From contig CP129482.1 in the NCBI GenBank assembly GCA_030583925.1, forward strand, positions 1,488,001-1,552,000: 64,000 nt of DNA, read 5' to 3'. Made by a program: the position numbers and the translations under genes. Shown here one piece after another: positions 1 to 64,000 of the stretch. Under the pieces are notes generated by a model. That model made no database searches. It was not told the origin of the DNA and saw only the letters and a list, made by a program, of their open reading frames with translations. Origin of the DNA: Anaerolineales bacterium (GTDB taxonomy: Bacteria; Chloroflexota; Anaerolineae; Anaerolineales; Villigracilaceae). Each line of letters opens with the position of its first letter. Within the stretch, counting starts at the first letter, position 1.

Positions 1-946
1 CCGTCATCCCGCGCGTAAACTCCTCCCGCGCAGACCTGCTCCCGATCGCCAACGCCGGCACCCGCGCATCCGTGTGCTTCCGCGTCGACAGATCCTCCAT
101 ATTCCCATGATCGGACGTCACCAACACCAACAATTCATCCCTCATCCTTCCTCCTTCATCCTTCAACTTTCCACTTTCAACTTTTGACCTTCCACCTTCA
201 ACCTTCAAACCTTTAACCTTCAAACTTTCAAACACCCCTCCCAACACCCCATCAAACCCCTCCATCAACCTCACCGCCGTTTCCATTTGTTGTTTGTGAC
301 CGGCGTAATCGCTCGCCCAATATTCGAAGAACGAAAAATCATATTCCATCGCGAGCGAGATCAATTTTTTTCCCGCTTCGTGCGCGTCCATCACCGGCGC
401 GTCGGGGAAGCCGAGCATAGTCCGCCAGCCCTCGCCGGTGAAATCTGCCGAAAGCGCGCGCCCGGCGTAGAGATCTTCGTTCTTGAACAACTCCAGCCCG
501 GCGTTCGTCACCGCCATTGGGATTGAGGAATAAATACGTTTACCCGAATCGATTCCGTCAAAGTAGCGCGGCGGATACGCGTTGAGCAGGGCGGTTTTCT
601 TCCCAGCCGCGACACATTTCGAAAACAACGTTTCGCCGTTCAAATACGCGGCGACTTCGGGATTCGGTTTCGGTCCGTAGTGATAGCCAAGCTCAGCCGA
701 AATATTTTTCCCGGTCAGCAACATCGCCTGCCCCGTCGCAGACTGCGGCAACCCGTCCACGCCCACGCCCGCGTCAATTGCGATCAGCGAAGCGCGCTCC
801 CCGTCAAACGGCGCGAACTCTTTCACCAGCGATCGCCCGTCGAGCAACGCGTTCAAGTTCGGCATCTTCGCCCGCGCCAACGGATTCGTCTTGGCATTGT
901 TCTCGCCCAATCCGATTCCATCCATGAAAATAAATAAGACTTTCAT
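1..946 (-). CDS. Alkaline-phosphatase/phosphoglycerate-mutase superfamily metalloenzyme (3' end outside window)
   Basis: The reading frame is open from an ATG at 946 to the left edge, so only the C-terminus is missing; at least 315 residues are present. The N-terminus reads MKVLFIFMDGIGLGE, in which the Asp of MDG is the usual first metal ligand. Near the window edge the frame encodes TSDHGNMED, the second metal site typical of PF01676 enzymes (cofactor-independent phosphoglycerate mutase, phosphopentomutase and relatives). Which reaction this member catalyses cannot be told from the sequence. Between the core segments ending VFESL and beginning DELLVLV lies a lysine- and glycine-rich stretch of about 25 residues encoded by heptamer repeats (139-237), probably an inserted surface loop. 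There is no Shine-Dalgarno; a TATAAT box (954-959) ends 7 nt before the ATG. Confidence 0.8.
   Translation of the reverse strand, partial: MKVLFIFMDGIGLGENNAKTNPLARAKMPNLNALLDGRSLVKEFAPFDGERASLIAIDAGVGVDGLPQSATGQAMLLTGKNISAELGYHYGPKPNPEVAAYLNGETLFSKCVAAGKKTALLNAYPPRYFDGIDSGKRIYSSIPMAVTNAGLELFKNEDLYAGRALSADFTGEGWRTMLGFPDAPVMDAHEAGKKLISLAMEYDFSFFEYWASDYAGHKQQMETAVRLMEGFDGVLGGVFESLKVKGLKVEGGRSKVESGKLKDEGGRMRDELLVLVTSDHGNMEDLSTRKHTDARVPALAIGSRSAREEFTRGMT
139..237. repeat. Heptamer (STRR-like) repeat block inside the metalloenzyme gene
   Basis: The + strand reads as consecutive 7-nt units such as TTCATCC, TTCAACT, TTCCACT, TTCAACT, TTTGACC, TTCCACC, TTCAACC. The block is translated in frame by the gene on the minus strand as a Lys/Gly/Glu-rich insertion just before the conserved TSDHG motif. 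Confidence 0.85.
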
Positions 947-953
947 GGCGAGG

Positions 954-959
954 ATTATA
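954..959 (-). promoter_or_regulatory. -10 box placed for a leaderless transcript
   Basis: On the minus strand this is TATAAT. Seven nucleotides separate it from the ATG at 946, so transcription would begin at or next to the start codon. No convincing -35 box is visible. Confidence 0.5.
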
Positions 960-967
960 CGCCGTTA

Positions 968-1045
968 TGTCATTGCGAGCGAAGCGAAGCAATCTCCTCG
1001 CAACAGGAGTTTGCTTCGTCGCAACGAACGCTCCTCGCAATGACA
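968..1045. repeat. Interspersed repeat, CATTGCGAG family
   Basis: An imperfect palindrome beginning GTCATTGCGAGCGAAG and ending CTCCTCGCAATGACA, with the internal inverted motifs GAAGCAATCTCC and TTTGCTTCG. It is one of about eleven copies in this window and lies between divergent genes. Confidence 0.85.
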
Positions 1046-1068
1046 TTTTTGATTTGATGGACTAAAAT
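1040..1068 (+). promoter_or_regulatory. Possible promoter whose -35 is the end of the repeat
   Basis: ATGACA (1040-1045), the terminal bases of the upstream repeat, lies 17 bp from TAAAAT (1063-1068). The start codon of the next gene follows 6 nt later at 1075. Spacing and match (5 of 6 at -35) are good, but activity is inference. Confidence 0.4.
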
Positions 1069-1074
1069 AAACTC

Positions 1075-1932
1075 ATGCCCACTTTGGATTTGAAAAAACT
1101 ACAAACGCATCGTGCGCGGACGTTCAACCTGCCTCCCCAGCGGAGGCTTTCATCGCCCGCCCAAGCGCGCGCCTTCATCGAAAAACGCGGCTTCGTCTAC
1201 TTCTGGCCCATCAAAGGCATTGACCTCCCTTCGCTGTGGACAGCTGTTGCGGGCGCGCGCCCCGTCGCTGACGCGCACGACGACCCGGGTCACATCACCT
1301 GGGGTTGGAAGGATAACGCGCTCGATAAAAAGATTTGGTACTACGCAAAGATACTCCGCAAAAAAGCGACGATGATCTCGCTCGATGTCGCGCCCTATTT
1401 TTACGCGCTCTCCGAAAATTACGGCTCGCCCGATGAAGATTATCTGCTCGCCTATGAAGAGGGGAGGTTGACTCAGTCCGCCAAGCAAGTCTATGAAGCC
1501 CTGTTGAGCGAAGGCGCGTTGAACACGCTCGACCTCCGCAAAGCGGCGAAACTATCCAACGCAAAAGATTCCGAGTTCAACAAAGCGCTGGAGGTTTTAC
1601 AAGCCGATTTCAAAATTCTGCCCGTCGGCGTCGCGCAAGCGGGCGTGTGGAAGTATTCGCACATTTACGAGATCGTCCCGCGCCATTTTCCGAAACTGCC
1701 CGAGCAAGCGCGCAAAATCGGCGAAGGCGCGGCGCGCCTCAAATTGCTCGAACTGTATTTTGAATCCGTCGGTGCCGCGACCGAATCCGACGCGGCGAAA
1801 TTATTTGGCTGGAAGAAAGAATTGCTCGCGCGGGCGGTCGCTGGATTGGTTCAGAAGAAAGTCGTTGTTGAATCCAACCATCCAAAACAAAAAGGGACGT
1901 GGCTGGCGTTAAAAAGAGTAGTGGTCGAGTAG
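1075..1932 (+). CDS. AlkZ-related winged-helix protein
   Basis: A 285-residue soluble protein. The pattern of helical blocks followed by repeated winged-helix segments (roughly residues 130-190 and 215-280), together with the WxWKD segment near residue 80, resembles the AlkZ/YcaQ family of DNA glycosylases and its shorter relatives. In that family the helix-turn-helix repeats cup damaged or crosslinked DNA. The diagnostic QxQ or QxD catalytic motif of AlkZ/YcaQ was not found, so glycosylase activity is uncertain. The last residues (VVVE) and the stop codon are written by the start of a different interspersed repeat (1921-1968). The start has no Shine-Dalgarno and lies 6 nt after a TAAAAT box. 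Confidence 0.5.
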   Translation: MPTLDLKKLQTHRARTFNLPPQRRLSSPAQARAFIEKRGFVYFWPIKGIDLPSLWTAVAGARPVADAHDDPGHITWGWKDNALDKKIWYYAKILRKKATMISLDVAPYFYALSENYGSPDEDYLLAYEEGRLTQSAKQVYEALLSEGALNTLDLRKAAKLSNAKDSEFNKALEVLQADFKILPVGVAQAGVWKYSHIYEIVPRHFPKLPEQARKIGEGAARLKLLELYFESVGAATESDAAKLFGWKKELLARAVAGLVQKKVVVESNHPKQKGTWLALKRVVVE

Positions 1933-1968
1933 CCTGAGGCGATAAGCCGAAGGCGTATCGAGACCACT
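1921..1968. repeat. Interspersed palindromic repeat, GTGGTCGAGTAG family
   Basis: The left arm GTGGTCGAGTAG is complemented around a GC-rich centre by CGTATCGAGACCAC. A longer relative lies at 56871-57010. The left arm provides the final codons and stop of the upstream gene. Confidence 0.75.
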
Positions 1969-2090
1969 GGCGCCGACAAAAAGGAGCATCCGCCCCTATT
2001 CAAGAATCGCCATGAAACTTCCCCGTCCTAACAACGTAAACCAACTCAGAGTGTTTACTTATTTGTTACTACGGTAGTTTAGTCATTTGC

Positions 2091-2117
2091 TCGTGCGGCA
2101 GTTGAACTGCCGCACGA
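2091..2117. repeat. Perfect 27-bp palindrome with CGGCAGTTSAACTGCCG core
   Basis: TCGTGCGGCAGTT, one G, then the exact reverse complement. The core is shared with the palindrome at 23011-23041, but the outer arms differ and remain self-complementary in each copy. It lies in the 218-bp gap (1933-2150), which otherwise holds only the repeat at 1921-1968 and a leader sequence with a good ribosome binding site. Confidence 0.85.
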
Positions 2118-2150
2118 ACTCAGTGTGATCATACCAAGGAGAATGAAACC

Positions 2151-2675
2151 ATGAAAAATCGTTCCAATCTAGTTCTCGGCATTTTGTTGATCGCCATCGG
2201 CGGCTGGCTGGTCGCTACGCGGCAGATCCCATCCCTGCAAAACTTCACCGAAAACATGACTGGCGCCACGTGGACCATCGCCGCGGGCGCGTTGATTCTC
2301 GTCATCGGCTTGCTTACGGGCGCGCCCGGCATGGCGGTCCCCGCTTCGATTGTCGCGGGCATCGGCGGGATTCTGTTCTATCAAGATCGCGTCGGCGATT
2401 ACGCATCGTGGTCCTACATGTGGACGCTCATCCCCGGCTTCGTCGGCGTTGGCACAATCCTTGCGGGCTTGCTCGGCGAAAACACGCGTCGCAATCTCGG
2501 CGGCGGGTTGCGGATGATCGGGTTCAGCGCGGTTCTGTTCCTCATCTTCGGCACGTTTTTCGGCGACCTCGATTTCCTCGGCGAATACGGCGTGGCGATC
2601 ATTTTGATTCTGCTCGGGTTGTTCATTCTGGCGCGCGGCTTCATGCGCGGTGGAGGCAGAAGTGAGGCGGGCTAA
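2151..2675 (+). CDS. Multi-pass membrane protein, LiaF/DUF5668-like
   Basis: 174 residues made almost entirely of hydrophobic helices separated by short Gly-rich turns. The opening segment (NLVLGILLIAIGGWLV) matches the LiaI/LiaF-type transmembrane module also seen in the next two genes. AAGGAG (about 2135-2140) supports the ATG at 2151. It is the first gene of a three-gene cluster; the next gene starts 14 nt before its stop, implying translational coupling. LiaF-type proteins of Firmicutes sense envelope stress through LiaRS, but no two-component genes are adjacent here, so the role is inferred only as membrane-associated. Confidence 0.6.
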   Translation: MKNRSNLVLGILLIAIGGWLVATRQIPSLQNFTENMTGATWTIAAGALILVIGLLTGAPGMAVPASIVAGIGGILFYQDRVGDYASWSYMWTLIPGFVGVGTILAGLLGENTRRNLGGGLRMIGFSAVLFLIFGTFFGDLDFLGEYGVAIILILLGLFILARGFMRGGGRSEAG

Positions 2676-3444
2676 CATTTTCTGGGGCATTGCCCTGCTT
2701 GCGTTGGGCGTTTTGCTCCTGCTTCAAGCGCAAGGGATCATCGCTAACGCTTTTCAATTTATCTGGCCCCTCGCGCTGATTCTCGTCGGCGCGTGGTTCA
2801 TTCTCAGCGCGTTGTGGAAGCCGAACCTTGCCGACGACGAAACATTTTCAATTGCCCTCCAATCGGCAAAGCGCGTCGAGTTTGATTTCTCTCACGGCGC
2901 GGGGCAGATTCAAATCAGCGGCGGCGCGCCTGCTGGCACAGCGCTCGTCGGCTCGTCGGCGGTTGGGATGAACACCCAAAGCCGAATGGACGGAGACAGT
3001 TTGAAGGTCGATGTGAGCGCCGGTCCGTCCGCCATCCCGTTTATTGGTCCCGCCACAGGCGTCTGGCGTTATCAACTCACGCAGGAAGTTCCCGTCACAT
3101 TGGATGTGAGCGCAGGCGCGAGCGGTTTGGAGATTGATTTGAAGGATGTGCAGGCGACGCGCATCGATCTTTCGACGGGAGCCAGCGGCGTGAATTTGAC
3201 TATGCCCGCACGCGGCGCGTCTTTGCTCGACGTTTCAGCGGGCGCGGCTTCGATCAACATTCGCGTCCCCGACGCGGTCGCGGCGCGCATCCGCTTTGAA
3301 GGCGGCATGACCGATATGGACGTGGACACCGCCCGCTTCCCGCAAGTGGATTCGGGGATGTATCAATCGCCTGACTTCGACAGTTCCGCAAACCGCGCTG
3401 AGATCAACATTGACGGCGGCTTGGGTTCGGTGACGGTTAAGTAA
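2662..3444 (+). CDS. LiaF-like membrane protein with extracytoplasmic beta domain
   Basis: 260 residues. Two hydrophobic segments (about residues 3-22 and 27-48) form a DUF5668-type hairpin. They are followed by a soluble C-terminal domain rich in repeated VSAG/STGASG strands, resembling the toast-rack or LiaF C-terminal beta-helix fold. GTG at 2662 is preferred because GGAGG (2652-2656) lies 5 nt upstream; an in-frame GTG at 2650 has no such site. The gene overlaps the preceding stop by 14 nt and belongs to the same operon. In LiaF proteins the C-terminal domain regulates an envelope-stress kinase; here that partner is not visible. Confidence 0.65.
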   Translation: MRRANIFWGIALLALGVLLLLQAQGIIANAFQFIWPLALILVGAWFILSALWKPNLADDETFSIALQSAKRVEFDFSHGAGQIQISGGAPAGTALVGSSAVGMNTQSRMDGDSLKVDVSAGPSAIPFIGPATGVWRYQLTQEVPVTLDVSAGASGLEIDLKDVQATRIDLSTGASGVNLTMPARGASLLDVSAGAASINIRVPDAVAARIRFEGGMTDMDVDTARFPQVDSGMYQSPDFDSSANRAEINIDGGLGSVTVK

Positions 3445-3496
3445 AGCCTGTACCGCAAAGTTTACTTTGCGTTATGCCTTAACAAGGAGAATCAAA

Positions 3497-4123
3497 ATGA
3501 AAAAATACGACCCTCGCTTATGGATCGGCGCGCTCTTGGTATTTGGCGGCGTGTTGGTCTTGCTTGAAAACCTGAACGTCATTTCGGATGTCAGCGGTAT
3601 TTTCTGGGGCGCGATCTGGGGGCTCGTCGGCTTGTTCTTCCTGTTCATGTTGCTGCGGAATCGGAGTAACTGGTGGGCGGCGTTCCCCGCGTTCACTTTG
3701 CTTGGGCTTGCCGCCTCGGCGTTCCTGCCGAATGCGCTCGAAGCCTTTAGCGGACTCGTGTTCTTTGTGGGGATCTGTATCGCCTTCCTGTGGGTTTACT
3801 TTACCGACGTGCAATCGCATTGGTGGGCGATCATTCCCGCTGGGGTTTTGCTCACCCTCGGCGCGATCGACGCGCTCGAAGAAACGACCGGAGTGGACAG
3901 CGGCAATTTCCTCTTCCTCGGTTTGGGACTCACCTTCATCCTCGTTGCCATCCTCCCCGGCGGAAAGAATCGCAGTTGGGCGTTCATCCCCGGTCTCGTC
4001 TTGCTCGTCTTCGGCGCGTTCCTCACCGCCGGAGTCGTTGGCTGGATGCAATATATTTGGCCCGCCGCGTTAATCCTCGTTGGCGGATATTTTGTGTTGA
4101 AGTTTTTCAGGAATCCCGCGTAA
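3497..4123 (+). CDS. Multi-pass membrane protein, LiaF/DUF5668-like
   Basis: 208 residues with about seven hydrophobic segments. It opens with the same motif as its two neighbours (WIGALLVFGGVLVLLENL) and ends with a second copy of the module (WPAALILVGGYFVL), suggesting internal duplication. AAGGAG (3485-3490) is 6 nt before the ATG at 3497; an upstream in-frame ATG at 3467 lacks a ribosome site. Third gene of the trio. No catalytic residues were recognised. Confidence 0.6.
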   Translation: MKKYDPRLWIGALLVFGGVLVLLENLNVISDVSGIFWGAIWGLVGLFFLFMLLRNRSNWWAAFPAFTLLGLAASAFLPNALEAFSGLVFFVGICIAFLWVYFTDVQSHWWAIIPAGVLLTLGAIDALEETTGVDSGNFLFLGLGLTFILVAILPGGKNRSWAFIPGLVLLVFGAFLTAGVVGWMQYIWPAALILVGGYFVLKFFRNPA

Positions 4124-4149
4124 AAATGAGGGGCGGGGAGAATCCGCCT

Positions 4150-4605
4150 CTACATCATTCCCTTTTTCAGGATCAATTTCACTTGTTGGCGCGCATCCTT
4201 CCAGCGCGCAGAGACCGCGCCGGCAAGGCTGTTCAAAATTTCCTGCCCGGCGTCCGGATCGTTCTCGGCTAATTTCCGCAGTTCGCCGCCGCGTATTCGA
4301 ACAGCCTCCAGCGGTTCGATGGCAATCGCGGACGAAGTATATTTCTCGCTCCCGATCACTGCCGACCAGCCAAACAACCCGCCGGACTCCACATGCGAAA
4401 CCGTGATCGGTATTCCGTCGTACGGTTTGAATGAAATTTGAACTTTGCCCTTCAAGATGATGTATAAAAAATCGGCGGGCGTATCCTGACGGATAACGAA
4501 TTCTCCCGCGTCGCATTGAATCGTTTCGATGAGCGGCTCCAATAATTTAACGTAGTTTTCGCGCAGATCTGCAAACACTGGCAGGCGGTGAAAATCAATA
4601 CCCAT
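4150..4605 (-). CDS. Stand-alone cyclic-nucleotide-binding domain protein
   Basis: 151 residues. Residues about 8-120 follow the CRP-type cyclic-nucleotide-binding fold: an LLEPLIE helix, the DAGEFVIRQDTPADFLYIILKG-like beta roll, then GGLFGWSAVIGSEKYTSSAIAIEP, equivalent to the phosphate-binding cassette. The cassette lacks a clear R-(S/T) cAMP signature, so the ligand is uncertain. A helical tail of about 30 residues follows, with no helix-turn-helix, unlike CRP/FNR regulators. A possible partner in signalling is the cyclase-like gene at 20683-21786, but nothing in the context links them. Confidence 0.7.
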   Translation of the reverse strand: MGIDFHRLPVFADLRENYVKLLEPLIETIQCDAGEFVIRQDTPADFLYIILKGKVQISFKPYDGIPITVSHVESGGLFGWSAVIGSEKYTSSAIAIEPLEAVRIRGGELRKLAENDPDAGQEILNSLAGAVSARWKDARQQVKLILKKGMM

Positions 4606-4713
4606 CGTCGCATGTTAATCGCGCAGATGCCTCCCTTCCAGTGGCAAAAATCATATCTTGCGTGACATTCATCCTGTATTCGCGCCGTCTCGCCGGGGTA
4701 TACTTCTGGCGGT

Positions 4714-5286
4714 ATGACCGCCTCTGAAACCGCTCGCGCGCCCTCCAGACTTCTCCCTCTCATCTTGATCGGGCTGGGACTCCTCCTCATCAGCGCCTCA
4801 GCCTTCTACCTCTACCAGAACAACCCGCCTCGCGCGGACGTGGGGGTTGTCCCGGCTGTGGCGAACTATCCCGCCCCCGAGCTGACTCTCACCGATCTCG
4901 ACGGCGCAACCCATTCCCTCGCCGATTATCGCGGGCAAGTCGTTTTGGTCAACTTGTGGGCAACGTGGTGCGAGCCATGCAAAGAGGAAATGCCCGCCTT
5001 GCAAGCGTTCTACGATAAACAAAAAGAGAACGGTTTCGTGATCCTCGCGATCAATGACGGCGATCCAAAGGAAGATGTCCTTCAATTCGTGAAAGACTAC
5101 CAACTCACTTTTCCGATCTGGCTCGACCCAACCTACATCGCGACGGAGCAAGCGTTCAAGACCCTTGGCCTTCCATCCTCGTATGTGATTGACCGTAGCG
5201 GCATGATCCGCTTGCGATGGATGGGAGGCATCGAACGGAAAACTCTTGAAAAGTATGTCACACCGATCATCGCGGAGGAGCCATGA
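4714..5286 (+). CDS. Membrane-anchored TlpA/ResA-type thioredoxin
   Basis: 190 residues. An N-terminal membrane anchor (about residues 13-33) is followed by a periplasm- or exterior-facing thioredoxin domain (about 53-188). The active site is WCEPC (Cys86 and Cys89), and the cis-Pro loop is in GLPSSYVID. Proteins of this type reduce disulfides in cytochrome c maturation or protect secreted proteins. The stop overlaps the next start as ATGA, so the two genes are translated together. A TATACT box lies 9 nt before the ATG. Confidence 0.85.
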   Translation: MTASETARAPSRLLPLILIGLGLLLISASAFYLYQNNPPRADVGVVPAVANYPAPELTLTDLDGATHSLADYRGQVVLVNLWATWCEPCKEEMPALQAFYDKQKENGFVILAINDGDPKEDVLQFVKDYQLTFPIWLDPTYIATEQAFKTLGLPSSYVIDRSGMIRLRWMGGIERKTLEKYVTPIIAEEP

Positions 5287-5759
5287 AAGCTGTCGTCAAT
5301 TGGCAGGAGGGGATGAAGTTCATCGGCGCTGCTCCTTCGGGTTTTCCGATTCAAATGGACGCGGAGGCATCGCTCGGTGGCAACGACAGCGGGATTCGCC
5401 CGATGGAACTGATCGCGCTGGGTCTGATCGGCTGTCAGGCAATGGATGTGATCTCCATTTTGCAGAAGAAGCGCGAGCAAGTGACGAAATTCGAAGTGCG
5501 TTTCGATGGTCCGCGTTCGCCGGAGTATCCGAAGGTATTTACGCGAGCCGCTATCACTTTTGTCGTTACGGGGAGGAATCTCAGTGAGGAAGCTGTGTTG
5601 CGTTCCCTCGAACTGACCGCGACGAAGTACTGCCCGGCTCATGCCATGCTCGAGCAAGCAATGCCCATGGATTTGCTGTATGAAATTTACGAAGATGAGG
5701 GAAATGGAAACCCCAGATTAACCGTTCAAGGTATTTGGCAGGGTTTGACTGGCGCGTGA
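5283..5759 (+). CDS. OsmC family protein
   Basis: 158 residues. The two reactive cysteines of OsmC/Ohr proteins are present: Cys51 in LGLIGCQAMD and Cys117 in KYCPAHAM. The family reduces organic hydroperoxides or binds other thiol-reactive compounds. It is translationally coupled to the TlpA-like gene (4-nt overlap), suggesting a shared redox function; a TlpA-type reductant for OsmC is inference. Confidence 0.8.
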   Translation: MKAVVNWQEGMKFIGAAPSGFPIQMDAEASLGGNDSGIRPMELIALGLIGCQAMDVISILQKKREQVTKFEVRFDGPRSPEYPKVFTRAAITFVVTGRNLSEEAVLRSLELTATKYCPAHAMLEQAMPMDLLYEIYEDEGNGNPRLTVQGIWQGLTGA

Positions 5760-5761
5760 GG

Positions 5762-7243
5762 TTAAGGGGTTTCCGATTGGACGCGCGTCCTGAAATCAGA
5801 GCATTCGCAAGCGACAATGGTTTGCGCGCCTCGAGCGAGCGTGCCTTCGCGTTCCTCGTCTCCGCCTTTTGCGATCCAGTTCTCCAGGTTGAACGCAAGC
5901 GGGCCGGTGGCAAGAATCCATTCGCCGTTGTATTTGCGCGCGATATGCACGTGCGTACCTGTTGACGAACCGCCTTCGCACGATGGGTAACCGATCGGGT
6001 CGCCGGCTTTCACTTCCGTTCCAACAGTGATGCGCGAATCGGTGGCGGTGTGCAAATAGAACACAACCCAGCCGGTGCGTTCATCGCCGTCTTTATCAAG
6101 GTCAATCACCACCCCGTCCACATCCGAGCGGACAACGAGCCCGTCTGTCATGGATGTGGCGTATAGATCGCGCGAAACGGTGAAACAGCCGGAAACGTCT
6201 GATGCGGGCGCGAAATCGAGCGCGGCGAAGGGTTCGCCGGCTCCCCAGCCGGTGTGCGGTCCACTGGTGAATGCCCATGTGTGACCGGCGCGGAAAGGGA
6301 ACCGCATTTCGGGTTGTTGAAGACTGCCGGGGATGACGATGGACGAATCCAGCCACGGGTTGCCGAAAAAAGTTTCATAGGTGCGAGCCAGCCCGTCCCG
6401 TCCGATCGAAGCGAGGTAGTCGTTTCCCGCGTATAGTCTCGAAAAATAATATTGAAGCGCGACCGATCCCGCGTTCTGCCACGGGTCGGGTCGCGTGATC
6501 GAGTTGTCGGTCAATTCGAATTGAGTGAGCGAACCGCTGCGCCAGCCATAGTAGCCGTTGTTGAGCGTGTTCGCCGCGATGACGAGTTGCAAATAGGGCG
6601 AGTCGTAAAATACGCGGCGGAAACCGAGCGGATATTTTTCTTCCGGCGGTTCGGGTTGCGTGAGCGCGCCGGTTTGATATTCGAGCAGCGCGAGCAGCAA
6701 CCTTGGGCTTACGCTGTAATTGACCGCGACGTAATCCACCATCTCCGCGCCGGTGCGGCGTTTGCCGCCCGCGTAGGTTTGATAGTCTCTCAGCCATCCG
6801 TTTGTGGAGGCGACGAACGCGCTGGTGTTGAATCCGATCTGCGCGGGTCCGTTGACGAACGCGTGGTCCGGCAGGCTTTGATATTCGGTGCCCCACAACG
6901 GAAGATAGTAAATGGGAATCTTCATCGGCAGACCGACAGGCATGGTAGTTGCGTCGCTGGGGATGATGGGATTTGCCGCGCGGATTTCTTCGACGGAGGT
7001 GTTGAAACGCTTCGCCAACGCGGGGAGGTTGTCTCCGTTTTGGGCGATGTAATCCACCAGTTCACCGGGTTGATATTGCGGTCTACCGGAGGTCGGCGCG
7101 GGCGCGCTCGTCGGCGCGAGCGGCGTGATCATGTTTTGGATGGCGGTGTTCGGTTCGCGCGGCGCACAGGAGGAAATAACTAAAGCGAATAAGGTGACAG
7201 TAACTTTTAGAATGACTATCACCTGCTTGAATCTAATTGTCAT
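5762..7243 (-). CDS. LysM-M23 peptidase lipoprotein, copy 3
   Basis: 493 residues. The signal peptide ends in a lipobox-like VISSC (Cys26); its hydrophobic core is encoded by a palindromic repeat (7192-7224). A LysM domain (about 60-112) binds peptidoglycan. A helical region (about 125-300) carries the conserved PRLLLALLEY segment. The C-terminal M23 metallopeptidase domain (about 320-455) has GPHTGW, ALDFAP and THVHIARK, consistent with zinc ligands His, Asp and His of the H...D/HxH type. Two cysteines (SGC and PSCEGG) conserved in all three paralogs may form a disulfide. It is last of three tandem paralogs, overlapping the preceding gene by 11 nt. Likely substrate: peptidoglycan cross-bridges. 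Confidence 0.75.
   Translation of the reverse strand: MTIRFKQVIVILKVTVTLFALVISSCAPREPNTAIQNMITPLAPTSAPAPTSGRPQYQPGELVDYIAQNGDNLPALAKRFNTSVEEIRAANPIIPSDATTMPVGLPMKIPIYYLPLWGTEYQSLPDHAFVNGPAQIGFNTSAFVASTNGWLRDYQTYAGGKRRTGAEMVDYVAVNYSVSPRLLLALLEYQTGALTQPEPPEEKYPLGFRRVFYDSPYLQLVIAANTLNNGYYGWRSGSLTQFELTDNSITRPDPWQNAGSVALQYYFSRLYAGNDYLASIGRDGLARTYETFFGNPWLDSSIVIPGSLQQPEMRFPFRAGHTWAFTSGPHTGWGAGEPFAALDFAPASDVSGCFTVSRDLYATSMTDGLVVRSDVDGVVIDLDKDGDERTGWVVFYLHTATDSRITVGTEVKAGDPIGYPSCEGGSSTGTHVHIARKYNGEWILATGPLAFNLENWIAKGGDEEREGTLARGAQTIVACECSDFRTRVQSETP
7192..7224. repeat. Palindromic repeat of the GGTGACAGT family
   Basis: An imperfect palindrome bounded by AGGTGACAGT and ACTATCACCT; a relative lies at 63000-63030. 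It is inside the signal-peptide coding region of the minus-strand gene and encodes the hydrophobic stretch around VIVILKVTVTL. Confidence 0.7.
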
Positions 7244-8846
7244 CGTCTTTGCGAACGATCAGCGATTTTGCCTGACCATATACATCGGCTGTGACCACCT
7301 GATTGCCTTTGACCAATTTGCCGAGATACGGCTGATCTCCGGCAATGATCGTCCAGCCGCTCATCACCCAGGGGATGGCTTCATCGGCAATGATCCATTC
7401 GCCGTTATATTTTCTCGCGATATGCGTATGTGTTCCGGTTGAAATCCCGCCTTCACAAGAAGGATGCCCGATGCGTTCGTTCTGTTCCACCCATTCACCT
7501 AGCGCGACTTTGCCGCGATTGGCGACGTGAAGGTACAAAATACTCCAGCCGGTCTGCTCGTGACCGTCGCCATCGAGATCAAGCACCACGATCCCGTTCC
7601 CTGTACGGACGACTAGCCCGGATGCCATGGCGAGTATCCATTTGTCTGAAACGGCGCATCCGCTTTTGGCAGTGGAGGGCGCAAAGTCCACTGCGGCAAG
7701 CGGACCGTGACTCTCCCACGCGCTGTGCGGTCCGCCGGTGAATGCCCAATCGGTATTCAATTCGAAGGGAAGCACCAGTTCTGGTTGGGTCAACGCCGGG
7801 GGGAAGATCGCGCCTGACGCGTCGGCACGCGACCATGCGTCGCCGAACATGTTGGCGTAGAAAGAGGGGAATCCACTGGTCTGATCCATGATCCTCAGCC
7901 ATTCATTTTGGCTGTGGAGTTGCGCGAAGTAATACATAATGGCAACCGTACCGGCATTGAGAGACGGGTCGAGGTGATAAGTTGTTCCATCGCGGAAGGT
8001 AATCTCCGTCACCGTACCTGCGCGCCAGCCGTAATAGCCGGTTGACAAATGATTGATCGCCCACGCCAATTGCAGGAACATGCCTTTGTTGCGGAAATTT
8101 TCGTAGCCAAGCGGATACGTTTCGTGGAACTCGTCCACCGGGTCGCCGCGTACCCAGCGCGCTTCGAAATCGAGAATCGCAAGCAGCAAGCGCGGGTTGA
8201 TCGAATTTTCGTAGGCGATCCGCTCCACCTCCGCCGCGCCGGTCATCCAGCCAGTCGAGCCGAGATATTCGCGGTACGTGGATAAATATCCGCCCGCATC
8301 TTTGACGTACGCCGCGATATCGAAGTCCACCGCGCTCGTTGAAAAAATGACCTCGCTATCGGGGATTAGTTGCAAGGACGGTGTGTACTGCGCGGATTTA
8401 TCCATGCGATCTGGGATGATGAGCAACGTGCCTGTGTCGAGGAATCCGCCAGCGGGAAGTACCTTCGGCGATGTGATCTCGGTCGCTTCGACCTTGAACC
8501 TGCGCGCCACAGCGGGGAGCCAATCGCCGTTTTGGGAGTAATACAGGACCGTCTCGCCGGTCAGCGTTGGCGTGAGAAATGCTGTCGGCGTTGATGAGGC
8601 TGGTTGTGTGACGAATGTACTCAACAAAGAGGTCGGCGTTGGGGTGCTCGCCGGAGCGGGCGTAATCGTCGTTTCCACTGGAGCGAAAATACTCACTGGC
8701 GATATCTCTGCCAAAGGCGTTTCAGTGACCGGGCTCCATCCGATGGGTGTGGGAGTTTCGTATTGCCCCCACAGTGACGAGGAATTTCCGCCACAGGCGG
8801 AAAGAGCGAAAGTTGTAAGGATCAGGAATGTTATAACGCGTTTCAC
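7233..8846 (-). CDS. LysM-M23 peptidase lipoprotein, copy 2
   Basis: 537 residues from a GTG at 8846. This start gives a compact signal peptide ending ALSAC (Cys17); upstream in-frame codons add a hydrophilic tail with no ribosome site. A TATAAT box (8854-8859) lies 7 nt before the GTG. After a Thr/Pro-rich linker come a LysM-like segment (YYSQNGDWLPAVARRF), the helical region with NPRLLLAILDFE, and an M23 domain with GPHSAW, AVDFAP and THTHIARK. The domain order and cysteine pair match its two neighbours, so the three arose by tandem duplication. It overlaps the next paralog by 11 nt. Probable role: lipid-anchored cell-wall hydrolase or remodeller. Confidence 0.75.
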   Translation of the reverse strand: MKRVITFLILTTFALSACGGNSSSLWGQYETPTPIGWSPVTETPLAEISPVSIFAPVETTITPAPASTPTPTSLLSTFVTQPASSTPTAFLTPTLTGETVLYYSQNGDWLPAVARRFKVEATEITSPKVLPAGGFLDTGTLLIIPDRMDKSAQYTPSLQLIPDSEVIFSTSAVDFDIAAYVKDAGGYLSTYREYLGSTGWMTGAAEVERIAYENSINPRLLLAILDFEARWVRGDPVDEFHETYPLGYENFRNKGMFLQLAWAINHLSTGYYGWRAGTVTEITFRDGTTYHLDPSLNAGTVAIMYYFAQLHSQNEWLRIMDQTSGFPSFYANMFGDAWSRADASGAIFPPALTQPELVLPFELNTDWAFTGGPHSAWESHGPLAAVDFAPSTAKSGCAVSDKWILAMASGLVVRTGNGIVVLDLDGDGHEQTGWSILYLHVANRGKVALGEWVEQNERIGHPSCEGGISTGTHTHIARKYNGEWIIADEAIPWVMSGWTIIAGDQPYLGKLVKGNQVVTADVYGQAKSLIVRKDDDN

Positions 8847-8853
8847 AGCGGGG

Positions 8854-8859
8854 ATTATA
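8854..8859 (-). promoter_or_regulatory. -10 box placed for a leaderless transcript
   Basis: TATAAT on the minus strand, 7 nt before the GTG at 8846. The 150-bp gap upstream (8847-8996) also holds complementary 8-mers (TTAACACG at 8881 and CGTGTTAA at 8985) that could bracket a stem. Confidence 0.45.
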
Positions 8860-8996
8860 CCTTTGACTTCAAGATTTCCATTAACACGAAGGCTTGCCCT
8901 GATGTGATCGAAGCGATGTAATGGACACAAAGAAGATCAATTAGATTGCAATTCTTGTGTCAACCTTCCAACCTTAGCGCCCCTCGTGTTAAAAAA

Positions 8997-10574
8997 TCAC
9001 CTCGAAATCTGATTTACCCCATCGAACACGCCTTCTTCCGCTTGTAGAACGGTTGTGTCGCGTGTGAGCCAGCCGTTGTACAACACGCCGTCGCCGCTGG
9101 AGACCCAGCCGTCGAGGTTGAAGGGGAGATTGCCGTCGGCAGGAATCCATTCGCCGTTGTAGCGACGCGCGAGGTGGAGGTGCGTCGCGTTCGAAATGCC
9201 GCCTTCGCAGGAGGGATGACCGATCGCTTCGCCGGCGTACACGTATGTCCCAGCCTTCACGCGGTCTCGTGATTCGACGTGCATGTATAAAACTGTCCAC
9301 CCTGTTTGTTCGTAACCGTCGTTGTCCAAATCTTGAACCACTGCGCCGTTCTCCGCGCGGACGATGTAACCGTCCGCAACGGCTACAACCCATGCCTCGC
9401 TTTGTACACAGCCCGCGCCTTCGCCGGGCGGGGCGAAATCCAGTGCCGCCCACGCGGAACCATTATCCCAGCCGCCGTGTGGGCCGCCGGTGAAGGACCA
9501 CGTCGCGCCATTGAGGAAGGGGAGTTGCATCCTAGGCTGAGTCAGACCCACTGGGAGAAGTGAAGCGATATCGTAGTCAAAGGGATAGCCGAAGAGCAGG
9601 TTATACGTCTGGAAGAATCCGAGTTGACTCACATCGTAATCCCACACACTGCGATTGTTGTAGAGCGAGAAAAAATATTGCACGCCTGCAGTGCCAGCGT
9701 TGATGGTCGCGTCCATCGGCACATATGTCCCATCGTTGAGCGGCAATGTGCCGAGCGCGTTGACGCGCCATGAATAATAGCCGCGATTTAAATTGTCTGC
9801 CGCCCACGCGGCTTGGCGGTATAAGCCCGCGTAAAAATCTTCGTAGTAACCCATCGGGTAATCAACATTTTGCGGCACGGAGTTGGTAACCCAGCCACTG
9901 CGATATTCGAGTAACGCAATGAGCAGGCGCGGGTTGACCGAATAATTTTGCGCAACGCGCGTGATGATCTGCGCGCCGCTCAAATATGTGCCGTCCACTT
10001 CTTGCACGTAATTGCCGAGATAGCCGCCTTTGTTTTGCAAAAACGAATTGATGTCAAACGTGACGCTGGCGGGTCCGTAGACCAATTCCGAATCGGGGAT
10101 CAATTTGAACGCCGAACCCGGGATCGGATCGGTTGCGATCGGCGGAATATTCACCACTTGTCCGACGGAAAGCACAGACGCTTCATTCAGACCGTTTGCC
10201 TGCATCAACGCCTCGAGCGTGACGCCGTACGTTTGAGCGATTCGCCCTAGGGTGTCCCCGGCTTGGACGGTGTATTGATCAATGTATTCACGCGGCGGCG
10301 GGAGTGGATGCGGCGAATCCGGCGTCGGCGCGCTGAGCGATGAGTTTGAATTCCGTGTGGGAATCTTCACCGAGATGGGCGCGCGCGTGGGAGTGGGTCC
10401 TGCGGGCGTTTTGGTCGCTTGAATGATCTCGCCCGGCTGAATCGGCGCGGGCGTGAAGGCTTCTTCGGTCACCGGTGCGAAAGGATCGTAGGTGGGGTAG
10501 GCGGTGGAGGAGGAAGAGGAGCAGGAGGCTAAGAGAAGAGTAATTAGTAAGTAGTAATTGGCGCGGCGAATCAT
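8997..10574 (-). CDS. LysM-M23 peptidase lipoprotein, copy 1
   Basis: 525 residues from the ATG at 10574. The signal peptide (RRANYYLLITLLLASC) has a clear lipobox, Cys17. A Pro/Thr-rich linker leads to a canonical LysM domain (YTVQAGDTLGRIAQTYGV), the best of the three copies. The helical region with NPRLLIALLEY and the M23 domain (GPHGGW, ALDFAP, THLHLARR) follow. A TACAAT box (10582-10587) lies 7 nt before the start. The gene follows a GT-C glycosyltransferase and precedes its two paralogs, so the operon is devoted to the cell surface. Confidence 0.8.
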   Translation of the reverse strand: MIRRANYYLLITLLLASCSSSSSTAYPTYDPFAPVTEEAFTPAPIQPGEIIQATKTPAGPTPTRAPISVKIPTRNSNSSLSAPTPDSPHPLPPPREYIDQYTVQAGDTLGRIAQTYGVTLEALMQANGLNEASVLSVGQVVNIPPIATDPIPGSAFKLIPDSELVYGPASVTFDINSFLQNKGGYLGNYVQEVDGTYLSGAQIITRVAQNYSVNPRLLIALLEYRSGWVTNSVPQNVDYPMGYYEDFYAGLYRQAAWAADNLNRGYYSWRVNALGTLPLNDGTYVPMDATINAGTAGVQYFFSLYNNRSVWDYDVSQLGFFQTYNLLFGYPFDYDIASLLPVGLTQPRMQLPFLNGATWSFTGGPHGGWDNGSAWAALDFAPPGEGAGCVQSEAWVVAVADGYIVRAENGAVVQDLDNDGYEQTGWTVLYMHVESRDRVKAGTYVYAGEAIGHPSCEGGISNATHLHLARRYNGEWIPADGNLPFNLDGWVSSGDGVLYNGWLTRDTTVLQAEEGVFDGVNQISR

Positions 10575-10581
10575 GCTGGAG

Positions 10582-10587
10582 ATTGTA
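10582..10587 (-). promoter_or_regulatory. -10 box placed for a leaderless transcript
   Basis: TACAAT on the minus strand, 7 nt before the ATG at 10574; no Shine-Dalgarno is present in the leader. Confidence 0.4.
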
Positions 10588-10654
10588 CCAATACACTGAG
10601 CGCAGCGTAAATCGCGCAATGGAATTATCACTACGAATTTTGATGATTTTGAAC

Positions 10655-12133
10655 TTAATTTTCACCAACCAGACAACTCTTCATCGTCTTCCAGATCGGA
10701 TTGGAATCTGACATAAACTTGGCATCCGCCTTGTAGAACCGCATCTCAGGTTTCAACTCGCGGAGATATTGTCGTTGCTCGTACGTATATCCTTCATATT
10801 GATACGGCAGGAAGTTATCCGGGTGCGGCGCGGAGAGCAGAAGTTGACCGTCAATCGGCGGGTTTGGTTCGGGCGGAACTTCAAAGCGTTTGACGTATTC
10901 GGCGATGTATCCGCTGTTTTGACATAACGTTGGCGCGCCGAAGGTCATTCGCTTTTCAGAGAAGGTGAAGCCGGGATATTCGGCTTGCACTTTCTGGGCG
11001 AACTCGCGCGGATAGGTCAGCGCGTAGGACGCTTGATAATTCCATGCGGCTTGAACGATAACTACAGCCAGCAGAATTTTGGCGAGTTTTGTTCCAAACG
11101 AAAATTCTTGCATGAAATTTTCAAGTCCGCTGGCGGAGAGGATGACAAGGAACGGTATCATCTGCCGCGCCAGCCTGCCATAGACAACGAATTGATGCAG
11201 CAACACGGACGGAATCAACAGGCATAGGTAAATGAAAATCACCGCGCTTGCCCAGAGATTGATCGTCTTGTCTTTGCCTCGCGACGAAAATATAGCGTAG
11301 GTTGACAGCAAGATGAGAAGAATTATCAACCAATGTTCCGCGTGCCAGAAATATTCAAAGGGAAGACTCCAACCCTCATCGAAACTTCCTTGGCTGACGG
11401 TAGCGGAAAATGCGCGATAGTCAGCGATCAGGTTGGTCCCGGCGAATGAGGCGAGGAGGAAGAGCAGGATTGCTGGCAGGATGAATCCAGTTGCGGTAAT
11501 CAATCCTTTGCGGGTTAGGTCGCCAAAGTTTTTGTTTCCGCGTAGGATATGAATCAGAATTGCTATGCCCGCCAGCGACCAGTATCCGTTGTAGGTGATG
11601 AAACAGGTGAAACTCCATCCGCCGCAAGCGAACGACGAGTTAAAAGTTGGTTTCTCATCCAGCGCGCTGTACACGCCGAGCAGACCGAAGGTCAGGGCTG
11701 TGTCGTAAGGCAGGAGGTGCCGCGAAAAATAGAGAAGCGACATGCTCACCGCGGCGAGGATTAACGCCGTCAACGATTCCTTTTCTGCCGCGCCCGCGCG
11801 ACGCGCGATGCGATAGATCAAATAAAGGTTGAGCGCCGAAAACAGACTGAAGAACAAGGCAGGCAACGCGAGGCTGGCGCGTGTAAACTGCTCGATGAAA
11901 GCGGGAATCAGCCCGATGATCTTGAATCCCAAATGCTCAGGCGCGATGAAAAGTTGCGAGAACGCTTCGCCTGGGCTTCCCTCCAGCACGAGTTTTGCGA
12001 ATGTCCGCGAGGTTTCGTAACGTTCCTCATCCGAGAAAAAATATTGCCCGCCTTTTAGGATCAACCCCCAGCGCAAAGCGAGTGAAATGAACAAAATGAA
12101 AGCAACGAGGCGGGATCGAGACGATTTCAACAT
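10655..12133 (-). CDS. GT-C (GT39/ArnT-like) membrane glycosyltransferase
   Basis: 492 residues with about ten hydrophobic helices in the first 370 positions and a soluble C-terminal region. The first outer loop contains FFSDEERYE, the acidic (D/E) motif expected of GT-C enzymes, which move sugars from polyprenyl carriers to protein or glycan acceptors on the outer face of the membrane. The gene begins 3 nt after the cytochrome b5-like gene and is followed by the LysM-M23 lipoproteins; glycosylation of surface components is the natural inference. Acceptor and donor are unknown. Confidence 0.65.
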   Translation of the reverse strand: MLKSSRSRLVAFILFISLALRWGLILKGGQYFFSDEERYETSRTFAKLVLEGSPGEAFSQLFIAPEHLGFKIIGLIPAFIEQFTRASLALPALFFSLFSALNLYLIYRIARRAGAAEKESLTALILAAVSMSLLYFSRHLLPYDTALTFGLLGVYSALDEKPTFNSSFACGGWSFTCFITYNGYWSLAGIAILIHILRGNKNFGDLTRKGLITATGFILPAILLFLLASFAGTNLIADYRAFSATVSQGSFDEGWSLPFEYFWHAEHWLIILLILLSTYAIFSSRGKDKTINLWASAVIFIYLCLLIPSVLLHQFVVYGRLARQMIPFLVILSASGLENFMQEFSFGTKLAKILLAVVIVQAAWNYQASYALTYPREFAQKVQAEYPGFTFSEKRMTFGAPTLCQNSGYIAEYVKRFEVPPEPNPPIDGQLLLSAPHPDNFLPYQYEGYTYEQRQYLRELKPEMRFYKADAKFMSDSNPIWKTMKSCLVGEN

Positions 12134-12136
12134 GAG

Positions 12137-12388
12137 TTAGTTTTGCAATCTCCCCACGATTTTCACGCATGGACGAGTGAAGACATCCTCCTCGTGCGGC
12201 GCGTCAGGGAGTTCGCTCGTCAGGTCTTGCCCGGGGAAGTGGAGATTTTCGTGCAGGTCGAGCCGCCATTTTGGGCAATCCGTCACGTCGTAGACGACTC
12301 CCTTGTAGGCGATGAATTTGCGGGCGCCGCGTTCGCCGTTTTGGCGGCGCAGTTCGAGGTCCGAAATGAAGCGGAGGGGGATGTCCAT
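12137..12388 (-). CDS. Small cytochrome b5-like heme/steroid-binding domain protein
   Basis: 83 residues without signal peptide. FISDLELRRQNGERGARKFIAYKG followed by VVYDVTDCPKW matches the start of the cytochrome b5-like fold (PF00173), and LHENLHFPGQDLTSEL matches the region with the usual axial histidine of the HPGG loop. HFPGQD replaces HPGGxx, a common variant in short prokaryotic members. The ATG at 12388 lies 7 nt after TATAAT (12396-12401), so the transcript may be leaderless. First gene of the glycosyltransferase/LysM-M23 operon; its role there is unknown. Confidence 0.7.
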   Translation of the reverse strand: MDIPLRFISDLELRRQNGERGARKFIAYKGVVYDVTDCPKWRLDLHENLHFPGQDLTSELPDAPHEEDVFTRPCVKIVGRLQN

Positions 12389-12395
12389 GCGCGCG

Positions 12396-12401
12396 ATTAT
12401 A
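12396..12401 (-). promoter_or_regulatory. -10 box placed for a leaderless transcript
   Basis: TATAAT on the minus strand, 7 nt before the ATG at 12388, in the 91-bp gap between divergent genes. Confidence 0.5.
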
Positions 12402-12479
12402 CAGGGGAAATCCTACGAAAGATTCCAAATTGAGCGACTTCACTGGTAAAATTTGACTGACCAAATTGAGGAGACAATC

Positions 12480-14603
12480 ATGGCGAATCTCATTGGACCT
12501 GATGTAAGTTTTTATCAAGACGCGGAGAATACTCCGCAGGGGATCAACTTTGTAAAAATGGCGCTGTCGGCTGGATATGTGATCATCCGCGCTGGGCAGA
12601 ATGTGTGGATCGATTCAGATTTCAGGACGAACTGGAACAACTCGAAGGCGGCGGGCATGCCGCGCGGGTCGTACTGGTTCTACGATAGCCGCGCCGAACC
12701 GAAGGCGCAAGCGGACTTATGGTTTTCCGCGTTTGAAGGCGATCTCGGCGAGTTGCCCCTGTTCGCGGACTTCGAAGAATCCTATGGCGGTCCATATACC
12801 GGCTGGAAACATTGGAAAACATTCCTCGACCGCATCAAATCGCGCGTGGGCAACCATGAAATTGGAATTTACACCGCGTATTACTACTGGGTGAGAAACG
12901 CGCCGAATGCGACCACCAACCCGGCAGATCTGAATTACTTCCATCAATTCCCGTTGTGGATCGCAAATTATGGAGTCGCAGCCCCGCTCGTTCCGAAGCC
13001 GTGGAGTGTGAACGAGTGGACCTTTTGGCAATTCACCGACAGCGGCGACGGAAATTTATACGGCGTTGAAAGTTCGCGCATTGACTTGAACTATTTCAAC
13101 GGCGATCTCGACGCGTTCCGTCAACGATTCAACTTGGGAACAACCCCGCCTCCGCCGCCGGGGCCGGTTTGGTACAAAGTGACCGCGACTGCTCTCAACG
13201 TGCGGTCTGGTCCTGGCACTACGTTTGGCGTGGTGGGGCTATTGAAGAAGGACGAAGTGGTGAAAGGACTCGCCACCTCCGCCGATGGGGGCTGGGCGCA
13301 GATCCTGCGTGAATCGGACAACCTGAAAGGTTGGTCGTCGAAACAATACCTCATGCTGACAACGCCGCCGACCACACCTCCGCCTCCGCCGCCTCCAACA
13401 GAGGAATGGTTCAAAGTAACTGCCTCCGCGCTGAACGTCCGCGAAGGACCCGGTACGCAATTCCAATCCATTGGTTTGCTGTACCGAAATGAAGTGGTGC
13501 AACGCCTCGCCACATCTGATGACGGCAATTGGTATCGGATCAAACGCAATTACGATGGATTGACCGGCTGGTCGTCCAAAGATTTCTTCGAGCCTACGGC
13601 CGCGCCACCCCCGGTTTCGGAGGAAAAGTACGAATGGTTCCAAGTAACGGCGACCACGCTGAACGTCCGCGAAGGACCCGGCACGAACTTCAAGGCAATT
13701 GGATATTTGACGAATAGCGAAACGGTCATGCAACTCGAAGCCACAGCCGATGGCGGCTGGCGGAGAATTCAAAAAGTGGACGGATTCACCGGCTGGTCAT
13801 CCGGTCAATTTCTCAAGAATGTCGGCAAAACCCCGGCGACCGCGATGCAAAAACTTTTCAAAGGCGTGACGTATTTCCGCAAGATACGTTTGACGCCGCG
13901 ACGGCTTGTCTCTCATTCGCTGGTATTAGATTTGAAAGCGGCTTCTTTCGAATTCCTTGTCACGCCGCCGCTGCGCAACACCGAGCCGTTCCTCTGCACG
14001 ATGACCACCTCGAAATTCCTCGAGAAGAACATGCTGCATCTCGCGATCAACGCGGACGGATTCTATTACCTCGACCCCGCGACGTTCCCGCCTGCGCAAT
14101 ATTGTCCCAATGACGGAGCGCCGGTTCGACTCGTCGGGTTGGCGGCTTCACGCGGTAAGCAGTATTCCACCAAGGCGCCGGGGCGACCGATCTTCTACAT
14201 CAGTCAGAAAAATGTAGTCTCGTTCGACAAGTTTTCCGGCAACATCTTCAACGCCATCACTGGCGACCGCTATCTCGTGACCAAAGGCAAAAAAGTGACC
14301 TCGTTGGAATCCTCCAGCATGGACCCGCGCACCGCCATCGGCGTTAGCCAAAATGGACGCAATCTCGTGATGGTGGTCGTGGATGGACGCGAGTTCAGCG
14401 AAGGCGCCACCTTCCCCGAGTTGGCTGACCTCCTTCTTTCGCACGGCGTCTACACTGGCATGAGTCTCGACGGCGGCGGATCGTCTGCCATGATCGTCAA
14501 AGGCGCGGACGGCAAGCCGCGCGCGGTGAACAAGTTGATGAACGACAACATCCCCGGACAGGAACGCGAGGTGGCGAATCACCTTGGGGTGTTCATCAAA
14601 TAA
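12480..14603 (+). CDS. GH25 lysozyme - three SH3 domains - phosphodiester glycosidase
   Basis: 707 residues from the ATG at 12480, chosen because GAGGAG (about 12468-12473) precedes it. Residues about 1-217 form a GH25 muramidase (GPDVSFYQ, FADFEES with the catalytic Asp/Glu). Proline-rich linkers then separate three bacterial SH3 repeats (about 231-293, 308-370, 384-445), each with LNVR(S/E)GPGT and GWSS. Residues about 457-707 resemble the NAGPA phosphodiester glycosidase domain, ending with MSLDGGGSSAMIV. The protein could bind wall peptides, cleave glycan chains and remove phosphodiester-linked sugars. No signal peptide or membrane segment is visible, which is odd for a wall enzyme. It is divergent from the LysM-M23 operon. 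Confidence 0.85.
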   Translation: MANLIGPDVSFYQDAENTPQGINFVKMALSAGYVIIRAGQNVWIDSDFRTNWNNSKAAGMPRGSYWFYDSRAEPKAQADLWFSAFEGDLGELPLFADFEESYGGPYTGWKHWKTFLDRIKSRVGNHEIGIYTAYYYWVRNAPNATTNPADLNYFHQFPLWIANYGVAAPLVPKPWSVNEWTFWQFTDSGDGNLYGVESSRIDLNYFNGDLDAFRQRFNLGTTPPPPPGPVWYKVTATALNVRSGPGTTFGVVGLLKKDEVVKGLATSADGGWAQILRESDNLKGWSSKQYLMLTTPPTTPPPPPPPTEEWFKVTASALNVREGPGTQFQSIGLLYRNEVVQRLATSDDGNWYRIKRNYDGLTGWSSKDFFEPTAAPPPVSEEKYEWFQVTATTLNVREGPGTNFKAIGYLTNSETVMQLEATADGGWRRIQKVDGFTGWSSGQFLKNVGKTPATAMQKLFKGVTYFRKIRLTPRRLVSHSLVLDLKAASFEFLVTPPLRNTEPFLCTMTTSKFLEKNMLHLAINADGFYYLDPATFPPAQYCPNDGAPVRLVGLAASRGKQYSTKAPGRPIFYISQKNVVSFDKFSGNIFNAITGDRYLVTKGKKVTSLESSSMDPRTAIGVSQNGRNLVMVVVDGREFSEGATFPELADLLLSHGVYTGMSLDGGGSSAMIVKGADGKPRAVNKLMNDNIPGQEREVANHLGVFIK

Positions 14604-14613
14604 ATATGGAACA

Positions 14614-14731
14614 TGTCGCTGCGAGGCGCCCTTTGCCGAAGCAGTCTCCTCGCTAACAGGGGATTGCTTCGTCGCCCTTCGTCTTCGCCGCCAACGAACG
14701 GCGGCTCCGCTCAGGACGTCTCGCAATGACG
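14614..14731. repeat. Interspersed repeat, CATTGCGAG family (long form)
   Basis: Begins TGTCGCTGCGAGG and ends CTCGCAATGAC, with internal GAAGCAGTCTCCTCG and GGGATTGCTTCG. It fills the gap between two convergent genes. Confidence 0.8.
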
Positions 14732-14740
14732 GGACATTGA

Positions 14741-16348
14741 TTATTTCGCCCCCTCAGGTTGGACGAATCGCAATAGCCATTCACCCGCTGAATCTTCTGT
14801 CACGGATGTTTCGGGCGTGACGACGATGACCCACGTGTGACCAAGTTTGAGCGGAAATAATTTGTCCTCGTCCCGATATAAAAATCGAATCGGTTTGCGA
14901 AAGCCTGTTTGAATTTCTTCTTCACTGAGTTCCGTACTCCAGCGGATGTCGTATTTCATCCCATCACGAAATAAAATCGCAGCGCCAGATAAATTCGCTT
15001 CGAGATGAATGTCCAAGTTGGTCGGGGAAACCACATCGTGCTTGGCAAACAGGACGATCACGTTTTCAAATTGCAGTTGACGGTTTGTCAGGCGATCCAC
15101 TTCGGGGTGCAAAACGCCCGCCGTGTCTTCGCTGGCGTCGTCAACAAAGCGCCAATAACTTTGTGAGAGGGCGTCAAAGCGCCAGCCCGATTGATTCAAA
15201 TAGGCGATGTACACGTGCAAATCATTTGCAGTCACGTCGCCTGCGGGCGGTTCGCTCGAAAACAGATTGCTTGCATAATCAATTTTTGTCTTCGGCTGTT
15301 TGCTGTTTTGCGCGAGCGTTTTCAACTCTTCGATCTCGAGCATGTACCCGCCGCCTTGAATGTCGTGCGTCACGAAGAAGCATTGCGGAAGTTCCACCAG
15401 CACTTCGGGCGAGGCGAACGCGTAGATCAAACACGAGTCGGTGAACATGGCGGCGATGTCTGCATACACGAGTCGCCCCGAGCGGATGGGTCCCACTTTG
15501 GGTTCGGGGAGAGTCGCAGGCGGGAGAATGTCGCTGGACTGAATCAAGCCGATGTCCAGATCGAAGCGGGATTCGACGACGGTCACCGCGTCGGACCAGC
15601 CTGAGGCTGAATCCACGTCGGAATCCTGATTCGCATCCCCCGCGTTTTTCTGCGAAAACTCCATCTGTGGAGGTTTCGCAACCGCGACGAAATACGTTCC
15701 AGCGGACACGTTGAATCCGTAATAGCCGTTGCTGTCGGTCGTGGTCTGCTGGCGGAGATTTTGATTTGCATCGTAGAGGTTGACGCACACGCCGCCGACG
15801 CCGCGCTCCCATGCGTCCTGCGTGTTGTTTTGATTGGCGTCGAGCCAGATGCGGTTGCCGAGAATCGAATCGGTTTGCAAGAAAATACTACGGCGCACAT
15901 CGCATCCGCCAGTGACGGGCGATTCGGGCGCGGGGAATTCGCCGTAAAACGTGGTGAGGAAACGCGTCGCGCCTTCGGTGATGTAAATCTCGAACACGAG
16001 CGGCGAAAACGACAGTCCCGCCTGCGGGCGCGCAGTGACGGGGAAATGCGAGATCGAAACTAACAGCGCGGGAAGATTCAGCAGAGATGGGTTTTCGACT
16101 TGCAAGCCCGTGAGCGGATTGATGACGATTGCGGGTTCAGGCGTTTGTGTCGCGGTGGGAGGGATGGTCGTCGGTTCGGGGGTGTTTGTTGGCGGCGGTG
16201 TCCTTTGACTCGAAGTGCAACCGATGAGAACAAATAAAAGCATCGTCATTGCGAGTCTTCGAGAAGCAATCTCCCTCGATGTGTTGGGGATTGCTTCGGC
16301 GGGCGAACGCCGCCTCGCAATGACGGGGTTAGGTTTTTTCAAATTCAT
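14741..16348 (-). CDS. DUF3048 lipoprotein with an inserted SdrD-B-type domain
   Basis: 535 residues in the long form. A hydrophobic stretch ends at FVLIGC, a lipobox. The N-terminal codons, including the arginine-rich part of the signal peptide, are written by a CATTGCGAG-family repeat (16245-16325); ATG at 16249 is the alternative start. After a Pro/Thr linker, the YerB-like DUF3048 domain begins at INPLTGLQV and runs to TRFLTTFYGEFPAPE. There it is interrupted by about 120 residues of an SdrD-B (prealbumin-like) domain (GNRIWLDANQNN, DSNGYYGF) and resumes at VGPIRSGRLVYADIAAMF. The C-terminal half, FRDGMKYDIRWSTEL onwards, is also DUF3048-like. Surface-exposed; function unknown. Confidence 0.75.
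   Translation of the reverse strand: MNLKKPNPVIARRRSPAEAIPNTSREIASRRLAMTMLLFVLIGCTSSQRTPPPTNTPEPTTIPPTATQTPEPAIVINPLTGLQVENPSLLNLPALLVSISHFPVTARPQAGLSFSPLVFEIYITEGATRFLTTFYGEFPAPESPVTGGCDVRRSIFLQTDSILGNRIWLDANQNNTQDAWERGVGGVCVNLYDANQNLRQQTTTDSNGYYGFNVSAGTYFVAVAKPPQMEFSQKNAGDANQDSDVDSASGWSDAVTVVESRFDLDIGLIQSSDILPPATLPEPKVGPIRSGRLVYADIAAMFTDSCLIYAFASPEVLVELPQCFFVTHDIQGGGYMLEIEELKTLAQNSKQPKTKIDYASNLFSSEPPAGDVTANDLHVYIAYLNQSGWRFDALSQSYWRFVDDASEDTAGVLHPEVDRLTNRQLQFENVIVLFAKHDVVSPTNLDIHLEANLSGAAILFRDGMKYDIRWSTELSEEEIQTGFRKPIRFLYRDEDKLFPLKLGHTWVIVVTPETSVTEDSAGEWLLRFVQPEGAK
16245..16325. repeat. Interspersed repeat, CATTGCGAG family
   Basis: Starts GTCATTGCGAGTCTTCGAGAAG and ends CCTCGCAATGACG. Read on the minus strand it supplies codons 8 to about 35 of the DUF3048 lipoprotein, including the ATG of the short-form start. 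Confidence 0.85.
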
Positions 16349-16814
16349 CTTTCACGCGTTGATACGTCTTTTCAAGTTCCTCGGGCAGGACGCGCGTCTC
16401 GCCGACGGTGGACATAAAATTCGTGTCGCCCTTCCAACGCGGGACGATGTGAATGTGCACGTGTTCCTTCACCCCCGCGCCCGCCGCTTCGCCGATGTTC
16501 ACGCCGACGTTGAAGCCTTGCGGGTTGTAGATGTTTTTCAAGGCGGTCGTACAGCGCGCGGTCAATTCCATCATTTCGGCGCGGGTCTGCGGGTCGAGTT
16601 CTTCGAGATTCGGTTTGTGGACAAAAGGAATGACCATCAAGTGTCCGCTAGTGTAGGGGTAACGATTGAGAATCACAAACGCGCGCTCACCGCGATACGC
16701 GATGAGGTTCTCCGCGCTGTCTTCTTTGGCTTGCGCGTTGCAAAACACACAGCCCGCTTCTCTATCGTGATTTTCAATGTATTCCATACGCCATGGCGAC
16801 CAGAGGTGATTCAT
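16329..16814 (-). CDS. HIT family hydrolase/Ap4A phosphorylase-like
   Basis: 161 residues. The histidine triad is HVHIHIVPRW (His118, His120, His122). The N-terminal GCVFC pair (Cys22 and Cys25) is the half of a zinc site found in the Ap4A-phosphorylase-like and GalT-like branch, as is the WSPWRMEYI opening. Such enzymes hydrolyse or phosphorolyse dinucleoside polyphosphates or nucleotide conjugates; the exact substrate is unknown. Its stop lies within the repeat-derived 5' end of the downstream lipoprotein gene. No Shine-Dalgarno; the upstream region is a heptamer block. Confidence 0.85.
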   Translation of the reverse strand: MNHLWSPWRMEYIENHDREAGCVFCNAQAKEDSAENLIAYRGERAFVILNRYPYTSGHLMVIPFVHKPNLEELDPQTRAEMMELTARCTTALKNIYNPQGFNVGVNIGEAAGAGVKEHVHIHIVPRWKGDTNFMSTVGETRVLPEELEKTYQRVKDEFEKT

Positions 16815-16815
16815 T

Positions 16816-16981
16816 GGGTTGCAGGTTGAAGGTTGAAGGTTGGAAGGTTGAAAAGAAGTTGAATTTGTTCAGAAGTGACCATATTCCAATTATAGGCGAA
16901 AATTATCCTCCTCTTTCAACTTTCAACTTTTAGCCCTGGACATTCGATCTTCAACATTCAACCTTTGACCTTCAACCTTTT
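16816..16981. repeat. Inverted pair of heptamer (STRR-like) blocks
   Basis: The left block is built of AGGTTGA-type units (16816-16850). The right block is built of the complementary CTTTCAA/CCTTCAA-type units (16915-16980). About 60 bp of unrelated sequence separates them, so the whole could fold as a long stem. It occupies the gap between the HIT gene and xseA. Confidence 0.8.
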
Positions 16982-17000
16982 TTCGATTATCCTCTTACTA

Positions 17001-18215
17001 ATGCAACCCTCTCTCTTCCCCGCGCAAGTTCCTCAAACCTACACTGTCTCGAAACTGACCTTCCTCATCCGCAAACTGTTGGAGGAAAACGAGTCGCTTC
17101 AGGATGTGTGGGTGCAGGGCGAGATCTCGAATCTGTCGCGTCCCGCGTCGGGACATGTGTACTTCACCTTGAAAGATTCCAACGCCGCGTTGAAGTCGGT
17201 CATGTGGAAGACGAGCGCGGCGCGGCTGAATCTGAGTCTGCGCGACGGCATGGAAGTGGAAGTCCACGGCAGAATCGGAGTCTACGAACCGCAGGGACAA
17301 TATCAACTCTACGCGGACCAAATCAGACCTGTCGGCGAGGGCGCGCTGTATCAAGAGTTCATGCGATTGAAAGCGCAACTCGAAGCCGAGGGATTGTTCG
17401 ACTCTGAGCGCAAACGTCCCATCCCCGAACTGCCGCGTCGAATCGGACTGGTCACCTCTGCCACAGGCGCGGCATTGCGCGACATCCTCAACACACTCCG
17501 CCGCCGATTGCCACTCGTGGAAGTCCTCCTCGCTCCCTCGCCCGTGCAAGGAGTCGAAGCCCCTCCCGCGCTCGTCAAAGCCATCCAATCACTCAATTAC
17601 CAATTACCCGATGTCATCATCCTCGCCCGCGGCGGAGGCTCCATCGAAGATTTGTGGGCGTTCAACGACGAACGCGTCGTCCGCGCGGTTGCCGCCTCGA
17701 AAACGCCGATCATTTCTGGCGTGGGTCACGAAACGGATTTCACCCTCTGCGATTTCGCCGCCGATTTGCGCGCGCCCACTCCCACCGCCGCCGCCGAACT
17801 CGCCACGCCAATCACCATCCAAGACCTCGCCGCGACAATTACCAATCTCCAGTCTCTAGTCTCTGCTCATACACTCAACATCATTTCGGAAAAGCGATCC
17901 TCCCTCTCCTCCCTCACATCCCAACTTCGCTACCTCTCTCCCGCGCGGCTCATCCAATCCGAATCTCAGCGCGTGGACGAGTTGTCGCGCCGCGCCTCGT
18001 CCGCCGCGTTCAATCGTATAATTTTGGAGAGCAAGCAATTGGAGGGAACGCGGAAGCGACTCGAATCGTTGAGTCCGCTGGCGGTGTTGGGACGCGGCTA
18101 TGCCGTTGTGACGCGCAAGTCCGATGGCGGTGTTGTGTCACGCGTTGCGCAGGCGAGCGACGAGATGAACGTACGAGTCAGCGATGGAGAGTTTGAGGTG
18201 ATCCGTACGCGCTGA
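17001..18215 (+). CDS. xseA: Exodeoxyribonuclease VII large subunit
   Basis: 404 residues. The N-terminal OB-fold (YTVSKLTFLIRKLLEE, WVQGEISNLSRPASGHVYFTLKD) and the nuclease core (RIGLVTSATGAALRDIL, DVIILARGGGSIEDLWAFND, ISGVGHETDFTLCDFAADLRAPTPTAAAE) are full length for the family, which degrades single-stranded DNA with XseB. The ATG at 17001 begins at the OB-fold; the longer frame from 16965 would run through a heptamer block. Two short heptamer tracts occur in frame (17594-17607 and 17838-17866). The stop codon at 18213-18215 is provided by the repeat that follows. Confidence 0.95.
   Translation: MQPSLFPAQVPQTYTVSKLTFLIRKLLEENESLQDVWVQGEISNLSRPASGHVYFTLKDSNAALKSVMWKTSAARLNLSLRDGMEVEVHGRIGVYEPQGQYQLYADQIRPVGEGALYQEFMRLKAQLEAEGLFDSERKRPIPELPRRIGLVTSATGAALRDILNTLRRRLPLVEVLLAPSPVQGVEAPPALVKAIQSLNYQLPDVIILARGGGSIEDLWAFNDERVVRAVAASKTPIISGVGHETDFTLCDFAADLRAPTPTAAAELATPITIQDLAATITNLQSLVSAHTLNIISEKRSSLSSLTSQLRYLSPARLIQSESQRVDELSRRASSAAFNRIILESKQLEGTRKRLESLSPLAVLGRGYAVVTRKSDGGVVSRVAQASDEMNVRVSDGEFEVIRTR
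17838..17866. repeat. Short heptamer tract within xseA
   Basis: AATTACC followed by AATCTCC, AGTCTCT, AGTCTCT units, encoding TNLQSLVS in the coiled-coil region. The related tract CAATTAC x2 lies at 17594-17607. Confidence 0.55.
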
Positions 18216-18339
18216 GCGGAGACGCCGAATGCACGTAGAGGCGTCGTAGTCGAAGCGCGTTATCATGAAAACAATAAGTTTGAATCAAACTCGCGCTTCG
18301 ACTGCGGGACGAAAAAACATCGTCCCTCCGCTCAGCGCG
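18208..18339. repeat. Long imperfect inverted repeat between xseA and xseB
   Basis: CGCGCTGAGCGGAGACG at the left pairs with CGTCCCTCCGCTCAGCGCG at the right. An inner pair (GTAGTCGAAGCGCG and CGCGCTTCGACTGC) continues the stem. It supplies the xseA stop and separates the two subunit genes, which in many genomes overlap. A folded transcript could change the XseA:XseB ratio. Confidence 0.7.
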
Positions 18340-18352
18340 GAAAAGGATTAAC

Positions 18353-18604
18353 ATGCCAAAAGCATCAACCAAAAAAACAGAAAAACCAATCGAAGAATTA
18401 ACGTACGAAGAAGCGCTTGCCGAACTTGAAGGCATCGTCGAAACATTGGAAGGGGAGCAGGGTCAACTTGAAGAGGCGATCAAACTGTTCGAGCGCGGGC
18501 AGGCTTTGGCGGCACGCTGCGGCGTCTTACTTGAAGCGGCGCAACTCAAAGTGAAACAAGTCGCGGGCGACGACGTGTCCGCGTTTGAGGAAGAGTCTGA
18601 ATGA
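18353..18604 (+). CDS. xseB: Exodeoxyribonuclease VII small subunit
   Basis: 83 residues, normal for XseB. LTYEEALAELEGIVETLEG and LEEAIKLFERGQALAARC are the family hallmarks of the helical hairpin that coats the XseA stalk. It follows xseA on the same strand after a repeat-filled spacer of 137 bp. Its stop overlaps the next start (ATGA), coupling it to the DUF212 gene. Confidence 0.93.
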   Translation: MPKASTKKTEKPIEELTYEEALAELEGIVETLEGEQGQLEEAIKLFERGQALAARCGVLLEAAQLKVKQVAGDDVSAFEEESE

Positions 18605-19053
18605 ATCTAGCGGACCTTTTACAAAACAAAGCGCTCATTGCGGGGCTCATCGCATGGGCGCTCGCGCAGATTATCAAACTTCCGCTCGATTTTTTTCGCA
18701 CACGCAAATGGAACTGGTCGTTGGCGCTGACCACAGGCGGAATGCCGAGTTCGCATTCATCGTTGATGACCGCCACGACTCTCGCCATTGGTCTTTATCA
18801 CGGCTTCGGCAATCCGCTGTTTGCGCTTGGTGTTGCCATCACGATGATCGTCACGTACGACGCGGCGGGCGTGCGCCAACAAGCGGGCATCCACGCGCAG
18901 CGCATCAACGTGTTGTTCGACGAATTATTGCGCGGTCACATCTTCAGCGAAAAAGATTTGCGCGAGGTCATCGGTCACACGCCGCTCGAAGTGGCGGGTG
19001 GAATTTTGCTCGGCATCATCGTTGCCATCAGTCAATGGATGATTTGGAAGTAG
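18601..19053 (+). CDS. Divergent PAP2 family (DUF212) membrane protein
   Basis: 150 residues with four hydrophobic segments. GGMPSSHSS (residues 46-54) is the acid-phosphatase-like signature of the DUF212/YuiD family, and the family motif YDAAGVRQQAGIHAQ-xx-N is present. The substrate is unproven; related PAP2 enzymes dephosphorylate lipid phosphates. It is cotranscribed with xseB by 4-nt overlap. Its 3' end overlaps murJ tail-to-tail by 26 bp, a consequence of the repeat that extends murJ. Confidence 0.85.
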   Translation: MNLADLLQNKALIAGLIAWALAQIIKLPLDFFRTRKWNWSLALTTGGMPSSHSSLMTATTLAIGLYHGFGNPLFALGVAITMIVTYDAAGVRQQAGIHAQRINVLFDELLRGHIFSEKDLREVIGHTPLEVAGGILLGIIVAISQWMIWK

Positions 19054-20659
19054 TGTCATTGCGAGAGCGAAGCAATCTCCTCGCAACCGCATCGAAAATA
19101 ATTTTCACTTCGGGGACTTTGAGAAGTACGACTCCCGCGCCGTAGATGACTCCGCCGATGAGGACTCCTCCCAACGTGACCAGCCACCGCGTCTGACTCA
19201 GGGACAGCTGAATCCAAGCCATCAAGCCGACTCCCATCCCCAGCGCCGCCACTGCGACTCTCCACGCGCCATTCGCAATGGACTTGCCCTCGATGCCGTT
19301 CAACCGCTTCCGCATGAAGATGAACAGCGCGGTTGCTTCAAGCGCGGTTGCCAGCGAATTCGCCAACGCCAACCCCCCGAGCGGGAACCATCCGATCTGC
19401 GCGAACCACCTCGAAAATAAAATACTGAAAAGTACATTCAATCCCATCGCAATCGTGCCGATGATGACGGGAGTCTTTGTATCCTGTTGGGCATAAAAGG
19501 CGCGCGTCAACACTTCCATGATCGAGTGACCGACGAGTCCCGCCGCGAACCAGAGCAACGCCCACGCCACGAGTTGAACGTCGTGCGAATCGAACTCGCC
19601 GCGTTGATAGAGGAATGAAATCAACGGGACGCGCAAAATCATCAATCCCACACTGGCAGGGACAGCCATGAGCAGAATCCCGCGCAGGGACGCGGCGAGC
19701 GAGGCGCGCATTTCGTCCAGTTTGCCAAGCGCGTGCTGTGCGGAGAATGTCGGCATGGCGGCAATGGCGACCGATTGGGCGATGGCGGCTTGCGCCATGA
19801 GCATCAACGAGAACGCGTAAGCGAGGCTGGTGACGCTTCCCACTTCCATGTTGGAAGCGAGATTAGTGTTGACCCAAAAATTAAGTTGCACGACGGCAAC
19901 GCCGAGCAAGCGGGGAAGCATGAGGAGAAGGACGGTGCGGACGTTGGAATCGTTGGTGATTCGTAATTGGTAATTGAAGAATGGAGACTTGAGACTGGAG
20001 ACTAGTTTGAGGAGAGATGGGAGTTGAACGAATAGGTATAGAACCGCTCCGATGACAACGCCCCATGCCAAGCCATAAATTCCCATGGATGGAGCAAGAA
20101 AGAGCGCGCCGAAGATGATTCCGAGTTGGTACATGGCGGAGGTCAACGCGGGGACGAGGAAGATCTGGTGCGCGTTGAGGATGCCGACGATCAACCCGCC
20201 GAGACCGAATAAAACAGCCGAGATGAGTTGAATGCGGAGGAGTGAAACGGTGAGGGCGAAGATCTCAGGGTTAGCGGAGAGTCCAGGGGCGAGGGCGAAG
20301 CGAACAACTTGAGGGGCGAAAAAGGCAATTAACGCCGCGAGCAGGCTGAGGGTCAGAGTGACCGTGTGGGCGAGGGCGGAGGCGAGTCGCCATGCCGAAT
20401 CCTTATCCCCTTTGGCGAGGAGTCCAGTGAACGTCGGAATAAAAGCCGAGCCGAGCGCGCCTCCCGCGACCAAAAGGAAGAGAGTCTCGCTGACGCGGTT
20501 GGCGGCGAAGAAGGCGTCGAGTTCGGGCGAGGCGCCGAAAGTGTTTGCGACGATGATGCCGCGCGCCAACCCCGCGAGTTGACCGAAGAGGATGGCGAAC
20601 ATCACTGTGCCCGCGGCGCGCGCGATCTGGCGATTGGCGTTTGTGTTGGGAGTTGTCAC
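19028..20659 (-). CDS. murJ: Lipid II flippase MurJ
   Basis: 543 residues with about 14 hydrophobic helices. The MOP-superfamily opening (FGQLAGLARGIIVANTFGASPELDAFFAANR) and the mid-protein GILLMAVPASVGLMILRVPLISFLYQRGEF are typical of MurJ, which exports lipid II for peptidoglycan synthesis. The start is GTG at 20659, 8 nt after a TATAAT box. Two oddities: a heptamer tract (19963-20011) encodes the loop around SLKSPFFNYQLRITNDS, and the last about 20 residues (from AVARRLLRSRND) are repeat-encoded, running antisense into the convergent gene. Confidence 0.93.
   Translation of the reverse strand: MTTPNTNANRQIARAAGTVMFAILFGQLAGLARGIIVANTFGASPELDAFFAANRVSETLFLLVAGGALGSAFIPTFTGLLAKGDKDSAWRLASALAHTVTLTLSLLAALIAFFAPQVVRFALAPGLSANPEIFALTVSLLRIQLISAVLFGLGGLIVGILNAHQIFLVPALTSAMYQLGIIFGALFLAPSMGIYGLAWGVVIGAVLYLFVQLPSLLKLVSSLKSPFFNYQLRITNDSNVRTVLLLMLPRLLGVAVVQLNFWVNTNLASNMEVGSVTSLAYAFSLMLMAQAAIAQSVAIAAMPTFSAQHALGKLDEMRASLAASLRGILLMAVPASVGLMILRVPLISFLYQRGEFDSHDVQLVAWALLWFAAGLVGHSIMEVLTRAFYAQQDTKTPVIIGTIAMGLNVLFSILFSRWFAQIGWFPLGGLALANSLATALEATALFIFMRKRLNGIEGKSIANGAWRVAVAALGMGVGLMAWIQLSLSQTRWLVTLGGVLIGGVIYGAGVVLLKVPEVKIIFDAVARRLLRSRNDTTSKSSID
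19055..19087. repeat. Half copy of the CATTGCGAG-family repeat
   Basis: GTCATTGCGAGAGCGAAGC then AATCTCCTCGCAAC; only one arm is present. On the minus strand it encodes AVARRLLRSRND, the tail of MurJ. Confidence 0.8.
19963..20011. repeat. Seven consecutive heptamer units inside murJ
   Basis: GTAATTG twice, AAGAATG, GAGACTT, GAGACTG, GAGACTA, GTTTGAG. Translated on the minus strand as a loop between transmembrane segments; the frame is kept. Confidence 0.85.
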
Positions 20660-20667
20660 GAGCGAGG

Positions 20668-20675
20668 ATTATAAT
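20668..20675. promoter_or_regulatory. Palindromic -10 box shared by two divergent genes
   Basis: ATTATAAT reads TATAAT on both strands. On the plus strand the ATG at 20683 follows after 7 nt; on the minus strand the murJ GTG at 20659 follows after 8 nt. Neither leader has a Shine-Dalgarno. On the plus strand TTGGGA 18 bp upstream is a possible -35. Confidence 0.5.
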
Positions 20676-20682
20676 CGTGAAC

Positions 20683-21786
20683 ATGAGCGCAGTTACTCAA
20701 CGCGGTTATCTCGTCATTGCTGACATTTCGGGTTACACATCTTTTGTCGCAAAGACGGAGTTGGAACACTCGCACGAGATCATCACTGAATTGCTAGAAT
20801 TGCTCGTCGAAAAATTTCAACCCGTGATGACCATCTCGAAACTCGAAGGCGACGCGGTCTTTGCTTATTCTGCCATGGGTGTGTTCACGTGCGGCGATAC
20901 GCTGGTTGACTTTATCGAATCCATTTACGTTGCGTTTCGCGACAGGTTGGTTTCGATGAAACATAAAACAACCTGCACGTGCAATGCCTGCCGCAATATC
21001 CCTACGCTCGATCTGAAATTCTTTGCGCATTGCGGCGACTTCATCGTTCAGAACGTGTCGAACATCCGTGAATTGGTTGGGTCGGACGTGAACTTGATCC
21101 ATCGGCTCACCAAGAATCACGTTTCTGAATCGACAGGTTGGCGCGCATACATTTTAGTCACCGAGCAATGTATCGCTCGACTCGGTTTGAATCTCGAAGA
21201 TGTCCATATTCAAATGGAAGAGTATGAGTATCTCGGCGAGATCAAAACATTCAGCATTGACTTGCGGAAGCGCTATACGGAAATCGTCGAGTCGCGCCGA
21301 ATTATGATCGACGAGAAGGACGCCGACCTCGTCGTACGCGTGGACTTCCCCACGCCTCCTGCCGTGACGTGGGAATGGATTCAGGACCCCATCAAACGCA
21401 ACCTCTGGAACGGGGGACATGTTCATTGGTCGCTGGGCGAGAGACCCAAAGGACGCGCAGGCGCGGGCGCAAGCAATCATTGCGCGCATGGCAAATCCAC
21501 AAGCACCGAAGTGATCTTGGATTGGCGACCATTCGAATATTCCACAGCAGATTCGTACGAGAATGGGAAAAGGTCATTCTCTGAAACGTTCCGCTTCGAA
21601 CCGCTGCCGAATGGCGGGACGCGCGTCCATGATTTGCTTCAAATGCACATGCCCATTCCGCGTTTCGCGCGCAACCTAGCGTTGAAATTCGTCCTCTTGT
21701 ATCAGCATCAGTATGAAGCCGCCCTTCAGAGGGCGACGGAATTTGCCAGCGAGGAATTTGCAAAGGCAAAGAACGCTGAATCGTGA
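20683..21786 (+). CDS. DUF2652/class III cyclase-like domain fused to SRPBCC domain
   Basis: 367 residues. Residues about 5-190 resemble class III nucleotidyl cyclases of the DUF2652 type: ADISGYTSF carries the first metal Asp, SKLEGDAVFAY the second, and GSDVNLIHRLTKN supplies the Asn/Arg pair that positions the nucleotide in this fold. Whether it makes cAMP is not established. Residues about 220-365 look like an SRPBCC (START-like) lipid- or ligand-binding domain. A ligand-responsive cyclase is an attractive inference. The start follows a -10 box by 7 nt; the in-frame ATG at 20641 would overlap murJ. Confidence 0.7.
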   Translation: MSAVTQRGYLVIADISGYTSFVAKTELEHSHEIITELLELLVEKFQPVMTISKLEGDAVFAYSAMGVFTCGDTLVDFIESIYVAFRDRLVSMKHKTTCTCNACRNIPTLDLKFFAHCGDFIVQNVSNIRELVGSDVNLIHRLTKNHVSESTGWRAYILVTEQCIARLGLNLEDVHIQMEEYEYLGEIKTFSIDLRKRYTEIVESRRIMIDEKDADLVVRVDFPTPPAVTWEWIQDPIKRNLWNGGHVHWSLGERPKGRAGAGASNHCAHGKSTSTEVILDWRPFEYSTADSYENGKRSFSETFRFEPLPNGGTRVHDLLQMHMPIPRFARNLALKFVLLYQHQYEAALQRATEFASEEFAKAKNAES

Positions 21787-21895
21787 ACGATAGCAGATAT
21801 CGAGTTGGCAAAAACTGAAATGCTTGCCCGTATCGAGAACAGTGGTCGCCGCCAAAATTACCCGAAGGCTGGGATAAGGTTTAGGAATCAAATTG

Positions 21896-23005
21896 ATGCG
21901 ACATAAAATAATCTACCCAATTCTCCCGATTCTCTTAATTCTCCTTTCTTCCTGCGCTGAGGCTTCCGTCACGCCAAGCGCCGAGCCTGAGATCACAGCC
22001 ACTCCCTCCACCGAACTCACGCCTATTGACTTGCAGACAGGCTACGGCGTGAGCGGCGGATGGTTCGAGTTGTATTTCACCGATCCCGTTGACCCGTTCT
22101 CGTCGCAAGCCACGGGCGGCGTGGACGGTCCGCTGGTGGAGGCGATCAACGCGGCGCGGTTGAGCGTTGACGTCGCCGCGTACAGCCTCACGTTGAACAG
22201 CGTCCGCAACGCGTTGTTGAACGCGCACGACCGCGGCGTGACCGTCCGCATGGTGATGGAGTCCACAAACATGGACACGTCCGATGTGGAGCGCCTGCTC
22301 GAAGCGGGCATTCCCATCGTCGGCGATAAACAAGATGGCTTGATGCACAACAAGTTCATGGTGATCGACAAATCCGAAGTGTGGACAGGCTCGATGAACT
22401 ACACCGACTCGGGCGCGTACGACGACAACAACGATATGATTCGCATCCGCTCGACGAAGATGGCGGAGAACTACACCAAAGAATTCGAGGAGATGTTTTT
22501 GGAGAATCGCTTCGGTGAGATCACGACTGCCGAAACGCCTCATCCCTCCCTTACGATTGACTCGACCCGTGTGGATACTTTTTTCTCCCCCGACGACGGC
22601 GTGTTGAATTATGTCGCGGCTGTGTTGAGCAGCGCAGAGGAAAGCATTTATTTCCTGACGTTCTCGTTCACATCCAATGACCTTGGCGACATCGTCCGCG
22701 CAAAAGCGGAGGATGGACTCGTCGTCAAAGGCGTGATGGACGAAGAGCAGATTTCATCCAACCAAGGTACGGAGTTCGATCCGTTCAAACAGGCGGGAAT
22801 TGATGTCCGCATTGACGGGGTCGAGGGGCAGATGCACCACAAGGTGTTCATCGTTGACGAGTCGATTGTGATTGTCGGCTCGTACAACTTTTCGCAAAGC
22901 GCCGAAACTCGCAACGACGAAAACGTGCTGATTATTTACAATGTAGCCATCGCCCAGGAGTTTATGAAGGAGTTTGAACGGGTGTGGGATGTTGCCCATG
23001 ACTGA
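21896..23005 (+). CDS. Phospholipase D-like lipoprotein with two HKD motifs
   Basis: 369 residues. The signal peptide ends LILLSSC (lipobox Cys, about residue 20). Two catalytic repeats are complete: MHNKFMVIDKSEVWTGSMNYT and MHHKVFIVDESIVIVGSYNFS, each HxK(x4)D with a downstream Ser/Asn. This is the pattern of phospholipase D, cardiolipin synthase and Nuc endonuclease enzymes; as an exported lipoprotein it could act on lipids or on DNA. ATG at 21896 was taken; the TTG directly before it is in frame. It is separated from the next gene by a perfect palindrome. Confidence 0.85.
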   Translation: MRHKIIYPILPILLILLSSCAEASVTPSAEPEITATPSTELTPIDLQTGYGVSGGWFELYFTDPVDPFSSQATGGVDGPLVEAINAARLSVDVAAYSLTLNSVRNALLNAHDRGVTVRMVMESTNMDTSDVERLLEAGIPIVGDKQDGLMHNKFMVIDKSEVWTGSMNYTDSGAYDDNNDMIRIRSTKMAENYTKEFEEMFLENRFGEITTAETPHPSLTIDSTRVDTFFSPDDGVLNYVAAVLSSAEESIYFLTFSFTSNDLGDIVRAKAEDGLVVKGVMDEEQISSNQGTEFDPFKQAGIDVRIDGVEGQMHHKVFIVDESIVIVGSYNFSQSAETRNDENVLIIYNVAIAQEFMKEFERVWDVAHD

Positions 23006-23010
23006 TAATT

Positions 23011-23041
23011 GATCCTTCGGCAGTTCAACTGCCGAAGGATC
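23011..23041. repeat. Perfect 31-bp palindrome with CGGCAGTTSAACTGCCG core
   Basis: GATCCTTCGGCAGTT, one C, then the exact reverse complement. It lies 5 nt after the stop of the phospholipase D-like gene. It could act as a hairpin in the transcript, but no T-run follows, so a simple terminator is unlikely. Confidence 0.85.
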
Positions 23042-23057
23042 GAATAATAGGTGAAAC

Positions 23058-23915
23058 ATGAAACTACTTGCTGTCTTTGCTCACCCTGACGATGAATCCA
23101 TGGGACTCGGCGGCACGCTCGCCAAATACGCCGCCGAAGGAGTCGAAACGTACCTCGTCTGCGCGACGCGGGGGGAGAGGGGGTGGTGGGATTCGGAGGG
23201 ACCAAACCCAGGCTTGGAAGGAGTCGGGAAAATCCGCACGAAAGAGTTGGAGAACGCGGGGAAAATCCTGGGGCTGAAGGAAATCCATTTTCTGAATTAC
23301 ATTGACGGCGACCTCGATCAGGCTGATCCGAAAGAAGCCATTGGAAAAATCGTTACGCAACTCCGCCGAATCAAACCGGATGTGGTTGTGACGTTCGCAC
23401 ACGACGGCGCGTATGGTCACCCCGATCACATCGCCATTTCGCAATTTGCAACCGCCGCGCTCGTCTGCGCAGCGGATGGGAATTATCACGATGCGGAAAA
23501 TTTGCCGCCGCATCGTGTGTCGAAGTTGTATTACTTTGTTGATACGGAAGCGATCGCAAGTTTGTACGAGAAATATCTCGGTCCGATCGAATTCCCCGTT
23601 GACGACCAAGTGCGCGGCGAATCCCCGTGGAAAGATTGGATGATCACCACGCACGTGGATGTTTCAGCGTATTCGAAAACTGCGTGGGAGGCGTGTTTGT
23701 GTCACAAAAGCCAACTGCCCAGTCTTGCCCTGCTGATGAAGTTGCCTGTAGAGGAAGTACAAAAATTACTGGCGATGCAGGGAACGTTTTATCGTGCAAT
23801 GAGTTCGGTGAATGGGGGCAGGAAAGTTGAAACGGATTTGTTTGAGGGATTAACCATGTCGTTGCGAGGAAGCCCGAGCCTTAAACGGCGAGCGGCTGAC
23901 GAAGCAATCTCCTAA
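23058..23915 (+). CDS. PIG-L family N-acetylglucosamine deacetylase-like (LmbE/BshB type)
   Basis: 285 residues. AHPDDESMGLGGTL is the zinc-binding signature (His, Asp, Asp) and AYGHPDHIA provides the distal His residues. The family removes acetyl groups from GlcNAc moieties of lipids, mycothiol or bacillithiol precursors, or antibiotics. The substrate is unknown. GGTGA upstream of ATG 23058 is a weak ribosome site. The final 25 or so residues (from MSLRGSPSL) are encoded by a CATTGCGAG-family repeat, whose TAA ends the gene, so the native C-terminus has been replaced or extended. Confidence 0.85.
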   Translation: MKLLAVFAHPDDESMGLGGTLAKYAAEGVETYLVCATRGERGWWDSEGPNPGLEGVGKIRTKELENAGKILGLKEIHFLNYIDGDLDQADPKEAIGKIVTQLRRIKPDVVVTFAHDGAYGHPDHIAISQFATAALVCAADGNYHDAENLPPHRVSKLYYFVDTEAIASLYEKYLGPIEFPVDDQVRGESPWKDWMITTHVDVSAYSKTAWEACLCHKSQLPSLALLMKLPVEEVQKLLAMQGTFYRAMSSVNGGRKVETDLFEGLTMSLRGSPSLKRRAADEAIS

Positions 23916-23980
23916 TAACAGACCTACTTTTGTTGCGAAGAGATTGCTTTGGGCGGACGAATGCCGCCCTCGCAACGACA
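23857..23980. repeat. Interspersed repeat, CATTGCGAG family
   Basis: Starts TGTCGTTGCGAGG and ends CCTCGCAACGACA, with GAAGCAATCTCC and AGATTGCTTTGG inside. Its first half is translated as the tail of the upstream PIG-L deacetylase. Confidence 0.85.
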
Positions 23981-23988
23981 CTTCCAAT

Positions 23989-25167
23989 TTAAGGCGTCGA
24001 AGTCGGCGTCTTTGGCAGAAAATCAAGCGTTGGCACCGGCGGCGGGACGATCTGGAATCCATCTTTCTCGGTAAACGTAAAATACGTTACCTGCCCCGGA
24101 AATATTTCGACAAAAAGTTGCACATTCTTGTCGTCGAATTTCATCGCCACTTTGTAAATCCCTGCGGGTAGATCGCTCAGCACAAGATTTTCTCGATAAT
24201 ATGGGTCGCCGTTGACTGCGCCTTCGGCGTACGTGATCACGCGTCGCAACGGGACTTCTGAGGGGAGGGGGCGCACTTCCACCTCGATTTGATCTAACAA
24301 CTCGCCTTTTTTGTTGGTGAGCCTGCCGACCAGCACACCCCAGCCTTGCGGAGGAGACATCCACAACTCGGGATTGTACGTGTTGTAAAACGTATCGTTG
24401 CCGAGCCTCACTTCAAAATGCAAATGCGGACCCGTCGTCGCGCCTGTCGCGCCAACCAAGCCGATCACATCCCCCGTTTCGACGCGCTGACCCTCCACCG
24501 CGATGATCTCGCTCATGTGCGCGTAGATCGTAAACAGCGTTTGACTCTTGTAGCCAAAATCATGACGGATCACCACCGCCTTGCCATACGGGTCAGATTC
24601 GTTGCCCTCTACACCCGTGTACAAACCCCAATTGGCTGAAACAACCGTCCCTGGGCCGGCGGCGAGGATCGGCGCGCCTTCGGCGGCGTCAATATCCACG
24701 CCAGTGTGCACGATGTTCGGCGCGAAGAAAACGCCTCCATAGCGATATTCCGCAAGGGGCCAGTTGACGCTATCCGCCGCGATGGGGCGGGCGAAGTAAA
24801 AATGATCGTAGGGCGAAACAGCCCACGGCGTCGGATACAGAGGCGGACGCCAGCCCGAAACCGGCTCCGCTCCCGGAGTTGGCAGGATGAAGCGAAACGG
24901 CTCGATCGTCGGACGCGGCGTCGCTTCCGGCTCACTAGCCAGTTGATTCGCCTCCCCGGCGATGACCGCCGTAGGCGTTTGATCCACCTGCACCCCCATC
25001 GGCGCGCAGGACGCGAGAAGAATTGTCGCCAAAAATAAAAATATGCCGCAGGTTCTCGACGCAGTTGTACTACGTCGAGGCGGGCGAAGCAATCTGCTTT
25101 TTAATTTGGAGGTTGCTTCGTCAGCCTTACGGGCTTCCTCGCAACGACATGGAGCGTTTCGTTTCAT
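23989..25167 (-). CDS. M23 peptidase lipoprotein
   Basis: 392 residues. The M23 (LytM/LysM-type endopeptidase) domain carries HTGVDID, YAHMSE and GPHLHFEVR, the complete zinc-site set, so it should cleave peptidoglycan peptides. A lipobox (ATILLASC) marks it as a lipoprotein. The preceding about 45 residues are largely encoded by a CATTGCGAG-family repeat (25079-25150). ATG at 25167 overlaps the upstream stop by 4 nt; a TTG about 28 codons before the lipobox would give a shorter leader. A C-terminal beta domain (about 295-375) and a Pro-rich tail follow. It is the second gene of an operon with a TolB-like lipoprotein. Confidence 0.8.
   Translation of the reverse strand: MKRNAPCRCEEARKADEATSKLKSRLLRPPRRSTTASRTCGIFLFLATILLASCAPMGVQVDQTPTAVIAGEANQLASEPEATPRPTIEPFRFILPTPGAEPVSGWRPPLYPTPWAVSPYDHFYFARPIAADSVNWPLAEYRYGGVFFAPNIVHTGVDIDAAEGAPILAAGPGTVVSANWGLYTGVEGNESDPYGKAVVIRHDFGYKSQTLFTIYAHMSEIIAVEGQRVETGDVIGLVGATGATTGPHLHFEVRLGNDTFYNTYNPELWMSPPQGWGVLVGRLTNKKGELLDQIEVEVRPLPSEVPLRRVITYAEGAVNGDPYYRENLVLSDLPAGIYKVAMKFDDKNVQLFVEIFPGQVTYFTFTEKDGFQIVPPPVPTLDFLPKTPTSTP
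25079..25150. repeat. Interspersed repeat, CATTGCGAG family
   Basis: Ends CTTCCTCGCAACGACA, with GAAGCAATCTGC and GGTTGCTTCG inside. On the minus strand it encodes residues about 6-30 of the M23 lipoprotein, including the arginine-rich part before the hydrophobic core. Confidence 0.8.
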
Positions 25168-26996
25168 GGAGTTGTCGTCGGCGGGATGGGAGGCGGCGTA
25201 TTGGAAGGGGAAGGCGCGCTGGTTGGCGTTCTCGTCAGTGACGCGGTGGCTGTGGGGCGCGGCGTGCGCGTGAAAGTGGGAGTAGGCGTAAACGTCGGCG
25301 TAACGGACGATGTGGCGGTGGGAGGCAAGACGCGCGTAGGCGTGAGCAACACATCCGGCGGATAAAGTTGAAGCATGGCGGTGTAGAAATCCAGCCCTTC
25401 GGTCAGCGCAAATTCGGTGAAGCGCGCGCCGCGATAAAACGTTCGCCAGTTTGGCAATGCCGGGACGCGTTCCCAGCCGTATTGGCGCGCGAGCGAAGTG
25501 ACATCCACCCAGTAACCGGGCGGAGTGGCGCTATATTTTCCTCCCTGTTCGTACACTTTCGGGTCGAGGTTGTAGCGCGCGGACAAATCCCAAGGCACAG
25601 CGTGAAGCGGTTCGCCCAACGAGCCATCTTGCAATTGCGCGCGGATGTACAGCCGCCAATAGGTCTGCGCGCCGAAATCTTCGCGCACCGCGACCATCCA
25701 GCCTGCGTTGGTCATCAGCGAGTTGATCGCGAAAGCGCGGCCCGTGTACAGCCAATCTTGTTCAAAGCCCGGGTCGAGCGCTGTGGTAATCGGCACGAAC
25801 GCGTTCTCGAGGCTTGCCAGCGCGTCCCAGCCGGCTTTTTGAATCACGCGCTGGCGCAGGGCGTTGAACGCCTCGTCCACGCGGTCATGCAATTGCGGAT
25901 AAGGCGCTTGGACGCCTTCGATGTTCACAAGCGAGAATCGACCGGGGACATTGTCTGCCACCGGGTCGCCGCTCATCTCCCACAGCGGAGCGGGCGTTGC
26001 TTGCGCGGGATTCTCGAACGCGGGAGGCAGTACGTCAGGAAAGTTCAGGTTCGCCCAGACCAATCCCTTCAAGATCGCGGGGAAGTGTACAAGCGGTTGA
26101 AGGATTCTCCCGTCACGCGCGTAGGTGGTGATGAACGTTTCGTTTGGTGCGTTGAAGGTGGTGACGATCTGTCCGCCGGACGAATCCCATGCGGGGTAAT
26201 CACCGTCGCCTAGCCAAACAGCGGGGGCGACGCGCGTTTCATCCCAGATGTAAATTCCGCTCCGCCCTACGTTTTGACTCAACGATGCCCATGCGAGTTG
26301 CGTTCCATCCGGCGACCAGATGGGATGCGATTCGGATGCCTGCTCGGTATTGCTCAAATTAGAAAACCGATCTTCCCCGGTTTTATCCAAATCTGCGAGG
26401 GTGATCTCGCCGTCTGAAACGAACGCAATTTGCCGTCCGCCTGGCGCCCAAGTGGGGGAGTGATCGGAGGCGGGCGAGTCGGTCAATAACACCGCGTCTT
26501 GAAGCGGATCGTTCGCCGGTCCAATCACAATGTCGAGGTTGTCGTAGCGATAGGCTTCGTACGCGAGGAAGGTTGAATCAGGCGACCAAGTCGGCGCGCC
26601 TTCGTATTCGGGCGTGTCGGTGAGTTGGGTTACTTCGCCGCTTGATAAATCCATCAGATACAGATCCCAAAATCCATTCCGGTTGGATGCGAACGCGACC
26701 TGTTTCCCATCCGGGCTGGCGGCGGGAGCGATGTCATCCCACGCGCCGTTGGTCAAGCGCGTGATGGGCATTTGCCCGGGAATGTACGCGAAGAGATGTG
26801 CATAGCCGTCCTCCTCGAACGAAAAGAGGATCGTTTCGCGCGTGTTTGCAGGAACGACAGGAATGAAGTCTTCTGTAGCAGTTGGCTCGTCTACGATTTC
26901 AGGCGCGGGCGTTTCTGAAACCGGTTGAACGCAACCTGCGATGAGCAGAAAGAGAATGGGGAGAAGTAACGTTAATCGCGTGAAATGCTTTGGCAT
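25164..26996 (-). CDS. TolB-like beta-propeller lipoprotein
   Basis: 610 residues. A signal peptide ends LIAGC (Cys22). Residues about 60-300 hold repeated WD40-like/TolB units (SPDGKQVAFASN, TWSPDSTFLAYEA, IWSPDGTQLAWAS), forming a beta propeller. A second domain (about 340-560) has no recognised family and starts VQAPYPQLHDRVDEAFNAL. A Thr/Pro/Ser-rich tail ends the protein. The stop overlaps the M23 peptidase start by 4 nt, so the two are made together; the propeller may dock partners for the wall hydrolase (inference). Confidence 0.75.
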   Translation of the reverse strand: MPKHFTRLTLLLPILFLLIAGCVQPVSETPAPEIVDEPTATEDFIPVVPANTRETILFSFEEDGYAHLFAYIPGQMPITRLTNGAWDDIAPAASPDGKQVAFASNRNGFWDLYLMDLSSGEVTQLTDTPEYEGAPTWSPDSTFLAYEAYRYDNLDIVIGPANDPLQDAVLLTDSPASDHSPTWAPGGRQIAFVSDGEITLADLDKTGEDRFSNLSNTEQASESHPIWSPDGTQLAWASLSQNVGRSGIYIWDETRVAPAVWLGDGDYPAWDSSGGQIVTTFNAPNETFITTYARDGRILQPLVHFPAILKGLVWANLNFPDVLPPAFENPAQATPAPLWEMSGDPVADNVPGRFSLVNIEGVQAPYPQLHDRVDEAFNALRQRVIQKAGWDALASLENAFVPITTALDPGFEQDWLYTGRAFAINSLMTNAGWMVAVREDFGAQTYWRLYIRAQLQDGSLGEPLHAVPWDLSARYNLDPKVYEQGGKYSATPPGYWVDVTSLARQYGWERVPALPNWRTFYRGARFTEFALTEGLDFYTAMLQLYPPDVLLTPTRVLPPTATSSVTPTFTPTPTFTRTPRPTATASLTRTPTSAPSPSNTPPPIPPTTTP

Positions 26997-27008
26997 GGTG
27001 TAGAGAAT

Positions 27009-27042
27009 CCCCTTCTCCCTTAAGGAGAGGGCTGGGGTGAAG
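27009..27042. repeat. REP-like element, CCCTCTCC/GGAGAGGG family
   Basis: CCCTTCTCCCTTAAGGAGAGGG followed by CTGGGGTGAAG, a stem with loop TTAA. Relatives lie inside kynU (33337-33375) and rnpB (41533-41585). Confidence 0.75.
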
Positions 27043-27047
27043 GCGAT

Positions 27048-27413
27048 TCAAGCCTCCATTGGAGAATGAGGCGGCTTCACATCAAAAGAAAACGTCACCG
27101 CCTCGCGGCTCGGACCGTCGGGATAATACAATGTAGCCTCCAGTGAGTACGGATTCTTCAACTCCTCATCGCGAATGTGCATGGTGAACTCGAGTTTCCA
27201 TCCCAACGGCTCGACGATGCTTGACGACGCGACCTCCGCGTCGTTTGAGTCTTTGAGAATCACTTCGATATGCGGACGTTTCTGAAACGGCGTGATCTCA
27301 ATGTTGACGCGCAGGCGATAGCCGTCAGGGTATGGCTCTGCCGTGAGCGACGTGATGCGCGTCTCTTCGGGAACCATACGCTGTAAATTATCTTCGGGGA
27401 AAAAGAAATCCAT
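27048..27413 (-). CDS. Hypothetical protein, probable beta-sandwich
   Basis: 121 residues, no signal peptide or membrane segment. It alternates short beta-strand-like stretches (YRLRVNIEITPF, HIEVILKDS, KLEFTMHI, EAVTFSFDV), which suggests an immunoglobulin-like sandwich. No catalytic motif or family was recognised. The gene lies between a REP-like element and an octamer repeat block, with no clear ribosome site. Confidence 0.55.
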   Translation of the reverse strand: MDFFFPEDNLQRMVPEETRITSLTAEPYPDGYRLRVNIEITPFQKRPHIEVILKDSNDAEVASSSIVEPLGWKLEFTMHIRDEELKNPYSLEATLYYPDGPSREAVTFSFDVKPPHSPMEA

Positions 27414-27419
27414 GGTGGT

Positions 27420-27472
27420 TTGGTAGTTAGATAGTTGGCTAGTTTGCTAGTTGGATAATTCGCTAGTTAAGG
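27420..27472. repeat. Octamer repeat block
   Basis: Six degenerate 8-nt units of the form TAGTTNNN (TAGTTAGA, TAGTTGGC, TAGTTTGC, TAGTTGGA, TAATTCGC, TAGTTAAG). It differs in period from the 7-nt blocks elsewhere. Confidence 0.75.
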
Positions 27473-27530
27473 AGAGTCGGTACAGTTAATCAAAATCCAA
27501 AACTCAAAAACTCAGTGATCTCTGTGGCAA

Positions 27531-27574
27531 CCAATCGCTAATCATCAATCGCCAATCGTAAATCGTAAATCGAA
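27531..27574. repeat. Heptamer repeat block
   Basis: Units AATCGCT, AATCATC, AATCGCC, AATCGTA, AATCGTA, AATCGAA run up to the stop codon of the ParB-like gene. Nothing else was recognised between 27473 and 27530. Confidence 0.75.
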
Positions 27575-28417
27575 TCATTCATCGAATAAAAATGTCGCCT
27601 CTGAATACAGTCTCATGCCTTTTTTCATTACACGTTCATCCACCCATCGTTTGAGATACTCGCGCTTGTATTCGACGGGTTTTCCGCTCGATAATTCATG
27701 CAACGGATAATTCAAATGCAGCGCGCGCGGCGAGACGGTGAAACGTGTGATGCCCGTCGGCAGGACGATCTTTCGCCCCGCGAGTTTGAGCAGTGTGCGG
27801 ATCTTGAAGCGCGGGAAAACGACCAGCGCGGTGAGGTCCTTGTGAACCTCGCGGAACGGATCAATTAATGTTTGGCTTGTACGGTCGAGCGACGCGTCGG
27901 ACTTATACGAGTTCACGATCTTGTGCAGGGTATGGATATGCTGTGAAAGTTCCGCCGGCTCCTCGACCAGCAAATATAATTTTCCATCGGGTAACCGCAC
28001 GTTGACGGGCATATACTTCGGCGCATCCAACGATTTGCGGGTTTCCACTTTTACAACGTCAACGCCTTTCAGTTTTCGAAACGCGCTCATCAACGTCTTT
28101 GAATTCATGCCCCACACCACGTGATTCCACGTTTGCAAGTTTACTTTCGGGTCGTCTGATTTCACTACCTGCGCGATGATGTGCGGGAACTCCAATTCTC
28201 GCAGCGACGTGACGCGGTTCGCGCCGTCCAGCACCATGTAACGTTCCGTGCCGTCCGTCAGCGGCATCACAATGGGAGGGTTGCGCAAGATTCCTGCGGC
28301 GCGCAATTTTTCGATCAACGGCGCGCTTCTCTGCGTGTCGTGATCTTCATGCAAGATCAAACTTTCAATGGGCAGGATGTCAAATTGTGGAAGAGTGGGG
28401 ATCATCGAGCGAAGCAT
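27575..28417 (-). CDS. Orphan ParB/Srx-fold protein (SbnI/SerK-like N-terminus)
   Basis: 280 residues. Residues about 12-95 match the ParB-like nuclease/sulfiredoxin fold: ILPIESLILHE, LIEKLRAAGILRNPPIV, and MVLDGANRVTSL in place of the ParB box GERR. No helix-turn-helix or dimer domain follows as in chromosomal ParB, and no parA is adjacent. The long C-terminal part is unassigned. Such stand-alone proteins include ADP-dependent serine kinases (SerK, SbnI), so a small-molecule kinase is one possibility. An in-frame ATG at 28402 is an alternative start; neither has a ribosome site. Confidence 0.6.
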   Translation of the reverse strand: MLRSMIPTLPQFDILPIESLILHEDHDTQRSAPLIEKLRAAGILRNPPIVMPLTDGTERYMVLDGANRVTSLRELEFPHIIAQVVKSDDPKVNLQTWNHVVWGMNSKTLMSAFRKLKGVDVVKVETRKSLDAPKYMPVNVRLPDGKLYLLVEEPAELSQHIHTLHKIVNSYKSDASLDRTSQTLIDPFREVHKDLTALVVFPRFKIRTLLKLAGRKIVLPTGITRFTVSPRALHLNYPLHELSSGKPVEYKREYLKRWVDERVMKKGMRLYSEATFLFDE

Positions 28418-28443
28418 ACCACATAAGGACGAAAGCCTTCAAC

Positions 28444-29085
28444 TTACAAAAGTTTCAGCGCTGTGGCAAAATCTTGTGGGTATTCCGCCTTGAAAGCGAG
28501 TCTTTCATGAGTTATCGGATGCGTAAACGTCAACGCGTAAGCGTGCAACGCGGGACGCGCGATCAACTTCGATTCTTTTCCGCTATATAGGATATCGCCC
28601 GCCAGCGGATATCCCAATGCGTACGCGTGGACTCGCACTTGATGCGTTCGTCCCGTTTTCGGCGCCGCTTCGACCCATGAGTGAGCCTGCCCGCGCCCTA
28701 GGATGCCGAATCGCGTCTCCGACGGTTTCCCGTTTCGGTCGTCCACTACCGTCCGATGTTTGTGCCCCACATTCACGCGTAACGGGCGCTTTACGATCTT
28801 CTCCTCCCATTTGGGAATCCCCTCAACGATGGCGTGATAAATCTTTTCCACCTCGTGATTTTCAAACTGCAGGCTCAACGCGCGGTGCGTTTCAGCATCC
28901 CGCGCAAAGACCATCACCCCGCTCGTAACCTTGTCCAAGCGATGAACGACGAATATTTTGCCAAATTCCTCCTCTAACATCTTCACCAGATACGGCGCGT
29001 CTTTGTCCCACCCATCAGGCAGGACGGGAATCCCTGCGGGTTTGTCGAGGATGAGGAGATGTTGATCTTGAAACATAATTTTCAT
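28444..29085 (-). CDS. RluA family pseudouridine synthase
   Basis: 213 residues, a catalytic domain without an S4 domain. HRLDKVTSGVMVFARD contains the catalytic Asp; GRTHQVRVHAYALGYPLAGD is the second family signature. The enzyme isomerises uridines in rRNA or tRNA; which site cannot be told. A second ATG three codons in (29076) is equally possible. It is transcribed away from the kinase gene at 29254. Confidence 0.88.
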   Translation of the reverse strand: MKIMFQDQHLLILDKPAGIPVLPDGWDKDAPYLVKMLEEEFGKIFVVHRLDKVTSGVMVFARDAETHRALSLQFENHEVEKIYHAIVEGIPKWEEKIVKRPLRVNVGHKHRTVVDDRNGKPSETRFGILGRGQAHSWVEAAPKTGRTHQVRVHAYALGYPLAGDILYSGKESKLIARPALHAYALTFTHPITHERLAFKAEYPQDFATALKLL

Positions 29086-29253
29086 AATTCGTGGAGCGGG
29101 ATGGTATCCCGCCTCTTGCGCAATTTTACTATCTCGCGGATGTTGTGCGTCGAATCGTCTTGCCCGCCCGACGATGAACCGTCGGGCTATTCCTACAAAC
29201 CCCGCTAAAGCGGACTGATCCTGAGGATGCGTTCGTCCGCATGTATAATTTTC

Positions 29254-29733
29254 ATGGATGAATTTTACTTTACCATGCCAACTCTTTTCATAATGTGCGG
29301 CTTACCTGGTTCTGGCAAGACGACACTAGCAAAACAACTTGAAATATCGGAAAACGCCTTGCGCTTGTGTCCAGACGAATGGATTGCCAAGATTCTTGTT
29401 GATCCAGCGAACACCGCCGAAATGGATCGTTTACGAGATGAAATTGAGTCAATCCAATGGGAGGTTGGCAAACGCTCGCTCGCTTTAGGTATCAACGTTA
29501 TTTTAGAAAATGGATTCTGGTCGCATGATGAGCGGTCCCGATTTCGGGCGGAAGCCGAGGCGTTCGGCGCGCGCGTTCAAATCCATTATTTGAAAGCTGA
29601 CATCAACGAATTGTGGCGAAGACTCTCGATTCGAAATGCCAATTTGCCATCGGGAACGTTCTTTGTGCACAGAGATGATTTGGAATCTTGGATGAAATTA
29701 TTTGAGCCGCCAACGGAAGATGAACTTTCTTGA
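29254..29733 (+). CDS. Small P-loop kinase (AAA_33/zeta-like)
   Basis: 159 residues. The Walker A motif GLPGSGKTTLAK lies within the first 25 residues, a conserved D follows in LCPDEWIAK, and the lid region has WRRLSIRN. This is the AAA_33 or polynucleotide-kinase-like group that phosphorylates small molecules or nucleic-acid ends; the substrate is unknown. ATG at 29254 follows TATAAT (29244-29249) by only 4 nt, so the ATG at 29275 (MPTLFIM) may be the real start. The base composition is slightly AT-richer than its neighbours. Confidence 0.7.
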   Translation: MDEFYFTMPTLFIMCGLPGSGKTTLAKQLEISENALRLCPDEWIAKILVDPANTAEMDRLRDEIESIQWEVGKRSLALGINVILENGFWSHDERSRFRAEAEAFGARVQIHYLKADINELWRRLSIRNANLPSGTFFVHRDDLESWMKLFEPPTEDELS

Positions 29734-29756
29734 CCGTGTCTTCCAAGAAGATTATC

Positions 29757-30584
29757 ATGCCTCCCATGGACGAACCCTCCGCAAACAACCCCTTCCTCGT
29801 TGACTCGCTCAACCATCCCCTCGCGGGACCTATCCGCAAACTGCTCACGCGTGAGGGACGGCGCGAACTGAATCAAATCATCATTGACGATGAAGAGAAT
29901 ATCCTGCAAGCCCTCGATGCGGGGATTGAAATTGAATCGGTGTATTTTTCTGGCGACGATAAAGTTTCGGATGTTTTGAGAGAAAAACTCACCGCAGGCG
30001 CGACCATCCACGAGGTGGCAAAACGCACGACGAAGAAATTGTTCGAGAACGACAAACTCTCGCGCATCTTTGCCATTGCGGAAACTCCTAAACCCATCGG
30101 GCTGGAAAAGTTGAAGACGATTACGAAAGATGTGGTTGTGCTGGAAGACGTCAGCATTTCGGGCAACATCGGTAACATTATCCGTACATCGCTGGCGTTG
30201 GGCGTGGGCGGGATGATCCTGCTGAATATGGATCCGCTCGATATTTACGACCGCCGTCTCATCCGCGCGAGCAGGGGATATTTGTTTTCCTTACCAGTGA
30301 TGACGGCGACTACGAATCAACTGATCGAGTATTGCAAGAAAAATAACCAGACCCTGCTTGTTACGTCGGCAAAAGCTGAAAAAACGGTGGGCGAGATCGC
30401 TTCCATCCCCGAGCGGTTGCTGATCGTTTTCGGAAGTGAGAAAGAGGGTTGCTCGCCTGAGATCGAAACGGCGGCGACGCTGAAAGCGCGCATACCGCTC
30501 AACCCGAAGGTCGAATCGTTGAACGTCTCGGCGGCGGCGGGGATTACGTTATTCAATCGGATTGGGTTTAATACGTCATTCTGA
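29757..30584 (+). CDS. SpoU/TrmH family RNA 2'-O-methyltransferase (TsnR-like)
   Basis: 275 residues. SPOUT motifs are all present: VVLEDVSISGNIGNIIRTSLALG (motif 1), LLIVFGSEKEGCSPE (motif 2) and IPLNPKVESLNVSAAAGITLF (motif 3, knot). An N-terminal substrate-binding domain (about 20-115) precedes them. The length and pattern resemble the thiostrepton-resistance rRNA methyltransferases, but specificity is not determinable. Starts TTG 29730, GTG 29736 and ATG 29757 are in frame; ATG was chosen. The final residues and stop lie in a repeat beginning GTCATTCTGAGG. Confidence 0.85.
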   Translation: MPPMDEPSANNPFLVDSLNHPLAGPIRKLLTREGRRELNQIIIDDEENILQALDAGIEIESVYFSGDDKVSDVLREKLTAGATIHEVAKRTTKKLFENDKLSRIFAIAETPKPIGLEKLKTITKDVVVLEDVSISGNIGNIIRTSLALGVGGMILLNMDPLDIYDRRLIRASRGYLFSLPVMTATTNQLIEYCKKNNQTLLVTSAKAEKTVGEIASIPERLLIVFGSEKEGCSPEIETAATLKARIPLNPKVESLNVSAAAGITLFNRIGFNTSF

Positions 30585-30608
30585 GGAGCGAAGCGACGAA
30601 GAATCTCT
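30575..30608. repeat. Partial interspersed repeat, GTCATTCTGAGG family
   Basis: GTCATTCTGAGGAGCGAAGC then GACGAAGAATCTC. The TCATTCTGA provides the last codons and stop of the methyltransferase gene. A full palindromic relative is at 54766-54849. Confidence 0.75.
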
Positions 30609-30737
30609 GTTTCGCCCGTTAGTCTTCAATGAAGAGGGGAACTATCAATTCCTTTTCGAGTTTGAGTTGAGAAATGACTTTGCAGGGAACTTTATTGTAG
30701 CGGCATCGTCTAACTGAAAAAAGTTTTGGAGATGAAA

Positions 30738-31148
30738 ATGAAAAAGATTTTGGTTTTGCTTTCAATAATGATCATCGCTCTAACCGCGTGCGCGCCGCGC
30801 GGCGCGACTTCCATTGTGGGGGAGTGGGGATTGGTTTCCTATGGCGACCCAGCCAACCCGACGCCTGCCGCGCCAGATGTGGAAACATCCATCATCTTCG
30901 GTGAGGATGGGCAAGTCAACGGCACGGCTGGATGTAACGGCTTCGGCGGCGACTACAAAGTGAACGGGGATACGATTCAGTTCGATTCGCTGTTTATGAC
31001 CGAGATGGCTTGCATCGGTCCCGCAGACCAGCAGGAAAGAGTCCTGTTTAGTGTGTTTGTTGGGACTGCATCGATTGCGCTTGATGGAGATACGTTGACC
31101 ATCACATCGGCGGATGGAAGCGCTGTGGTAGTGTTGGAGAAAAAGTAG
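30738..31148 (+). CDS. META/HslJ domain lipoprotein, copy 1
   Basis: 136 residues from ATG 30738, with GGAG (30728-30731) 6 nt upstream. The signal peptide ends MIIALTAC. The META domain follows (VGEWGLVSYGD, GTAGCNGFGGDYKVNGDTIQF, ITSADGSAVVVLEKK), the fold of HslJ, a small outer-layer protein linked in E. coli to novobiocin and heat response. A paralog lies 111 bp downstream behind a terminator. Function in this organism is unknown. Confidence 0.85.
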   Translation: MKKILVLLSIMIIALTACAPRGATSIVGEWGLVSYGDPANPTPAAPDVETSIIFGEDGQVNGTAGCNGFGGDYKVNGDTIQFDSLFMTEMACIGPADQQERVLFSVFVGTASIALDGDTLTITSADGSAVVVLEKK

Positions 31149-31168
31149 CAAAAGAAACACAAAAAAAT

Positions 31169-31200
31169 AGGACGAGTAATTATCTCGTCCTATTTTTTTG
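31169..31200. terminator. Rho-independent terminator between META genes
   Basis: ATAGGACGAG (31169-31178) pairs with CTCGTCCTAT (31185-31194), followed by six or more T residues; A-runs on the left side make it potentially bidirectional. Confidence 0.9.
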
Positions 31201-31259
31201 TGGGAACATTTTTGCATTCAATTCGTCTACTCTTTGAAATCACAAATAAGGAGATGTTG

Positions 31260-31664
31260 ATGAAAAAGATTTTGATCGGTTTACTGGCAGTATTGATATT
31301 GTCCGCCTGTTCGGGTGGGTCGGCTTCATCTATTGTGGGACAGTGGGAATTGGTGTCGTATGGTTCAGCGTCGAGTCAAACTCCCGCCGTTGAAGGTGTG
31401 GATACTTCCGTCGAATTCAGCGCTGATGGGAAATTGCATGGCAATGTAGGTTGTAACGTTTTCAATGGCGATTATAAAGTGGATGGCGATACGCTTACGT
31501 TTAGCCCCGTTGCGTCAACCCTGATGTTTTGTGACGGTGTCGTCGAACAAGAAACCGCCACGCTGGCAGTCTTCTCTGAATCAGCAAGCTTCGTTCTTGA
31601 TGGCGATACTCTGACAATCGCCTCCGCCGACGGCGCGTCCGTGATCGTGTTGGCGAAAAAATAA
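31260..31664 (+). CDS. META/HslJ domain lipoprotein, copy 2
   Basis: 134 residues from ATG 31260, with AAGGAG (31248-31253) 6 nt upstream. The signal peptide ends LILSAC. The META domain retains VGQWELVSYGS, GNVGCNVFNGDYKVDGDTLTF and IASADGASVIVLAKK. It is clearly homologous to copy 1 over its whole length, a tandem duplication with separate transcription (terminator between). Confidence 0.85.
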   Translation: MKKILIGLLAVLILSACSGGSASSIVGQWELVSYGSASSQTPAVEGVDTSVEFSADGKLHGNVGCNVFNGDYKVDGDTLTFSPVASTLMFCDGVVEQETATLAVFSESASFVLDGDTLTIASADGASVIVLAKK

Positions 31665-31688
31665 CATCTATCATTACAAGTCATAAAA

Positions 31689-31739
31689 AAGCAATCTCCC
31701 AGGGTGGTGGGAGATTGCTTCGCTTCTCTCGCAATGACA
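31689..31739. repeat. Interspersed repeat, CATTGCGAG family (short form)
   Basis: AAGCAATCTCCC pairs with GGGAGATTGCTT around an 8-nt loop, then CTCTCGCAATGACA. The stem could also terminate the convergent transcripts on either side. Confidence 0.75.
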
Positions 31740-31741
31740 AC

Positions 31742-32386
31742 CTAAATTGCAGACACGCGATACCAAATCTCGACATTCACGTTGACCGTTTTGCTGTGTT
31801 GAATGTCCATGCCGAGGCTGGGTTCGGGGGTGATGCCTACGGAGCGTTTCATCGGCGCTTGCATGGCGGCGAATTGCGGATACGGCATCTCTTCATCGAA
31901 AGAATTTTCGATCAAGTCATACACGCCCAAAATCTTTACGCCCATTGCTTTTGCGACTTTATCCGCTTTGCTTTTGGCTTTTTCCAACGCCGCGAGCAAG
32001 CCGTGTTCACGCGCTTCGTCTTCGTTGTATTTCCATGCGATGCGCTCCAGCGCGGCGTTCTTCTGCTCTGCGATAACGTCGAGCCACTCGGCGAGTTGGT
32101 CCAATTTTTCGCATTGGACTTTCAACCGATACGTCGCGCTGGATGACTTGAGCAATGCGCCGCTCGACGTTTCGATGTGGACTCCCTGCAGATGAACCGC
32201 TTCTTCCTTGACCCCAGCCTGCTTCAGCGCTTCGACGAGTTGATTTACCTCTTTGGCTTTTTTCATCGCCGCGTCCCCGCTGATGAGCGACGAGCCTTTG
32301 ACGGTCACGAACAAGTCCGCGTGCGAGGCGCGGATCTCCTCCTTGTGGGAGGCGGATACTTTGATGGTGTCGGGTTTGGATTCCAT
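31742..32386 (-). CDS. SIMPL (DUF541) domain protein
   Basis: 214 residues from ATG 32386, supported by AGGAG 5-6 nt upstream; the longer frame to 32413 runs into a repeat. The SIMPL pattern is recognisable: KEEIRASHADLFVTVKGSS, a central YRLKVQCEKLDQLAEWLDVI, and ALEKAKSKADKVAKAMGVKILGVYDLIE. The family forms oligomers and includes proteins of unclear function near IRAK signalling in eukaryotes and periplasmic BP26/YggE in bacteria. No signal peptide is visible, unlike YggE. Confidence 0.75.
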   Translation of the reverse strand: MESKPDTIKVSASHKEEIRASHADLFVTVKGSSLISGDAAMKKAKEVNQLVEALKQAGVKEEAVHLQGVHIETSSGALLKSSSATYRLKVQCEKLDQLAEWLDVIAEQKNAALERIAWKYNEDEAREHGLLAALEKAKSKADKVAKAMGVKILGVYDLIENSFDEEMPYPQFAAMQAPMKRSVGITPEPSLGMDIQHSKTVNVNVEIWYRVSAI

Positions 32387-32398
32387 TTTTACTCCTGT

Positions 32399-32479
32399 GT
32401 CATTGTGGGTCATTGAAAAGCAATATCCAATATAGCACGGGGATTGCTTCGGGCGAAAGAGCTTCGCCCTCGCAATGAC
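32399..32479. repeat. Interspersed repeat, CATTGCGAG family
   Basis: Starts GTCATTGTGGGTCATTG and ends CCCTCGCAATGACG with AAGCAATATCC and GGGATTGCTTCG inside. It fills the gap between the SIMPL gene and kynU. Confidence 0.8.
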
Positions 32480-32485
32480 GGTTAG

Positions 32486-33814
32486 TTATGTCACCAACAG
32501 CTTTTGTTTCGGATATTTCTCGTAGCGTTTTTCTTCCATGACGCGTTTGATTCTATCAAAGCCTTGCCAGATTTCGGCGAAGGAGGTGTAGAGGGAGGAG
32601 AAGCCGAGGCGGAGGTTGTCGGGGGCGCGGAAGTCGGGGATGACGTTCATCTCTTCGATGAGGGCGCGGTTGATGCGGTAGCCGTCGGGGTGGCGGATGG
32701 AGATGTGGGAGCCGCGCATGGCGGAGTCACGCGGGGAGCCGAGGGAAAAGCCGAAGGGGGCGAGCCAGCTGTCCGTCAGGAAAGAAGCGTAGTTCGTCAT
32801 CACAATGGATTTTTTGCGGATGGCATCCATGCCCGCTTGGAGAGTCGGTTCGAGGGCGGTTTCCATGGTGAGGAGGGAGAGCATCGGTTGCGTGCCTGCG
32901 AGGAATCGTCCCGCGCCTGCGGCGGGTTCGTAGTCGAGGTTGAAGTCGAACGGTTTGTTTTGCCCCCACCAACCCCAGATGGGCGAGGAAAGTTTTTCTT
33001 GTATTTTTTTGTTGACGTAGAGGAAGGCGGGCGAGCCTGGTCCGCCGTTGAGGTATTTGTAGGTGCAGCCGATGGCGAGGTCGGCGTTGCAGTCGTCGAG
33101 GGCGATGGGGATGGCGCCGACGGCGTGACAGAGATCCCATAACACGAGGGCGCCTTTGCTGTGGGCGAGGTCGGTGATGCGGCGCATGTCGTAGATGTAG
33201 CCGCTTTTGAAGACGACGTGCGAGAGGGTGACGAGGGCGGTGTCTTCGTTGATGGCGGTTTCGAGGGCGGCGAGGTCGGGGGTGATGTCGTTGTCGAGGG
33301 AGGCGATGCGGAGGATTTCGTATTGCGTATTGCGTTGACCCTCACCCCGTCCCTCTCCCTGAAAGGGAGAGGGGTATTCTGCGTCGAGTAAGTTTTTGAT
33401 GCCTTGAAGAATGTAAAGGTCGGATGGAAAGTTGAAGGTGTCGGTGATGATGCGTTTGCGATTTGGTTGGAGGGTGAGGGCGGCGGTGGCGAGTTTGAAG
33501 AGGTTGATGGAGGTCGTGTCGCTGACGAGGGTCTGCCCTGGCGCCGCGCCGATGAGTCTGCCGATCTTGTCGCCGACGCGGGTTGGGGCTTCCCACCAGC
33601 CTTTGTTCCAGCCGCGGATGAGGTCAGCGCCCCATTCTTGATTCACGATCTGTTTGGCGCGCTCTGCGGCGGCTTTGGGCATTCGTCCGAGCGAGTTGCC
33701 GTCGAGGTAGATGAGGTCGGGGTCGGTGATGAGGAAGAGGTCGCGGAAGGAGGCGAGGGGGTCTTGGGAGTCGAGTTGCTTTGCGAAGTCGAGGGAGGGG
33801 GAGAAGTTGTTCAT
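32486..33814 (-). CDS. kynU: Kynureninase
   Basis: 442 residues. The PLP-dependent enzyme cleaves kynurenine to anthranilate and alanine (tryptophan degradation; precursor supply for NAD in some bacteria). Evidence: YLDGNSLGRMPKAA near the N-terminus, LWDLCHAVGAIPIAL with the PLP-binding Asp, GCTYKYLNGGPGSPAFLYV with the Schiff-base Lys, and the C-terminal SHISIRHPDGYRI. Between LLDAEY and LRIASLDND the gene carries about 15 extra residues encoded by a REP-like element plus two heptamers, kept in frame. Other pathway genes are not in the window. Confidence 0.93.
   Translation of the reverse strand: MNNFSPSLDFAKQLDSQDPLASFRDLFLITDPDLIYLDGNSLGRMPKAAAERAKQIVNQEWGADLIRGWNKGWWEAPTRVGDKIGRLIGAAPGQTLVSDTTSINLFKLATAALTLQPNRKRIITDTFNFPSDLYILQGIKNLLDAEYPSPFQGEGRGEGQRNTQYEILRIASLDNDITPDLAALETAINEDTALVTLSHVVFKSGYIYDMRRITDLAHSKGALVLWDLCHAVGAIPIALDDCNADLAIGCTYKYLNGGPGSPAFLYVNKKIQEKLSSPIWGWWGQNKPFDFNLDYEPAAGAGRFLAGTQPMLSLLTMETALEPTLQAGMDAIRKKSIVMTNYASFLTDSWLAPFGFSLGSPRDSAMRGSHISIRHPDGYRINRALIEEMNVIPDFRAPDNLRLGFSSLYTSFAEIWQGFDRIKRVMEEKRYEKYPKQKLLVT
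33319..33375. repeat. Heptamers plus REP-like element inside kynU
   Basis: CGTATTG twice and CGTTGAC (33319-33339), abutting CCCTCACCCCGTCCCTCTCC with its complement GGGAGAGGGG (33337-33375). Two repeat families thus share one insertion point; the gene remains open. Confidence 0.85.
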
Positions 33815-33869
33815 GGGAAAGGATGAAGGGTGAATGTGGAAAGATGAAAGAGGAAAGATTTTACTCGAT

Positions 33870-33960
33870 AGGTGTGAGAGTTACGAGATACGAGTTGCGA
33901 GATAAAAGGTACGAGTTACGGGGTGCAAGATACTTGTTTACCTGTTTCCTTGTCTACGTG
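33870..33960. repeat. Heptamer (STRR-like) block upstream of kynU
   Basis: Degenerate units TTACGAG, ATACGAG, TTGCGAG, ATAAAAG, GTACGAG, TTACGGG, GTGCAAG, then TTTACCT, GTTTCCT. It fills most of the gap between kynU and the GMC oxidoreductase gene. Confidence 0.8.
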
Positions 33961-33976
33961 TTTACTTTTTTCATGC

Positions 33977-35602
33977 CTACTTTTTACTTTCCACTTTGCT
34001 CATCGCATACTCTGCCAGCGCGGTGATGGTGAGCGATGGATTGACTCCAGGGTTGGCAGGCATGATCGAGCCGTCAATGATGTACATCCCTTCGTAGTTG
34101 TGGACTTGGAAGTTTTCATTCACGACGCCTTCTTCGGCGTTTCGTCCCATCGGTGCGCCGCCGAGGATGTGCGCGGTAGTGGGGAGGTTGAACACGTTTT
34201 CGGTGACCGAGCCTGACGGCACACCGTTCGTGAGTTTTGCAAACGCACGCGTCACATCATGACCCGCATCCACTCGCGCGTGGATTTGGTGATCCGCATC
34301 CCGTTCGGCGACCAAGCCTCGGCGGAAGAGCGTGAGCGGACTACGTCCGATGCGGAATTTCATATGGTTGTCCACGTGTTGCATGATGAGCAGGATGGTG
34401 GCGTTGTGCGCCCAGTTCGGGAAGAGCATGAAGCGCAGGAAATCAATGGGATGGAGGACAATCCACGTGAGCGAGCGGAAAATGCGCGCGGGGACATTCG
34501 TCACATCCGAGATGAGCGGCGCGCCGAGAAAGCGCATCAACGACGAGCCATCGGGGTAGCGGACGGGTTCGACGCGCGTCGCATCGTCCGCATTGAAGAT
34601 CGAAGAGATCGAAACGCCTTGCGAATAGTTCACGTCCGAGTTGCGGGCGATCGAGCCGAGCAATGCCTCCGAGTTTGTCCGCACCATGTCGCCGAGACGC
34701 GGCGAAAGATTCGGCAATGACTTTTTCACGTCGCGCAGATTCAACAGCAGGCTCATTGTCCCGATCACGCCTGCGGAGAATATGACGTTTCTTGCAAAGA
34801 CCGTTTGATTTCGTTTGAAAAGTTTTGTGGATGAACGATAGGTGATGGCGTATCGTGCGCCGACCATAGACGATTGACCATTGACCATCCGTTGTCCATC
34901 GTCCATGGTCAATGGTCTGACATCCGTGACCTCTGCCTCCGCTACAACTTTCGCCCCATTCTTCTCAGCGAAGTATAAATAATTTTTCGGGAGCGTGTTC
35001 TTTGCGTTGTGACGACATCCCACCATGCAACCGCCGCAGTGGATGCACCCCGCGCGGACGGGTCCCTCGCCGCCGAAAAACGGATCGGGCGCAGGGACGC
35101 CTGGTTCGCCGAAGTACGCGCCCACGTCTGTTGCGCGGAACGTGTGACTCATGCCACGCGCCTCGGCGATCTGTCGGAGGACTTCATCGGGGCGCCACAA
35201 CCTCGGGTTGCGCGCCACGCCGAGCATTTTCTTCGCCGTCTCGTAGTGCGGACGCAGCGCTTCGCCCCATTTCAGATTTTGATTCCACGCGGGCGTCCCA
35301 AACGTTTCATCGGTCGGAACTTCGAGCACGTTGGCGTACCCCAAACTCCCGCCGCCGACTCCCGCTCCATGCAAGACCATCACGCCTTTGAGGATGCTGA
35401 TCTGCAATATTCCATGTGCGCGTAACGCGGGAAGCCAGAGATATTTCCAGAACTGCCAATTGGTCTTGGCGAAATCCTTGTCTTCGTATCGTTTGCCTTT
35501 TTCGATTACAAGGATCGAGTAGCCTTTTTCGGTTAATCTCATTGCCGAAACACTTCCCCCGAAACCTGAACCGATGATGACGAAGTCAAAGGTGTCAGCC
35601 AT
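33977..35602 (-). CDS. GMC/cholesterol-oxidase-like FAD oxidoreductase
   Basis: 541 residues. The N-terminal FAD Rossmann motif IIGSGFGGSVSAMRL and IEKGKRY, a ferredoxin-like cysteine-containing CIHCGGCMVGCRHNAKNTL, and C-terminal AHILGGAPMGRNAEEGVV with NPSLTITALAEYAM match GMC oxidoreductases of the cholesterol oxidase branch, which oxidise alcohols. The substrate is unknown. An in-frame insert TMDDGQRMVNGQSSM comes from heptamer repeats (34862-34917). The start overlaps the stop of the four-helix-bundle gene as TGATG, so translation is coupled. Confidence 0.85.
   Translation of the reverse strand: MADTFDFVIIGSGFGGSVSAMRLTEKGYSILVIEKGKRYEDKDFAKTNWQFWKYLWLPALRAHGILQISILKGVMVLHGAGVGGGSLGYANVLEVPTDETFGTPAWNQNLKWGEALRPHYETAKKMLGVARNPRLWRPDEVLRQIAEARGMSHTFRATDVGAYFGEPGVPAPDPFFGGEGPVRAGCIHCGGCMVGCRHNAKNTLPKNYLYFAEKNGAKVVAEAEVTDVRPLTMDDGQRMVNGQSSMVGARYAITYRSSTKLFKRNQTVFARNVIFSAGVIGTMSLLLNLRDVKKSLPNLSPRLGDMVRTNSEALLGSIARNSDVNYSQGVSISSIFNADDATRVEPVRYPDGSSLMRFLGAPLISDVTNVPARIFRSLTWIVLHPIDFLRFMLFPNWAHNATILLIMQHVDNHMKFRIGRSPLTLFRRGLVAERDADHQIHARVDAGHDVTRAFAKLTNGVPSGSVTENVFNLPTTAHILGGAPMGRNAEEGVVNENFQVHNYEGMYIIDGSIMPANPGVNPSLTITALAEYAMSKVESKK
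34862..34917. repeat. Eight heptamer units with an internal inverted repeat inside the GMC gene
   Basis: Units GACCATA, GACGATT, GACCATT, GACCATC, CGTTGTC, CATCGTC, CATGGTC, AATGGTC. GACCATTGACCAT is matched exactly by its complement ATGGTCAATGGTC 13 bp further on, so the block is itself a hairpin. Confidence 0.88.
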
Positions 35603-35613
35603 CAGCGCTCAGC
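35589..35613. repeat. Short heptamer tract at the end of the four-helix gene
   Basis: GTCAGCC, ATCAGCG, CTCAGCT. It covers the last codons of the four-helix gene and the first of the GMC gene. Related units recur on the far side of the four-helix gene. Confidence 0.6.
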
Positions 35614-35961
35614 TCGAAGTGTTTTGAGAAGCGAGGCGAGCATACGCTTGACCTCCTCGACATCCTGGTGAAGTTTTTCGTAAGTTACTTTTGGGAGAAA
35701 TTCCAGATCGCGGGCAAGGATGAGTTGGTATTCCGTTTCGCTTGCCGAACCCATTGCAATTTGCAGAAAACGAGCAAAATCGGCATCGGTGTTTCGTCCG
35801 CAGCCCTCTGCGATATTTGTTGGAATAGACATACTCGCGCGGCGGATTTGTGAGGTTAACCCGTAAAGTTCTTCTTTCGGAAATTCCTTCGTTGCCTTAT
35901 AAACAGCCAAAGCCAATAAATGAGATTTTTCCCACACTTTGAGTTGACGGAAGTCTTTCAT
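35602..35961 (-). CDS. Four-helix-bundle protein (S23/TIGR02436 family), copy 1
   Basis: 119 residues. FRQLKVWEKSHLLALAVYKAT, LTSQIRRASMSIPTNIAEGCGR and SASETEYQLILARDL are the hallmarks of the family first seen as ORFs in 23S rRNA intervening sequences and also as Avd in retroelements. No catalytic site is known; these proteins form pentameric barrels that bind nucleic acid. The gene is flanked on both sides by heptamer blocks (35589-35613 and 35975-36053). TATAAT (35968-35973) lies 6 nt before the ATG. It is coupled to the GMC oxidoreductase gene by a TGATG overlap. Confidence 0.9.
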   Translation of the reverse strand: MKDFRQLKVWEKSHLLALAVYKATKEFPKEELYGLTSQIRRASMSIPTNIAEGCGRNTDADFARFLQIAMGSASETEYQLILARDLEFLPKVTYEKLHQDVEEVKRMLASLLKTLRAER

Positions 35962-35967
35962 CCTTCA

Positions 35968-35973
35968 ATTATA
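35968..35973 (-). promoter_or_regulatory. -10 box placed for a leaderless transcript
   Basis: TATAAT on the minus strand, 6 nt before the ATG at 35961. Confidence 0.4.
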
Positions 35974-35974
35974 A

Positions 35975-36053
35975 GCGGTCAGTGGTTAGCGTTCAGCCTT
36001 CAGCAGTCAGCGCTCGGCTTTTGACTGAAGGCTGATAACTGATCGCTGAGAGC
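35975..36053. repeat. Heptamer block with hairpin upstream of four-helix gene
   Basis: Units GGTCAGT, GGTTAGC, GTTCAGC, CTTCAGC, AGTCAGC, GCTCGGC, then TGAAGGC, TGATAAC, TGATCGC, TGAGAGC. The first group is roughly complementary to the second (CAGCCTTCAG with CTGAAGGCTG). Confidence 0.8.
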
Positions 36054-36107
36054 TTTTACCGAAACGGACACACATTCTCAGGTTTGTAAATCTTCGCTTG
36101 CGCGCCG

Positions 36108-36190
36108 TGATAACCTCCAGTCTCAAATCTCCAGCTCCCAATTCTCCAATTCTCTAATCCTCCACTCCTCAATTACCATTTACCAATTAC
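36108..36190. repeat. Heptamer/octamer block at the der 3' end
   Basis: CTCCAGT, CTCAAAT, CTCCAGC, TCCCAAT, then 8-nt TCTCCAAT/TCTCTAAT units and ACCATTT, ACCAATT. It runs up to the der stop codon; nothing else was recognised between 36054 and 36107. Confidence 0.75.
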
Positions 36191-37554
36191 TCGCGTCTCC
36201 CCTTCGTCACAATCCGTATCGGCGTGCCCAAGAATCCATACTCCTCACGGATTTGATTCTCCAAATACCTCAAATACGTGAAGTGCATCAACTTGGGATC
36301 GTTGACGTAGATCATAAACGTCGGCGGGTCGGAGCGGACTTGCGTGCCGTAGAACATTTTCAGTTGTCGTCCCGCGTGGGAGGGATGCGCGTGCGCGTCC
36401 TGCGCTTTGTGAATCACTGCGTTGATCTTGGATGTCGTCAATCTCGCAAGCCGTTCCTCTTGCACACGCAATGCCATCGGCAAAACTTGTTCCACACGTT
36501 GACCCGTCTTCGCCGAGATGAACAACAGCGGGACGTAATCCATGAAATTCAAGTCGGAGCGAATCTTGCGCGTGTACTCGTCCATTGTGTACGCGTCTTT
36601 GTCCACCGCGTCCCATTTGTTGACAATCACCACGCACGACTTCCATTGCTCAAGGATAAAGCCAGCGATGTGCGCGTCCTGCGAGGTGATACCCGTCGTC
36701 GCGTCGATCATCAACAGCGCCACGTCGGCGCGCTCGATGGCTTTGAACGAGCGCAACACGCTGAACTGCTCCACGCCCGGCTCGATCTTTCCGCGCCGAC
36801 GGATGCCCGCCGTGTCGATCAACGTCACTTCCAAATCGTTCACTTGGATCTTCGTGTCGGTCGCGTCGCGCGTCGTGCCGGGAATTGGACTCACGATGGC
36901 GCGTTCCTCGCCGACCAACTTGTTCAGCAAACTGGATTTCCCCGCGTTCGGCTTGCCGACGATGGCGATCTTGACGCTCTCATCCTCTTCGCCCGCTTCT
37001 TCCTCAGGGAAAGCTGACACTAACACGTCGAGCAGATCGCCCGTGTCGCTTCCGTGCACGGCGGAGACCGGGTGAGGGTCGCCCAGCCCCAACTCGTAGA
37101 ATTGACCCGCCGCCTCCCGCGTCTCGCGCGACTCGCATTTGTTCACCACAACGAGGATCGGAGGATAGAACGAGCCATCCTCCAATTTTTTTTGCGAACG
37201 GCGGAGGATGTTCGCCACTTCGATGTCGGGCGCGGTGACACCCGCTTGCCCATCCGTCACGAACAAGACAACATCCGCTTCATTGATCGCTACTTGAGCC
37301 TGCGACTTGATCTCTCCAATAAAATCCGCCGAGCCGATGGAGAGCGGAGTTTTGCCGCCGTGAGTTGGGTCAATGCCGCCCGTGTCAACCACGTGAAAAG
37401 CGCGTCCGTTCCATTCGGCTTCGCCAAAGAGACGGTCGCGCGTGGTGCCGGGCGTATCATCCACGATCGCCATGCGTTCACCGACGAGACGGTTGAATAA
37501 AGTTGATTTGCCGACGTTGGGTCTGCCAACGAGCGCGACGATGGGTTTGGGCAT
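36187..37554 (-). CDS. der: Ribosome-assembly GTPase Der (EngA)
   Basis: 455 residues, normal length. Two tandem GTPase domains: G1 GRPNVGKSTLFN with DTPGTTRD and DTGG; then GKPNAGKSSLLN with PGTTRD, DTAGIRRRG and NKWD. A C-terminal KH-like domain (about 355-455) completes the family architecture. Der acts in 50S subunit maturation. It has no clear ribosome binding site; the region just before the start codon is a heptamer block (37555-37640). Confidence 0.96.
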   Translation of the reverse strand: MPKPIVALVGRPNVGKSTLFNRLVGERMAIVDDTPGTTRDRLFGEAEWNGRAFHVVDTGGIDPTHGGKTPLSIGSADFIGEIKSQAQVAINEADVVLFVTDGQAGVTAPDIEVANILRRSQKKLEDGSFYPPILVVVNKCESRETREAAGQFYELGLGDPHPVSAVHGSDTGDLLDVLVSAFPEEEAGEEDESVKIAIVGKPNAGKSSLLNKLVGEERAIVSPIPGTTRDATDTKIQVNDLEVTLIDTAGIRRRGKIEPGVEQFSVLRSFKAIERADVALLMIDATTGITSQDAHIAGFILEQWKSCVVIVNKWDAVDKDAYTMDEYTRKIRSDLNFMDYVPLLFISAKTGQRVEQVLPMALRVQEERLARLTTSKINAVIHKAQDAHAHPSHAGRQLKMFYGTQVRSDPPTFMIYVNDPKLMHFTYLRYLENQIREEYGFLGTPIRIVTKGRRE

Positions 37555-37640
37555 TTACGATTTCCGATTTTCGATTGAAGATTTACGATTGACGATTTTA
37601 GCAAGTAACTTATCACTGATTACTGATCACTTCTCACTGC
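37555..37640. repeat. Heptamer block between cdaR and der
   Basis: ATTTACG, ATTTCCG, ATTTTCG, ATTGAAG, ATTTACG, ATTGACG, ATTTTAG, then TCACTGA, TTACTGA, TCACTTC, TCACTGC. It fills the whole spacer. Confidence 0.85.
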
Positions 37641-37654
37641 TCACCAAACACCGG

Positions 37655-38890
37655 CTACGGATTTGGCGTTGATGTGCCTGGCAGGGCTAAGGTCACTTCA
37701 ATGGTGCCGGGCAAAATAGACTCAACCACGATGTTTTCAACCAAGACCTCAACCGTCGGCGTGAGTTGGTAGGTGCCTGCTCCAAGATCGGTTACGCTGA
37801 CCTTAACGATAATATCCTGCGGCGTCAGTGCTTCGAGCAGGGGCAAAGGACCCGAGACGATCACATCCACCGTTTGCGGTGCGACGATCGCGGCTAAACC
37901 TTCGGGCAAGCCGGTCACGTTGATGGGTTGATTCGAAAGGGTGATGCTGGTCTGAATTGGCGAGATGCCCACCTGCACCTCAACTGTCTGCGCGCCGACA
38001 ATAGTGATATTCGGCGGAAGATTCAATGCCAACCGCGTCGAGATATCTTCTTTCTCATCTTGCAGGTCGAGCGGTTGCGTTTCGACCACACCGGGTAGCG
38101 CATTGACCAACGCCGGATCGGAAGCGAAAACAGTGATCACCGGCGGAAAGACAGAAATATTTTCAAGCCGATATCCCGCCGCGATCTGTCCGCTGACAAC
38201 GACTTTGACCGCCACGTCACGGAACCCGCCTTGCTGGCTGACCGGTATCGTCACTCGGACCGATAAGGGGTTCACTGTCAATCCAGCCACGATCGAGTTC
38301 TCTGCATCGAGAATTTGCAGTGGAACAGTTTGGTCTATGTTCTCGCGCGCGCCCGCGAAGCTGACGAGAACGCGGGCTTTTTCCGCTTGCTCGACGATCG
38401 ACTCGGGACCCGAAACGATCACAGTCTGAGCGTCCATGGTGGCTTTGCCCGCTTGATATCCAACCGCCGTTTCGCCTCGGAGCGAAAGGTCTATCGGAAG
38501 TGTGACCGAAGCCAAGCGTTCCAGCGTCACAGAAACAGAAGTGGGGCTGGAAAGAACGATCTGCGTTGGTCGGGTGGAAATTTGGATCCGAATCTCTTTT
38601 TCGTGAACGCCCGCGCTCATGTTGGAAAGATCCAAGATGGCGCGCACCGAACTTCCCTGTGCGGTCAGTTGCTCCCACACCGAACGCGGCGCGCGCAGAG
38701 TGACTTCGATGGACGAGGGGATTTCGCTTGTGATGACGAGCGACGGATCCTGTCCGACGATTTCAAGCGGCACCGCGATCGGCGAGCGGATCTCGCCCGG
38801 GTCGGCGGCGGTGACGGCGGAGATCCACACCGCGACCGCAAGGATGAGGGCAAGCAACATGGATCGAAAGTTCGAGGCAAACCAGCGCAT
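37655..38890 (-). CDS. cdaR: YbbR-domain protein (CdaA regulator CdaR-like)
   Basis: 411 residues. An N-terminal membrane anchor (about residues 8-28) is followed by four YbbR-type beta domains, visible as repeating units of the form (L)PVxVxVxxxxGxxxxxxxVxPxxVxVxGP. The C-terminus is Pro/Thr rich. In other bacteria this protein sits beside the diadenylate cyclase CdaA and controls its activity from the outside of the membrane. Here it lies 34 bp downstream of cdaA, the same arrangement. Confidence 0.88.
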   Translation of the reverse strand: MRWFASNFRSMLLALILAVAVWISAVTAADPGEIRSPIAVPLEIVGQDPSLVITSEIPSSIEVTLRAPRSVWEQLTAQGSSVRAILDLSNMSAGVHEKEIRIQISTRPTQIVLSSPTSVSVTLERLASVTLPIDLSLRGETAVGYQAGKATMDAQTVIVSGPESIVEQAEKARVLVSFAGARENIDQTVPLQILDAENSIVAGLTVNPLSVRVTIPVSQQGGFRDVAVKVVVSGQIAAGYRLENISVFPPVITVFASDPALVNALPGVVETQPLDLQDEKEDISTRLALNLPPNITIVGAQTVEVQVGISPIQTSITLSNQPINVTGLPEGLAAIVAPQTVDVIVSGPLPLLEALTPQDIIVKVSVTDLGAGTYQLTPTVEVLVENIVVESILPGTIEVTLALPGTSTPNP

Positions 38891-38924
38891 GTTATTTCGT
38901 AGGGCGAGACTTCAGAGCCTCGCT

Positions 38925-39791
38925 CTACGTGTCATCCTTTCGGAACAAATTTGGAAAAAAACGCTGGAACCACACCTTGCGCGGCGTGGTATTCGACGTT
39001 TGATAGAACGCGATCAAGATATTTTCGAGTCGCTCTGGGTCAATGCGGCGGATCATGCGTCCCGCGTGCGAGATCGAGATCGAGCCGCTTTGCTCTGAAA
39101 CTACAATGGAAACCGCATCGCTCACTTCAGAGGCGCCGAGCGCGGCGCGGTGACGTAAGCCCATTTGGCGTTCGGGGTTGCGGTTGAGGATTCCGCTGGC
39201 TGAAAGCGGCATCACGCACGCCGCCGCGATCACCCTCCCATCGGCGATGATGACCGCCCCGTCGTGAAGAGGCGTATCGGGATAGAAAATTTGCAACAGC
39301 AGTTCAGGCGTCACTTGCGCATTGAGTTGCACGCCTGTTTCGATATACTGTTCGAGATGGTCGCTGCGCTGCATCACGATTAGCGCTCCGTGTTGCCGCG
39401 CGGAAAGTCGCCGAGCCGCCTCTACGACGGCGTGGATCACTTTGAGAATGTCGGTCTGCGGCGTAGGGTTGACGTGGGTGAACGTCCCTGCGCGCCCCAG
39501 CCGTTCGAGCGCTCGGCGGATCTCCGGCGCAAAAACAACCGGAATGGCAAGCAGAAGCGCGGGCAAAGTGTTCTGCACCAGCCACGAAAATGCCGGCAAG
39601 TCGAACAGCGAAGTGAGCAAGATCAGCGCGACGATGAAAAAAATCGCGCCTCGCAGCAGGACCATCGCTTGTGTATCGCGCAGCGTGTAAAGCAAGGCGA
39701 AGAAGATCAGTGCGACAAGAAAAATATCGAGGAGGCTCAGCCAATTGAGACGCTGGAAAATGAAGAAAACATTATCGAGAAAGTTCGCCAT
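38925..39791 (-). CDS. cdaA: Diadenylate cyclase CdaA
   Basis: 288 residues. Three transmembrane helices (within residues 1-85) precede the DAC domain, with LHDGAVIIADGRV (the DGA motif) and GLRHRAALGASEVSDAVSIVVSEQSG (the RHR motif). Both motifs are intact, so it should make c-di-AMP, a messenger for osmolyte and wall homeostasis. The ATG at 39791 lies 7 nt after TACACT (39799-39804), so the mRNA may be leaderless. Promoter-proximal gene of the cdaA-cdaR pair. Confidence 0.95.
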   Translation of the reverse strand: MANFLDNVFFIFQRLNWLSLLDIFLVALIFFALLYTLRDTQAMVLLRGAIFFIVALILLTSLFDLPAFSWLVQNTLPALLLAIPVVFAPEIRRALERLGRAGTFTHVNPTPQTDILKVIHAVVEAARRLSARQHGALIVMQRSDHLEQYIETGVQLNAQVTPELLLQIFYPDTPLHDGAVIIADGRVIAAACVMPLSASGILNRNPERQMGLRHRAALGASEVSDAVSIVVSEQSGSISISHAGRMIRRIDPERLENILIAFYQTSNTTPRKVWFQRFFPNLFRKDDT

Positions 39792-39798
39792 CCCTGAA

Positions 39799-39804
39799 AG
39801 TGTA
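39799..39804 (-). promoter_or_regulatory. -10 box placed for a leaderless transcript
   Basis: TACACT on the minus strand, 7 nt before the cdaA ATG. The rest of the gap 39805-40077 shows only a short heptamer-like tract (about 39808-39832) and no recognisable gene. Confidence 0.35.
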
Positions 39805-40077
39805 ATTGGTATTTGAGGATTGGTAAATGGTGAATGCGCGCTGTGGACGGCTTTCTCATCGTCGTCTCACCGGCGGGTAATTTTGGAGCGCAAATATCGC
39901 AAAAAGGCGGATTTTCATTCGTTGCCTTTGCCCCATTCGCAGATTCCCGCTGAGGTTTTTCTACCATGAAATGGTGGGATATCATCCCGCCTCACGAGAT
40001 CATCACTTGCTTTTCGCCATCGCCAATTCTGTCTCCCCCAGAAAGCTACAAAGTTCCAATGTTCGATTTACGGCTGT

Positions 40078-41211
40078 TTAGATCGGTCTCAACACTCGGT
40101 CGGCGCGGAGTTGTTTGAAGAATAAAGCCCCGCCGCGCGGCATGGATTCGTTGGCGGCTTCCATCCACGCCTGCGAGCCGAGCGATTCCGGGGAGCGGCG
40201 CGAGTAGCCGAGATTCTTCCACACCGCATCGAAGCCGACGAGGTCCATCGGCGGAAAGACGAGCGACGCCTCACACTGCAAGACGCTGGAGGCTTCTTCC
40301 ACTTCCTGAATGAGAAGCGGAAGCGCTTTGTCGGCGGAGATTTTCGGGTCGAGATAGAGTTCGTCTGTGCGCGCGACGAGATTTTCCACCTGCCAGCCTG
40401 CGATGCCGACCGGCTCGCCGCCCATGTGTAAGATCAGGAAGGCTTTTTCGCCGAAGGCTTCCATCACATTGTCGGGTGTCATGGCGCGCTTGCCTTTGCT
40501 TAGGCGCGTAACGAGATCGGCGATCTTTTGTGAATCACGCGGACGCCCGCGTTCGAGCGAAAACTCTCCGGGCTTCGATTCGGTCGCCACGAGCGGGGCA
40601 GTTCCCTTTGTCGAAGTGACCGCTTTCCATCCCTCGACGACTTGTTTCCACAGATCGTCGTACGAGCCGGTGTTTTTGATGACAATATTTGCCGCGTCAA
40701 GTTTCTCTCTGGGAGAGGCTTGCGCGTTGACGCGTTGGAGCGCGTCCTGCGGGCTGAGTCCGCGTTTGCGGATGAGCCGTTCCACTTGGATTTGCGCCGG
40801 CGCGTCGGTGACCCAAATGGAATCGCATTCTTTCCGCAGATCGGATTCAAGCAGTTTGATCGCCTCGATCACTACGACGGGTTGGGTCGAGCGGCGGATA
40901 AGCAAATCTACCGCCTGCATGACGTAGGGATGGACGATCGCTTCGAGCTGTGCGAGCGCCTCGGCATCGGAGAAAACGAGTTTGCCAAGTTTGCCGCGAT
41001 CAATTTGACCCTCTTTGTTAATCAGCCACTTTCCGAACGTATCGAGCACGCGCTTGTAGCCCGGCGCGTCTTTGGCGATGACGCGATGGGCGAGCGTGTC
41101 GGCGTCAATGGTGTACGCGCCGAGATGTTCGAGCATACGCCGCACCACGCTTTTGCCGGTGGCGATGTTGCCGGTTAGACCGATGATCGTTTTACCTTGC
41201 CGCTTCGTCAC
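40078..41211 (-). CDS. coaE: Dephospho-CoA kinase fused to a GNAT-like domain
   Basis: 377 residues from GTG 41211, preferred because GGAGG lies 7 nt upstream (the ATG at 41229 has none). Residues about 10-205 are dephospho-CoA kinase: P-loop GLTGNIATGKSVVRRML, DADTLAHRVI and the lid RLIRKRGLSPQDALQRV. This catalyses the last step of CoA synthesis. Bacterial CoaE is normally about 200 residues; here about 170 more follow (from GEFSLERGRPRDSQKIADLV). They have the helix-strand order of GNAT acetyltransferases, including a GEPVGIAGWQVE strand. An acetyl-CoA-using or CoA-sensing accessory domain is inference. Confidence 0.85.
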   Translation of the reverse strand: MTKRQGKTIIGLTGNIATGKSVVRRMLEHLGAYTIDADTLAHRVIAKDAPGYKRVLDTFGKWLINKEGQIDRGKLGKLVFSDAEALAQLEAIVHPYVMQAVDLLIRRSTQPVVVIEAIKLLESDLRKECDSIWVTDAPAQIQVERLIRKRGLSPQDALQRVNAQASPREKLDAANIVIKNTGSYDDLWKQVVEGWKAVTSTKGTAPLVATESKPGEFSLERGRPRDSQKIADLVTRLSKGKRAMTPDNVMEAFGEKAFLILHMGGEPVGIAGWQVENLVARTDELYLDPKISADKALPLLIQEVEEASSVLQCEASLVFPPMDLVGFDAVWKNLGYSRRSPESLGSQAWMEAANESMPRGGALFFKQLRADRVLRPI

Positions 41212-41345
41212 GATAACTCCTCCAATCACATTGCAATGCTATTTTAATGTCTTTTGTGAAATTAGCCAGAGAAAAATATCTCGTTTTCAAAATTGTCAAT
41301 TCCAACCCTCCGCGTAGGTCTTTTGTTTGATTCTTGCTCCTGCTG

Positions 41346-41374
41346 TTGACGCTCCTCCGCCTTGCGTGTATGAT
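41346..41374 (+). promoter_or_regulatory. rnpB promoter
   Basis: TTGACG (41346-41351), 17-bp spacer, TATGAT (41369-41374), followed about 8 nt later by the 5' strand of helix P1. It is the best sigma-70-type promoter in the window. Confidence 0.8.
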
Positions 41375-41382
41375 GAACCTGT

Positions 41383-41854
41383 CTCAGGTCGGTCGGGCGA
41401 TCGCGGTGGCGCGTTGACGCCATCGAGGAAAGTCCGCACTCCATAGAGCACGGCGTCGGATAGTCCCCGGGGCGGGGAAGCCTCCCTTGTGGAGCGAACC
41501 TGCCGGAAAAGGGCCACAGAAACAAACAGCCGACCCTCACCCCTGCACCCCTCTCCTTTTTAGAGAGAGGGACTGGGATGAGGGTGGTCATGGTGAAAAG
41601 GTGGTGTAAGAGACCACCGGCGTTTGCAGTAATGCAGATCGTCAGGTAACCCCCGCCGGGAGCAAGGCCAAGCAGGGACGAAGCCATCTGCGGATGGCGG
41701 GAGGCGGCTCGTCTTCATACGCATCCGTTCACGCGGTGAGCGGATCAGTCCCGGGTAGGCTGCATCGAGCGGCGCGGCGACGCGCCGCCCAGAGAGATGA
41801 TCGCACATGCGGAGCGATTCGCAGGACAGAATGCGGCTTATAGACCGACCTGAG
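41383..41854 (+). ncRNA. rnpB: RNase P RNA (type A) with an inserted REP-like hairpin
   Basis: The RNA component of RNase P, which matures tRNA 5' ends. Ends pair as helix P1: CTCAGGTCGGTC with GACCGACCTGAG. Conserved cores are present: GAGGAAAGTCCGCACTCC near the 5' end, GAAACAAACAGCCG, GGTGAAAAGGTG, GTAAGAG, GGAGCAAGGCCAAGCAGGG and, at the 3' end, ACAGAATGCGGCTTATAGACC. A GC-rich hairpin of the REP-like family (41533-41585) forms the tip of a variable helix in the specificity domain (P12 region by comparison with E. coli). Total length is about 472 nt, longer than usual for type A. Confidence 0.95.
41533..41585. repeat. REP-like element within rnpB
   Basis: ACCCTCACCCCTGCACCCCTCTC pairs with GAGAGGGACTGGGATGAGGGT. 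The same family occurs at 27009-27042 and in kynU. Confidence 0.85.
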
Positions 41855-41866
41855 GCGGCTCATCAA

Positions 41867-42223
41867 ATGAATCATCGAAACGAAATAGAAGCCGCCCGCG
41901 CGATGCTCACGAAGGTTCTTCAACACGCGCGCGAGCATGATGCGGCGAAGGTCAATCATCTTCATATCGCCATCGGCGAAATTGCAGAACTCGATCAAGA
42001 TCTGATTTTGGCGCACTGGCGCGACCTCAGCAAAGGCACGCTCGCGGAATCGGCGCAATTACATTTCCGAGCGATCGCCGCCGACGCGCAGTGCATGGCA
42101 TGTTTCAAAAAATATCATCCCGAGGGCGGAGAGATTCGTTGCCCCTATTGCGGAAGTTACGGAGCGAAAATATTATCCGGCGAGGAGTTTTACATTGAAT
42201 CCATTGAGACAGAAATTAAATAA
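41867..42223 (+). CDS. hypA: HypA-like nickel metallochaperone
   Basis: 118 residues. The zinc site CMAC...CPYC (Cys76, Cys79, Cys92, Cys95) and IAIGEIAELD match HypA/HybF, which delivers nickel to hydrogenase or urease. The usual N-terminus MHE, whose His2 binds nickel, is replaced by MNHRNE with His at position 3, so metal delivery may be altered. No hydrogenase or other hyp gene is in the window. The ATG at 41867 lies 13 nt after the end of rnpB; a longer frame from 41807 would lie inside the RNA gene. Cotranscription with rnpB is possible. Confidence 0.75.
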   Translation: MNHRNEIEAARAMLTKVLQHAREHDAAKVNHLHIAIGEIAELDQDLILAHWRDLSKGTLAESAQLHFRAIAADAQCMACFKKYHPEGGEIRCPYCGSYGAKILSGEEFYIESIETEIK

Positions 42224-43343
42224 AAAAATCCATGTCATTGCGAGGCGGGTCGAAGACCCGACGAAGCAATCTCCTCGTGTTGGTTGGAGATTGCTTCGGA
42301 CTATCGTCCTCGCAATGACAATGCTTTCTGGATGCAACCTCCCCGCCGCTTCAACCCCGACGCCCGACCTGTTCGCCACTCTTCAAGCGTCCACGCCCTC
42401 CGGCTTTACCCCTCCCGCCGCGACGGAGCAAATCATCGCGACCCCTGATTTCAATTTTGCAACCGCCACCTTCACCGCCATTCCTCAAAATACGATTCCC
42501 TCGCCGTCCCCGTCCGATCAATTGACAGGCAAAATCGTTTTCACGTGCCAAGTAAACAAAGTGCAAGCCTCCGACCAAATTTGCATCATCAATGCGGACG
42601 GTTCGGGATTCCGTCAATTGACGAGCGATAACGTTCGTCATTACTATCCTTCCTTGTCGCCCGATGGTCAAAGCGTGTTGTACTCCGCGTTCCGCGAACA
42701 AAATGTGTACGAAATTTATGAAATGAACTTGAACAGCGGAAACGTGAAGCGACTTACCAACCGCCTCGGCGTTTCCAATGCGCCGGAAGTATCGCCGACC
42801 GGCGAATCCATTGTGTTCATGCGCGGCAACCCAAACACGCAACAGAATCAAATCTGGGTTATGAAGAGAGATGGGGATGACCCGGCAAACGTTCCGCAAG
42901 CCCTCGGCTGGGATCCGACCTGGTCGCCGGATGGAAAATTAGTCCTGTTCGCCTCCGACCGCGATGGAGGCGTGCAGTTGTTCACGGTCAGCCTGAAAGG
43001 GAGCGCGATCAAGAAGGTGTCGAATCTGCCGTCCATTCGGGGAAGAAGCGATTGGTCGCCCGACGGTTCGTTCATCGTCACCTATTCCGGCGAGCCGTGG
43101 AAACGTGAAGTCTACATCATGAGCGCGGACGGGTCGAACGCGCGTCAACTCACGCCGAGCGGAGGCAATAGTCAAGGTCCGTCAATCTCACCCGATGGGC
43201 AGTGGGTTGTTTTCACTGCATATTTCGATCATTATGGCGACGATCACGGGTGCGAGATTTACATCATCCGCACAAACGGAACCGACCTGCGACGATTAAC
43301 GAACAACAGTTATTGCGATTACCAACCGCGCTGGGGTCCGTGA
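42195..43343 (+). CDS. TolB-like beta-propeller lipoprotein with repeat-encoded signal peptide
   Basis: 382 residues in the long form. The lipobox is LSGC. The hydrophobic core in front of it (TIVLAMTM) and the upstream basic region are encoded by a CATTGCGAG-family repeat (42233-42320). ATG at 42195 overlaps hypA by 29 bp; a TTG at 42291 would give a 15-residue signal peptide MLRTIVLAMTMLSGC. After a Thr/Pro linker, WD40/TolB repeats (LSPDGQSVLYSAF, WSPDGKLVLFASDRDGG, SPDGQWVVFTAYFD) fill residues about 110-380. Probably a surface scaffold or ligand-binding propeller. Confidence 0.75.
   Translation: MNPLRQKLNKKIHVIARRVEDPTKQSPRVGWRLLRTIVLAMTMLSGCNLPAASTPTPDLFATLQASTPSGFTPPAATEQIIATPDFNFATATFTAIPQNTIPSPSPSDQLTGKIVFTCQVNKVQASDQICIINADGSGFRQLTSDNVRHYYPSLSPDGQSVLYSAFREQNVYEIYEMNLNSGNVKRLTNRLGVSNAPEVSPTGESIVFMRGNPNTQQNQIWVMKRDGDDPANVPQALGWDPTWSPDGKLVLFASDRDGGVQLFTVSLKGSAIKKVSNLPSIRGRSDWSPDGSFIVTYSGEPWKREVYIMSADGSNARQLTPSGGNSQGPSISPDGQWVVFTAYFDHYGDDHGCEIYIIRTNGTDLRRLTNNSYCDYQPRWGP
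42233..42320. repeat. Interspersed repeat, CATTGCGAG family
   Basis: Starts TGTCATTGCGAGGCGGGTCG and ends CCTCGCAATGACA. GAAGCAATCTCC and GGAGATTGCTTCGG form the inner stem. Read on the plus strand it supplies most of the signal peptide of the lipoprotein. Confidence 0.88.
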
Positions 43344-43369
43344 TGGGTTTATAATTCGATAGATCGTTG

Positions 43370-43398
43370 GGGATGCAGTTGCGCGAAGCGTGCATCCC
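43370..43398. promoter_or_regulatory. Hairpin in the leader of the SDR gene
   Basis: GGGATGCA and TGCATCCC pair around a 13-nt loop. A TATAAT (43350-43355) lies upstream and the SDR start 58 bp downstream. Any regulatory effect is inference. Confidence 0.35.
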
Positions 43399-43455
43399 GC
43401 TCGCAGTGCAACTGCTCGCGAACACAAATGCGAACATAAAATAGAGGAGGCTCTC

Positions 43456-44280
43456 ATGGATCCCAAAGGCAAAGTTGTGATCGTGACGGGGGCGTCGTCA
43501 GGAATTGGCGAGGCGACCGCGCGTCAGTTCGGGCGCGAGGGATCGAAAGTCGTCCTCGCCGCGCGTCGTGTGGACAAACTCCAAGCGCTCGCCGACGAAA
43601 TCAACCGCATGGGGTCTGGCGCGGAAACGCTCGTGGTGCAGGCAGACCTTTCCAAACTTGAAGATATTCAATCGCTCGTCAAACAAACAATGGATAAGTA
43701 TGGGCGAATTGATATTCTCGTAAACAACGCCGGCTTTGGACGCATTGATTGGCTGGAGAAGCTCGACCCGGTGAAAGATATTCAGGGACAGTTCGATGTG
43801 AATGTGATGGGCGTGATCCAGACGACGCGGCAGGTGTTGCCAGTGATGATCCAGCAGAGATCTGGCTCGATCATCCAAATGTGCTCGATGGCAGGACTTG
43901 TCGCCACTCCAACCTATACGGTGTATGCCGCGTGCAAACATGCCGTGCATGGATTTTCCGAAGCGCTGAGGCGCGAAGTCAAACCGTGGGGCATAGATGT
44001 TTCAATGGTTTATCCAGGCGGCGTCGCGACCGAGTTCGGCGCGCATGCGGGCATCAACCGCAAGACAAAAGCGACAACGCCGAAATTCATGTTGCTCACC
44101 GCGGAGCAAGTGGCTGAAGCCGTTGTGTCGCTCGTCCGACGCCCGCGCAGGATGTGGATCATCCCATGGCTATGGTCGTTCACAGTCTGGATGAACCGCA
44201 ACTTGAATGGGGTGGTGGATAACACGACCATCAATCGCTTCACCATCCCTGAGCGCGAAGAGGAATTGAACGCGAAATAA
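43456..44280 (+). CDS. Short-chain dehydrogenase/reductase
   Basis: 274 residues from ATG 43456 with GAGGAGG 5-8 nt upstream. Classical SDR features: VVIVTGASSGIGEAT (NAD(P) binding), LVNNAGFGRIDW, catalytic Ser in IIQMCSMAGLVA and YAACK (Tyr-x3-Lys). An Arg in the strand-2 tail (AARRVDKL) favours NADP(H). A C-terminal segment RMWIIPWLWSFTVWMN is hydrophobic and may bind membrane, as in lipid-acting members. Substrate unknown. Followed by a strong terminator. Confidence 0.9.
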   Translation: MDPKGKVVIVTGASSGIGEATARQFGREGSKVVLAARRVDKLQALADEINRMGSGAETLVVQADLSKLEDIQSLVKQTMDKYGRIDILVNNAGFGRIDWLEKLDPVKDIQGQFDVNVMGVIQTTRQVLPVMIQQRSGSIIQMCSMAGLVATPTYTVYAACKHAVHGFSEALRREVKPWGIDVSMVYPGGVATEFGAHAGINRKTKATTPKFMLLTAEQVAEAVVSLVRRPRRMWIIPWLWSFTVWMNRNLNGVVDNTTINRFTIPEREEELNAK

Positions 44281-44370
44281 GTATGATCGACTCCAAACTT
44301 AAGGATTTAGCCACAGATTTCACGGATTCTCATGGATTGTAAAATTTTCATACCTATTCGTTTAAGACGA

Positions 44371-44405
44371 AAGCGGATCAGCTAATAACTGATCCGCTTT
44401 TTTCG
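44371..44405. terminator. Rho-independent terminator
   Basis: AAGCGGATCAG (44371-44381) pairs with CTGATCCGCTT (44389-44399), followed by a T-run. It lies between the convergent SDR gene and recJ. The flanks carry the small inverted motif CCACAGATTTCACGGATT (about 44311) and AATCCGTG-type copies (about 44410-44425). Confidence 0.88.
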
Positions 44406-44463
44406 TGTAAATCCGTGTAATCCGTGGCAAAAGCTTGAAGATTAAATTCGGGATGTGTCATGT

Positions 44464-46173
44464 TTAATCGGGTATGCCGTTTGGTTTCACATCCTTCAAA
44501 TTCAATTGCAGATTTGTCCGCCCGTTCCATTCGTTGGCTTCGAGCGTGTACAACACGTCCACGCGCGGGGGCAGTGACTTTGCCATTCCGCCCATGCGGA
44601 ATCCGATCGCGTCGTAGGTCAAGGCGGGACCGTCCTCGAGCGTGAGTTTCAAGTGCCTGCCCTCCGAGCCGACTGCGCGGAATGCTCTCACTTTCACATT
44701 GCGCGAGACGAAGATGGCGTCGGGGTTGCCGTAGCCTGTCGGCTCGAGAAACGAGAGATGTTTCAACACGCCGAAGTTCATATCGGCGAGGGGCAGTTCC
44801 ATATCGGCGGAAAGTGTCTGGCGCAAATCCTTTCCGTCGAGTTTTTCTTTTGCAATTGATTTGAGCCGCGCAACTAACTCAGGCAGGTTTTCATTTTTCA
44901 CGGTGAAGCCCGCCGCCGCGGCATGACCTCCGTGACGGACGAGCAAGTCTTTGCATAGATCCAACGCGTCGGTGATGTGGAATTCGGGAATAGAACGGCA
45001 CGAGCCGCGCGTTTCGTCAGGTCCCTTCGCCGCGATGACCGACGGGCGGTAATACGTTTCCGTCAACCGCGAGGCCGCCAAGCCGACAACGCCCGAATTG
45101 AAACTTTCATCAGCGGCAAATAAAAGAAACGCATGGGGATCGTCTCGCATGGCGATCTCTTCCGCTTGCGCCTGCATCGTCTTGGTGATGGACTGCCGCT
45201 GGCGATTCTGCACTTCGAGTTGTTGCGCGAGTTGACCCGCGCGCATGAAGTCGGTTGTCGTCAGCAATTCAAACGAAGCCAGCGCTGACTCCAGCCTGCC
45301 CGACGCGTTCAAGCGCGGACCGAGCATAAAGCCGATGTTGCCCGCCGTGATCTTATCCATTTTGACTTGCGCGACGCCAGCGAGTGAAAACAATCCCTGC
45401 CGCTTCGTCTCGCGGAGTTGTTTGAGTCCGATGCGGACAAGCGAGCGATTCTCGCCAACCAGCGGCGCAAGATCGGCGACGGTTCCAAGCGCGACAAGAT
45501 CAAGCAAGCCTGCTAAATCAGTCTCCAGTCTCCAGTCTCTGCTTTTGAAAAGAGCCTCCACAATTTTGTACGCAATCCCCACCCCCGCTAAATCTTTATC
45601 GGGATACGGATCGCCGTGTTGTTTCGGGTTGATGACCGCGAACGCGGGAGGGAGGTTGACTCCGTCGGGGTGGTGGTGATCGCTGATGATGATGTCCAGC
45701 CCGATGGTCCGTGCGTGAAGCGTTTCGTCGGGCGAGCGGATTCCGCAATCCACGGTGATAACCAACTTCACGCCGTCTGCTTTCAACGAATCCAACGCGT
45801 CTTTGTTGAGTCCGTAGCCCTCCTCGAATCGATTCGGGATGTAGCCCCGTACCTTTCCGCCGAGTTGCCTCAACGCCTCGACGAGCAACGCGGTCGCGGT
45901 GACGCCATCCACATCGTAATCGCCGTAGACCGCGATGGGTTCGTTGTGATCGAGCGCGAAAGAGATTCGATCCACCGTCGCTTGCATCCCGATCATCTGA
46001 AACGGATTCGTGTCGAAGGTCGGCTTGGCGGCGACGAACGCGCGCGCGTTATCTTCCGTGCCGATGCCGCGATTAAAAAGAATCTGCCGCAAGATTGGCG
46101 GCACGGCGGTGAGCGCTTCGCTGGCTTGCGAAGTGATGACAGGCGCGATGACCCAACGTTTGTTATGCGTCAT
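44464..46173 (-). CDS. recJ: Single-stranded-DNA exonuclease RecJ
   Basis: 569 residues. DHH-family motifs: VYGDYDVDGVTATALL (motif I), LVITVDCGI, IIISDHHHPDG (DHH) and HGGHAAAAGFTV (DHHA1). RecJ degrades 5' single strands in recombination and repair. An in-frame heptamer tract (CAGTCTC x3, 45519-45539) encodes SRDWRLETD in the middle of the DHH domain, where the loop is variable. The start overlaps the stop of the DUF2723 gene by 4 nt. Confidence 0.95.
   Translation of the reverse strand: MTHNKRWVIAPVITSQASEALTAVPPILRQILFNRGIGTEDNARAFVAAKPTFDTNPFQMIGMQATVDRISFALDHNEPIAVYGDYDVDGVTATALLVEALRQLGGKVRGYIPNRFEEGYGLNKDALDSLKADGVKLVITVDCGIRSPDETLHARTIGLDIIISDHHHPDGVNLPPAFAVINPKQHGDPYPDKDLAGVGIAYKIVEALFKSRDWRLETDLAGLLDLVALGTVADLAPLVGENRSLVRIGLKQLRETKRQGLFSLAGVAQVKMDKITAGNIGFMLGPRLNASGRLESALASFELLTTTDFMRAGQLAQQLEVQNRQRQSITKTMQAQAEEIAMRDDPHAFLLFAADESFNSGVVGLAASRLTETYYRPSVIAAKGPDETRGSCRSIPEFHITDALDLCKDLLVRHGGHAAAAGFTVKNENLPELVARLKSIAKEKLDGKDLRQTLSADMELPLADMNFGVLKHLSFLEPTGYGNPDAIFVSRNVKVRAFRAVGSEGRHLKLTLEDGPALTYDAIGFRMGGMAKSLPPRVDVLYTLEANEWNGRTNLQLNLKDVKPNGIPD
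45519..45539. repeat. Three identical heptamers inside recJ
   Basis: CAGTCTC repeated three times without mismatch, 21 bp, so the insertion keeps the reading frame by itself. Confidence 0.85.
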
Positions 46174-47720
46174 TTGCGTTCGATTCGAAAAAGTACGTCG
46201 TTGATTTTTGTCACTCGATACAACTCGGAAAGTTCTGGCATGTCAATTGCAAAATAGATCGGGCGTGTGTCAATGTTCGCATTGATGTATTCGATCATCG
46301 TCGTCGGCAAAATTTGATCGCCCTCGTCCAAAACTTCGTGAAAGGCAATGCCCATCTTCCCTTCCTCGATCTGCGCGGTGTAAACGTACGAATACAGTTT
46401 ATCCCAATTCGTAAAAACGATGGCGTTATCTTCCACGCGGTTGACGACTCGCATCGCCTCGCGGATCGCTTTATCAGGCGCAAACACGGGATAGATATGA
46501 TTATCTCGAATGAAGGTCGTATACCCTTTTTGGATGGCAAGACTCAAATTTTGCCGCGCATTCAAAATCGGCAAAGTAATTAAGATGATGGAGATGAAAC
46601 CCCGCATCATTCGCAGGGACGGCTGACTCAACCTAGTCAACCTCTCCAACGCTGACAGCGCCGCGCCCGCTCCCGCGCCGAACCACACGGACGTGATCAC
46701 CGTCGCTGGCACATAAAACTCGCGATAGATCGAAAACGAAACCGTGATGGCGAGTCCCCAAATGAGCAGGAACGCAATCAGCGGATACAATCCCTCGCGC
46801 CACCTGCCGCCGAAAAATAACCAAACGATTCCGATCAGCGTGAGAATCAACTGCCACCATGGGAAATATGAAACATACTCGGCGAGTCTGTTTGTCATTT
46901 CATCCTGTGTGGCTGTGAAATAATACGACGAGGCGCGGCTGGCGGGAAAGATGAACAGAAACCGATCCCACGCCGAATCGTATTCGCTTTCGGTCAGCCC
47001 CACCGCGCTCAGATTGACGCGGAAGACCGTGTTATGCACGCTCGAAGGCGGATTGTTGTAATCGAGGAAGAAGAAAAAACCGAAGAATAGCGCCGCGCCG
47101 AGAAGCGCCCCCGCCGCCGCGCTAAACCACTCGACGCGTTTGCGCGCTGTGAACGCCATGACTGCCAACACGGACGCGGCGGTCATCACCACCGTGCTGT
47201 GAATGCCGAGGCTTAATCCGCCTGTGAGACCTGCGATGAAGAGATACGCGGGCTTGTCGGTCTTGCGCCACAACAGGAAACATAACCAGACGGTCGCCAG
47301 CATCCCTGCCGCGGGCGCGTAGGATTCGGCGACGAGGGCGCGCCACCAGAATCCCTCCGTGAGGGCGAGGACGAGCGAGGCTGATAACGCGGCGACGCGC
47401 GAGCCCGTCAACAGTCGAACGATAAGAAAAGTATTCGCCACCGCCAGCGCGCCGAAGAAAGCGGACATTAAATTGACGCGCCATGCGATGGAGTTGATCG
47501 GAATCAACGTGAAGAGTTTGCCAAAGATGATTTGAGTCGCGTAGCCCGTTTGGTGCGTCATGCCAAGGGTGTAGGAGAGAGTCTGAAACTCGGCAGAGTC
47601 GCCCCACAGCAGGGATGGCGCCAGCGTGCGGACGTACAACGCGAAAGCGGCGAGTCCGATCACGAGGGCGAGGCAGATGTCGGTCCGCGAAGGAAGCGGG
47701 TTTTTATCCAGACGATTCAT
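46170..47720 (-). CDS. DUF2723 family membrane protein (GT-C-like)
   Basis: 516 residues from ATG 47720. About ten hydrophobic helices; the first outer loop has LLWGDSAEFQTLSYTLGMTHQTGY, the DUF2723 signature with an Asp/Glu pair like the catalytic acid of GT-C protein mannosyltransferases. A soluble C-terminal domain follows (about 400-516). A glycosyltransferase acting on polyprenyl-linked sugars is the likely role. TATACT (47729-47734) lies 8 nt before the ATG. The stop overlaps the recJ start by 4 nt. Confidence 0.8.
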   Translation of the reverse strand: MNRLDKNPLPSRTDICLALVIGLAAFALYVRTLAPSLLWGDSAEFQTLSYTLGMTHQTGYATQIIFGKLFTLIPINSIAWRVNLMSAFFGALAVANTFLIVRLLTGSRVAALSASLVLALTEGFWWRALVAESYAPAAGMLATVWLCFLLWRKTDKPAYLFIAGLTGGLSLGIHSTVVMTAASVLAVMAFTARKRVEWFSAAAGALLGAALFFGFFFFLDYNNPPSSVHNTVFRVNLSAVGLTESEYDSAWDRFLFIFPASRASSYYFTATQDEMTNRLAEYVSYFPWWQLILTLIGIVWLFFGGRWREGLYPLIAFLLIWGLAITVSFSIYREFYVPATVITSVWFGAGAGAALSALERLTRLSQPSLRMMRGFISIILITLPILNARQNLSLAIQKGYTTFIRDNHIYPVFAPDKAIREAMRVVNRVEDNAIVFTNWDKLYSYVYTAQIEEGKMGIAFHEVLDEGDQILPTTMIEYINANIDTRPIYFAIDMPELSELYRVTKINDVLFRIERK

Positions 47721-47728
47721 GTGACAAT

Positions 47729-47734
47729 AGTATA
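47729..47734 (-). promoter_or_regulatory. -10 box placed for a leaderless transcript
   Basis: TATACT on the minus strand, 8 nt before the ATG at 47720; TTGCCC 18 bp further upstream is a possible -35. Confidence 0.45.
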
Positions 47735-47786
47735 AACGGTCAACGGAAATGCGGGCAAGTGTATAATCCAATTATTCGGAGGCGCC

Positions 47787-48311
47787 ATGTATATTCTCAA
47801 GCCTGATGAAAAGACTACCCCTGTGATGCTGTACACGCAGGACGCGTTGGTGAGCGGGGAAGCGGTGACGCGGCAAAGCATTTCGCGTGTGAGCATTTGG
47901 CTGAGAAGCGACGGCGCGCCAAAATATATCCACGTGTTGAAGCCGCATGTCGTCGTGTTCGGGCGCGAGACGGCGCCGATCTCGCTCACGTATTCTGAAA
48001 TTTATTTCCCCACGCCGCAATTGATCGCGTTCCACACAATGCCGCCAACGCACGAACCGCTGGATTACGATCCCACCGAAGCCAACCGCATGATGCAACA
48101 GGTGAACGTGTTGGTGGGGACGTTTATGATGAAGGGCAAGATCCGTGTCTCGACTCAAACGGAAGTTGTGCAAAGCCTCGAAGTCGCGGGTTCGGCGTGG
48201 ATGTCGCTGTACGATGTGGAGGTCGCCAATCTGTATGTTTCGCAGATGCCTGTATTGCAAACGCCGATGGTTTTGTTGAATCCCGCGCGTGTGGCGTTTG
48301 CAGTGGAGTAA
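47787..48311 (+). CDS. Hypothetical protein, unrecognised family
   Basis: 174 residues, soluble, no signal peptide. GGAGG (47778-47782) supports the ATG at 47787, and TATAAT (47762-47767) lies upstream. The first half is strand rich (YILKPDEKTTPVMLYT, VSIWLRSDGAPKYIHVLKP, VVVFG) and includes DYDPTEANRMMQQVNVLVG; the second half (GTFMMKGKIRVSTQTEVVQSL) repeats a similar strand pattern, so it may be two related small beta domains. No function can be assigned. Confidence 0.7.
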   Translation: MYILKPDEKTTPVMLYTQDALVSGEAVTRQSISRVSIWLRSDGAPKYIHVLKPHVVVFGRETAPISLTYSEIYFPTPQLIAFHTMPPTHEPLDYDPTEANRMMQQVNVLVGTFMMKGKIRVSTQTEVVQSLEVAGSAWMSLYDVEVANLYVSQMPVLQTPMVLLNPARVAFAVE

Positions 48312-48369
48312 TGAAGCGGCGGTGGAGTTGGCGATTGTTTAGTTGTATAATGAAGATGCGAGGTGAAAC

Positions 48370-48588
48370 ATGGTCTTACGCACAATCGAAGTGACCGTAG
48401 AAACCGACGGGACCGTTCACTTGCATGAGCAGGTGAAATTGCCCGCGCCGCGTCGCGCCATCCTGACGATCCTTGATGAATCAATACCCGTCGAAGAAAC
48501 GACCTTGCTGAGCGAAACCGCGCTGGCTGAAGATTGGAACCGCCCCGAGGAGGAAAAAGCATGGGCGCACTTGCAGTCGGGCAAGTAG
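48370..48588 (+). CDS. Antitoxin of a MazF-type module
   Basis: 72 residues. The N-terminal strands (TIEVTVETDGTVHLHEQVKLP) could form a swapped-hairpin or dimerisation domain, and the acidic C-terminal tail ends with LAEDWNRPEEEKAWAHLQ, a motif common in antitoxins paired with PemK/MazF toxins. The toxin start lies inside this gene (28-bp overlap). A TATAAT box (about 48349) precedes it by some 15 nt. Confidence 0.75.
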   Translation: MVLRTIEVTVETDGTVHLHEQVKLPAPRRAILTILDESIPVEETTLLSETALAEDWNRPEEEKAWAHLQSGK

Positions 48589-48905
48589 TTCTCGTTCCCT
48601 TCCCTTTTTCGGATTTATCGAGCGCGAAAATGCGCCCTGCAGTGGTTTTAGCGTATGCAGGGCGTGACGATTGGATTCTATGCCAGGTGACGAGTAATCC
48701 GTATGGCGATGAGAGAGCGATCATATTGACAGATAAAGAATTTAAAACAGGCTCCCTGCGCGTGACGAGTTATGCGCGACCAGGGAAATTGTTTACTGCC
48801 AATAACAATTTGATTGTTGACGCAGTTGGGGAATTGAACAAGACGGCGATTAACAGGCTGATCGATGCAATCATTGCCTTGTTTCAGGACAGCGTTTCTG
48901 CGTAA
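48561..48905 (+). CDS. MazF/PemK-like mRNA interferase toxin
   Basis: 114 residues from ATG 48561 with GAGGAGG 6 nt upstream. VGQVVLVPFPFSDLSSAKMRPAVVLA is the MazF/PemK signature, with the conserved catalytic Arg in KMRPAVV; CQVTSN gives the second active-site strand. Toxins of this fold cut mRNA. It is cotranscribed with the overlapping antitoxin gene. Confidence 0.88.
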   Translation: MGALAVGQVVLVPFPFSDLSSAKMRPAVVLAYAGRDDWILCQVTSNPYGDERAIILTDKEFKTGSLRVTSYARPGKLFTANNNLIVDAVGELNKTAINRLIDAIIALFQDSVSA

Positions 48906-48997
48906 TCACGCGCGCAGGCGCTTTGTTCGTGCAGTATGATCTTCAAGAATGTGGAAAGATAACTCGAAGATGGCTCTCGATAGCATGGAGGAATGAT

Positions 48998-49552
48998 ATG
49001 ACCAAATTCAGAATTTTATTGTTCAGTCTTGTCCTTCTCGTAACGTTTGCCTCTGGTCAAAATGCGCTTGCGGATATCGGTCCGAAGCCGACGATGGACT
49101 TCAAGTTTGAATCGAATCTTGGCGGCGGGCAAGTTGCCATCACTTCGGGGATTTTATACGAATGTGAACAGGCGGATTGCGCCGACGCGTCGCCTTTGGA
49201 GGAGTTGGGTCCGCAGAGGCTGACTTGCGAGGAATTTCATTGCTCCGCGATCGCGTACGGCTTTGCTCCGTATCATCGGTTGGAAATCCAATTTTCAGAT
49301 GGGGCGACCCGTCAGAGCAACATTTTTGAAACGATCAATTTCAGTTCCAAATATCTTGTAACTGTCAATCCGAGCGACCTATCAGTCGAAAAGGTCTCTG
49401 GTTCGCCCGCGCCTCCCGAATTGAGTCCGAACTCGCCCTCATCCGCCATTCCCGTCTGGCTTGGACTTTTGGTTCTGTGCGTCATTCTCTTACTGCTGAT
49501 CGGTTTGGGGGTGGCTTTGGTAATGTTCCTGCGTCGCCGCGCTCGGCAGTGA
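48998..49552 (+). CDS. Secreted, C-terminally membrane-anchored protein of unknown function
   Basis: 184 residues from ATG 48998 (GGAGG at 48987-48991). A signal peptide (FRILLFSLVLLVTFASGQNALA) is followed by an outer domain of about 115 residues with a cysteine cluster (CEQADCADAS, CEEFHCSA), a Pro/Ser-rich stem, and a C-terminal membrane helix ending RRRARQ. This is a type I topology. No family was recognised. The following small membrane protein starts within its stop codon (GTGA), so the two probably function together. Confidence 0.7.
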   Translation: MTKFRILLFSLVLLVTFASGQNALADIGPKPTMDFKFESNLGGGQVAITSGILYECEQADCADASPLEELGPQRLTCEEFHCSAIAYGFAPYHRLEIQFSDGATRQSNIFETINFSSKYLVTVNPSDLSVEKVSGSPAPPELSPNSPSSAIPVWLGLLVLCVILLLLIGLGVALVMFLRRRARQ

Positions 49553-49875
49553 CTCAAAGCCTGCTTTTCACGATTCTCATCGAAGGGACGGTTGTTCTCG
49601 GCTATTCGATTCTCGCGAAGCGACCAGCGGGTCCGCTTTTATGGGCGAGTCTCGTAGTCAACATTTTCACTCAAACCCTCTTGTGGATTTCTCTGCAACT
49701 CTTTTTTCGTCACTATCTCGTGACGCTCTTCGTTGCGGAGATATTGATCTGGCTCATCGAAAGTTTTTTGTTACAGCGTCTTTCGAATGGAAAGTTAAAT
49801 TTGCGGGACGCTTGCACTTTGAGTTTTTGCATGAACGCGTCGAGTTTTGGGATCGGATGGTTCCTGCCGATTTGA
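49549..49875 (+). CDS. Small multi-pass membrane protein
   Basis: 108 residues from GTG 49549, which overlaps the upstream stop as GTGA. Three hydrophobic helices and a hydrophobic C-terminus. It is translationally coupled to the preceding type I membrane protein; no other motif is visible. The in-frame ATG at 49477 would add a tail read from within the upstream gene and is less likely. Confidence 0.65.
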   Translation: MTQSLLFTILIEGTVVLGYSILAKRPAGPLLWASLVVNIFTQTLLWISLQLFFRHYLVTLFVAEILIWLIESFLLQRLSNGKLNLRDACTLSFCMNASSFGIGWFLPI

Positions 49876-49893
49876 ATGAGCGCGTGGTCTAAG

Positions 49894-50289
49894 TCACTGA
49901 TCCACAACGATTAATTTCCCTACCATGCCGACCTCGTGATGCCCGCCGAGTCCGCAGGTGACAAAATATTCGCCCGCCTCGGATGGCGCGGTGAATGTCG
50001 CAGTGGCAGATTTCCCCGGTAAAACTTGAACTTTCCAGTAAATGTTCTCCTCATCTTCAGGACCGTACTTTTCTCCTGCGTCGGTCCCAAGTTTGAAGAT
50101 GATGAACATGTGCGAAACAAATCCGTCGTTCTGGAGGTTGAGGGTGATCTCTTTTCCCGCCTGAACGGTAATTTCGTTCGGCGTATAACTGTAGTCAGAC
50201 AGGATTACATCAAAGGTGGTTGGTATTGCCTTGCATGACGTGAGATGCAACGCCATGATCGTTATCAACAAAGAAGAAATCATTTTCAT
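49894..50289 (-). CDS. Cupredoxin-like lipoprotein
   Basis: 131 residues. Lipobox LTSC (Cys19). The cupredoxin fold is shown by YTPNEITVQAGKEITLNLQNDG and the copper ligands: His60 (VSHMF), Cys112 (YFVTCGLGGHHEVGM), His117 or His118, and Met122, a type 1 blue-copper set. It probably carries electrons or copper outside the membrane. It is convergent with the small membrane protein gene. Confidence 0.85.
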   Translation of the reverse strand: MKMISSLLITIMALHLTSCKAIPTTFDVILSDYSYTPNEITVQAGKEITLNLQNDGFVSHMFIIFKLGTDAGEKYGPEDEENIYWKVQVLPGKSATATFTAPSEAGEYFVTCGLGGHHEVGMVGKLIVVDQ

Positions 50290-50391
50290 AGAGAATTCTC
50301 CTGAGATTGCGATTGTAGCCGTATTGGCTCGTTACGGCAATCAGCACGGCTCACACAGGTTGTAAATTTCCTCGAATGATTATCCATCCTG

Positions 50392-52029
<1,638 letters not shown>

Positions 52030-52041
52030 CGACCATCCTCC

Positions 52042-52872
52042 ATGACCCTCCTCCACGCCCTCCTCCTCGGCATCATTCAAGGACTGACCGAATTCATCCC
52101 CGTCTCGTCTACTGCGCATTTGCTCATTGGGCAACGATTGCTTGGCGTCCCTGCCGACGACGCGACATTTTCCTTCCTCGTCATTGTCCAACTCGGAACG
52201 CTCGTCTCTCTTTTTGCGTTTTACTGGAAAGATTTGCTCGCTATCGTGAACTCCACCTTCCAAGTCACGCGTTCCATGTTTACCACGCCGCGTGAGACTT
52301 GGAACTTGAAACCTGAGACCTTGCTTGGTTGGTACATCATCCTCGCTACCATCCCCGCATTGCTCGCGGGCTATTTGTTGAAAGACGCGGTCCAATCGCT
52401 TTTCAAACAGCCCATGGTTCAAGCGTCCATCCGACTCTTCGCTACCGCGATTTTACTCACCCTTGCAGAATTATTGGACAAGAAAAATCGAACTCTCAAA
52501 TCAATGACTTGGCTGGACGCATTCATCGTTGGCGTGTTTCAAATTATCGCCGTCATCCCCGGCGCCTCGCGCAGCGGGACAACGATTAGCGGCGGTATGT
52601 TTCGCGGCTTCGACCGTCCATCTGCGGCGCGGTTCGCCTTCTTGATGTCCGCCCCGATTCTGTTAGCGGCAGGCGTCTACGAAATCATGGATGTGATCCA
52701 AGCCCCTGGCACGCTTCGCTTTCTGCCATACCTCGCGGTGGGATTCGTCACTGCAGCGGTTGTCGGTTGGTTCGCCATCAAGTGGCTGATTGACTATCTG
52801 AGTAAACGCTCGTTATACGTTTTTGCCATCTATTGCGCGATTGTGGGTGCGATCGTATTCTTAATGAAATAA
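52042..52872 (+). CDS. uppP: Undecaprenyl-diphosphatase UppP (BacA)
   Basis: 276 residues, eight or so membrane helices. GLTEFIPVSSTAHLLIG and PGASRSGTTISGGMFRGFDR are the two catalytic motifs. The enzyme recycles the wall lipid carrier by dephosphorylating undecaprenyl diphosphate. ATG 52042 was chosen; the longer frame would run back through the neighbouring gene and repeat arm. The leader consists of heptamers and has no ribosome site. An in-frame heptamer tract (52292-52319) encodes PRETWNLKPET in a loop. Confidence 0.95.
   Translation: MTLLHALLLGIIQGLTEFIPVSSTAHLLIGQRLLGVPADDATFSFLVIVQLGTLVSLFAFYWKDLLAIVNSTFQVTRSMFTTPRETWNLKPETLLGWYIILATIPALLAGYLLKDAVQSLFKQPMVQASIRLFATAILLTLAELLDKKNRTLKSMTWLDAFIVGVFQIIAVIPGASRSGTTISGGMFRGFDRPSAARFAFLMSAPILLAAGVYEIMDVIQAPGTLRFLPYLAVGFVTAAVVGWFAIKWLIDYLSKRSLYVFAIYCAIVGAIVFLMK
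52292..52319. repeat. Heptamer tract inside uppP
   Basis: GTGAGAC, TTGGAAC, TTGAAAC, CTGAGAC: four 7-nt units in a loop between membrane helices. Confidence 0.7.
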
Positions 52873-52911
52873 AACGAACTTCAAACTGCGCAACTACAAA
52901 ACTATCAAACC

Positions 52912-54009
52912 ATGAAACTAACTCAACTGCTCAAACTTCTCGTCGAAACCGAATCTCCCTCGCACGACAAAGCGGCGGTTGACCGCGTCGGCGCCATCGT
53001 TGCCGAAGAGGCGCGTAAACTCGGCGCGCAAGTCGAAATTATTCAAAATAGTGAGACAGGTAATCATCTGCTTTCTCGCTTTCATCCTTCATCCTTCAGC
53101 AATCATCCTTCGATCTTAATTCTCTGCCACATGGACACGGTCTTTCCGCTCGGAACGATTGACAAAACTCCCTACCGCGAAGAGGGCGAGAAAATTTTCG
53201 GTCCAGGTACGCTGGATATGAAGGCTGGGATCGTGATCGCGCTCGCCGCTGTTGAGTCAGTCCGAAGGTCGGGGGTGAATCGTCCTGTCACGTTGTTGTG
53301 CACGTCTGACGAAGAGATCGGCAGTCACACCTCGCGCACGTTGATTGAATCGCTTGCAAAAGAATCCGCATTGGTGTTGGTGATGGAAGGCGCGTTGCTC
53401 GACGGCTCGCTGAAAACGTGGCGCAAAGGGACGGGCGGGTTCAAGGTCACTGTGCATGGACGCGCCGCGCACGCGGGCGGCGATCATCAGGCGGGACGCA
53501 ACGCCATCGAAGAGATGTCGCACCAGGTGATTGCGATTCAAAAGTTGACCGATTACGAAGAACAAACCACGCTCAATGTCGGCGTGATCAAAGGCGGCAC
53601 GGTGACGAATGTTGTGCCTGAAGAATGTGTGGCGCTTGTGGACGTGCGCGTGATGCAACCTGGCGAATGGGAACGACTCGAAAACGAAATGAAAAATCTC
53701 AAACCCGCGCTCGACGGTACGCGCATCGAAGTCGTCGGCGCGTTGAATCGTCCGCCGATGCCGTTCGATGATTTGATGAAATCTACATTTGAAAAAGCAA
53801 AAACTATCGCGGCGCGCATCGGCATCGAACTCAAAGCGGGCGGCACGGGTGGCGCGTCGGACGGAAATTTTGTCGCGCCGCTCGGCATCCCGTTGCTCGA
53901 CGGCATGGGCGCGGTCGGCGAGGGCTATCACTCGGAGCGCGAATTTATTTTCGCCGATAGCCTCGAACAAAAAGCGAAGTTGGTCGCGGAGTTGATAAAG
54001 GAATGGTAA
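52912..54009 (+). CDS. M20 family metallopeptidase (carboxypeptidase G2-like)
   Basis: 365 residues. M20 motifs: LCHMDTVFPLG (zinc His, catalytic Asp), GTLDMKAGI (bridging Asp), TSDEEIGS (catalytic Glu pair), dimerisation domain with HGRAAHAGG, and GGASDGNFVAPLGIP near the end. It is probably an exo-acting peptidase or amidohydrolase for small conjugates; substrate unknown. Between GNHLLSRF and LILCHMD, heptamers (53079-53120) encode extra residues HPSSFSNHPS. Confidence 0.9.
   Translation: MKLTQLLKLLVETESPSHDKAAVDRVGAIVAEEARKLGAQVEIIQNSETGNHLLSRFHPSSFSNHPSILILCHMDTVFPLGTIDKTPYREEGEKIFGPGTLDMKAGIVIALAAVESVRRSGVNRPVTLLCTSDEEIGSHTSRTLIESLAKESALVLVMEGALLDGSLKTWRKGTGGFKVTVHGRAAHAGGDHQAGRNAIEEMSHQVIAIQKLTDYEEQTTLNVGVIKGGTVTNVVPEECVALVDVRVMQPGEWERLENEMKNLKPALDGTRIEVVGALNRPPMPFDDLMKSTFEKAKTIAARIGIELKAGGTGGASDGNFVAPLGIPLLDGMGAVGEGYHSEREFIFADSLEQKAKLVAELIKEW
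53079..53120. repeat. Six heptamer units inside the M20 peptidase gene
   Basis: CTTTCAT, CCTTCAT, CCTTCAG, CAATCAT, CCTTCGA, TCTTAAT; 42 bp, a multiple of three, so the frame is preserved. Confidence 0.8.
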
Positions 54010-54746
54010 GAGGCATGTCATTGCGAGCGTTTTTTGCGAAGCAATCTCCCGAGTTGCGAGGAGATTGCTTCGTCACAAAGAACAAGAGCGTTCCTCGCAA
54101 AGACATTATTCTCAAAGACATTTTTCTTTTTTTAATTTCCACCCTCCTCATCGTTTCCTGCAACCCCAGCACGGTTCAATCTCCACTTCAAGTTGTTTCT
54201 GTCCATTCGACCTTTGCCGCCGAGCCGTGGTTGACCGACCTCTACGCCTGCGCGGACTCGCTCGCCACCCTCATTCGCGTGGATGACCCAACCTCCGCCG
54301 ACATCGCTTTGCGAATCGACGAGCCAGAATTTTTATCTGGCTTTGCATATCAAATTGGCGAAGAGGAGATTCTCGTCGTGACGAATCGTCAAAGCCCGAT
54401 ACAAAATTTGGATAAGGATGGCGTGCAAGCCTTGTTCATGGGACTCGGCGACCCATCTCTGCAGGTGCGGGTGTATGCGTCGGACGCGGATGTGCAGAAG
54501 GTGTTCGATCAATTCGCAATGGAGGGAAGAAGCGTCGCCTCGTCCGCGTCGTTGGCGGCGAATCCACAGCAGATGTTGGATTCATTGAACGGTGAATCCA
54601 ATTCAGCGGGAATCCTGACGCGGCATTGGAAGGCGGGCGATCTGAGAGATGTTTATTTAGTTGCGACTGTACCTGTGTTGGCGTTGACCAAATCTGAGCC
54701 AGTCGGAGTTGTCAATCAATTGATCGGGTGTTTGCAATCGAAATAG
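54003..54746 (+). CDS. PstS-like substrate-binding lipoprotein with repeat-derived N-terminus
   Basis: 247 residues in the long form. A hydrophobic segment ends LLIVSC (lipobox, about residue 52). The first about 35 residues are encoded by a CATTGCGAG-family repeat (54016-54105), and the frame overlaps the upstream stop by 7 nt; the true start may be a non-ATG codon within the repeat. The mature part (VSVHSTFAAEPWLTDLYACADS, EEEILVVTNRQSPIQNLDKDGVQALFMG, AGILTRHW) resembles one lobe-spanning PstS-like ligand-binding domain, shorter than full PstS. Ligand unknown; no ABC transporter is adjacent. Confidence 0.6.
   Translation: MVRGMSLRAFFAKQSPELRGDCFVTKNKSVPRKDIILKDIFLFLISTLLIVSCNPSTVQSPLQVVSVHSTFAAEPWLTDLYACADSLATLIRVDDPTSADIALRIDEPEFLSGFAYQIGEEEILVVTNRQSPIQNLDKDGVQALFMGLGDPSLQVRVYASDADVQKVFDQFAMEGRSVASSASLAANPQQMLDSLNGESNSAGILTRHWKAGDLRDVYLVATVPVLALTKSEPVGVVNQLIGCLQSK
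54016..54105. repeat. Interspersed repeat, CATTGCGAG family
   Basis: Starts TGTCATTGCGAGCG and ends TTCCTCGCAAAGACA; GAAGCAATCTCC and GGAGATTGCTTCG form the inner stem. It is read through by the downstream lipoprotein frame. Confidence 0.85.
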
Positions 54747-54765
54747 AGCCTGTTTCAACTTGCCA

Positions 54766-54849
54766 TGTCACTCTGAGGGAGCGGTTGTTGCGACCGAAGA
54801 GTCTCTCACTGTGAACGTAGAGACCCTTCGCTATCGCTCAGGGTGACAT
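54766..54849. repeat. Interspersed palindromic repeat, GTCATTCTGAGG family
   Basis: Starts TGTCACTCTGAGGGAGCGG and ends CGCTCAGGGTGACA, with GAAGAGTCTC and GAGACCCTTC inside. The end GTGACA lies 19 bp from the TATAAT of the next gene. Confidence 0.8.
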
Positions 54850-54873
54850 CTTCTAAAGGCTTGAAGTTATAAT
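54843..54873 (+). promoter_or_regulatory. Possible promoter of the acetoacetyl-CoA synthetase gene
   Basis: TATAAT (54868-54873), with GTGACA (54843-54848) 19 bp upstream as a -35 contributed by the end of the repeat. GAGAGGA then precedes the ATG at 54891. Confidence 0.4.
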
Positions 54874-54890
54874 GCCAGAGAGGATATTTC

Positions 54891-56840
54891 ATGAAAACTC
54901 CCCTTTGGACTCCCTCCGAACAACGCAAGCAGGATGCGAACATCACACACTTCATCGGAGAGGTGAACGCGCGGCGTGGATTGAACATCGCCTCGTATGC
55001 GGACTTGTACCAGTGGTCTGTCGAGAACATTTCCGATTTTTGGGCGGAGGTGTGGGACTTTGTTGGAATCAAATCGTCGAAGAAATATGATTCCGTAGTG
55101 ACGGATTTATCCGTCATGCCTGGGACGAAGTGGTTCATGGGGGCGCGGCTGAACTTCGCGGAGAATCTTCTGCGTTACCAAGACGACCAACTCGCATTTA
55201 TCTTCAAAGGCGAGACTCAAATTTCAAGGACGATGACGTACTCTGAGTTGTACGACGAAGTGTCTCGGTTGTGTCGTGCGTTGGCGGAGGCAGGTGTGGG
55301 GGAGGGAGATCGAGTCGTTGGGTATATGCCGAATCTCATCGAGACAGTCGTCTGCATGTTGGCGGCGACGAGTCTCGGCGCGGTCTGGTCGTCGTGCGCC
55401 ACAGACATCGGCGCGGGGGCGGCAATCGAACGGCTGGGACAAGTCGAGCCGAAGGCGCTGATCACCGCCGACGGGTATTTTTACAAGGGGAAAACTTTCG
55501 AGACGTTGAGTCACGCGGCGGAGGTCGCGGCAGGCATCCCGTCGGTAAAGATCGTGATCGTCGTCTCGTATGTGAGTGAACGGGCGGATTTGTCGGGCAT
55601 CCCGAATGCGATTCATTACACGGACTTTTTGTCGAAGGAGGCGGGCGAGATTCAATTTGCGCAACTGCCGTTCGATCATCCGCTGTACATTATGTTCTCG
55701 TCGGGGACGACGGGCAAGCCGAAATGTTTGGTGCAGGGCGCGGGTGGCGTGCTGATCAATCATCTGAAAGAGTTGCTGTTGCACACGGACTTGAAACGCA
55801 GCGACCGAATTTTTTATATCACATCGTGCAGTTGGATGATGTGGAATTGGTTGATGAGTTCGTTGGCGGTGGGCGCGACGATCGTGCTGTATGACGGCAA
55901 CCCGAACTTCCCCGATGCGGAGGCGATGTGGAAGTTGATTCAGGACGAAAAGGTTTCGATCTTTGGATGCAGCGCGAGTTATCTGCATTTTTTGAAAAAG
56001 GAAAATGTTTCGCCGCGCAGTTTGAATCTGTCATCGTTGCGTGAAATTTCGCAGACGGGTTCACCGCTCTCCGCCGATGGATTTGAATATGTCTATCGTG
56101 AGATCAAATCCGATCTGCATTTCAATTCGATTTCGGGCGGCACGGACATCAACGGATGTTTTGCGGCGGGTAGCCCGATCCAGCCCGTCTATGCGGGAGA
56201 GTTGCAAGGCGCGGCGTTGGGGATGAAGATTCAAGCGTACGATGAAAAAGCCAAGCCGATCTGGGATGAGCAGGGCGAGTTGGTGTGCGAAGCGCCCGCG
56301 CCATCCATGCCGTTGTATTTTTGGAACGACGCCGACGGCACGAAATATCACAAGGCGTATTTCGATGTGTATCCCAACGTGTGGCGGCACGGCGATTATG
56401 TCTTGATCCACAAGGATACGGGCGGCGTCACGTTTTACGGTCGCTCCGACGCGGTGTTGAAACCGTCGGGTGTGCGCATTGGCACGGCGGAGATTTACGC
56501 CCAAATGGAAAACCTGCCCGAAGTGGCGGATAGTCTCGCGGTGGGACAAAATTATCAAGAGGACCAGCGTGTGATTCTCTTCGTCAAACTGGCGGCGGGA
56601 TACACGTTGACCGACGAACTGCAAAACAAAATCCGCAAGACCTTGCGTGAGAATGCCTCGCCGCGACATGTCCCTGCGCTGATCATCGCCGCGCCCGATA
56701 TTCCGTATACGCTGAGCATGAAGAAGGTCGAAAGCTCGGTGACGAATATTTTGAACGGACGCGCGGTAAGCAATCGGGATGCGTTGATCAATCCGCAGTC
56801 GTTGGAGTTTTATGAGGGGGTGGCGGGGGAGTTGAAGTAA
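54891..56840 (+). CDS. Acetoacetate--CoA ligase
   Basis: 649 residues, typical for acetoacetyl-CoA synthetases, which activate acetoacetate with ATP. ANL-superfamily motifs: MFSSGTTGKPKCLVQGAGG (P-loop, A3), ISGGTDINGCFAAGSP (A5), HGDYVLIHKDTGGVTFYGRSDAVLKPSGVRIGTAEIY (A7-A8) and the C-terminal YTLSMKKVESSVTNIL with the catalytic Lys. The N-terminal region ITHFIGEVNARRGLNIASYADLYQWSVENISDFWAEVWDF is typical of this subgroup. It probably serves ketone-body or poly-hydroxybutyrate carbon use. Confidence 0.92.
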   Translation: MKTPLWTPSEQRKQDANITHFIGEVNARRGLNIASYADLYQWSVENISDFWAEVWDFVGIKSSKKYDSVVTDLSVMPGTKWFMGARLNFAENLLRYQDDQLAFIFKGETQISRTMTYSELYDEVSRLCRALAEAGVGEGDRVVGYMPNLIETVVCMLAATSLGAVWSSCATDIGAGAAIERLGQVEPKALITADGYFYKGKTFETLSHAAEVAAGIPSVKIVIVVSYVSERADLSGIPNAIHYTDFLSKEAGEIQFAQLPFDHPLYIMFSSGTTGKPKCLVQGAGGVLINHLKELLLHTDLKRSDRIFYITSCSWMMWNWLMSSLAVGATIVLYDGNPNFPDAEAMWKLIQDEKVSIFGCSASYLHFLKKENVSPRSLNLSSLREISQTGSPLSADGFEYVYREIKSDLHFNSISGGTDINGCFAAGSPIQPVYAGELQGAALGMKIQAYDEKAKPIWDEQGELVCEAPAPSMPLYFWNDADGTKYHKAYFDVYPNVWRHGDYVLIHKDTGGVTFYGRSDAVLKPSGVRIGTAEIYAQMENLPEVADSLAVGQNYQEDQRVILFVKLAAGYTLTDELQNKIRKTLRENASPRHVPALIIAAPDIPYTLSMKKVESSVTNILNGRAVSNRDALINPQSLEFYEGVAGELK

Positions 56841-56870
56841 TTGGTAAATGGTAATTGGATGAAGCGGACG

Positions 56871-57010
56871 GTGGTCGAGTAGGGCTGAGCGGTTTTTGCG
56901 AAGCCCGTATCGAGACCACCAATTTCAAGAAGGAATTTTGTAACAAGAATTGCTTTGGTTATTGGTGGTTTCGATACGGGACGGAAAATCACCGTCCCTA
57001 CTCAACCACC
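56871..57010. repeat. Long inverted repeat, GTGGTCGAGTAG family
   Basis: Starts GTGGTCGAGTAGGGC; an inner arm reads CCCGTATCGAGACCACC and is complemented by GGTGGTTTCGATACGGG; the element closes with CCCTACTCAACCACC. It is two head-to-head arms, related to 1921-1968. A short heptamer tract (AATTGGT, AAATGGT) lies just before it. Confidence 0.8.
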
Positions 57011-57034
57011 GAATTGAATTAAAAGGAATATCCC

Positions 57035-57679
57035 ATGCCCTGCAATTGCTGTGAAGTCACCGATAGCGCGTTCACCGAAGCGGAAGCCAAAGCGGATGCG
57101 AAACATTATCGCAAGCGCGGACCCGCCAAGCAGACCCAGTTGATTCTCGAAGCGATTCGCTCGCTGGGATTGCGCGACGCGTCCCTGTTGGATGTGGGCG
57201 GGGGGATTGGGACGATTCATCACGAGTTGTTGAAGGATGTGGCGAAAGAAGCCACCCACGTGGACGCGTCGTCGGCGTATTTGAAGGTTGCCACGGAGGA
57301 AGCAAAACGAATTGGGCATGAAGCGCAGGTGAAGTTCATCCACGCGGATTTTACCGACGTGGCGGACGAACTTCCGCAGGCGGATGTGGTCACGTTGGAT
57401 CGGGTCGTGTGTTGTTATCCGAACATGCTTGGACTGTTGAAGGCGGCGGCGACGAAAAGCCGAAAAGCGGTTGCGTTGACCTACCCGCGCGAGGAATGGT
57501 ATATCAAAGCGGTGATGTCCGTGATGAATTTTTTTCAACGGCTGAGGAACGATCCGTTTCGAGTGTTTGTCCATCCTGTCGCGGAGATGGAAGCGTTGTT
57601 GAATGGCGAGGGGTTGAAGCGAACCTCCACGCGGAAGTTGTTTGTGTGGGAGATGGCGTTATATCAAAAACAGGTATAA
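57035..57679 (+). CDS. SAM-dependent methyltransferase
   Basis: 214 residues. Class I methyltransferase motif I is LLDVGGGIGTIHHELL (about residues 51-66), with motif II VDASSAYLKVA and post-motif ADVVTLDRVVCCYPN. A cysteine trio at the N-terminus (MPCNCCEVTD) is unusual. Such small enzymes include Mg-protoporphyrin methyltransferase-like proteins, but the substrate cannot be inferred. AAAAGGAA lies just upstream. Confidence 0.8.
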   Translation: MPCNCCEVTDSAFTEAEAKADAKHYRKRGPAKQTQLILEAIRSLGLRDASLLDVGGGIGTIHHELLKDVAKEATHVDASSAYLKVATEEAKRIGHEAQVKFIHADFTDVADELPQADVVTLDRVVCCYPNMLGLLKAAATKSRKAVALTYPREEWYIKAVMSVMNFFQRLRNDPFRVFVHPVAEMEALLNGEGLKRTSTRKLFVWEMALYQKQV

Positions 57680-57722
57680 AATCGTTTTCAGCGTCGGTTC
57701 AAAATATTATGGGAGTGCATCT

Positions 57723-58766
57723 ATGAAAACATTAACTATTTGGATGCCTATTGTCCTAATTCTTATCGTCGCTCTTGCTTGCAATTCATCCGCGCCGGGG
57801 ATTTCTCCAACGGAAACCGCGCCTTCAACCTTGGCGCCCGTAGCGCCGACATCAACCGCCGTTCCTGTTTCCAGTTCGACGCCGGATGTCCCGCTGATCC
57901 AGCATGTGATTGTTCCGGGCGAGCCTCCACAGGAACGCACGAGTTATGCGACCGATCAAGATTCGTTCCTCACCTCGACGGAGAAACGAGCGCCAGGCGG
58001 CGACCGGTTTACGTTTGGAAAGTACGAACGTCCTTTTAACGGACTCACGATGGATACCTATTTCCCTCAGGTGGATATTCAGGAAACAGTTTCATATTTT
58101 GATTCCACATGGATCTATTTCTCCCTAACCGTCAAATCTTGGGATGTCAACCAGGAACTTTCAGGCAAGTATGGTTATGAAATCGATTCGGATGTTGACG
58201 GGTATGGCGACTGGCTGATGCTTGTTTCTCGTCCATCCGTCAAGGAGTGGACTACCGATGGCGTGGAGGTTTGGTACGATTCGAATAACGATGTCGGTGG
58301 GTCAACGCCCGTGTTTGCAGACGATCAATCTGCGGGCGACGGATATGAAACCCGGATATTCAATCAGGGAGAGGGAGACGATCCCGATCTTGCTTGGGCT
58401 CGTATTCAACCGGGTCAACCGTTCACTATTCAGTTTGCGATCAAATGGTCGCTGATCGAAAACGCCAAAACATACATGGTTGGCGCGTGGGCTGGCGGCG
58501 ATATGCTGGATCCGTGGCTGTTCGATCTTAACGATCACTTTACTCACGAACAAGCGGGAACGTCTCTTGTCGAACTTGAGTTCTTTTACCCCATAAAAGC
58601 GATCGCAGAGTTGGACAATACCTGCCGCGTTGCGATCGGCTTCAAACCTGCGGGGAACGAGCCGGGACTGTGCCAGTCCTCGGAAGGGGATGTTTGTACT
58701 CCGCCTCAAAAGATGGTCTGCGTTGACACGGTTTATGGACCGAGTTGCTATTGCAGTCAACCCTAA
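57723..58766 (+). CDS. Lipoprotein of unknown function
   Basis: 347 residues from ATG 57723 (GGGAG about 7 nt upstream). A signal peptide with lipobox VALAC (Cys18) and a Thr/Pro/Ser-rich linker precede a domain of about 230 residues: FGKYERPFNGLTMDTYFPQVDI, YFSLTVKSWDVNQELSGKYGYEIDSDVDGYGDW, WARIQPGQPFTIQFAIKW. This looks like a carbohydrate-binding-module-type beta sandwich with Asp-rich loops that could bind calcium. A cysteine-rich tail ends CYCSQP. Followed by a terminator-like hairpin and the gene for another cysteine-rich lipoprotein. Confidence 0.65.
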   Translation: MKTLTIWMPIVLILIVALACNSSAPGISPTETAPSTLAPVAPTSTAVPVSSSTPDVPLIQHVIVPGEPPQERTSYATDQDSFLTSTEKRAPGGDRFTFGKYERPFNGLTMDTYFPQVDIQETVSYFDSTWIYFSLTVKSWDVNQELSGKYGYEIDSDVDGYGDWLMLVSRPSVKEWTTDGVEVWYDSNNDVGGSTPVFADDQSAGDGYETRIFNQGEGDDPDLAWARIQPGQPFTIQFAIKWSLIENAKTYMVGAWAGGDMLDPWLFDLNDHFTHEQAGTSLVELEFFYPIKAIAELDNTCRVAIGFKPAGNEPGLCQSSEGDVCTPPQKMVCVDTVYGPSCYCSQP

Positions 58767-58814
58767 CCGCAATATGAATACAAAATTTGGTAATGGTTCA
58801 AGTTGATTAGACTG

Positions 58815-58848
58815 GGCGAGATGCGCAAAGTATCTCGCCTTACTATTG
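58815..58848. terminator. Probable terminator hairpin
   Basis: GGCGAGAT (58815-58822) pairs with ATCTCGCC (58832-58839), followed by a T-rich stretch. In the 232-bp gap 58767-58998 a TATAAT (about 58951) follows as the likely -10 for the next gene. Confidence 0.6.
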
Positions 58849-58998
58849 TTATCAGTTACTCCGAGCCATTGCCCAAAAATTCATCGCCGTTAACTGAATG
58901 CGACGTTGTTTATCACCCATTTGTAAGGTTTCAGATATTGGGGCAGATTGTATAATTGCATCCAATGCGCTACTTCATCTCAGACAAGGAATGGATCT

Positions 58999-60588
58999 AT
59001 GAAGAAGTTGAATCTTCTCGTTTCGCTTTTTAGTATCGGAGCGGCGGTGATGGCGGCTTGTACTTTGGGAGCGACTCCCACGGCCGAATCGCCGGGGAGC
59101 GCGACCCAGCCGCCCGTCGAAACTGAACCGCCGGTCATCACGGAGGTTCCCATCCAGCCGATAGAATCTCCGACTGTGGTTCCGATCCCCGACCTGAGCG
59201 GACCTCCGATGGAGGTGGGTTCGCAGTTCCTGTATGTAGATGGAAGCGTGTTGGTAGCGGTGCCGGGCGGTCCGTTCATTATGGGGCATGGCGGAGCCGA
59301 TAACCCCGAGCATGAAGTGACCGTGAGCGATTTTTGGTTGTATCGCGCTAAGGTGACGAATTCGCAATACGCGTTTTGTGTGGCGATGGGGAAGTGCGCC
59401 TCGCCGAACGCGGAGAAGAACAAAGACTACGGCAATCCGTTGAAAGCCAACCATCCGGTGACCGGCGTGAATTACGATCAAGCCGCGTCGTACTGCGCTT
59501 TCGTGAACGGACGTTTGCCGACCGAAGCCGAATGGGAGAAAGCCGCGCGGGGACCGGATGGGAATATTTATCCGTGGGGCGATGCAGCTCCCACTTGCGA
59601 TCTCGCCAACTATGGCACTTGTAATTTCAAAACAACCTCGGTCGTTGACCACCCTGCCGGGCAAAGTTATTATGAAGCGCTCGATATGGCGGGCAATGTG
59701 TACGAGTGGACGGCAGATTGGTACGACCCGAAATATTATTCCATTTCGCCAACGGAAGACCCGCTCGGTCCGGACTTGGGGAATACGCGCTCCGTCCGTT
59801 CGAGCGGATTCGACGCCCCAGCCTATGAAACCGAATCGGCGCGGCGTTTCGCGTTCAACCCGATCTTCCAATTGGAGAATCTCGGCTTTCGCTGTGTGGT
59901 GGAAGACCCGATGTATTTTTCGCCTACCTGCACCGCGTTGATGGTCTATGGACAGGATGCAACGCCGGGTTCACCGGGCGGCGGAGGCGCGCCTTCAGAG
60001 TCTTGCCCGAACGTAGCCATTCAGGTTGTGCCGTTGTGTGTAGGGCAGGTGGGATCGGCAAATGTGAATTTCACCGGTCCCGCCGGCGCGGTGATCGATG
60101 CGGGCAGTTGCGCGCCGACCGGGAATCCGGGTCAATATAATTGCCAATCTCCGACAACGGTTTCGATCAAAGCCGATTGCCAACAGACTTTGCCGGGCAG
60201 TCCGACATGCCCTGCAGGGTTCATGCAACAGGGAAACCAATGCGTTGCCCAAGGCTGGCCGGGACAATGCTTACCGGGCTTCAACTACGACCCGACGAGC
60301 CAATGCTGTTCTGCCGCGCCGGGGCAGGATGCGAATGTGCCGCTTCCTCAATGCCCGGTGGGGACGTATTACGTGCCCGGTCAAAATGCCTGTGTGCCAT
60401 ATCCCGCGCAGGGGATCGTTTCGGTAGTGAAAAGCGTTGGAATTCCGAATTGTATTATTCCGACGAGGAACCCGGGAAGTGGGGGAAACAATAACTGTCC
60501 TGTGCCCACAGATCCGGGTTGTACATTCCCGTTTGCTTGGGATGGAGCGTGTAGCTGTTATTGCGCAAACCCCGGCTACGGATGTTAG
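58999..60588 (+). CDS. FGE-sulfatase (SUMF1-like) domain lipoprotein with cysteine-rich tail
   Basis: 529 residues from ATG 58999, AAGGA 8 nt upstream. The signal peptide ends VMAAC (lipobox, Cys21). Residues about 85-305 form the formylglycine-generating-enzyme-like fold: PGGPFIMGHGGADNPEHEVTVSDFWL, VTGVNYDQAASYCAFVNGRLPTEAEWEKAARG, YPWGD, VYEWTADWYDP and GFRCVVEDP. The copper-ligand cysteine pair of true FGE was not identified, so it is more likely a binding or scaffolding relative. A tail of about 210 residues is cysteine- and proline-rich with several CPxG and NQCV units, probably disulfide-knitted outside the cell. Confidence 0.75.
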   Translation: MKKLNLLVSLFSIGAAVMAACTLGATPTAESPGSATQPPVETEPPVITEVPIQPIESPTVVPIPDLSGPPMEVGSQFLYVDGSVLVAVPGGPFIMGHGGADNPEHEVTVSDFWLYRAKVTNSQYAFCVAMGKCASPNAEKNKDYGNPLKANHPVTGVNYDQAASYCAFVNGRLPTEAEWEKAARGPDGNIYPWGDAAPTCDLANYGTCNFKTTSVVDHPAGQSYYEALDMAGNVYEWTADWYDPKYYSISPTEDPLGPDLGNTRSVRSSGFDAPAYETESARRFAFNPIFQLENLGFRCVVEDPMYFSPTCTALMVYGQDATPGSPGGGGAPSESCPNVAIQVVPLCVGQVGSANVNFTGPAGAVIDAGSCAPTGNPGQYNCQSPTTVSIKADCQQTLPGSPTCPAGFMQQGNQCVAQGWPGQCLPGFNYDPTSQCCSAAPGQDANVPLPQCPVGTYYVPGQNACVPYPAQGIVSVVKSVGIPNCIIPTRNPGSGGNNNCPVPTDPGCTFPFAWDGACSCYCANPGYGC

Positions 60589-60660
60589 AAACAGAGGCGT
60601 TGTTTTGTATAAATAGCCTAGAAATTACTGAATTTTGAATGAAGAATATCCCAAACCATA

Positions 60661-60687
60661 TGTCGTTGCTCCTCCTCGCAACGACAT
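60661..60687. repeat. Short remnant of the CATTGCGAG family
   Basis: TGTCGTTGC, a short loop, then GCAACGACA; only the outer arms remain. It lies in the 164-bp gap between convergent genes. Confidence 0.65.
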
Positions 60688-60752
60688 AACACAAAGATTT
60701 TTGTTTTTCAAATATTAGTAGGAGGAATTCTATATTTCATATGATTATTTGG

Positions 60753-62684
60753 CTAGGGCATTGACAATTGCCAAGTATTCGGGTGTGTCTCTTTGCACGT
60801 GATTCGTGGTCTGTGTGACGAATCAAGTGATTCTAAATGCAGAATAATGTCCTTGTCGTTATTCATTCGAGTGATTTTTAACCAATCGGGTATGTTGTCT
60901 ATGTCTGGAGTAACGATAGGGTAAATATTTTCAGGCTGGGTGAAGACCACAACGTATTTGAAACCTCTTTCATATATATATGCCCATTGTGCTTCTGCAT
61001 TTGCAAGTTTATTGAATGTTTCAATCTCAGTTGTTGTAAGCAAACATTGAATCAAGTCTGGCCTAAGCCAATATCTCTGGCGAATGTTGATAAATATGCG
61101 ATCTCCGTTATCCGAAATATTATTCACCGTCTTGAGGGTCTTGCAGTAGTATGGGTCGCGCCCGCATTCGGATAACTTGCCTGACAGGTAACGTGCAGTG
61201 GTAGACGGGAAAAACACAAGGTTTGAAAAGGTTGCTGCCAACATTACACCTGTAAACACCATGCAGAATATTATTCCTAGGTTTGGCAAAGGATGTTTTT
61301 CCTTCTGCAAACTAATGAATTCCGCTGCTTGGGCTGTAGGGAGGAAAAAAAGTAGTAGGGTTGCAAGAGTGTAACGTGGCGCAAAAACAGCAGGCTGAAC
61401 AAGTACCCAGACTGTAATGCCTAATAACGCTGCAAATGTTAATTGACCTAATTTTGTGGAGTAGATATTCAGTTTATTTGGTCTTAGTAACACAAGGGGT
61501 AAGAAGGCAAGTACAAGAGGAGAGATATTTCCGTATTGCCCCGCATATGTCCCAAATACTAGCGCTAATGGGTAAGTGAGAAGGATTCTGTGTATTGTGG
61601 ACTCCTGATACCAAACTTGATTTATCCACGCTGATGTTTCTGGTATAAAGGGAAATAGCGGATTCCCAAACAGTAGCAAATTTTTTATCAAATGAGGCAG
61701 TGTTGCAATTGTTGTCCATCCCAAAATTTGCGCGCCAACTTTTAATGAAGAAATTATAAGGGCTAGCCTCGTAGCCATGGGAGGGGCTTTGGATCTCATT
61801 GCGCAAAAGAATAAGAACGCGATACTGGATATCATTGCGGGGATATAACTTATTTTGGCGACAATCGCAAATCCTAAGAATAGCCCCGTAAGCTTTATAG
61901 CAGTTTGTCGATTTGCGTCGTTTATTTGCGTTACCCAGTAGTACGCTGCCAGGCCCAGCGCCGTAGAGAATAAGTCGGTTTTTCCATCTCCGCTCAGCCA
62001 TATCACTGCTGTTGACGTAAATACCATTGTGAGTGTTATCCATTGACCGCGTCTTTTCAAGCCAACTTGCCGGCCGATGGCTAGTAGTACGATTGAACTC
62101 GACATGATAATTGGCCAAGAAAACAGTTGTGCGGCATCCGCGCTGCCTAGAGATATGAGAGCGGCGTAATGCATTTCTCCTAATATTCCAATTCCCGTAA
62201 AGTTCTCAAAGCCGGGTAAGGGCGCTAACCGATGTGAGGTCGCAACAACTTTCGCCAATGCCATATAAAAAGATGCTCCATCGCCTGCCATCGAGCGACC
62301 TAGCGATGTTGCCCACAAACTGCAAAGCCCAATAGACAGAAACGCAATTGTTTTCCATGACCAAGTTTCTTTCTTCAAGTCGATGAAAATAGCACGCAAT
62401 TGCTTTAATTGGGACGTCAAGTTGTCTGAAATAGTATTGACGCCAAACAATAAGCATACTAGCGCTGTGCTGCTGATAATCGCAGGATTAAACCAGCCAA
62501 CCAGTGCGAGAATTAACCATAAGTTGCCCAGCACCGCTTGACCCAATATGAACAAGACGGCGGAGTGAGTTATTTGAGAAACAGCATTAATTGGCTCAAG
62601 TTTGCTAAATAATAAACGATAGGTAATTCTTCCTGAACCTAGACAAACTAGCGCATAACCCGCAAGAAGAAAGATAATAATCAT
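60753..62684 (-). CDS. AT-rich multi-pass membrane protein, probable GT-C-type transferase
   Basis: 643 residues from ATG 62684, which begins directly at a hydrophobic helix; the 64 codons upstream in frame do not look membrane-like. About 13 hydrophobic segments and a soluble C-terminal domain (about 520-640) including RQRYWLRPDLIQ resemble O-antigen or oligosaccharide-type membrane transferases, but no signature was confirmed. Codon use is visibly AT-richer than every neighbour, a sign of recent acquisition. No partner gene of the same composition is present. Confidence 0.6.
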   Translation of the reverse strand: MIIIFLLAGYALVCLGSGRITYRLLFSKLEPINAVSQITHSAVLFILGQAVLGNLWLILALVGWFNPAIISSTALVCLLFGVNTISDNLTSQLKQLRAIFIDLKKETWSWKTIAFLSIGLCSLWATSLGRSMAGDGASFYMALAKVVATSHRLAPLPGFENFTGIGILGEMHYAALISLGSADAAQLFSWPIIMSSSIVLLAIGRQVGLKRRGQWITLTMVFTSTAVIWLSGDGKTDLFSTALGLAAYYWVTQINDANRQTAIKLTGLFLGFAIVAKISYIPAMISSIAFLFFCAMRSKAPPMATRLALIISSLKVGAQILGWTTIATLPHLIKNLLLFGNPLFPFIPETSAWINQVWYQESTIHRILLTYPLALVFGTYAGQYGNISPLVLAFLPLVLLRPNKLNIYSTKLGQLTFAALLGITVWVLVQPAVFAPRYTLATLLLFFLPTAQAAEFISLQKEKHPLPNLGIIFCMVFTGVMLAATFSNLVFFPSTTARYLSGKLSECGRDPYYCKTLKTVNNISDNGDRIFINIRQRYWLRPDLIQCLLTTTEIETFNKLANAEAQWAYIYERGFKYVVVFTQPENIYPIVTPDIDNIPDWLKITRMNNDKDIILHLESLDSSHRPRITCKETHPNTWQLSMP

Positions 62685-63040
62685 GGCCGCTGTTGTTCTA
62701 AATTTGCAATCGTCTTCTACAGGATGAAATAAATAAATTCGAGATCGTAGAAATATGGTTGTATGATCATGCGGAAACTTAACAGCAAAACTTTGATCCC
62801 CAATGCCTCCATTATGCTCCAGAATTGTTGCGACCCAAAAAACAGAGAAAATACGAACATTATCCCCGTCATCCAAAGTACAGCAAAAAGATCAAAAAAA
62901 TATGAGCGGAGTTTTTTCATGATTTCACAAATAACGCGATAAACCGCAGGCCGTCCAGTTCAGGGATGTAGAAGCGCGGGGAGGGTTGCATGAATAAAAG
63001 GCGACGGTCATTTTTAAGATGACTGTCACCTAGCTGTCGC
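62685..63040. other. AT-rich intergenic stretch
   Basis: This 356-bp gap continues the AT-rich composition of the preceding gene up to about 62940, then returns to the local GC-rich style. A 67-codon frame (62717-62920, minus) with one hydrophobic helix is present but has no ribosome site. No promoter could be assigned with confidence; the palindrome at 63000-63030 closes the region. Confidence 0.5.
63000..63030. repeat. Palindromic repeat of the GGTGACAGT family
   Basis: GGCGACGGTCAT and ATGACTGTCACC flank a short A/T-rich centre; GTCGCC recurs at 63036-63041. It is related to 7192-7224 and lies just after the amidase stop. Confidence 0.65.
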
Positions 63041-64000
63041 CTAGATCAAAGGTTTGCGCGTATGCCACTCGGTCGCTTGCTCGAAGGCGTAACCGGCATT
63101 CAGTACCTTCGCGTCTGCCCAGGAGCGCGAGACGATCTGCAAACCGATGGGCAGTCCGCTGGATGTGAATCCGCACGGGATGGACAGAGCAGGCAGACCC
63201 GTGAGATTGAACGGCGCGGTGAAACGAGTCAACCGCGCGGCTTGTTCCACCGCGTCATGACCGGTAATCGTCGGCGCGGGGATGGGCGTGGTCGGCAGGA
63301 TCAAAAAATCGTACGACTCGAAGAACGCCTCGAATCGTTTTCGCATCTCAGCCTGCGTTCGCCTCGCCAGCGCGTACTCGGTGGAGGAAGTGTTCGCGCC
63401 GTCGGTGAGCCGCCGCCGCACATCTTCGCCGAACCAATTGGGACGCTCGCGCAAACGGTCGCGATGCACCGCCGCGCCGTCGGCTTGCGCCATCGTTTTG
63501 TTTGCCATTGCCGCGTCGCGCAACACGTCCATATTCACGTCGCTGATTTTGCACTTCACGGATTCGAAAACCTTCACCGCCTCGCGGACGGCTTGTAAAA
63601 CTTCCCCATCCGCCGCTTCAATGTATTCGCCGGTGGCGAACGCGATCTTTCTTCCCTCTAAATCGTCCATGAGATGACCGAGATAATCGCCCGGCAACAT
63701 TTTGATGGACGCCGGGTCGAGGGAATCATACGCGGAGATGACCAACATCATCAACGCCGCGTCTTTCACCGACGTGGTGATGGGTCCGGCATGGTCGAGA
63801 TTCCACGACAGGGGGAAGACGCCGCGCAAACTGACGCGTCCGTAGGTGGGTTTGAATCCCACCACGCCGCACAGCGACGCCGGGATGCGGATCGAACCGC
63901 CCGTGTCAGTACCGAGCGCGCCAACTGCCATGCCGGTCGCGACAGCGATCGCCGATCCGCTCGACGATCCGCCGGGGATGCGAGTCGAATCCCACGGGTT
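63041..64000 (-). CDS. Amidase signature enzyme (5' end outside window)
   Basis: 319 residues to the stop; the frame continues to the right edge. The amidase signature is clear: PGGSSSGSAIAVATGMAVGALGTDTGGSIRIPASLCGVVGFKPTYGRVS, holding the cis-Ser and the nucleophilic Ser of the Ser-Ser-Lys triad; the Lys lies beyond the edge. C-terminal features (TGLPALSIPCGF, LPIGLQIV) match GatA-like and stand-alone amidases. No gatB or gatC is adjacent in the window, so an amide hydrolase is as likely as GatA. Confidence 0.9.
   Translation of the reverse strand, partial: NPWDSTRIPGGSSSGSAIAVATGMAVGALGTDTGGSIRIPASLCGVVGFKPTYGRVSLRGVFPLSWNLDHAGPITTSVKDAALMMLVISAYDSLDPASIKMLPGDYLGHLMDDLEGRKIAFATGEYIEAADGEVLQAVREAVKVFESVKCKISDVNMDVLRDAAMANKTMAQADGAAVHRDRLRERPNWFGEDVRRRLTDGANTSSTEYALARRTQAEMRKRFEAFFESYDFLILPTTPIPAPTITGHDAVEQAARLTRFTAPFNLTGLPALSIPCGFTSSGLPIGLQIVSRSWADAKVLNAGYAFEQATEWHTRKPLI

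Follow-up and report, generated by a model that had tools for sequence, protein, structure and literature searches.

Can a dispersed palindromic repeat become part of the signal peptide of a lipoprotein, and would the export of that protein then depend on the repeat? The question is raised by a locus lying in a window of 64,000 nucleotides (by window we mean the whole stretch of DNA that was analysed), for which a sequence-only reading had proposed that an interspersed repeat serves as the signal peptide of a TolB-like lipoprotein.

The repeat and the gene that it enters

The genome is of Anaerolineales type and has a size of 3.97 Mb, and its gene order at this locus is rnpB, a hypA-like gene, then the palindromic repeat within a PD40/TolB-like open reading frame, all on the plus strand. 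The RNase P RNA gene (rnpB, 41385..41856; Rfam RF00010, 221.6 bits) is the upstream neighbour. The hypA-like gene (PF01155, E 5e-23; present in the list of open reading frames) is placed at 41867..42223, 41867 being its likely start since the mechanical start of the frame, 41807, would overlap rnpB. The PD40/TolB-like lipoprotein gene (42195..43343; PF07676, E 1.7e-28) would encode 382 amino acids, the first 46 of which form the predicted signal peptide. Its most likely start codon is the TTG at 42195..42197, which is conserved in the four species bearing the repeat. A Shine-Dalgarno-like GAGGAG (42182..42187), located in the 3' end of hypA, precedes this TTG with a spacing of 7 nt, and a comparison of the 5' ends shows that it is retained in most of the relatives having hypA upstream.

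The repeat itself, at 42230..42320 of the plus strand, belongs to the CATTGCGAG family. With 11 occurrences in the window where 1.17 would be expected, the sequence CATTGCGAG is about ninefold over-represented, and the whole genome contains 46 complete palindromic copies of the family pattern, the lengths of which cover all three residues modulo 3. At our locus the palindrome is imperfect and made of two inverted repeats (42226-42245 with 42308-42327, and 42262-42274 with 42286-42298); the folding energy of the repeat strand is -56 kcal/mol (z = -7.5). When the repeat ends of this genome are ranked by hydropathy, the copy at 42233 comes fifth out of 92. The Rfam scan detected no family at the repeat, the sole match nearby being the RNase P RNA, and a text search with a 9-mer of the repeat returned only unrelated primer and gene sequences.

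From 42195 the frame is open across the repeat into the PD40 protein, and its N-terminal part reads ...RLLRTIVLAMTMLSGC. The N-terminus of the lipoprotein can be written MNPLRQKLNKK-IHVIARRVEDPTKQSPRVGWRLLRTIVLAMT-MLSGC, where the middle segment is encoded by the repeat. The h-region and lipobox, TIVLAMTMLSG (42300..42332), are thus of mixed origin, TIVLAMT coming from the repeat and MLSG from outside it, and the codon of the lipobox cysteine follows at 42333..42335. A second TTG, at 42291..42293, is found within the repeat; a GGAG lies 1 nt upstream of it. Starts at the ATG codons 42315 or 42321 were rejected: they leave almost no n-region, and the first of these ATG is ACG in one of the species bearing the repeat (G013).

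The inverted repeats, the open frame and the PD40 match bear out the proposal that the repeat is read on the plus strand, in frame, ahead of the LSGC of a TolB-like lipoprotein. The proposal that it supplies the basic region and the hydrophobic core stands for the linker and for TIVLAMT, but has to be narrowed in one respect, as the native n-region is also basic. Likewise the two starts that had been put forward, at 42195 and 42291, do lie upstream of and within the repeat, but the first is a TTG and not an ATG.

The same locus in relatives with and without the repeat

Orthologs of the TolB-like gene were drawn from 18 genomes of the genus, 17 of which have a 5' end that can be aligned. The repeat is present in four of the 17 (G000, which is the genome studied here, G010, G012 and G013) and absent from the other 13. 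The repeat-free orthologs have ordinary signal peptides, for instance MNPSKQRNNIGLISTIFIMFLIAGC in G003; nine of them also have an upstream hypA gene, whose 3' end again contains the start of the signal peptide, at the same site or close to it. Examining the 5' end of the gene in repeat-free relatives had been suggested as a check of the sequence-only reading, and the outcome, namely that they have a normal signal peptide beginning in this same region, is in its favour. It also shows that the repeat entered a pre-existing signal peptide, between the native n-region and the lipobox. As judged from these alignments, the repeat did not build the signal peptide of the TolB-like protein from nothing; start, n-region and lipobox appear to be native.

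In the close relative G017, hypA and the repeat are both missing: an rnpB-like sequence lies directly upstream and the signal peptide is a different one, MTKRLPPLCLLLFLVGC. In the tree, G000 is paired weakly (67%) with G017, beside a clade formed of G010, G012 and G013. This grouping, together with the lack of the repeat in G017, leads to one older insertion, later lost in G017, as the simplest, though not certain, reading of the data.

Conservation of the frame and predicted signal

In the four species bearing the repeat, the distance from the TTG to the repeat (38, 26, 26 and 26 nt), the length of the repeat (88, 91, 91 and 46 nt) and the distance from the repeat to the cysteine (15, 21, 21 and 21 nt) are each constant modulo 3. 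The frame of the TolB-like gene is open in all four, and in each of them the two other frames are interrupted by stops. In G012 the core of the palindrome is gone while the frame and the hydrophobic end are kept, so that the region reads MKRLNKEQHVVARRLLRAIALAMTFLLLSGC, a clean lipoprotein signal. The mature part of the protein has a dN/dS of 0.06-0.09 among these species, at a dS of 0.2-1.1, which is the mark of purifying selection. The gene thus kept its function for a long time once the repeat had been inserted.

The core of the PS51257 pattern demands that the lipobox cysteine be preceded by 6 uncharged residues, and a side rule places this cysteine at position 15-35 from the start. The core is matched in G000, G012 and G013, and fails in G010, owing to an Arg within the h-region (LAMTRLLISGC). 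The cysteine is at position 47 when counted from TTG 42195, which is longer than typical, and at position 15 when counted from TTG 42291. The best 9-mer hydrophobicity of the h-regions is 1.8-2.6 in TolB-like proteins with the repeat versus 2.7-3.2 in those without. These weaker cores argue for repeat insertions which were at first tolerated rather than favoured. A signal peptidase II is encoded in the genome (PF01252, E 9.3e-33). If translation starts at either 42195 or 42291, export would depend on residues encoded by the repeat.

Origin of the signal peptide

We consider it likely that the repeat was inserted in frame into an existing TolB-like signal peptide, of which it would now form the basic linker and the larger part of the hydrophobic core. 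The mechanism that we propose is the following. A MITE/REP-like palindromic repeat would have entered the signal-peptide region, leaving in place the native Shine-Dalgarno sequence, TTG start, n-region and lipobox. Translation, most likely from TTG 42195, would run across the repeat, the 3' arm of which, in one frame only, reads (R)LLRxxxLAMT without a stop and could thereby provide a Sec/SPase II signal with its linker and core. The protein would then be exported via Sec and is expected to be lipidated at Cys47. Such insertions may be tolerated because signal peptides require only basic and then hydrophobic residues, and the frame would have been kept afterwards because loss of export was selected against. 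Start usage, export and lipidation of this protein are what we infer from sequence features; the insertion, the conservation of the frame and the selection on the mature part are read directly from the alignments.

The repeat might instead be retained for an effect at the RNA or DNA level, as a hairpin attenuating the hypA-lipoprotein transcript, as a determinant of mRNA stability or as a site of protein binding, its coding capacity being a by-product. We hold this to be unlikely, even though the predicted hairpin is very stable and the identity in the repeat region is high (0.82 between G000 and G010, 0.91 between G010 and G013) compared with a difference of about 0.5-0.6 at synonymous sites. 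The fact that the repeat is more alike than the synonymous sites suggests constraint on the DNA, or conversion. However, G012 has no palindrome core and yet has an intact coding frame and hydrophobic end, and the repeat is absent from most relatives.

It is rather improbable that translation starts at TTG 42291, in which case the repeat would give the start, the n-region and the core of a signal peptide of 14 residues, MLRTIVLAMTMLSG-C, and the frame upstream would be irrelevant. This length is compatible with PS51257, the codon and its frame are retained in four of the four species bearing the repeat, and the deacetylase genes of G000, G017 and G012 (see below) have the same TTG-CTT-CG in frame. 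Nevertheless TTG 42291 and its GGAG are fully paired in the predicted fold, a good Shine-Dalgarno sequence and a conserved TTG are available at 42195, and the frame 5' of 42291 is conserved as well. Finally, a decaying gene, with a signal peptide broken by the insertion and a frame left open by chance, would agree with the weaker h-regions and the Arg in the core of G010, but the low dN/dS maintained at a dS of up to 1.1, and a frame that survives several length changes, make it highly improbable.

Recurrence in other lipoprotein genes

In this genome, three complete copies out of 46 lead in frame into a lipobox: those of the TolB-like, polysaccharide deacetylase and DUF3048/SdrD genes. At least seven lipoprotein families carry the repeat: PD40/TolB-like, DUF3048, polysaccharide deacetylase, M23, FGE-sulfatase, G5-domain and one unassigned. 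The end of the repeat lies mostly in the same frame (..LAMT..) before the lipoboxes of the other lipoproteins, these cases having been retrieved by searching for the LAMT-type repeat pattern itself. As a control we took the pattern matches of the whole genus in each frame. In the LAMT frame, 7 of 17 continue as a lipoprotein gene. Of the 12 in the RND frame, 2 run into long open reading frames, neither of the two with lipoprotein features, and the third frame ends at TGA in every case. Several individual matches (G005 C71, G017 C12, G000 1375805, G001 C158, G017 C36, G021 C8 and G112 C66) were discarded, as the frame soon stops or lacks lipoprotein features.

The second case in the window is the DUF3048/SdrD-like lipoprotein gene (14741..16348, minus strand; PF17210/PF11258/PF17479, with sequence and orthologs in agreement), which has a repeat of the same family in frame in its signal peptide (16247..16322, minus strand; identified by pattern count, genome copies and sequence). 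The signal peptide reads MNLKKPNPVIARRRSPAEAIPNTSREIASRRLAMTMLLFVLIGC, and the 3' end of the HIT-like gene upstream contains its ATG. A further copy of the repeat is seen after the stop codon of the gene (14720 and on). Orthologs have different inserts at the same position of the signal peptide, a palindromic GTGACTGTCAC type in G012 and a GTACCGCGACATT type in G001 and G007. Signal-peptide regions at tight gene junctions thus look like a general refuge for palindromic elements.

In the polysaccharide deacetylase lipoprotein, the gene upstream of which we take to be coaX-like from its C-terminal sequence, the repeat is in frame in five species (G000, G017, G010, G012 and G013) with differing inner stems, and three orthologs are clearly repeat-free (G003, G005 and G006, of the MKKIFILTLGTVFLIASC type). 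In G012 the signal peptide can be read entirely from the ATG of the repeat itself, MSLRDPRSGAKQSSANRRLLRRTIVLLATT-SVILGC. In G010 and G013 no ATG, GTG or TTG is found in frame from the upstream stop codon to the lipobox; a non-canonical start, a start within the upstream gene, or decay are possible readings. The outer arms of the orthologous copies at this locus are nearly identical and the inner stems vary between species, a pattern that suggests conversion or replacement among copies.

The M23 case is found in G007, and in G000 via the opposite end of the element. In the latter, the M23 peptidase lipoprotein (at about 1.07 Mb) appears to take its GTG start from a half repeat (VSLRGVARSATTKQS...), at the 5' end of the latter and in another frame. 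The lipoprotein without family assignment carries the repeat in G004 and G006. Other genera of the family contribute the FGE-sulfatase lipoprotein (G031, with AGGAGG ahead of the ATG) and the G5-domain lipoprotein (G105); one of these two reads MRLFRGALAPLAALAMT-LLLSAC and seems to be nearly all derived from the repeat.

Repeat DNA thus seems to have been re-used repeatedly as protein export signals. More tentatively, and with somewhat less than even confidence, we suggest that working signal peptides have repeatedly been donated by the CATTGCGAG family, whose 3' arm (LLRxxxLAMT), or sometimes the whole element from its 5' ATG (MSLRG...), would have been recruited independently by unrelated lipoproteins across Anaerolineales genera. 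The data suggest that a dispersed repeat can be pre-adapted, in one reading frame, as a membrane-targeting signal. Genes that exist both in a repeat-bearing and in a repeat-free form offer natural comparisons of before and after, which bear on the origin of signal peptides and on their tolerance to sequence change. In practice, gene callers may misplace starts or omit N-termini at the loci bearing the repeat.

Comparison with known systems

The TolB-like lipoprotein shares the n-region, h-region and lipobox LSGC of ordinary signal peptidase II substrates, and differs from them by the length of its predicted signal peptide (46 amino acids), its repeat-encoded linker and its weaker hydrophobic core. 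The Rickettsia palindromic elements (RPE; Ogata et al. 2000) are described, in the review PMC2229807, as in-frame insertions of about 100-150 bp in conserved protein genes, which are translated through. Palindromic repeats in frame within protein genes are also what we have here. We find both a dispersed palindrome able to fold into a long stem-loop and, for the TolB-like and deacetylase genes, in-frame insertion in conserved genes that have insertion-free orthologs, as for an RPE-like element. As far as the two can be compared by description, RPE insert in many types of genes, whereas the supported cases here are all N-terminal, in predicted lipoproteins and mostly in one frame.

One predicted signal peptide built from a repeat has been reported for the RU-2/Yersinia palindromic sequence in YPO1552, the related proteins of other genera having unrelated signal sequences (Delihas 2007, PMC2759123). 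In the open-access papers that we searched, we did not find a single family recurring in one and the same frame in several lipoprotein families that have repeat-free orthologs at these loci. The RU-2 case comes from enterobacteria and concerns mainly a single protein predicted to be exported, with no orthologous insertion site frame-tested across diverged species. The Anaerolineales family, in contrast, is found in seven or more lipoprotein families, and at several of these loci there are orthologs without the repeat. Hence the idea of a signal peptide built from a repeat is already known, and what seems new is that a single repeat family is used in this way again and again.
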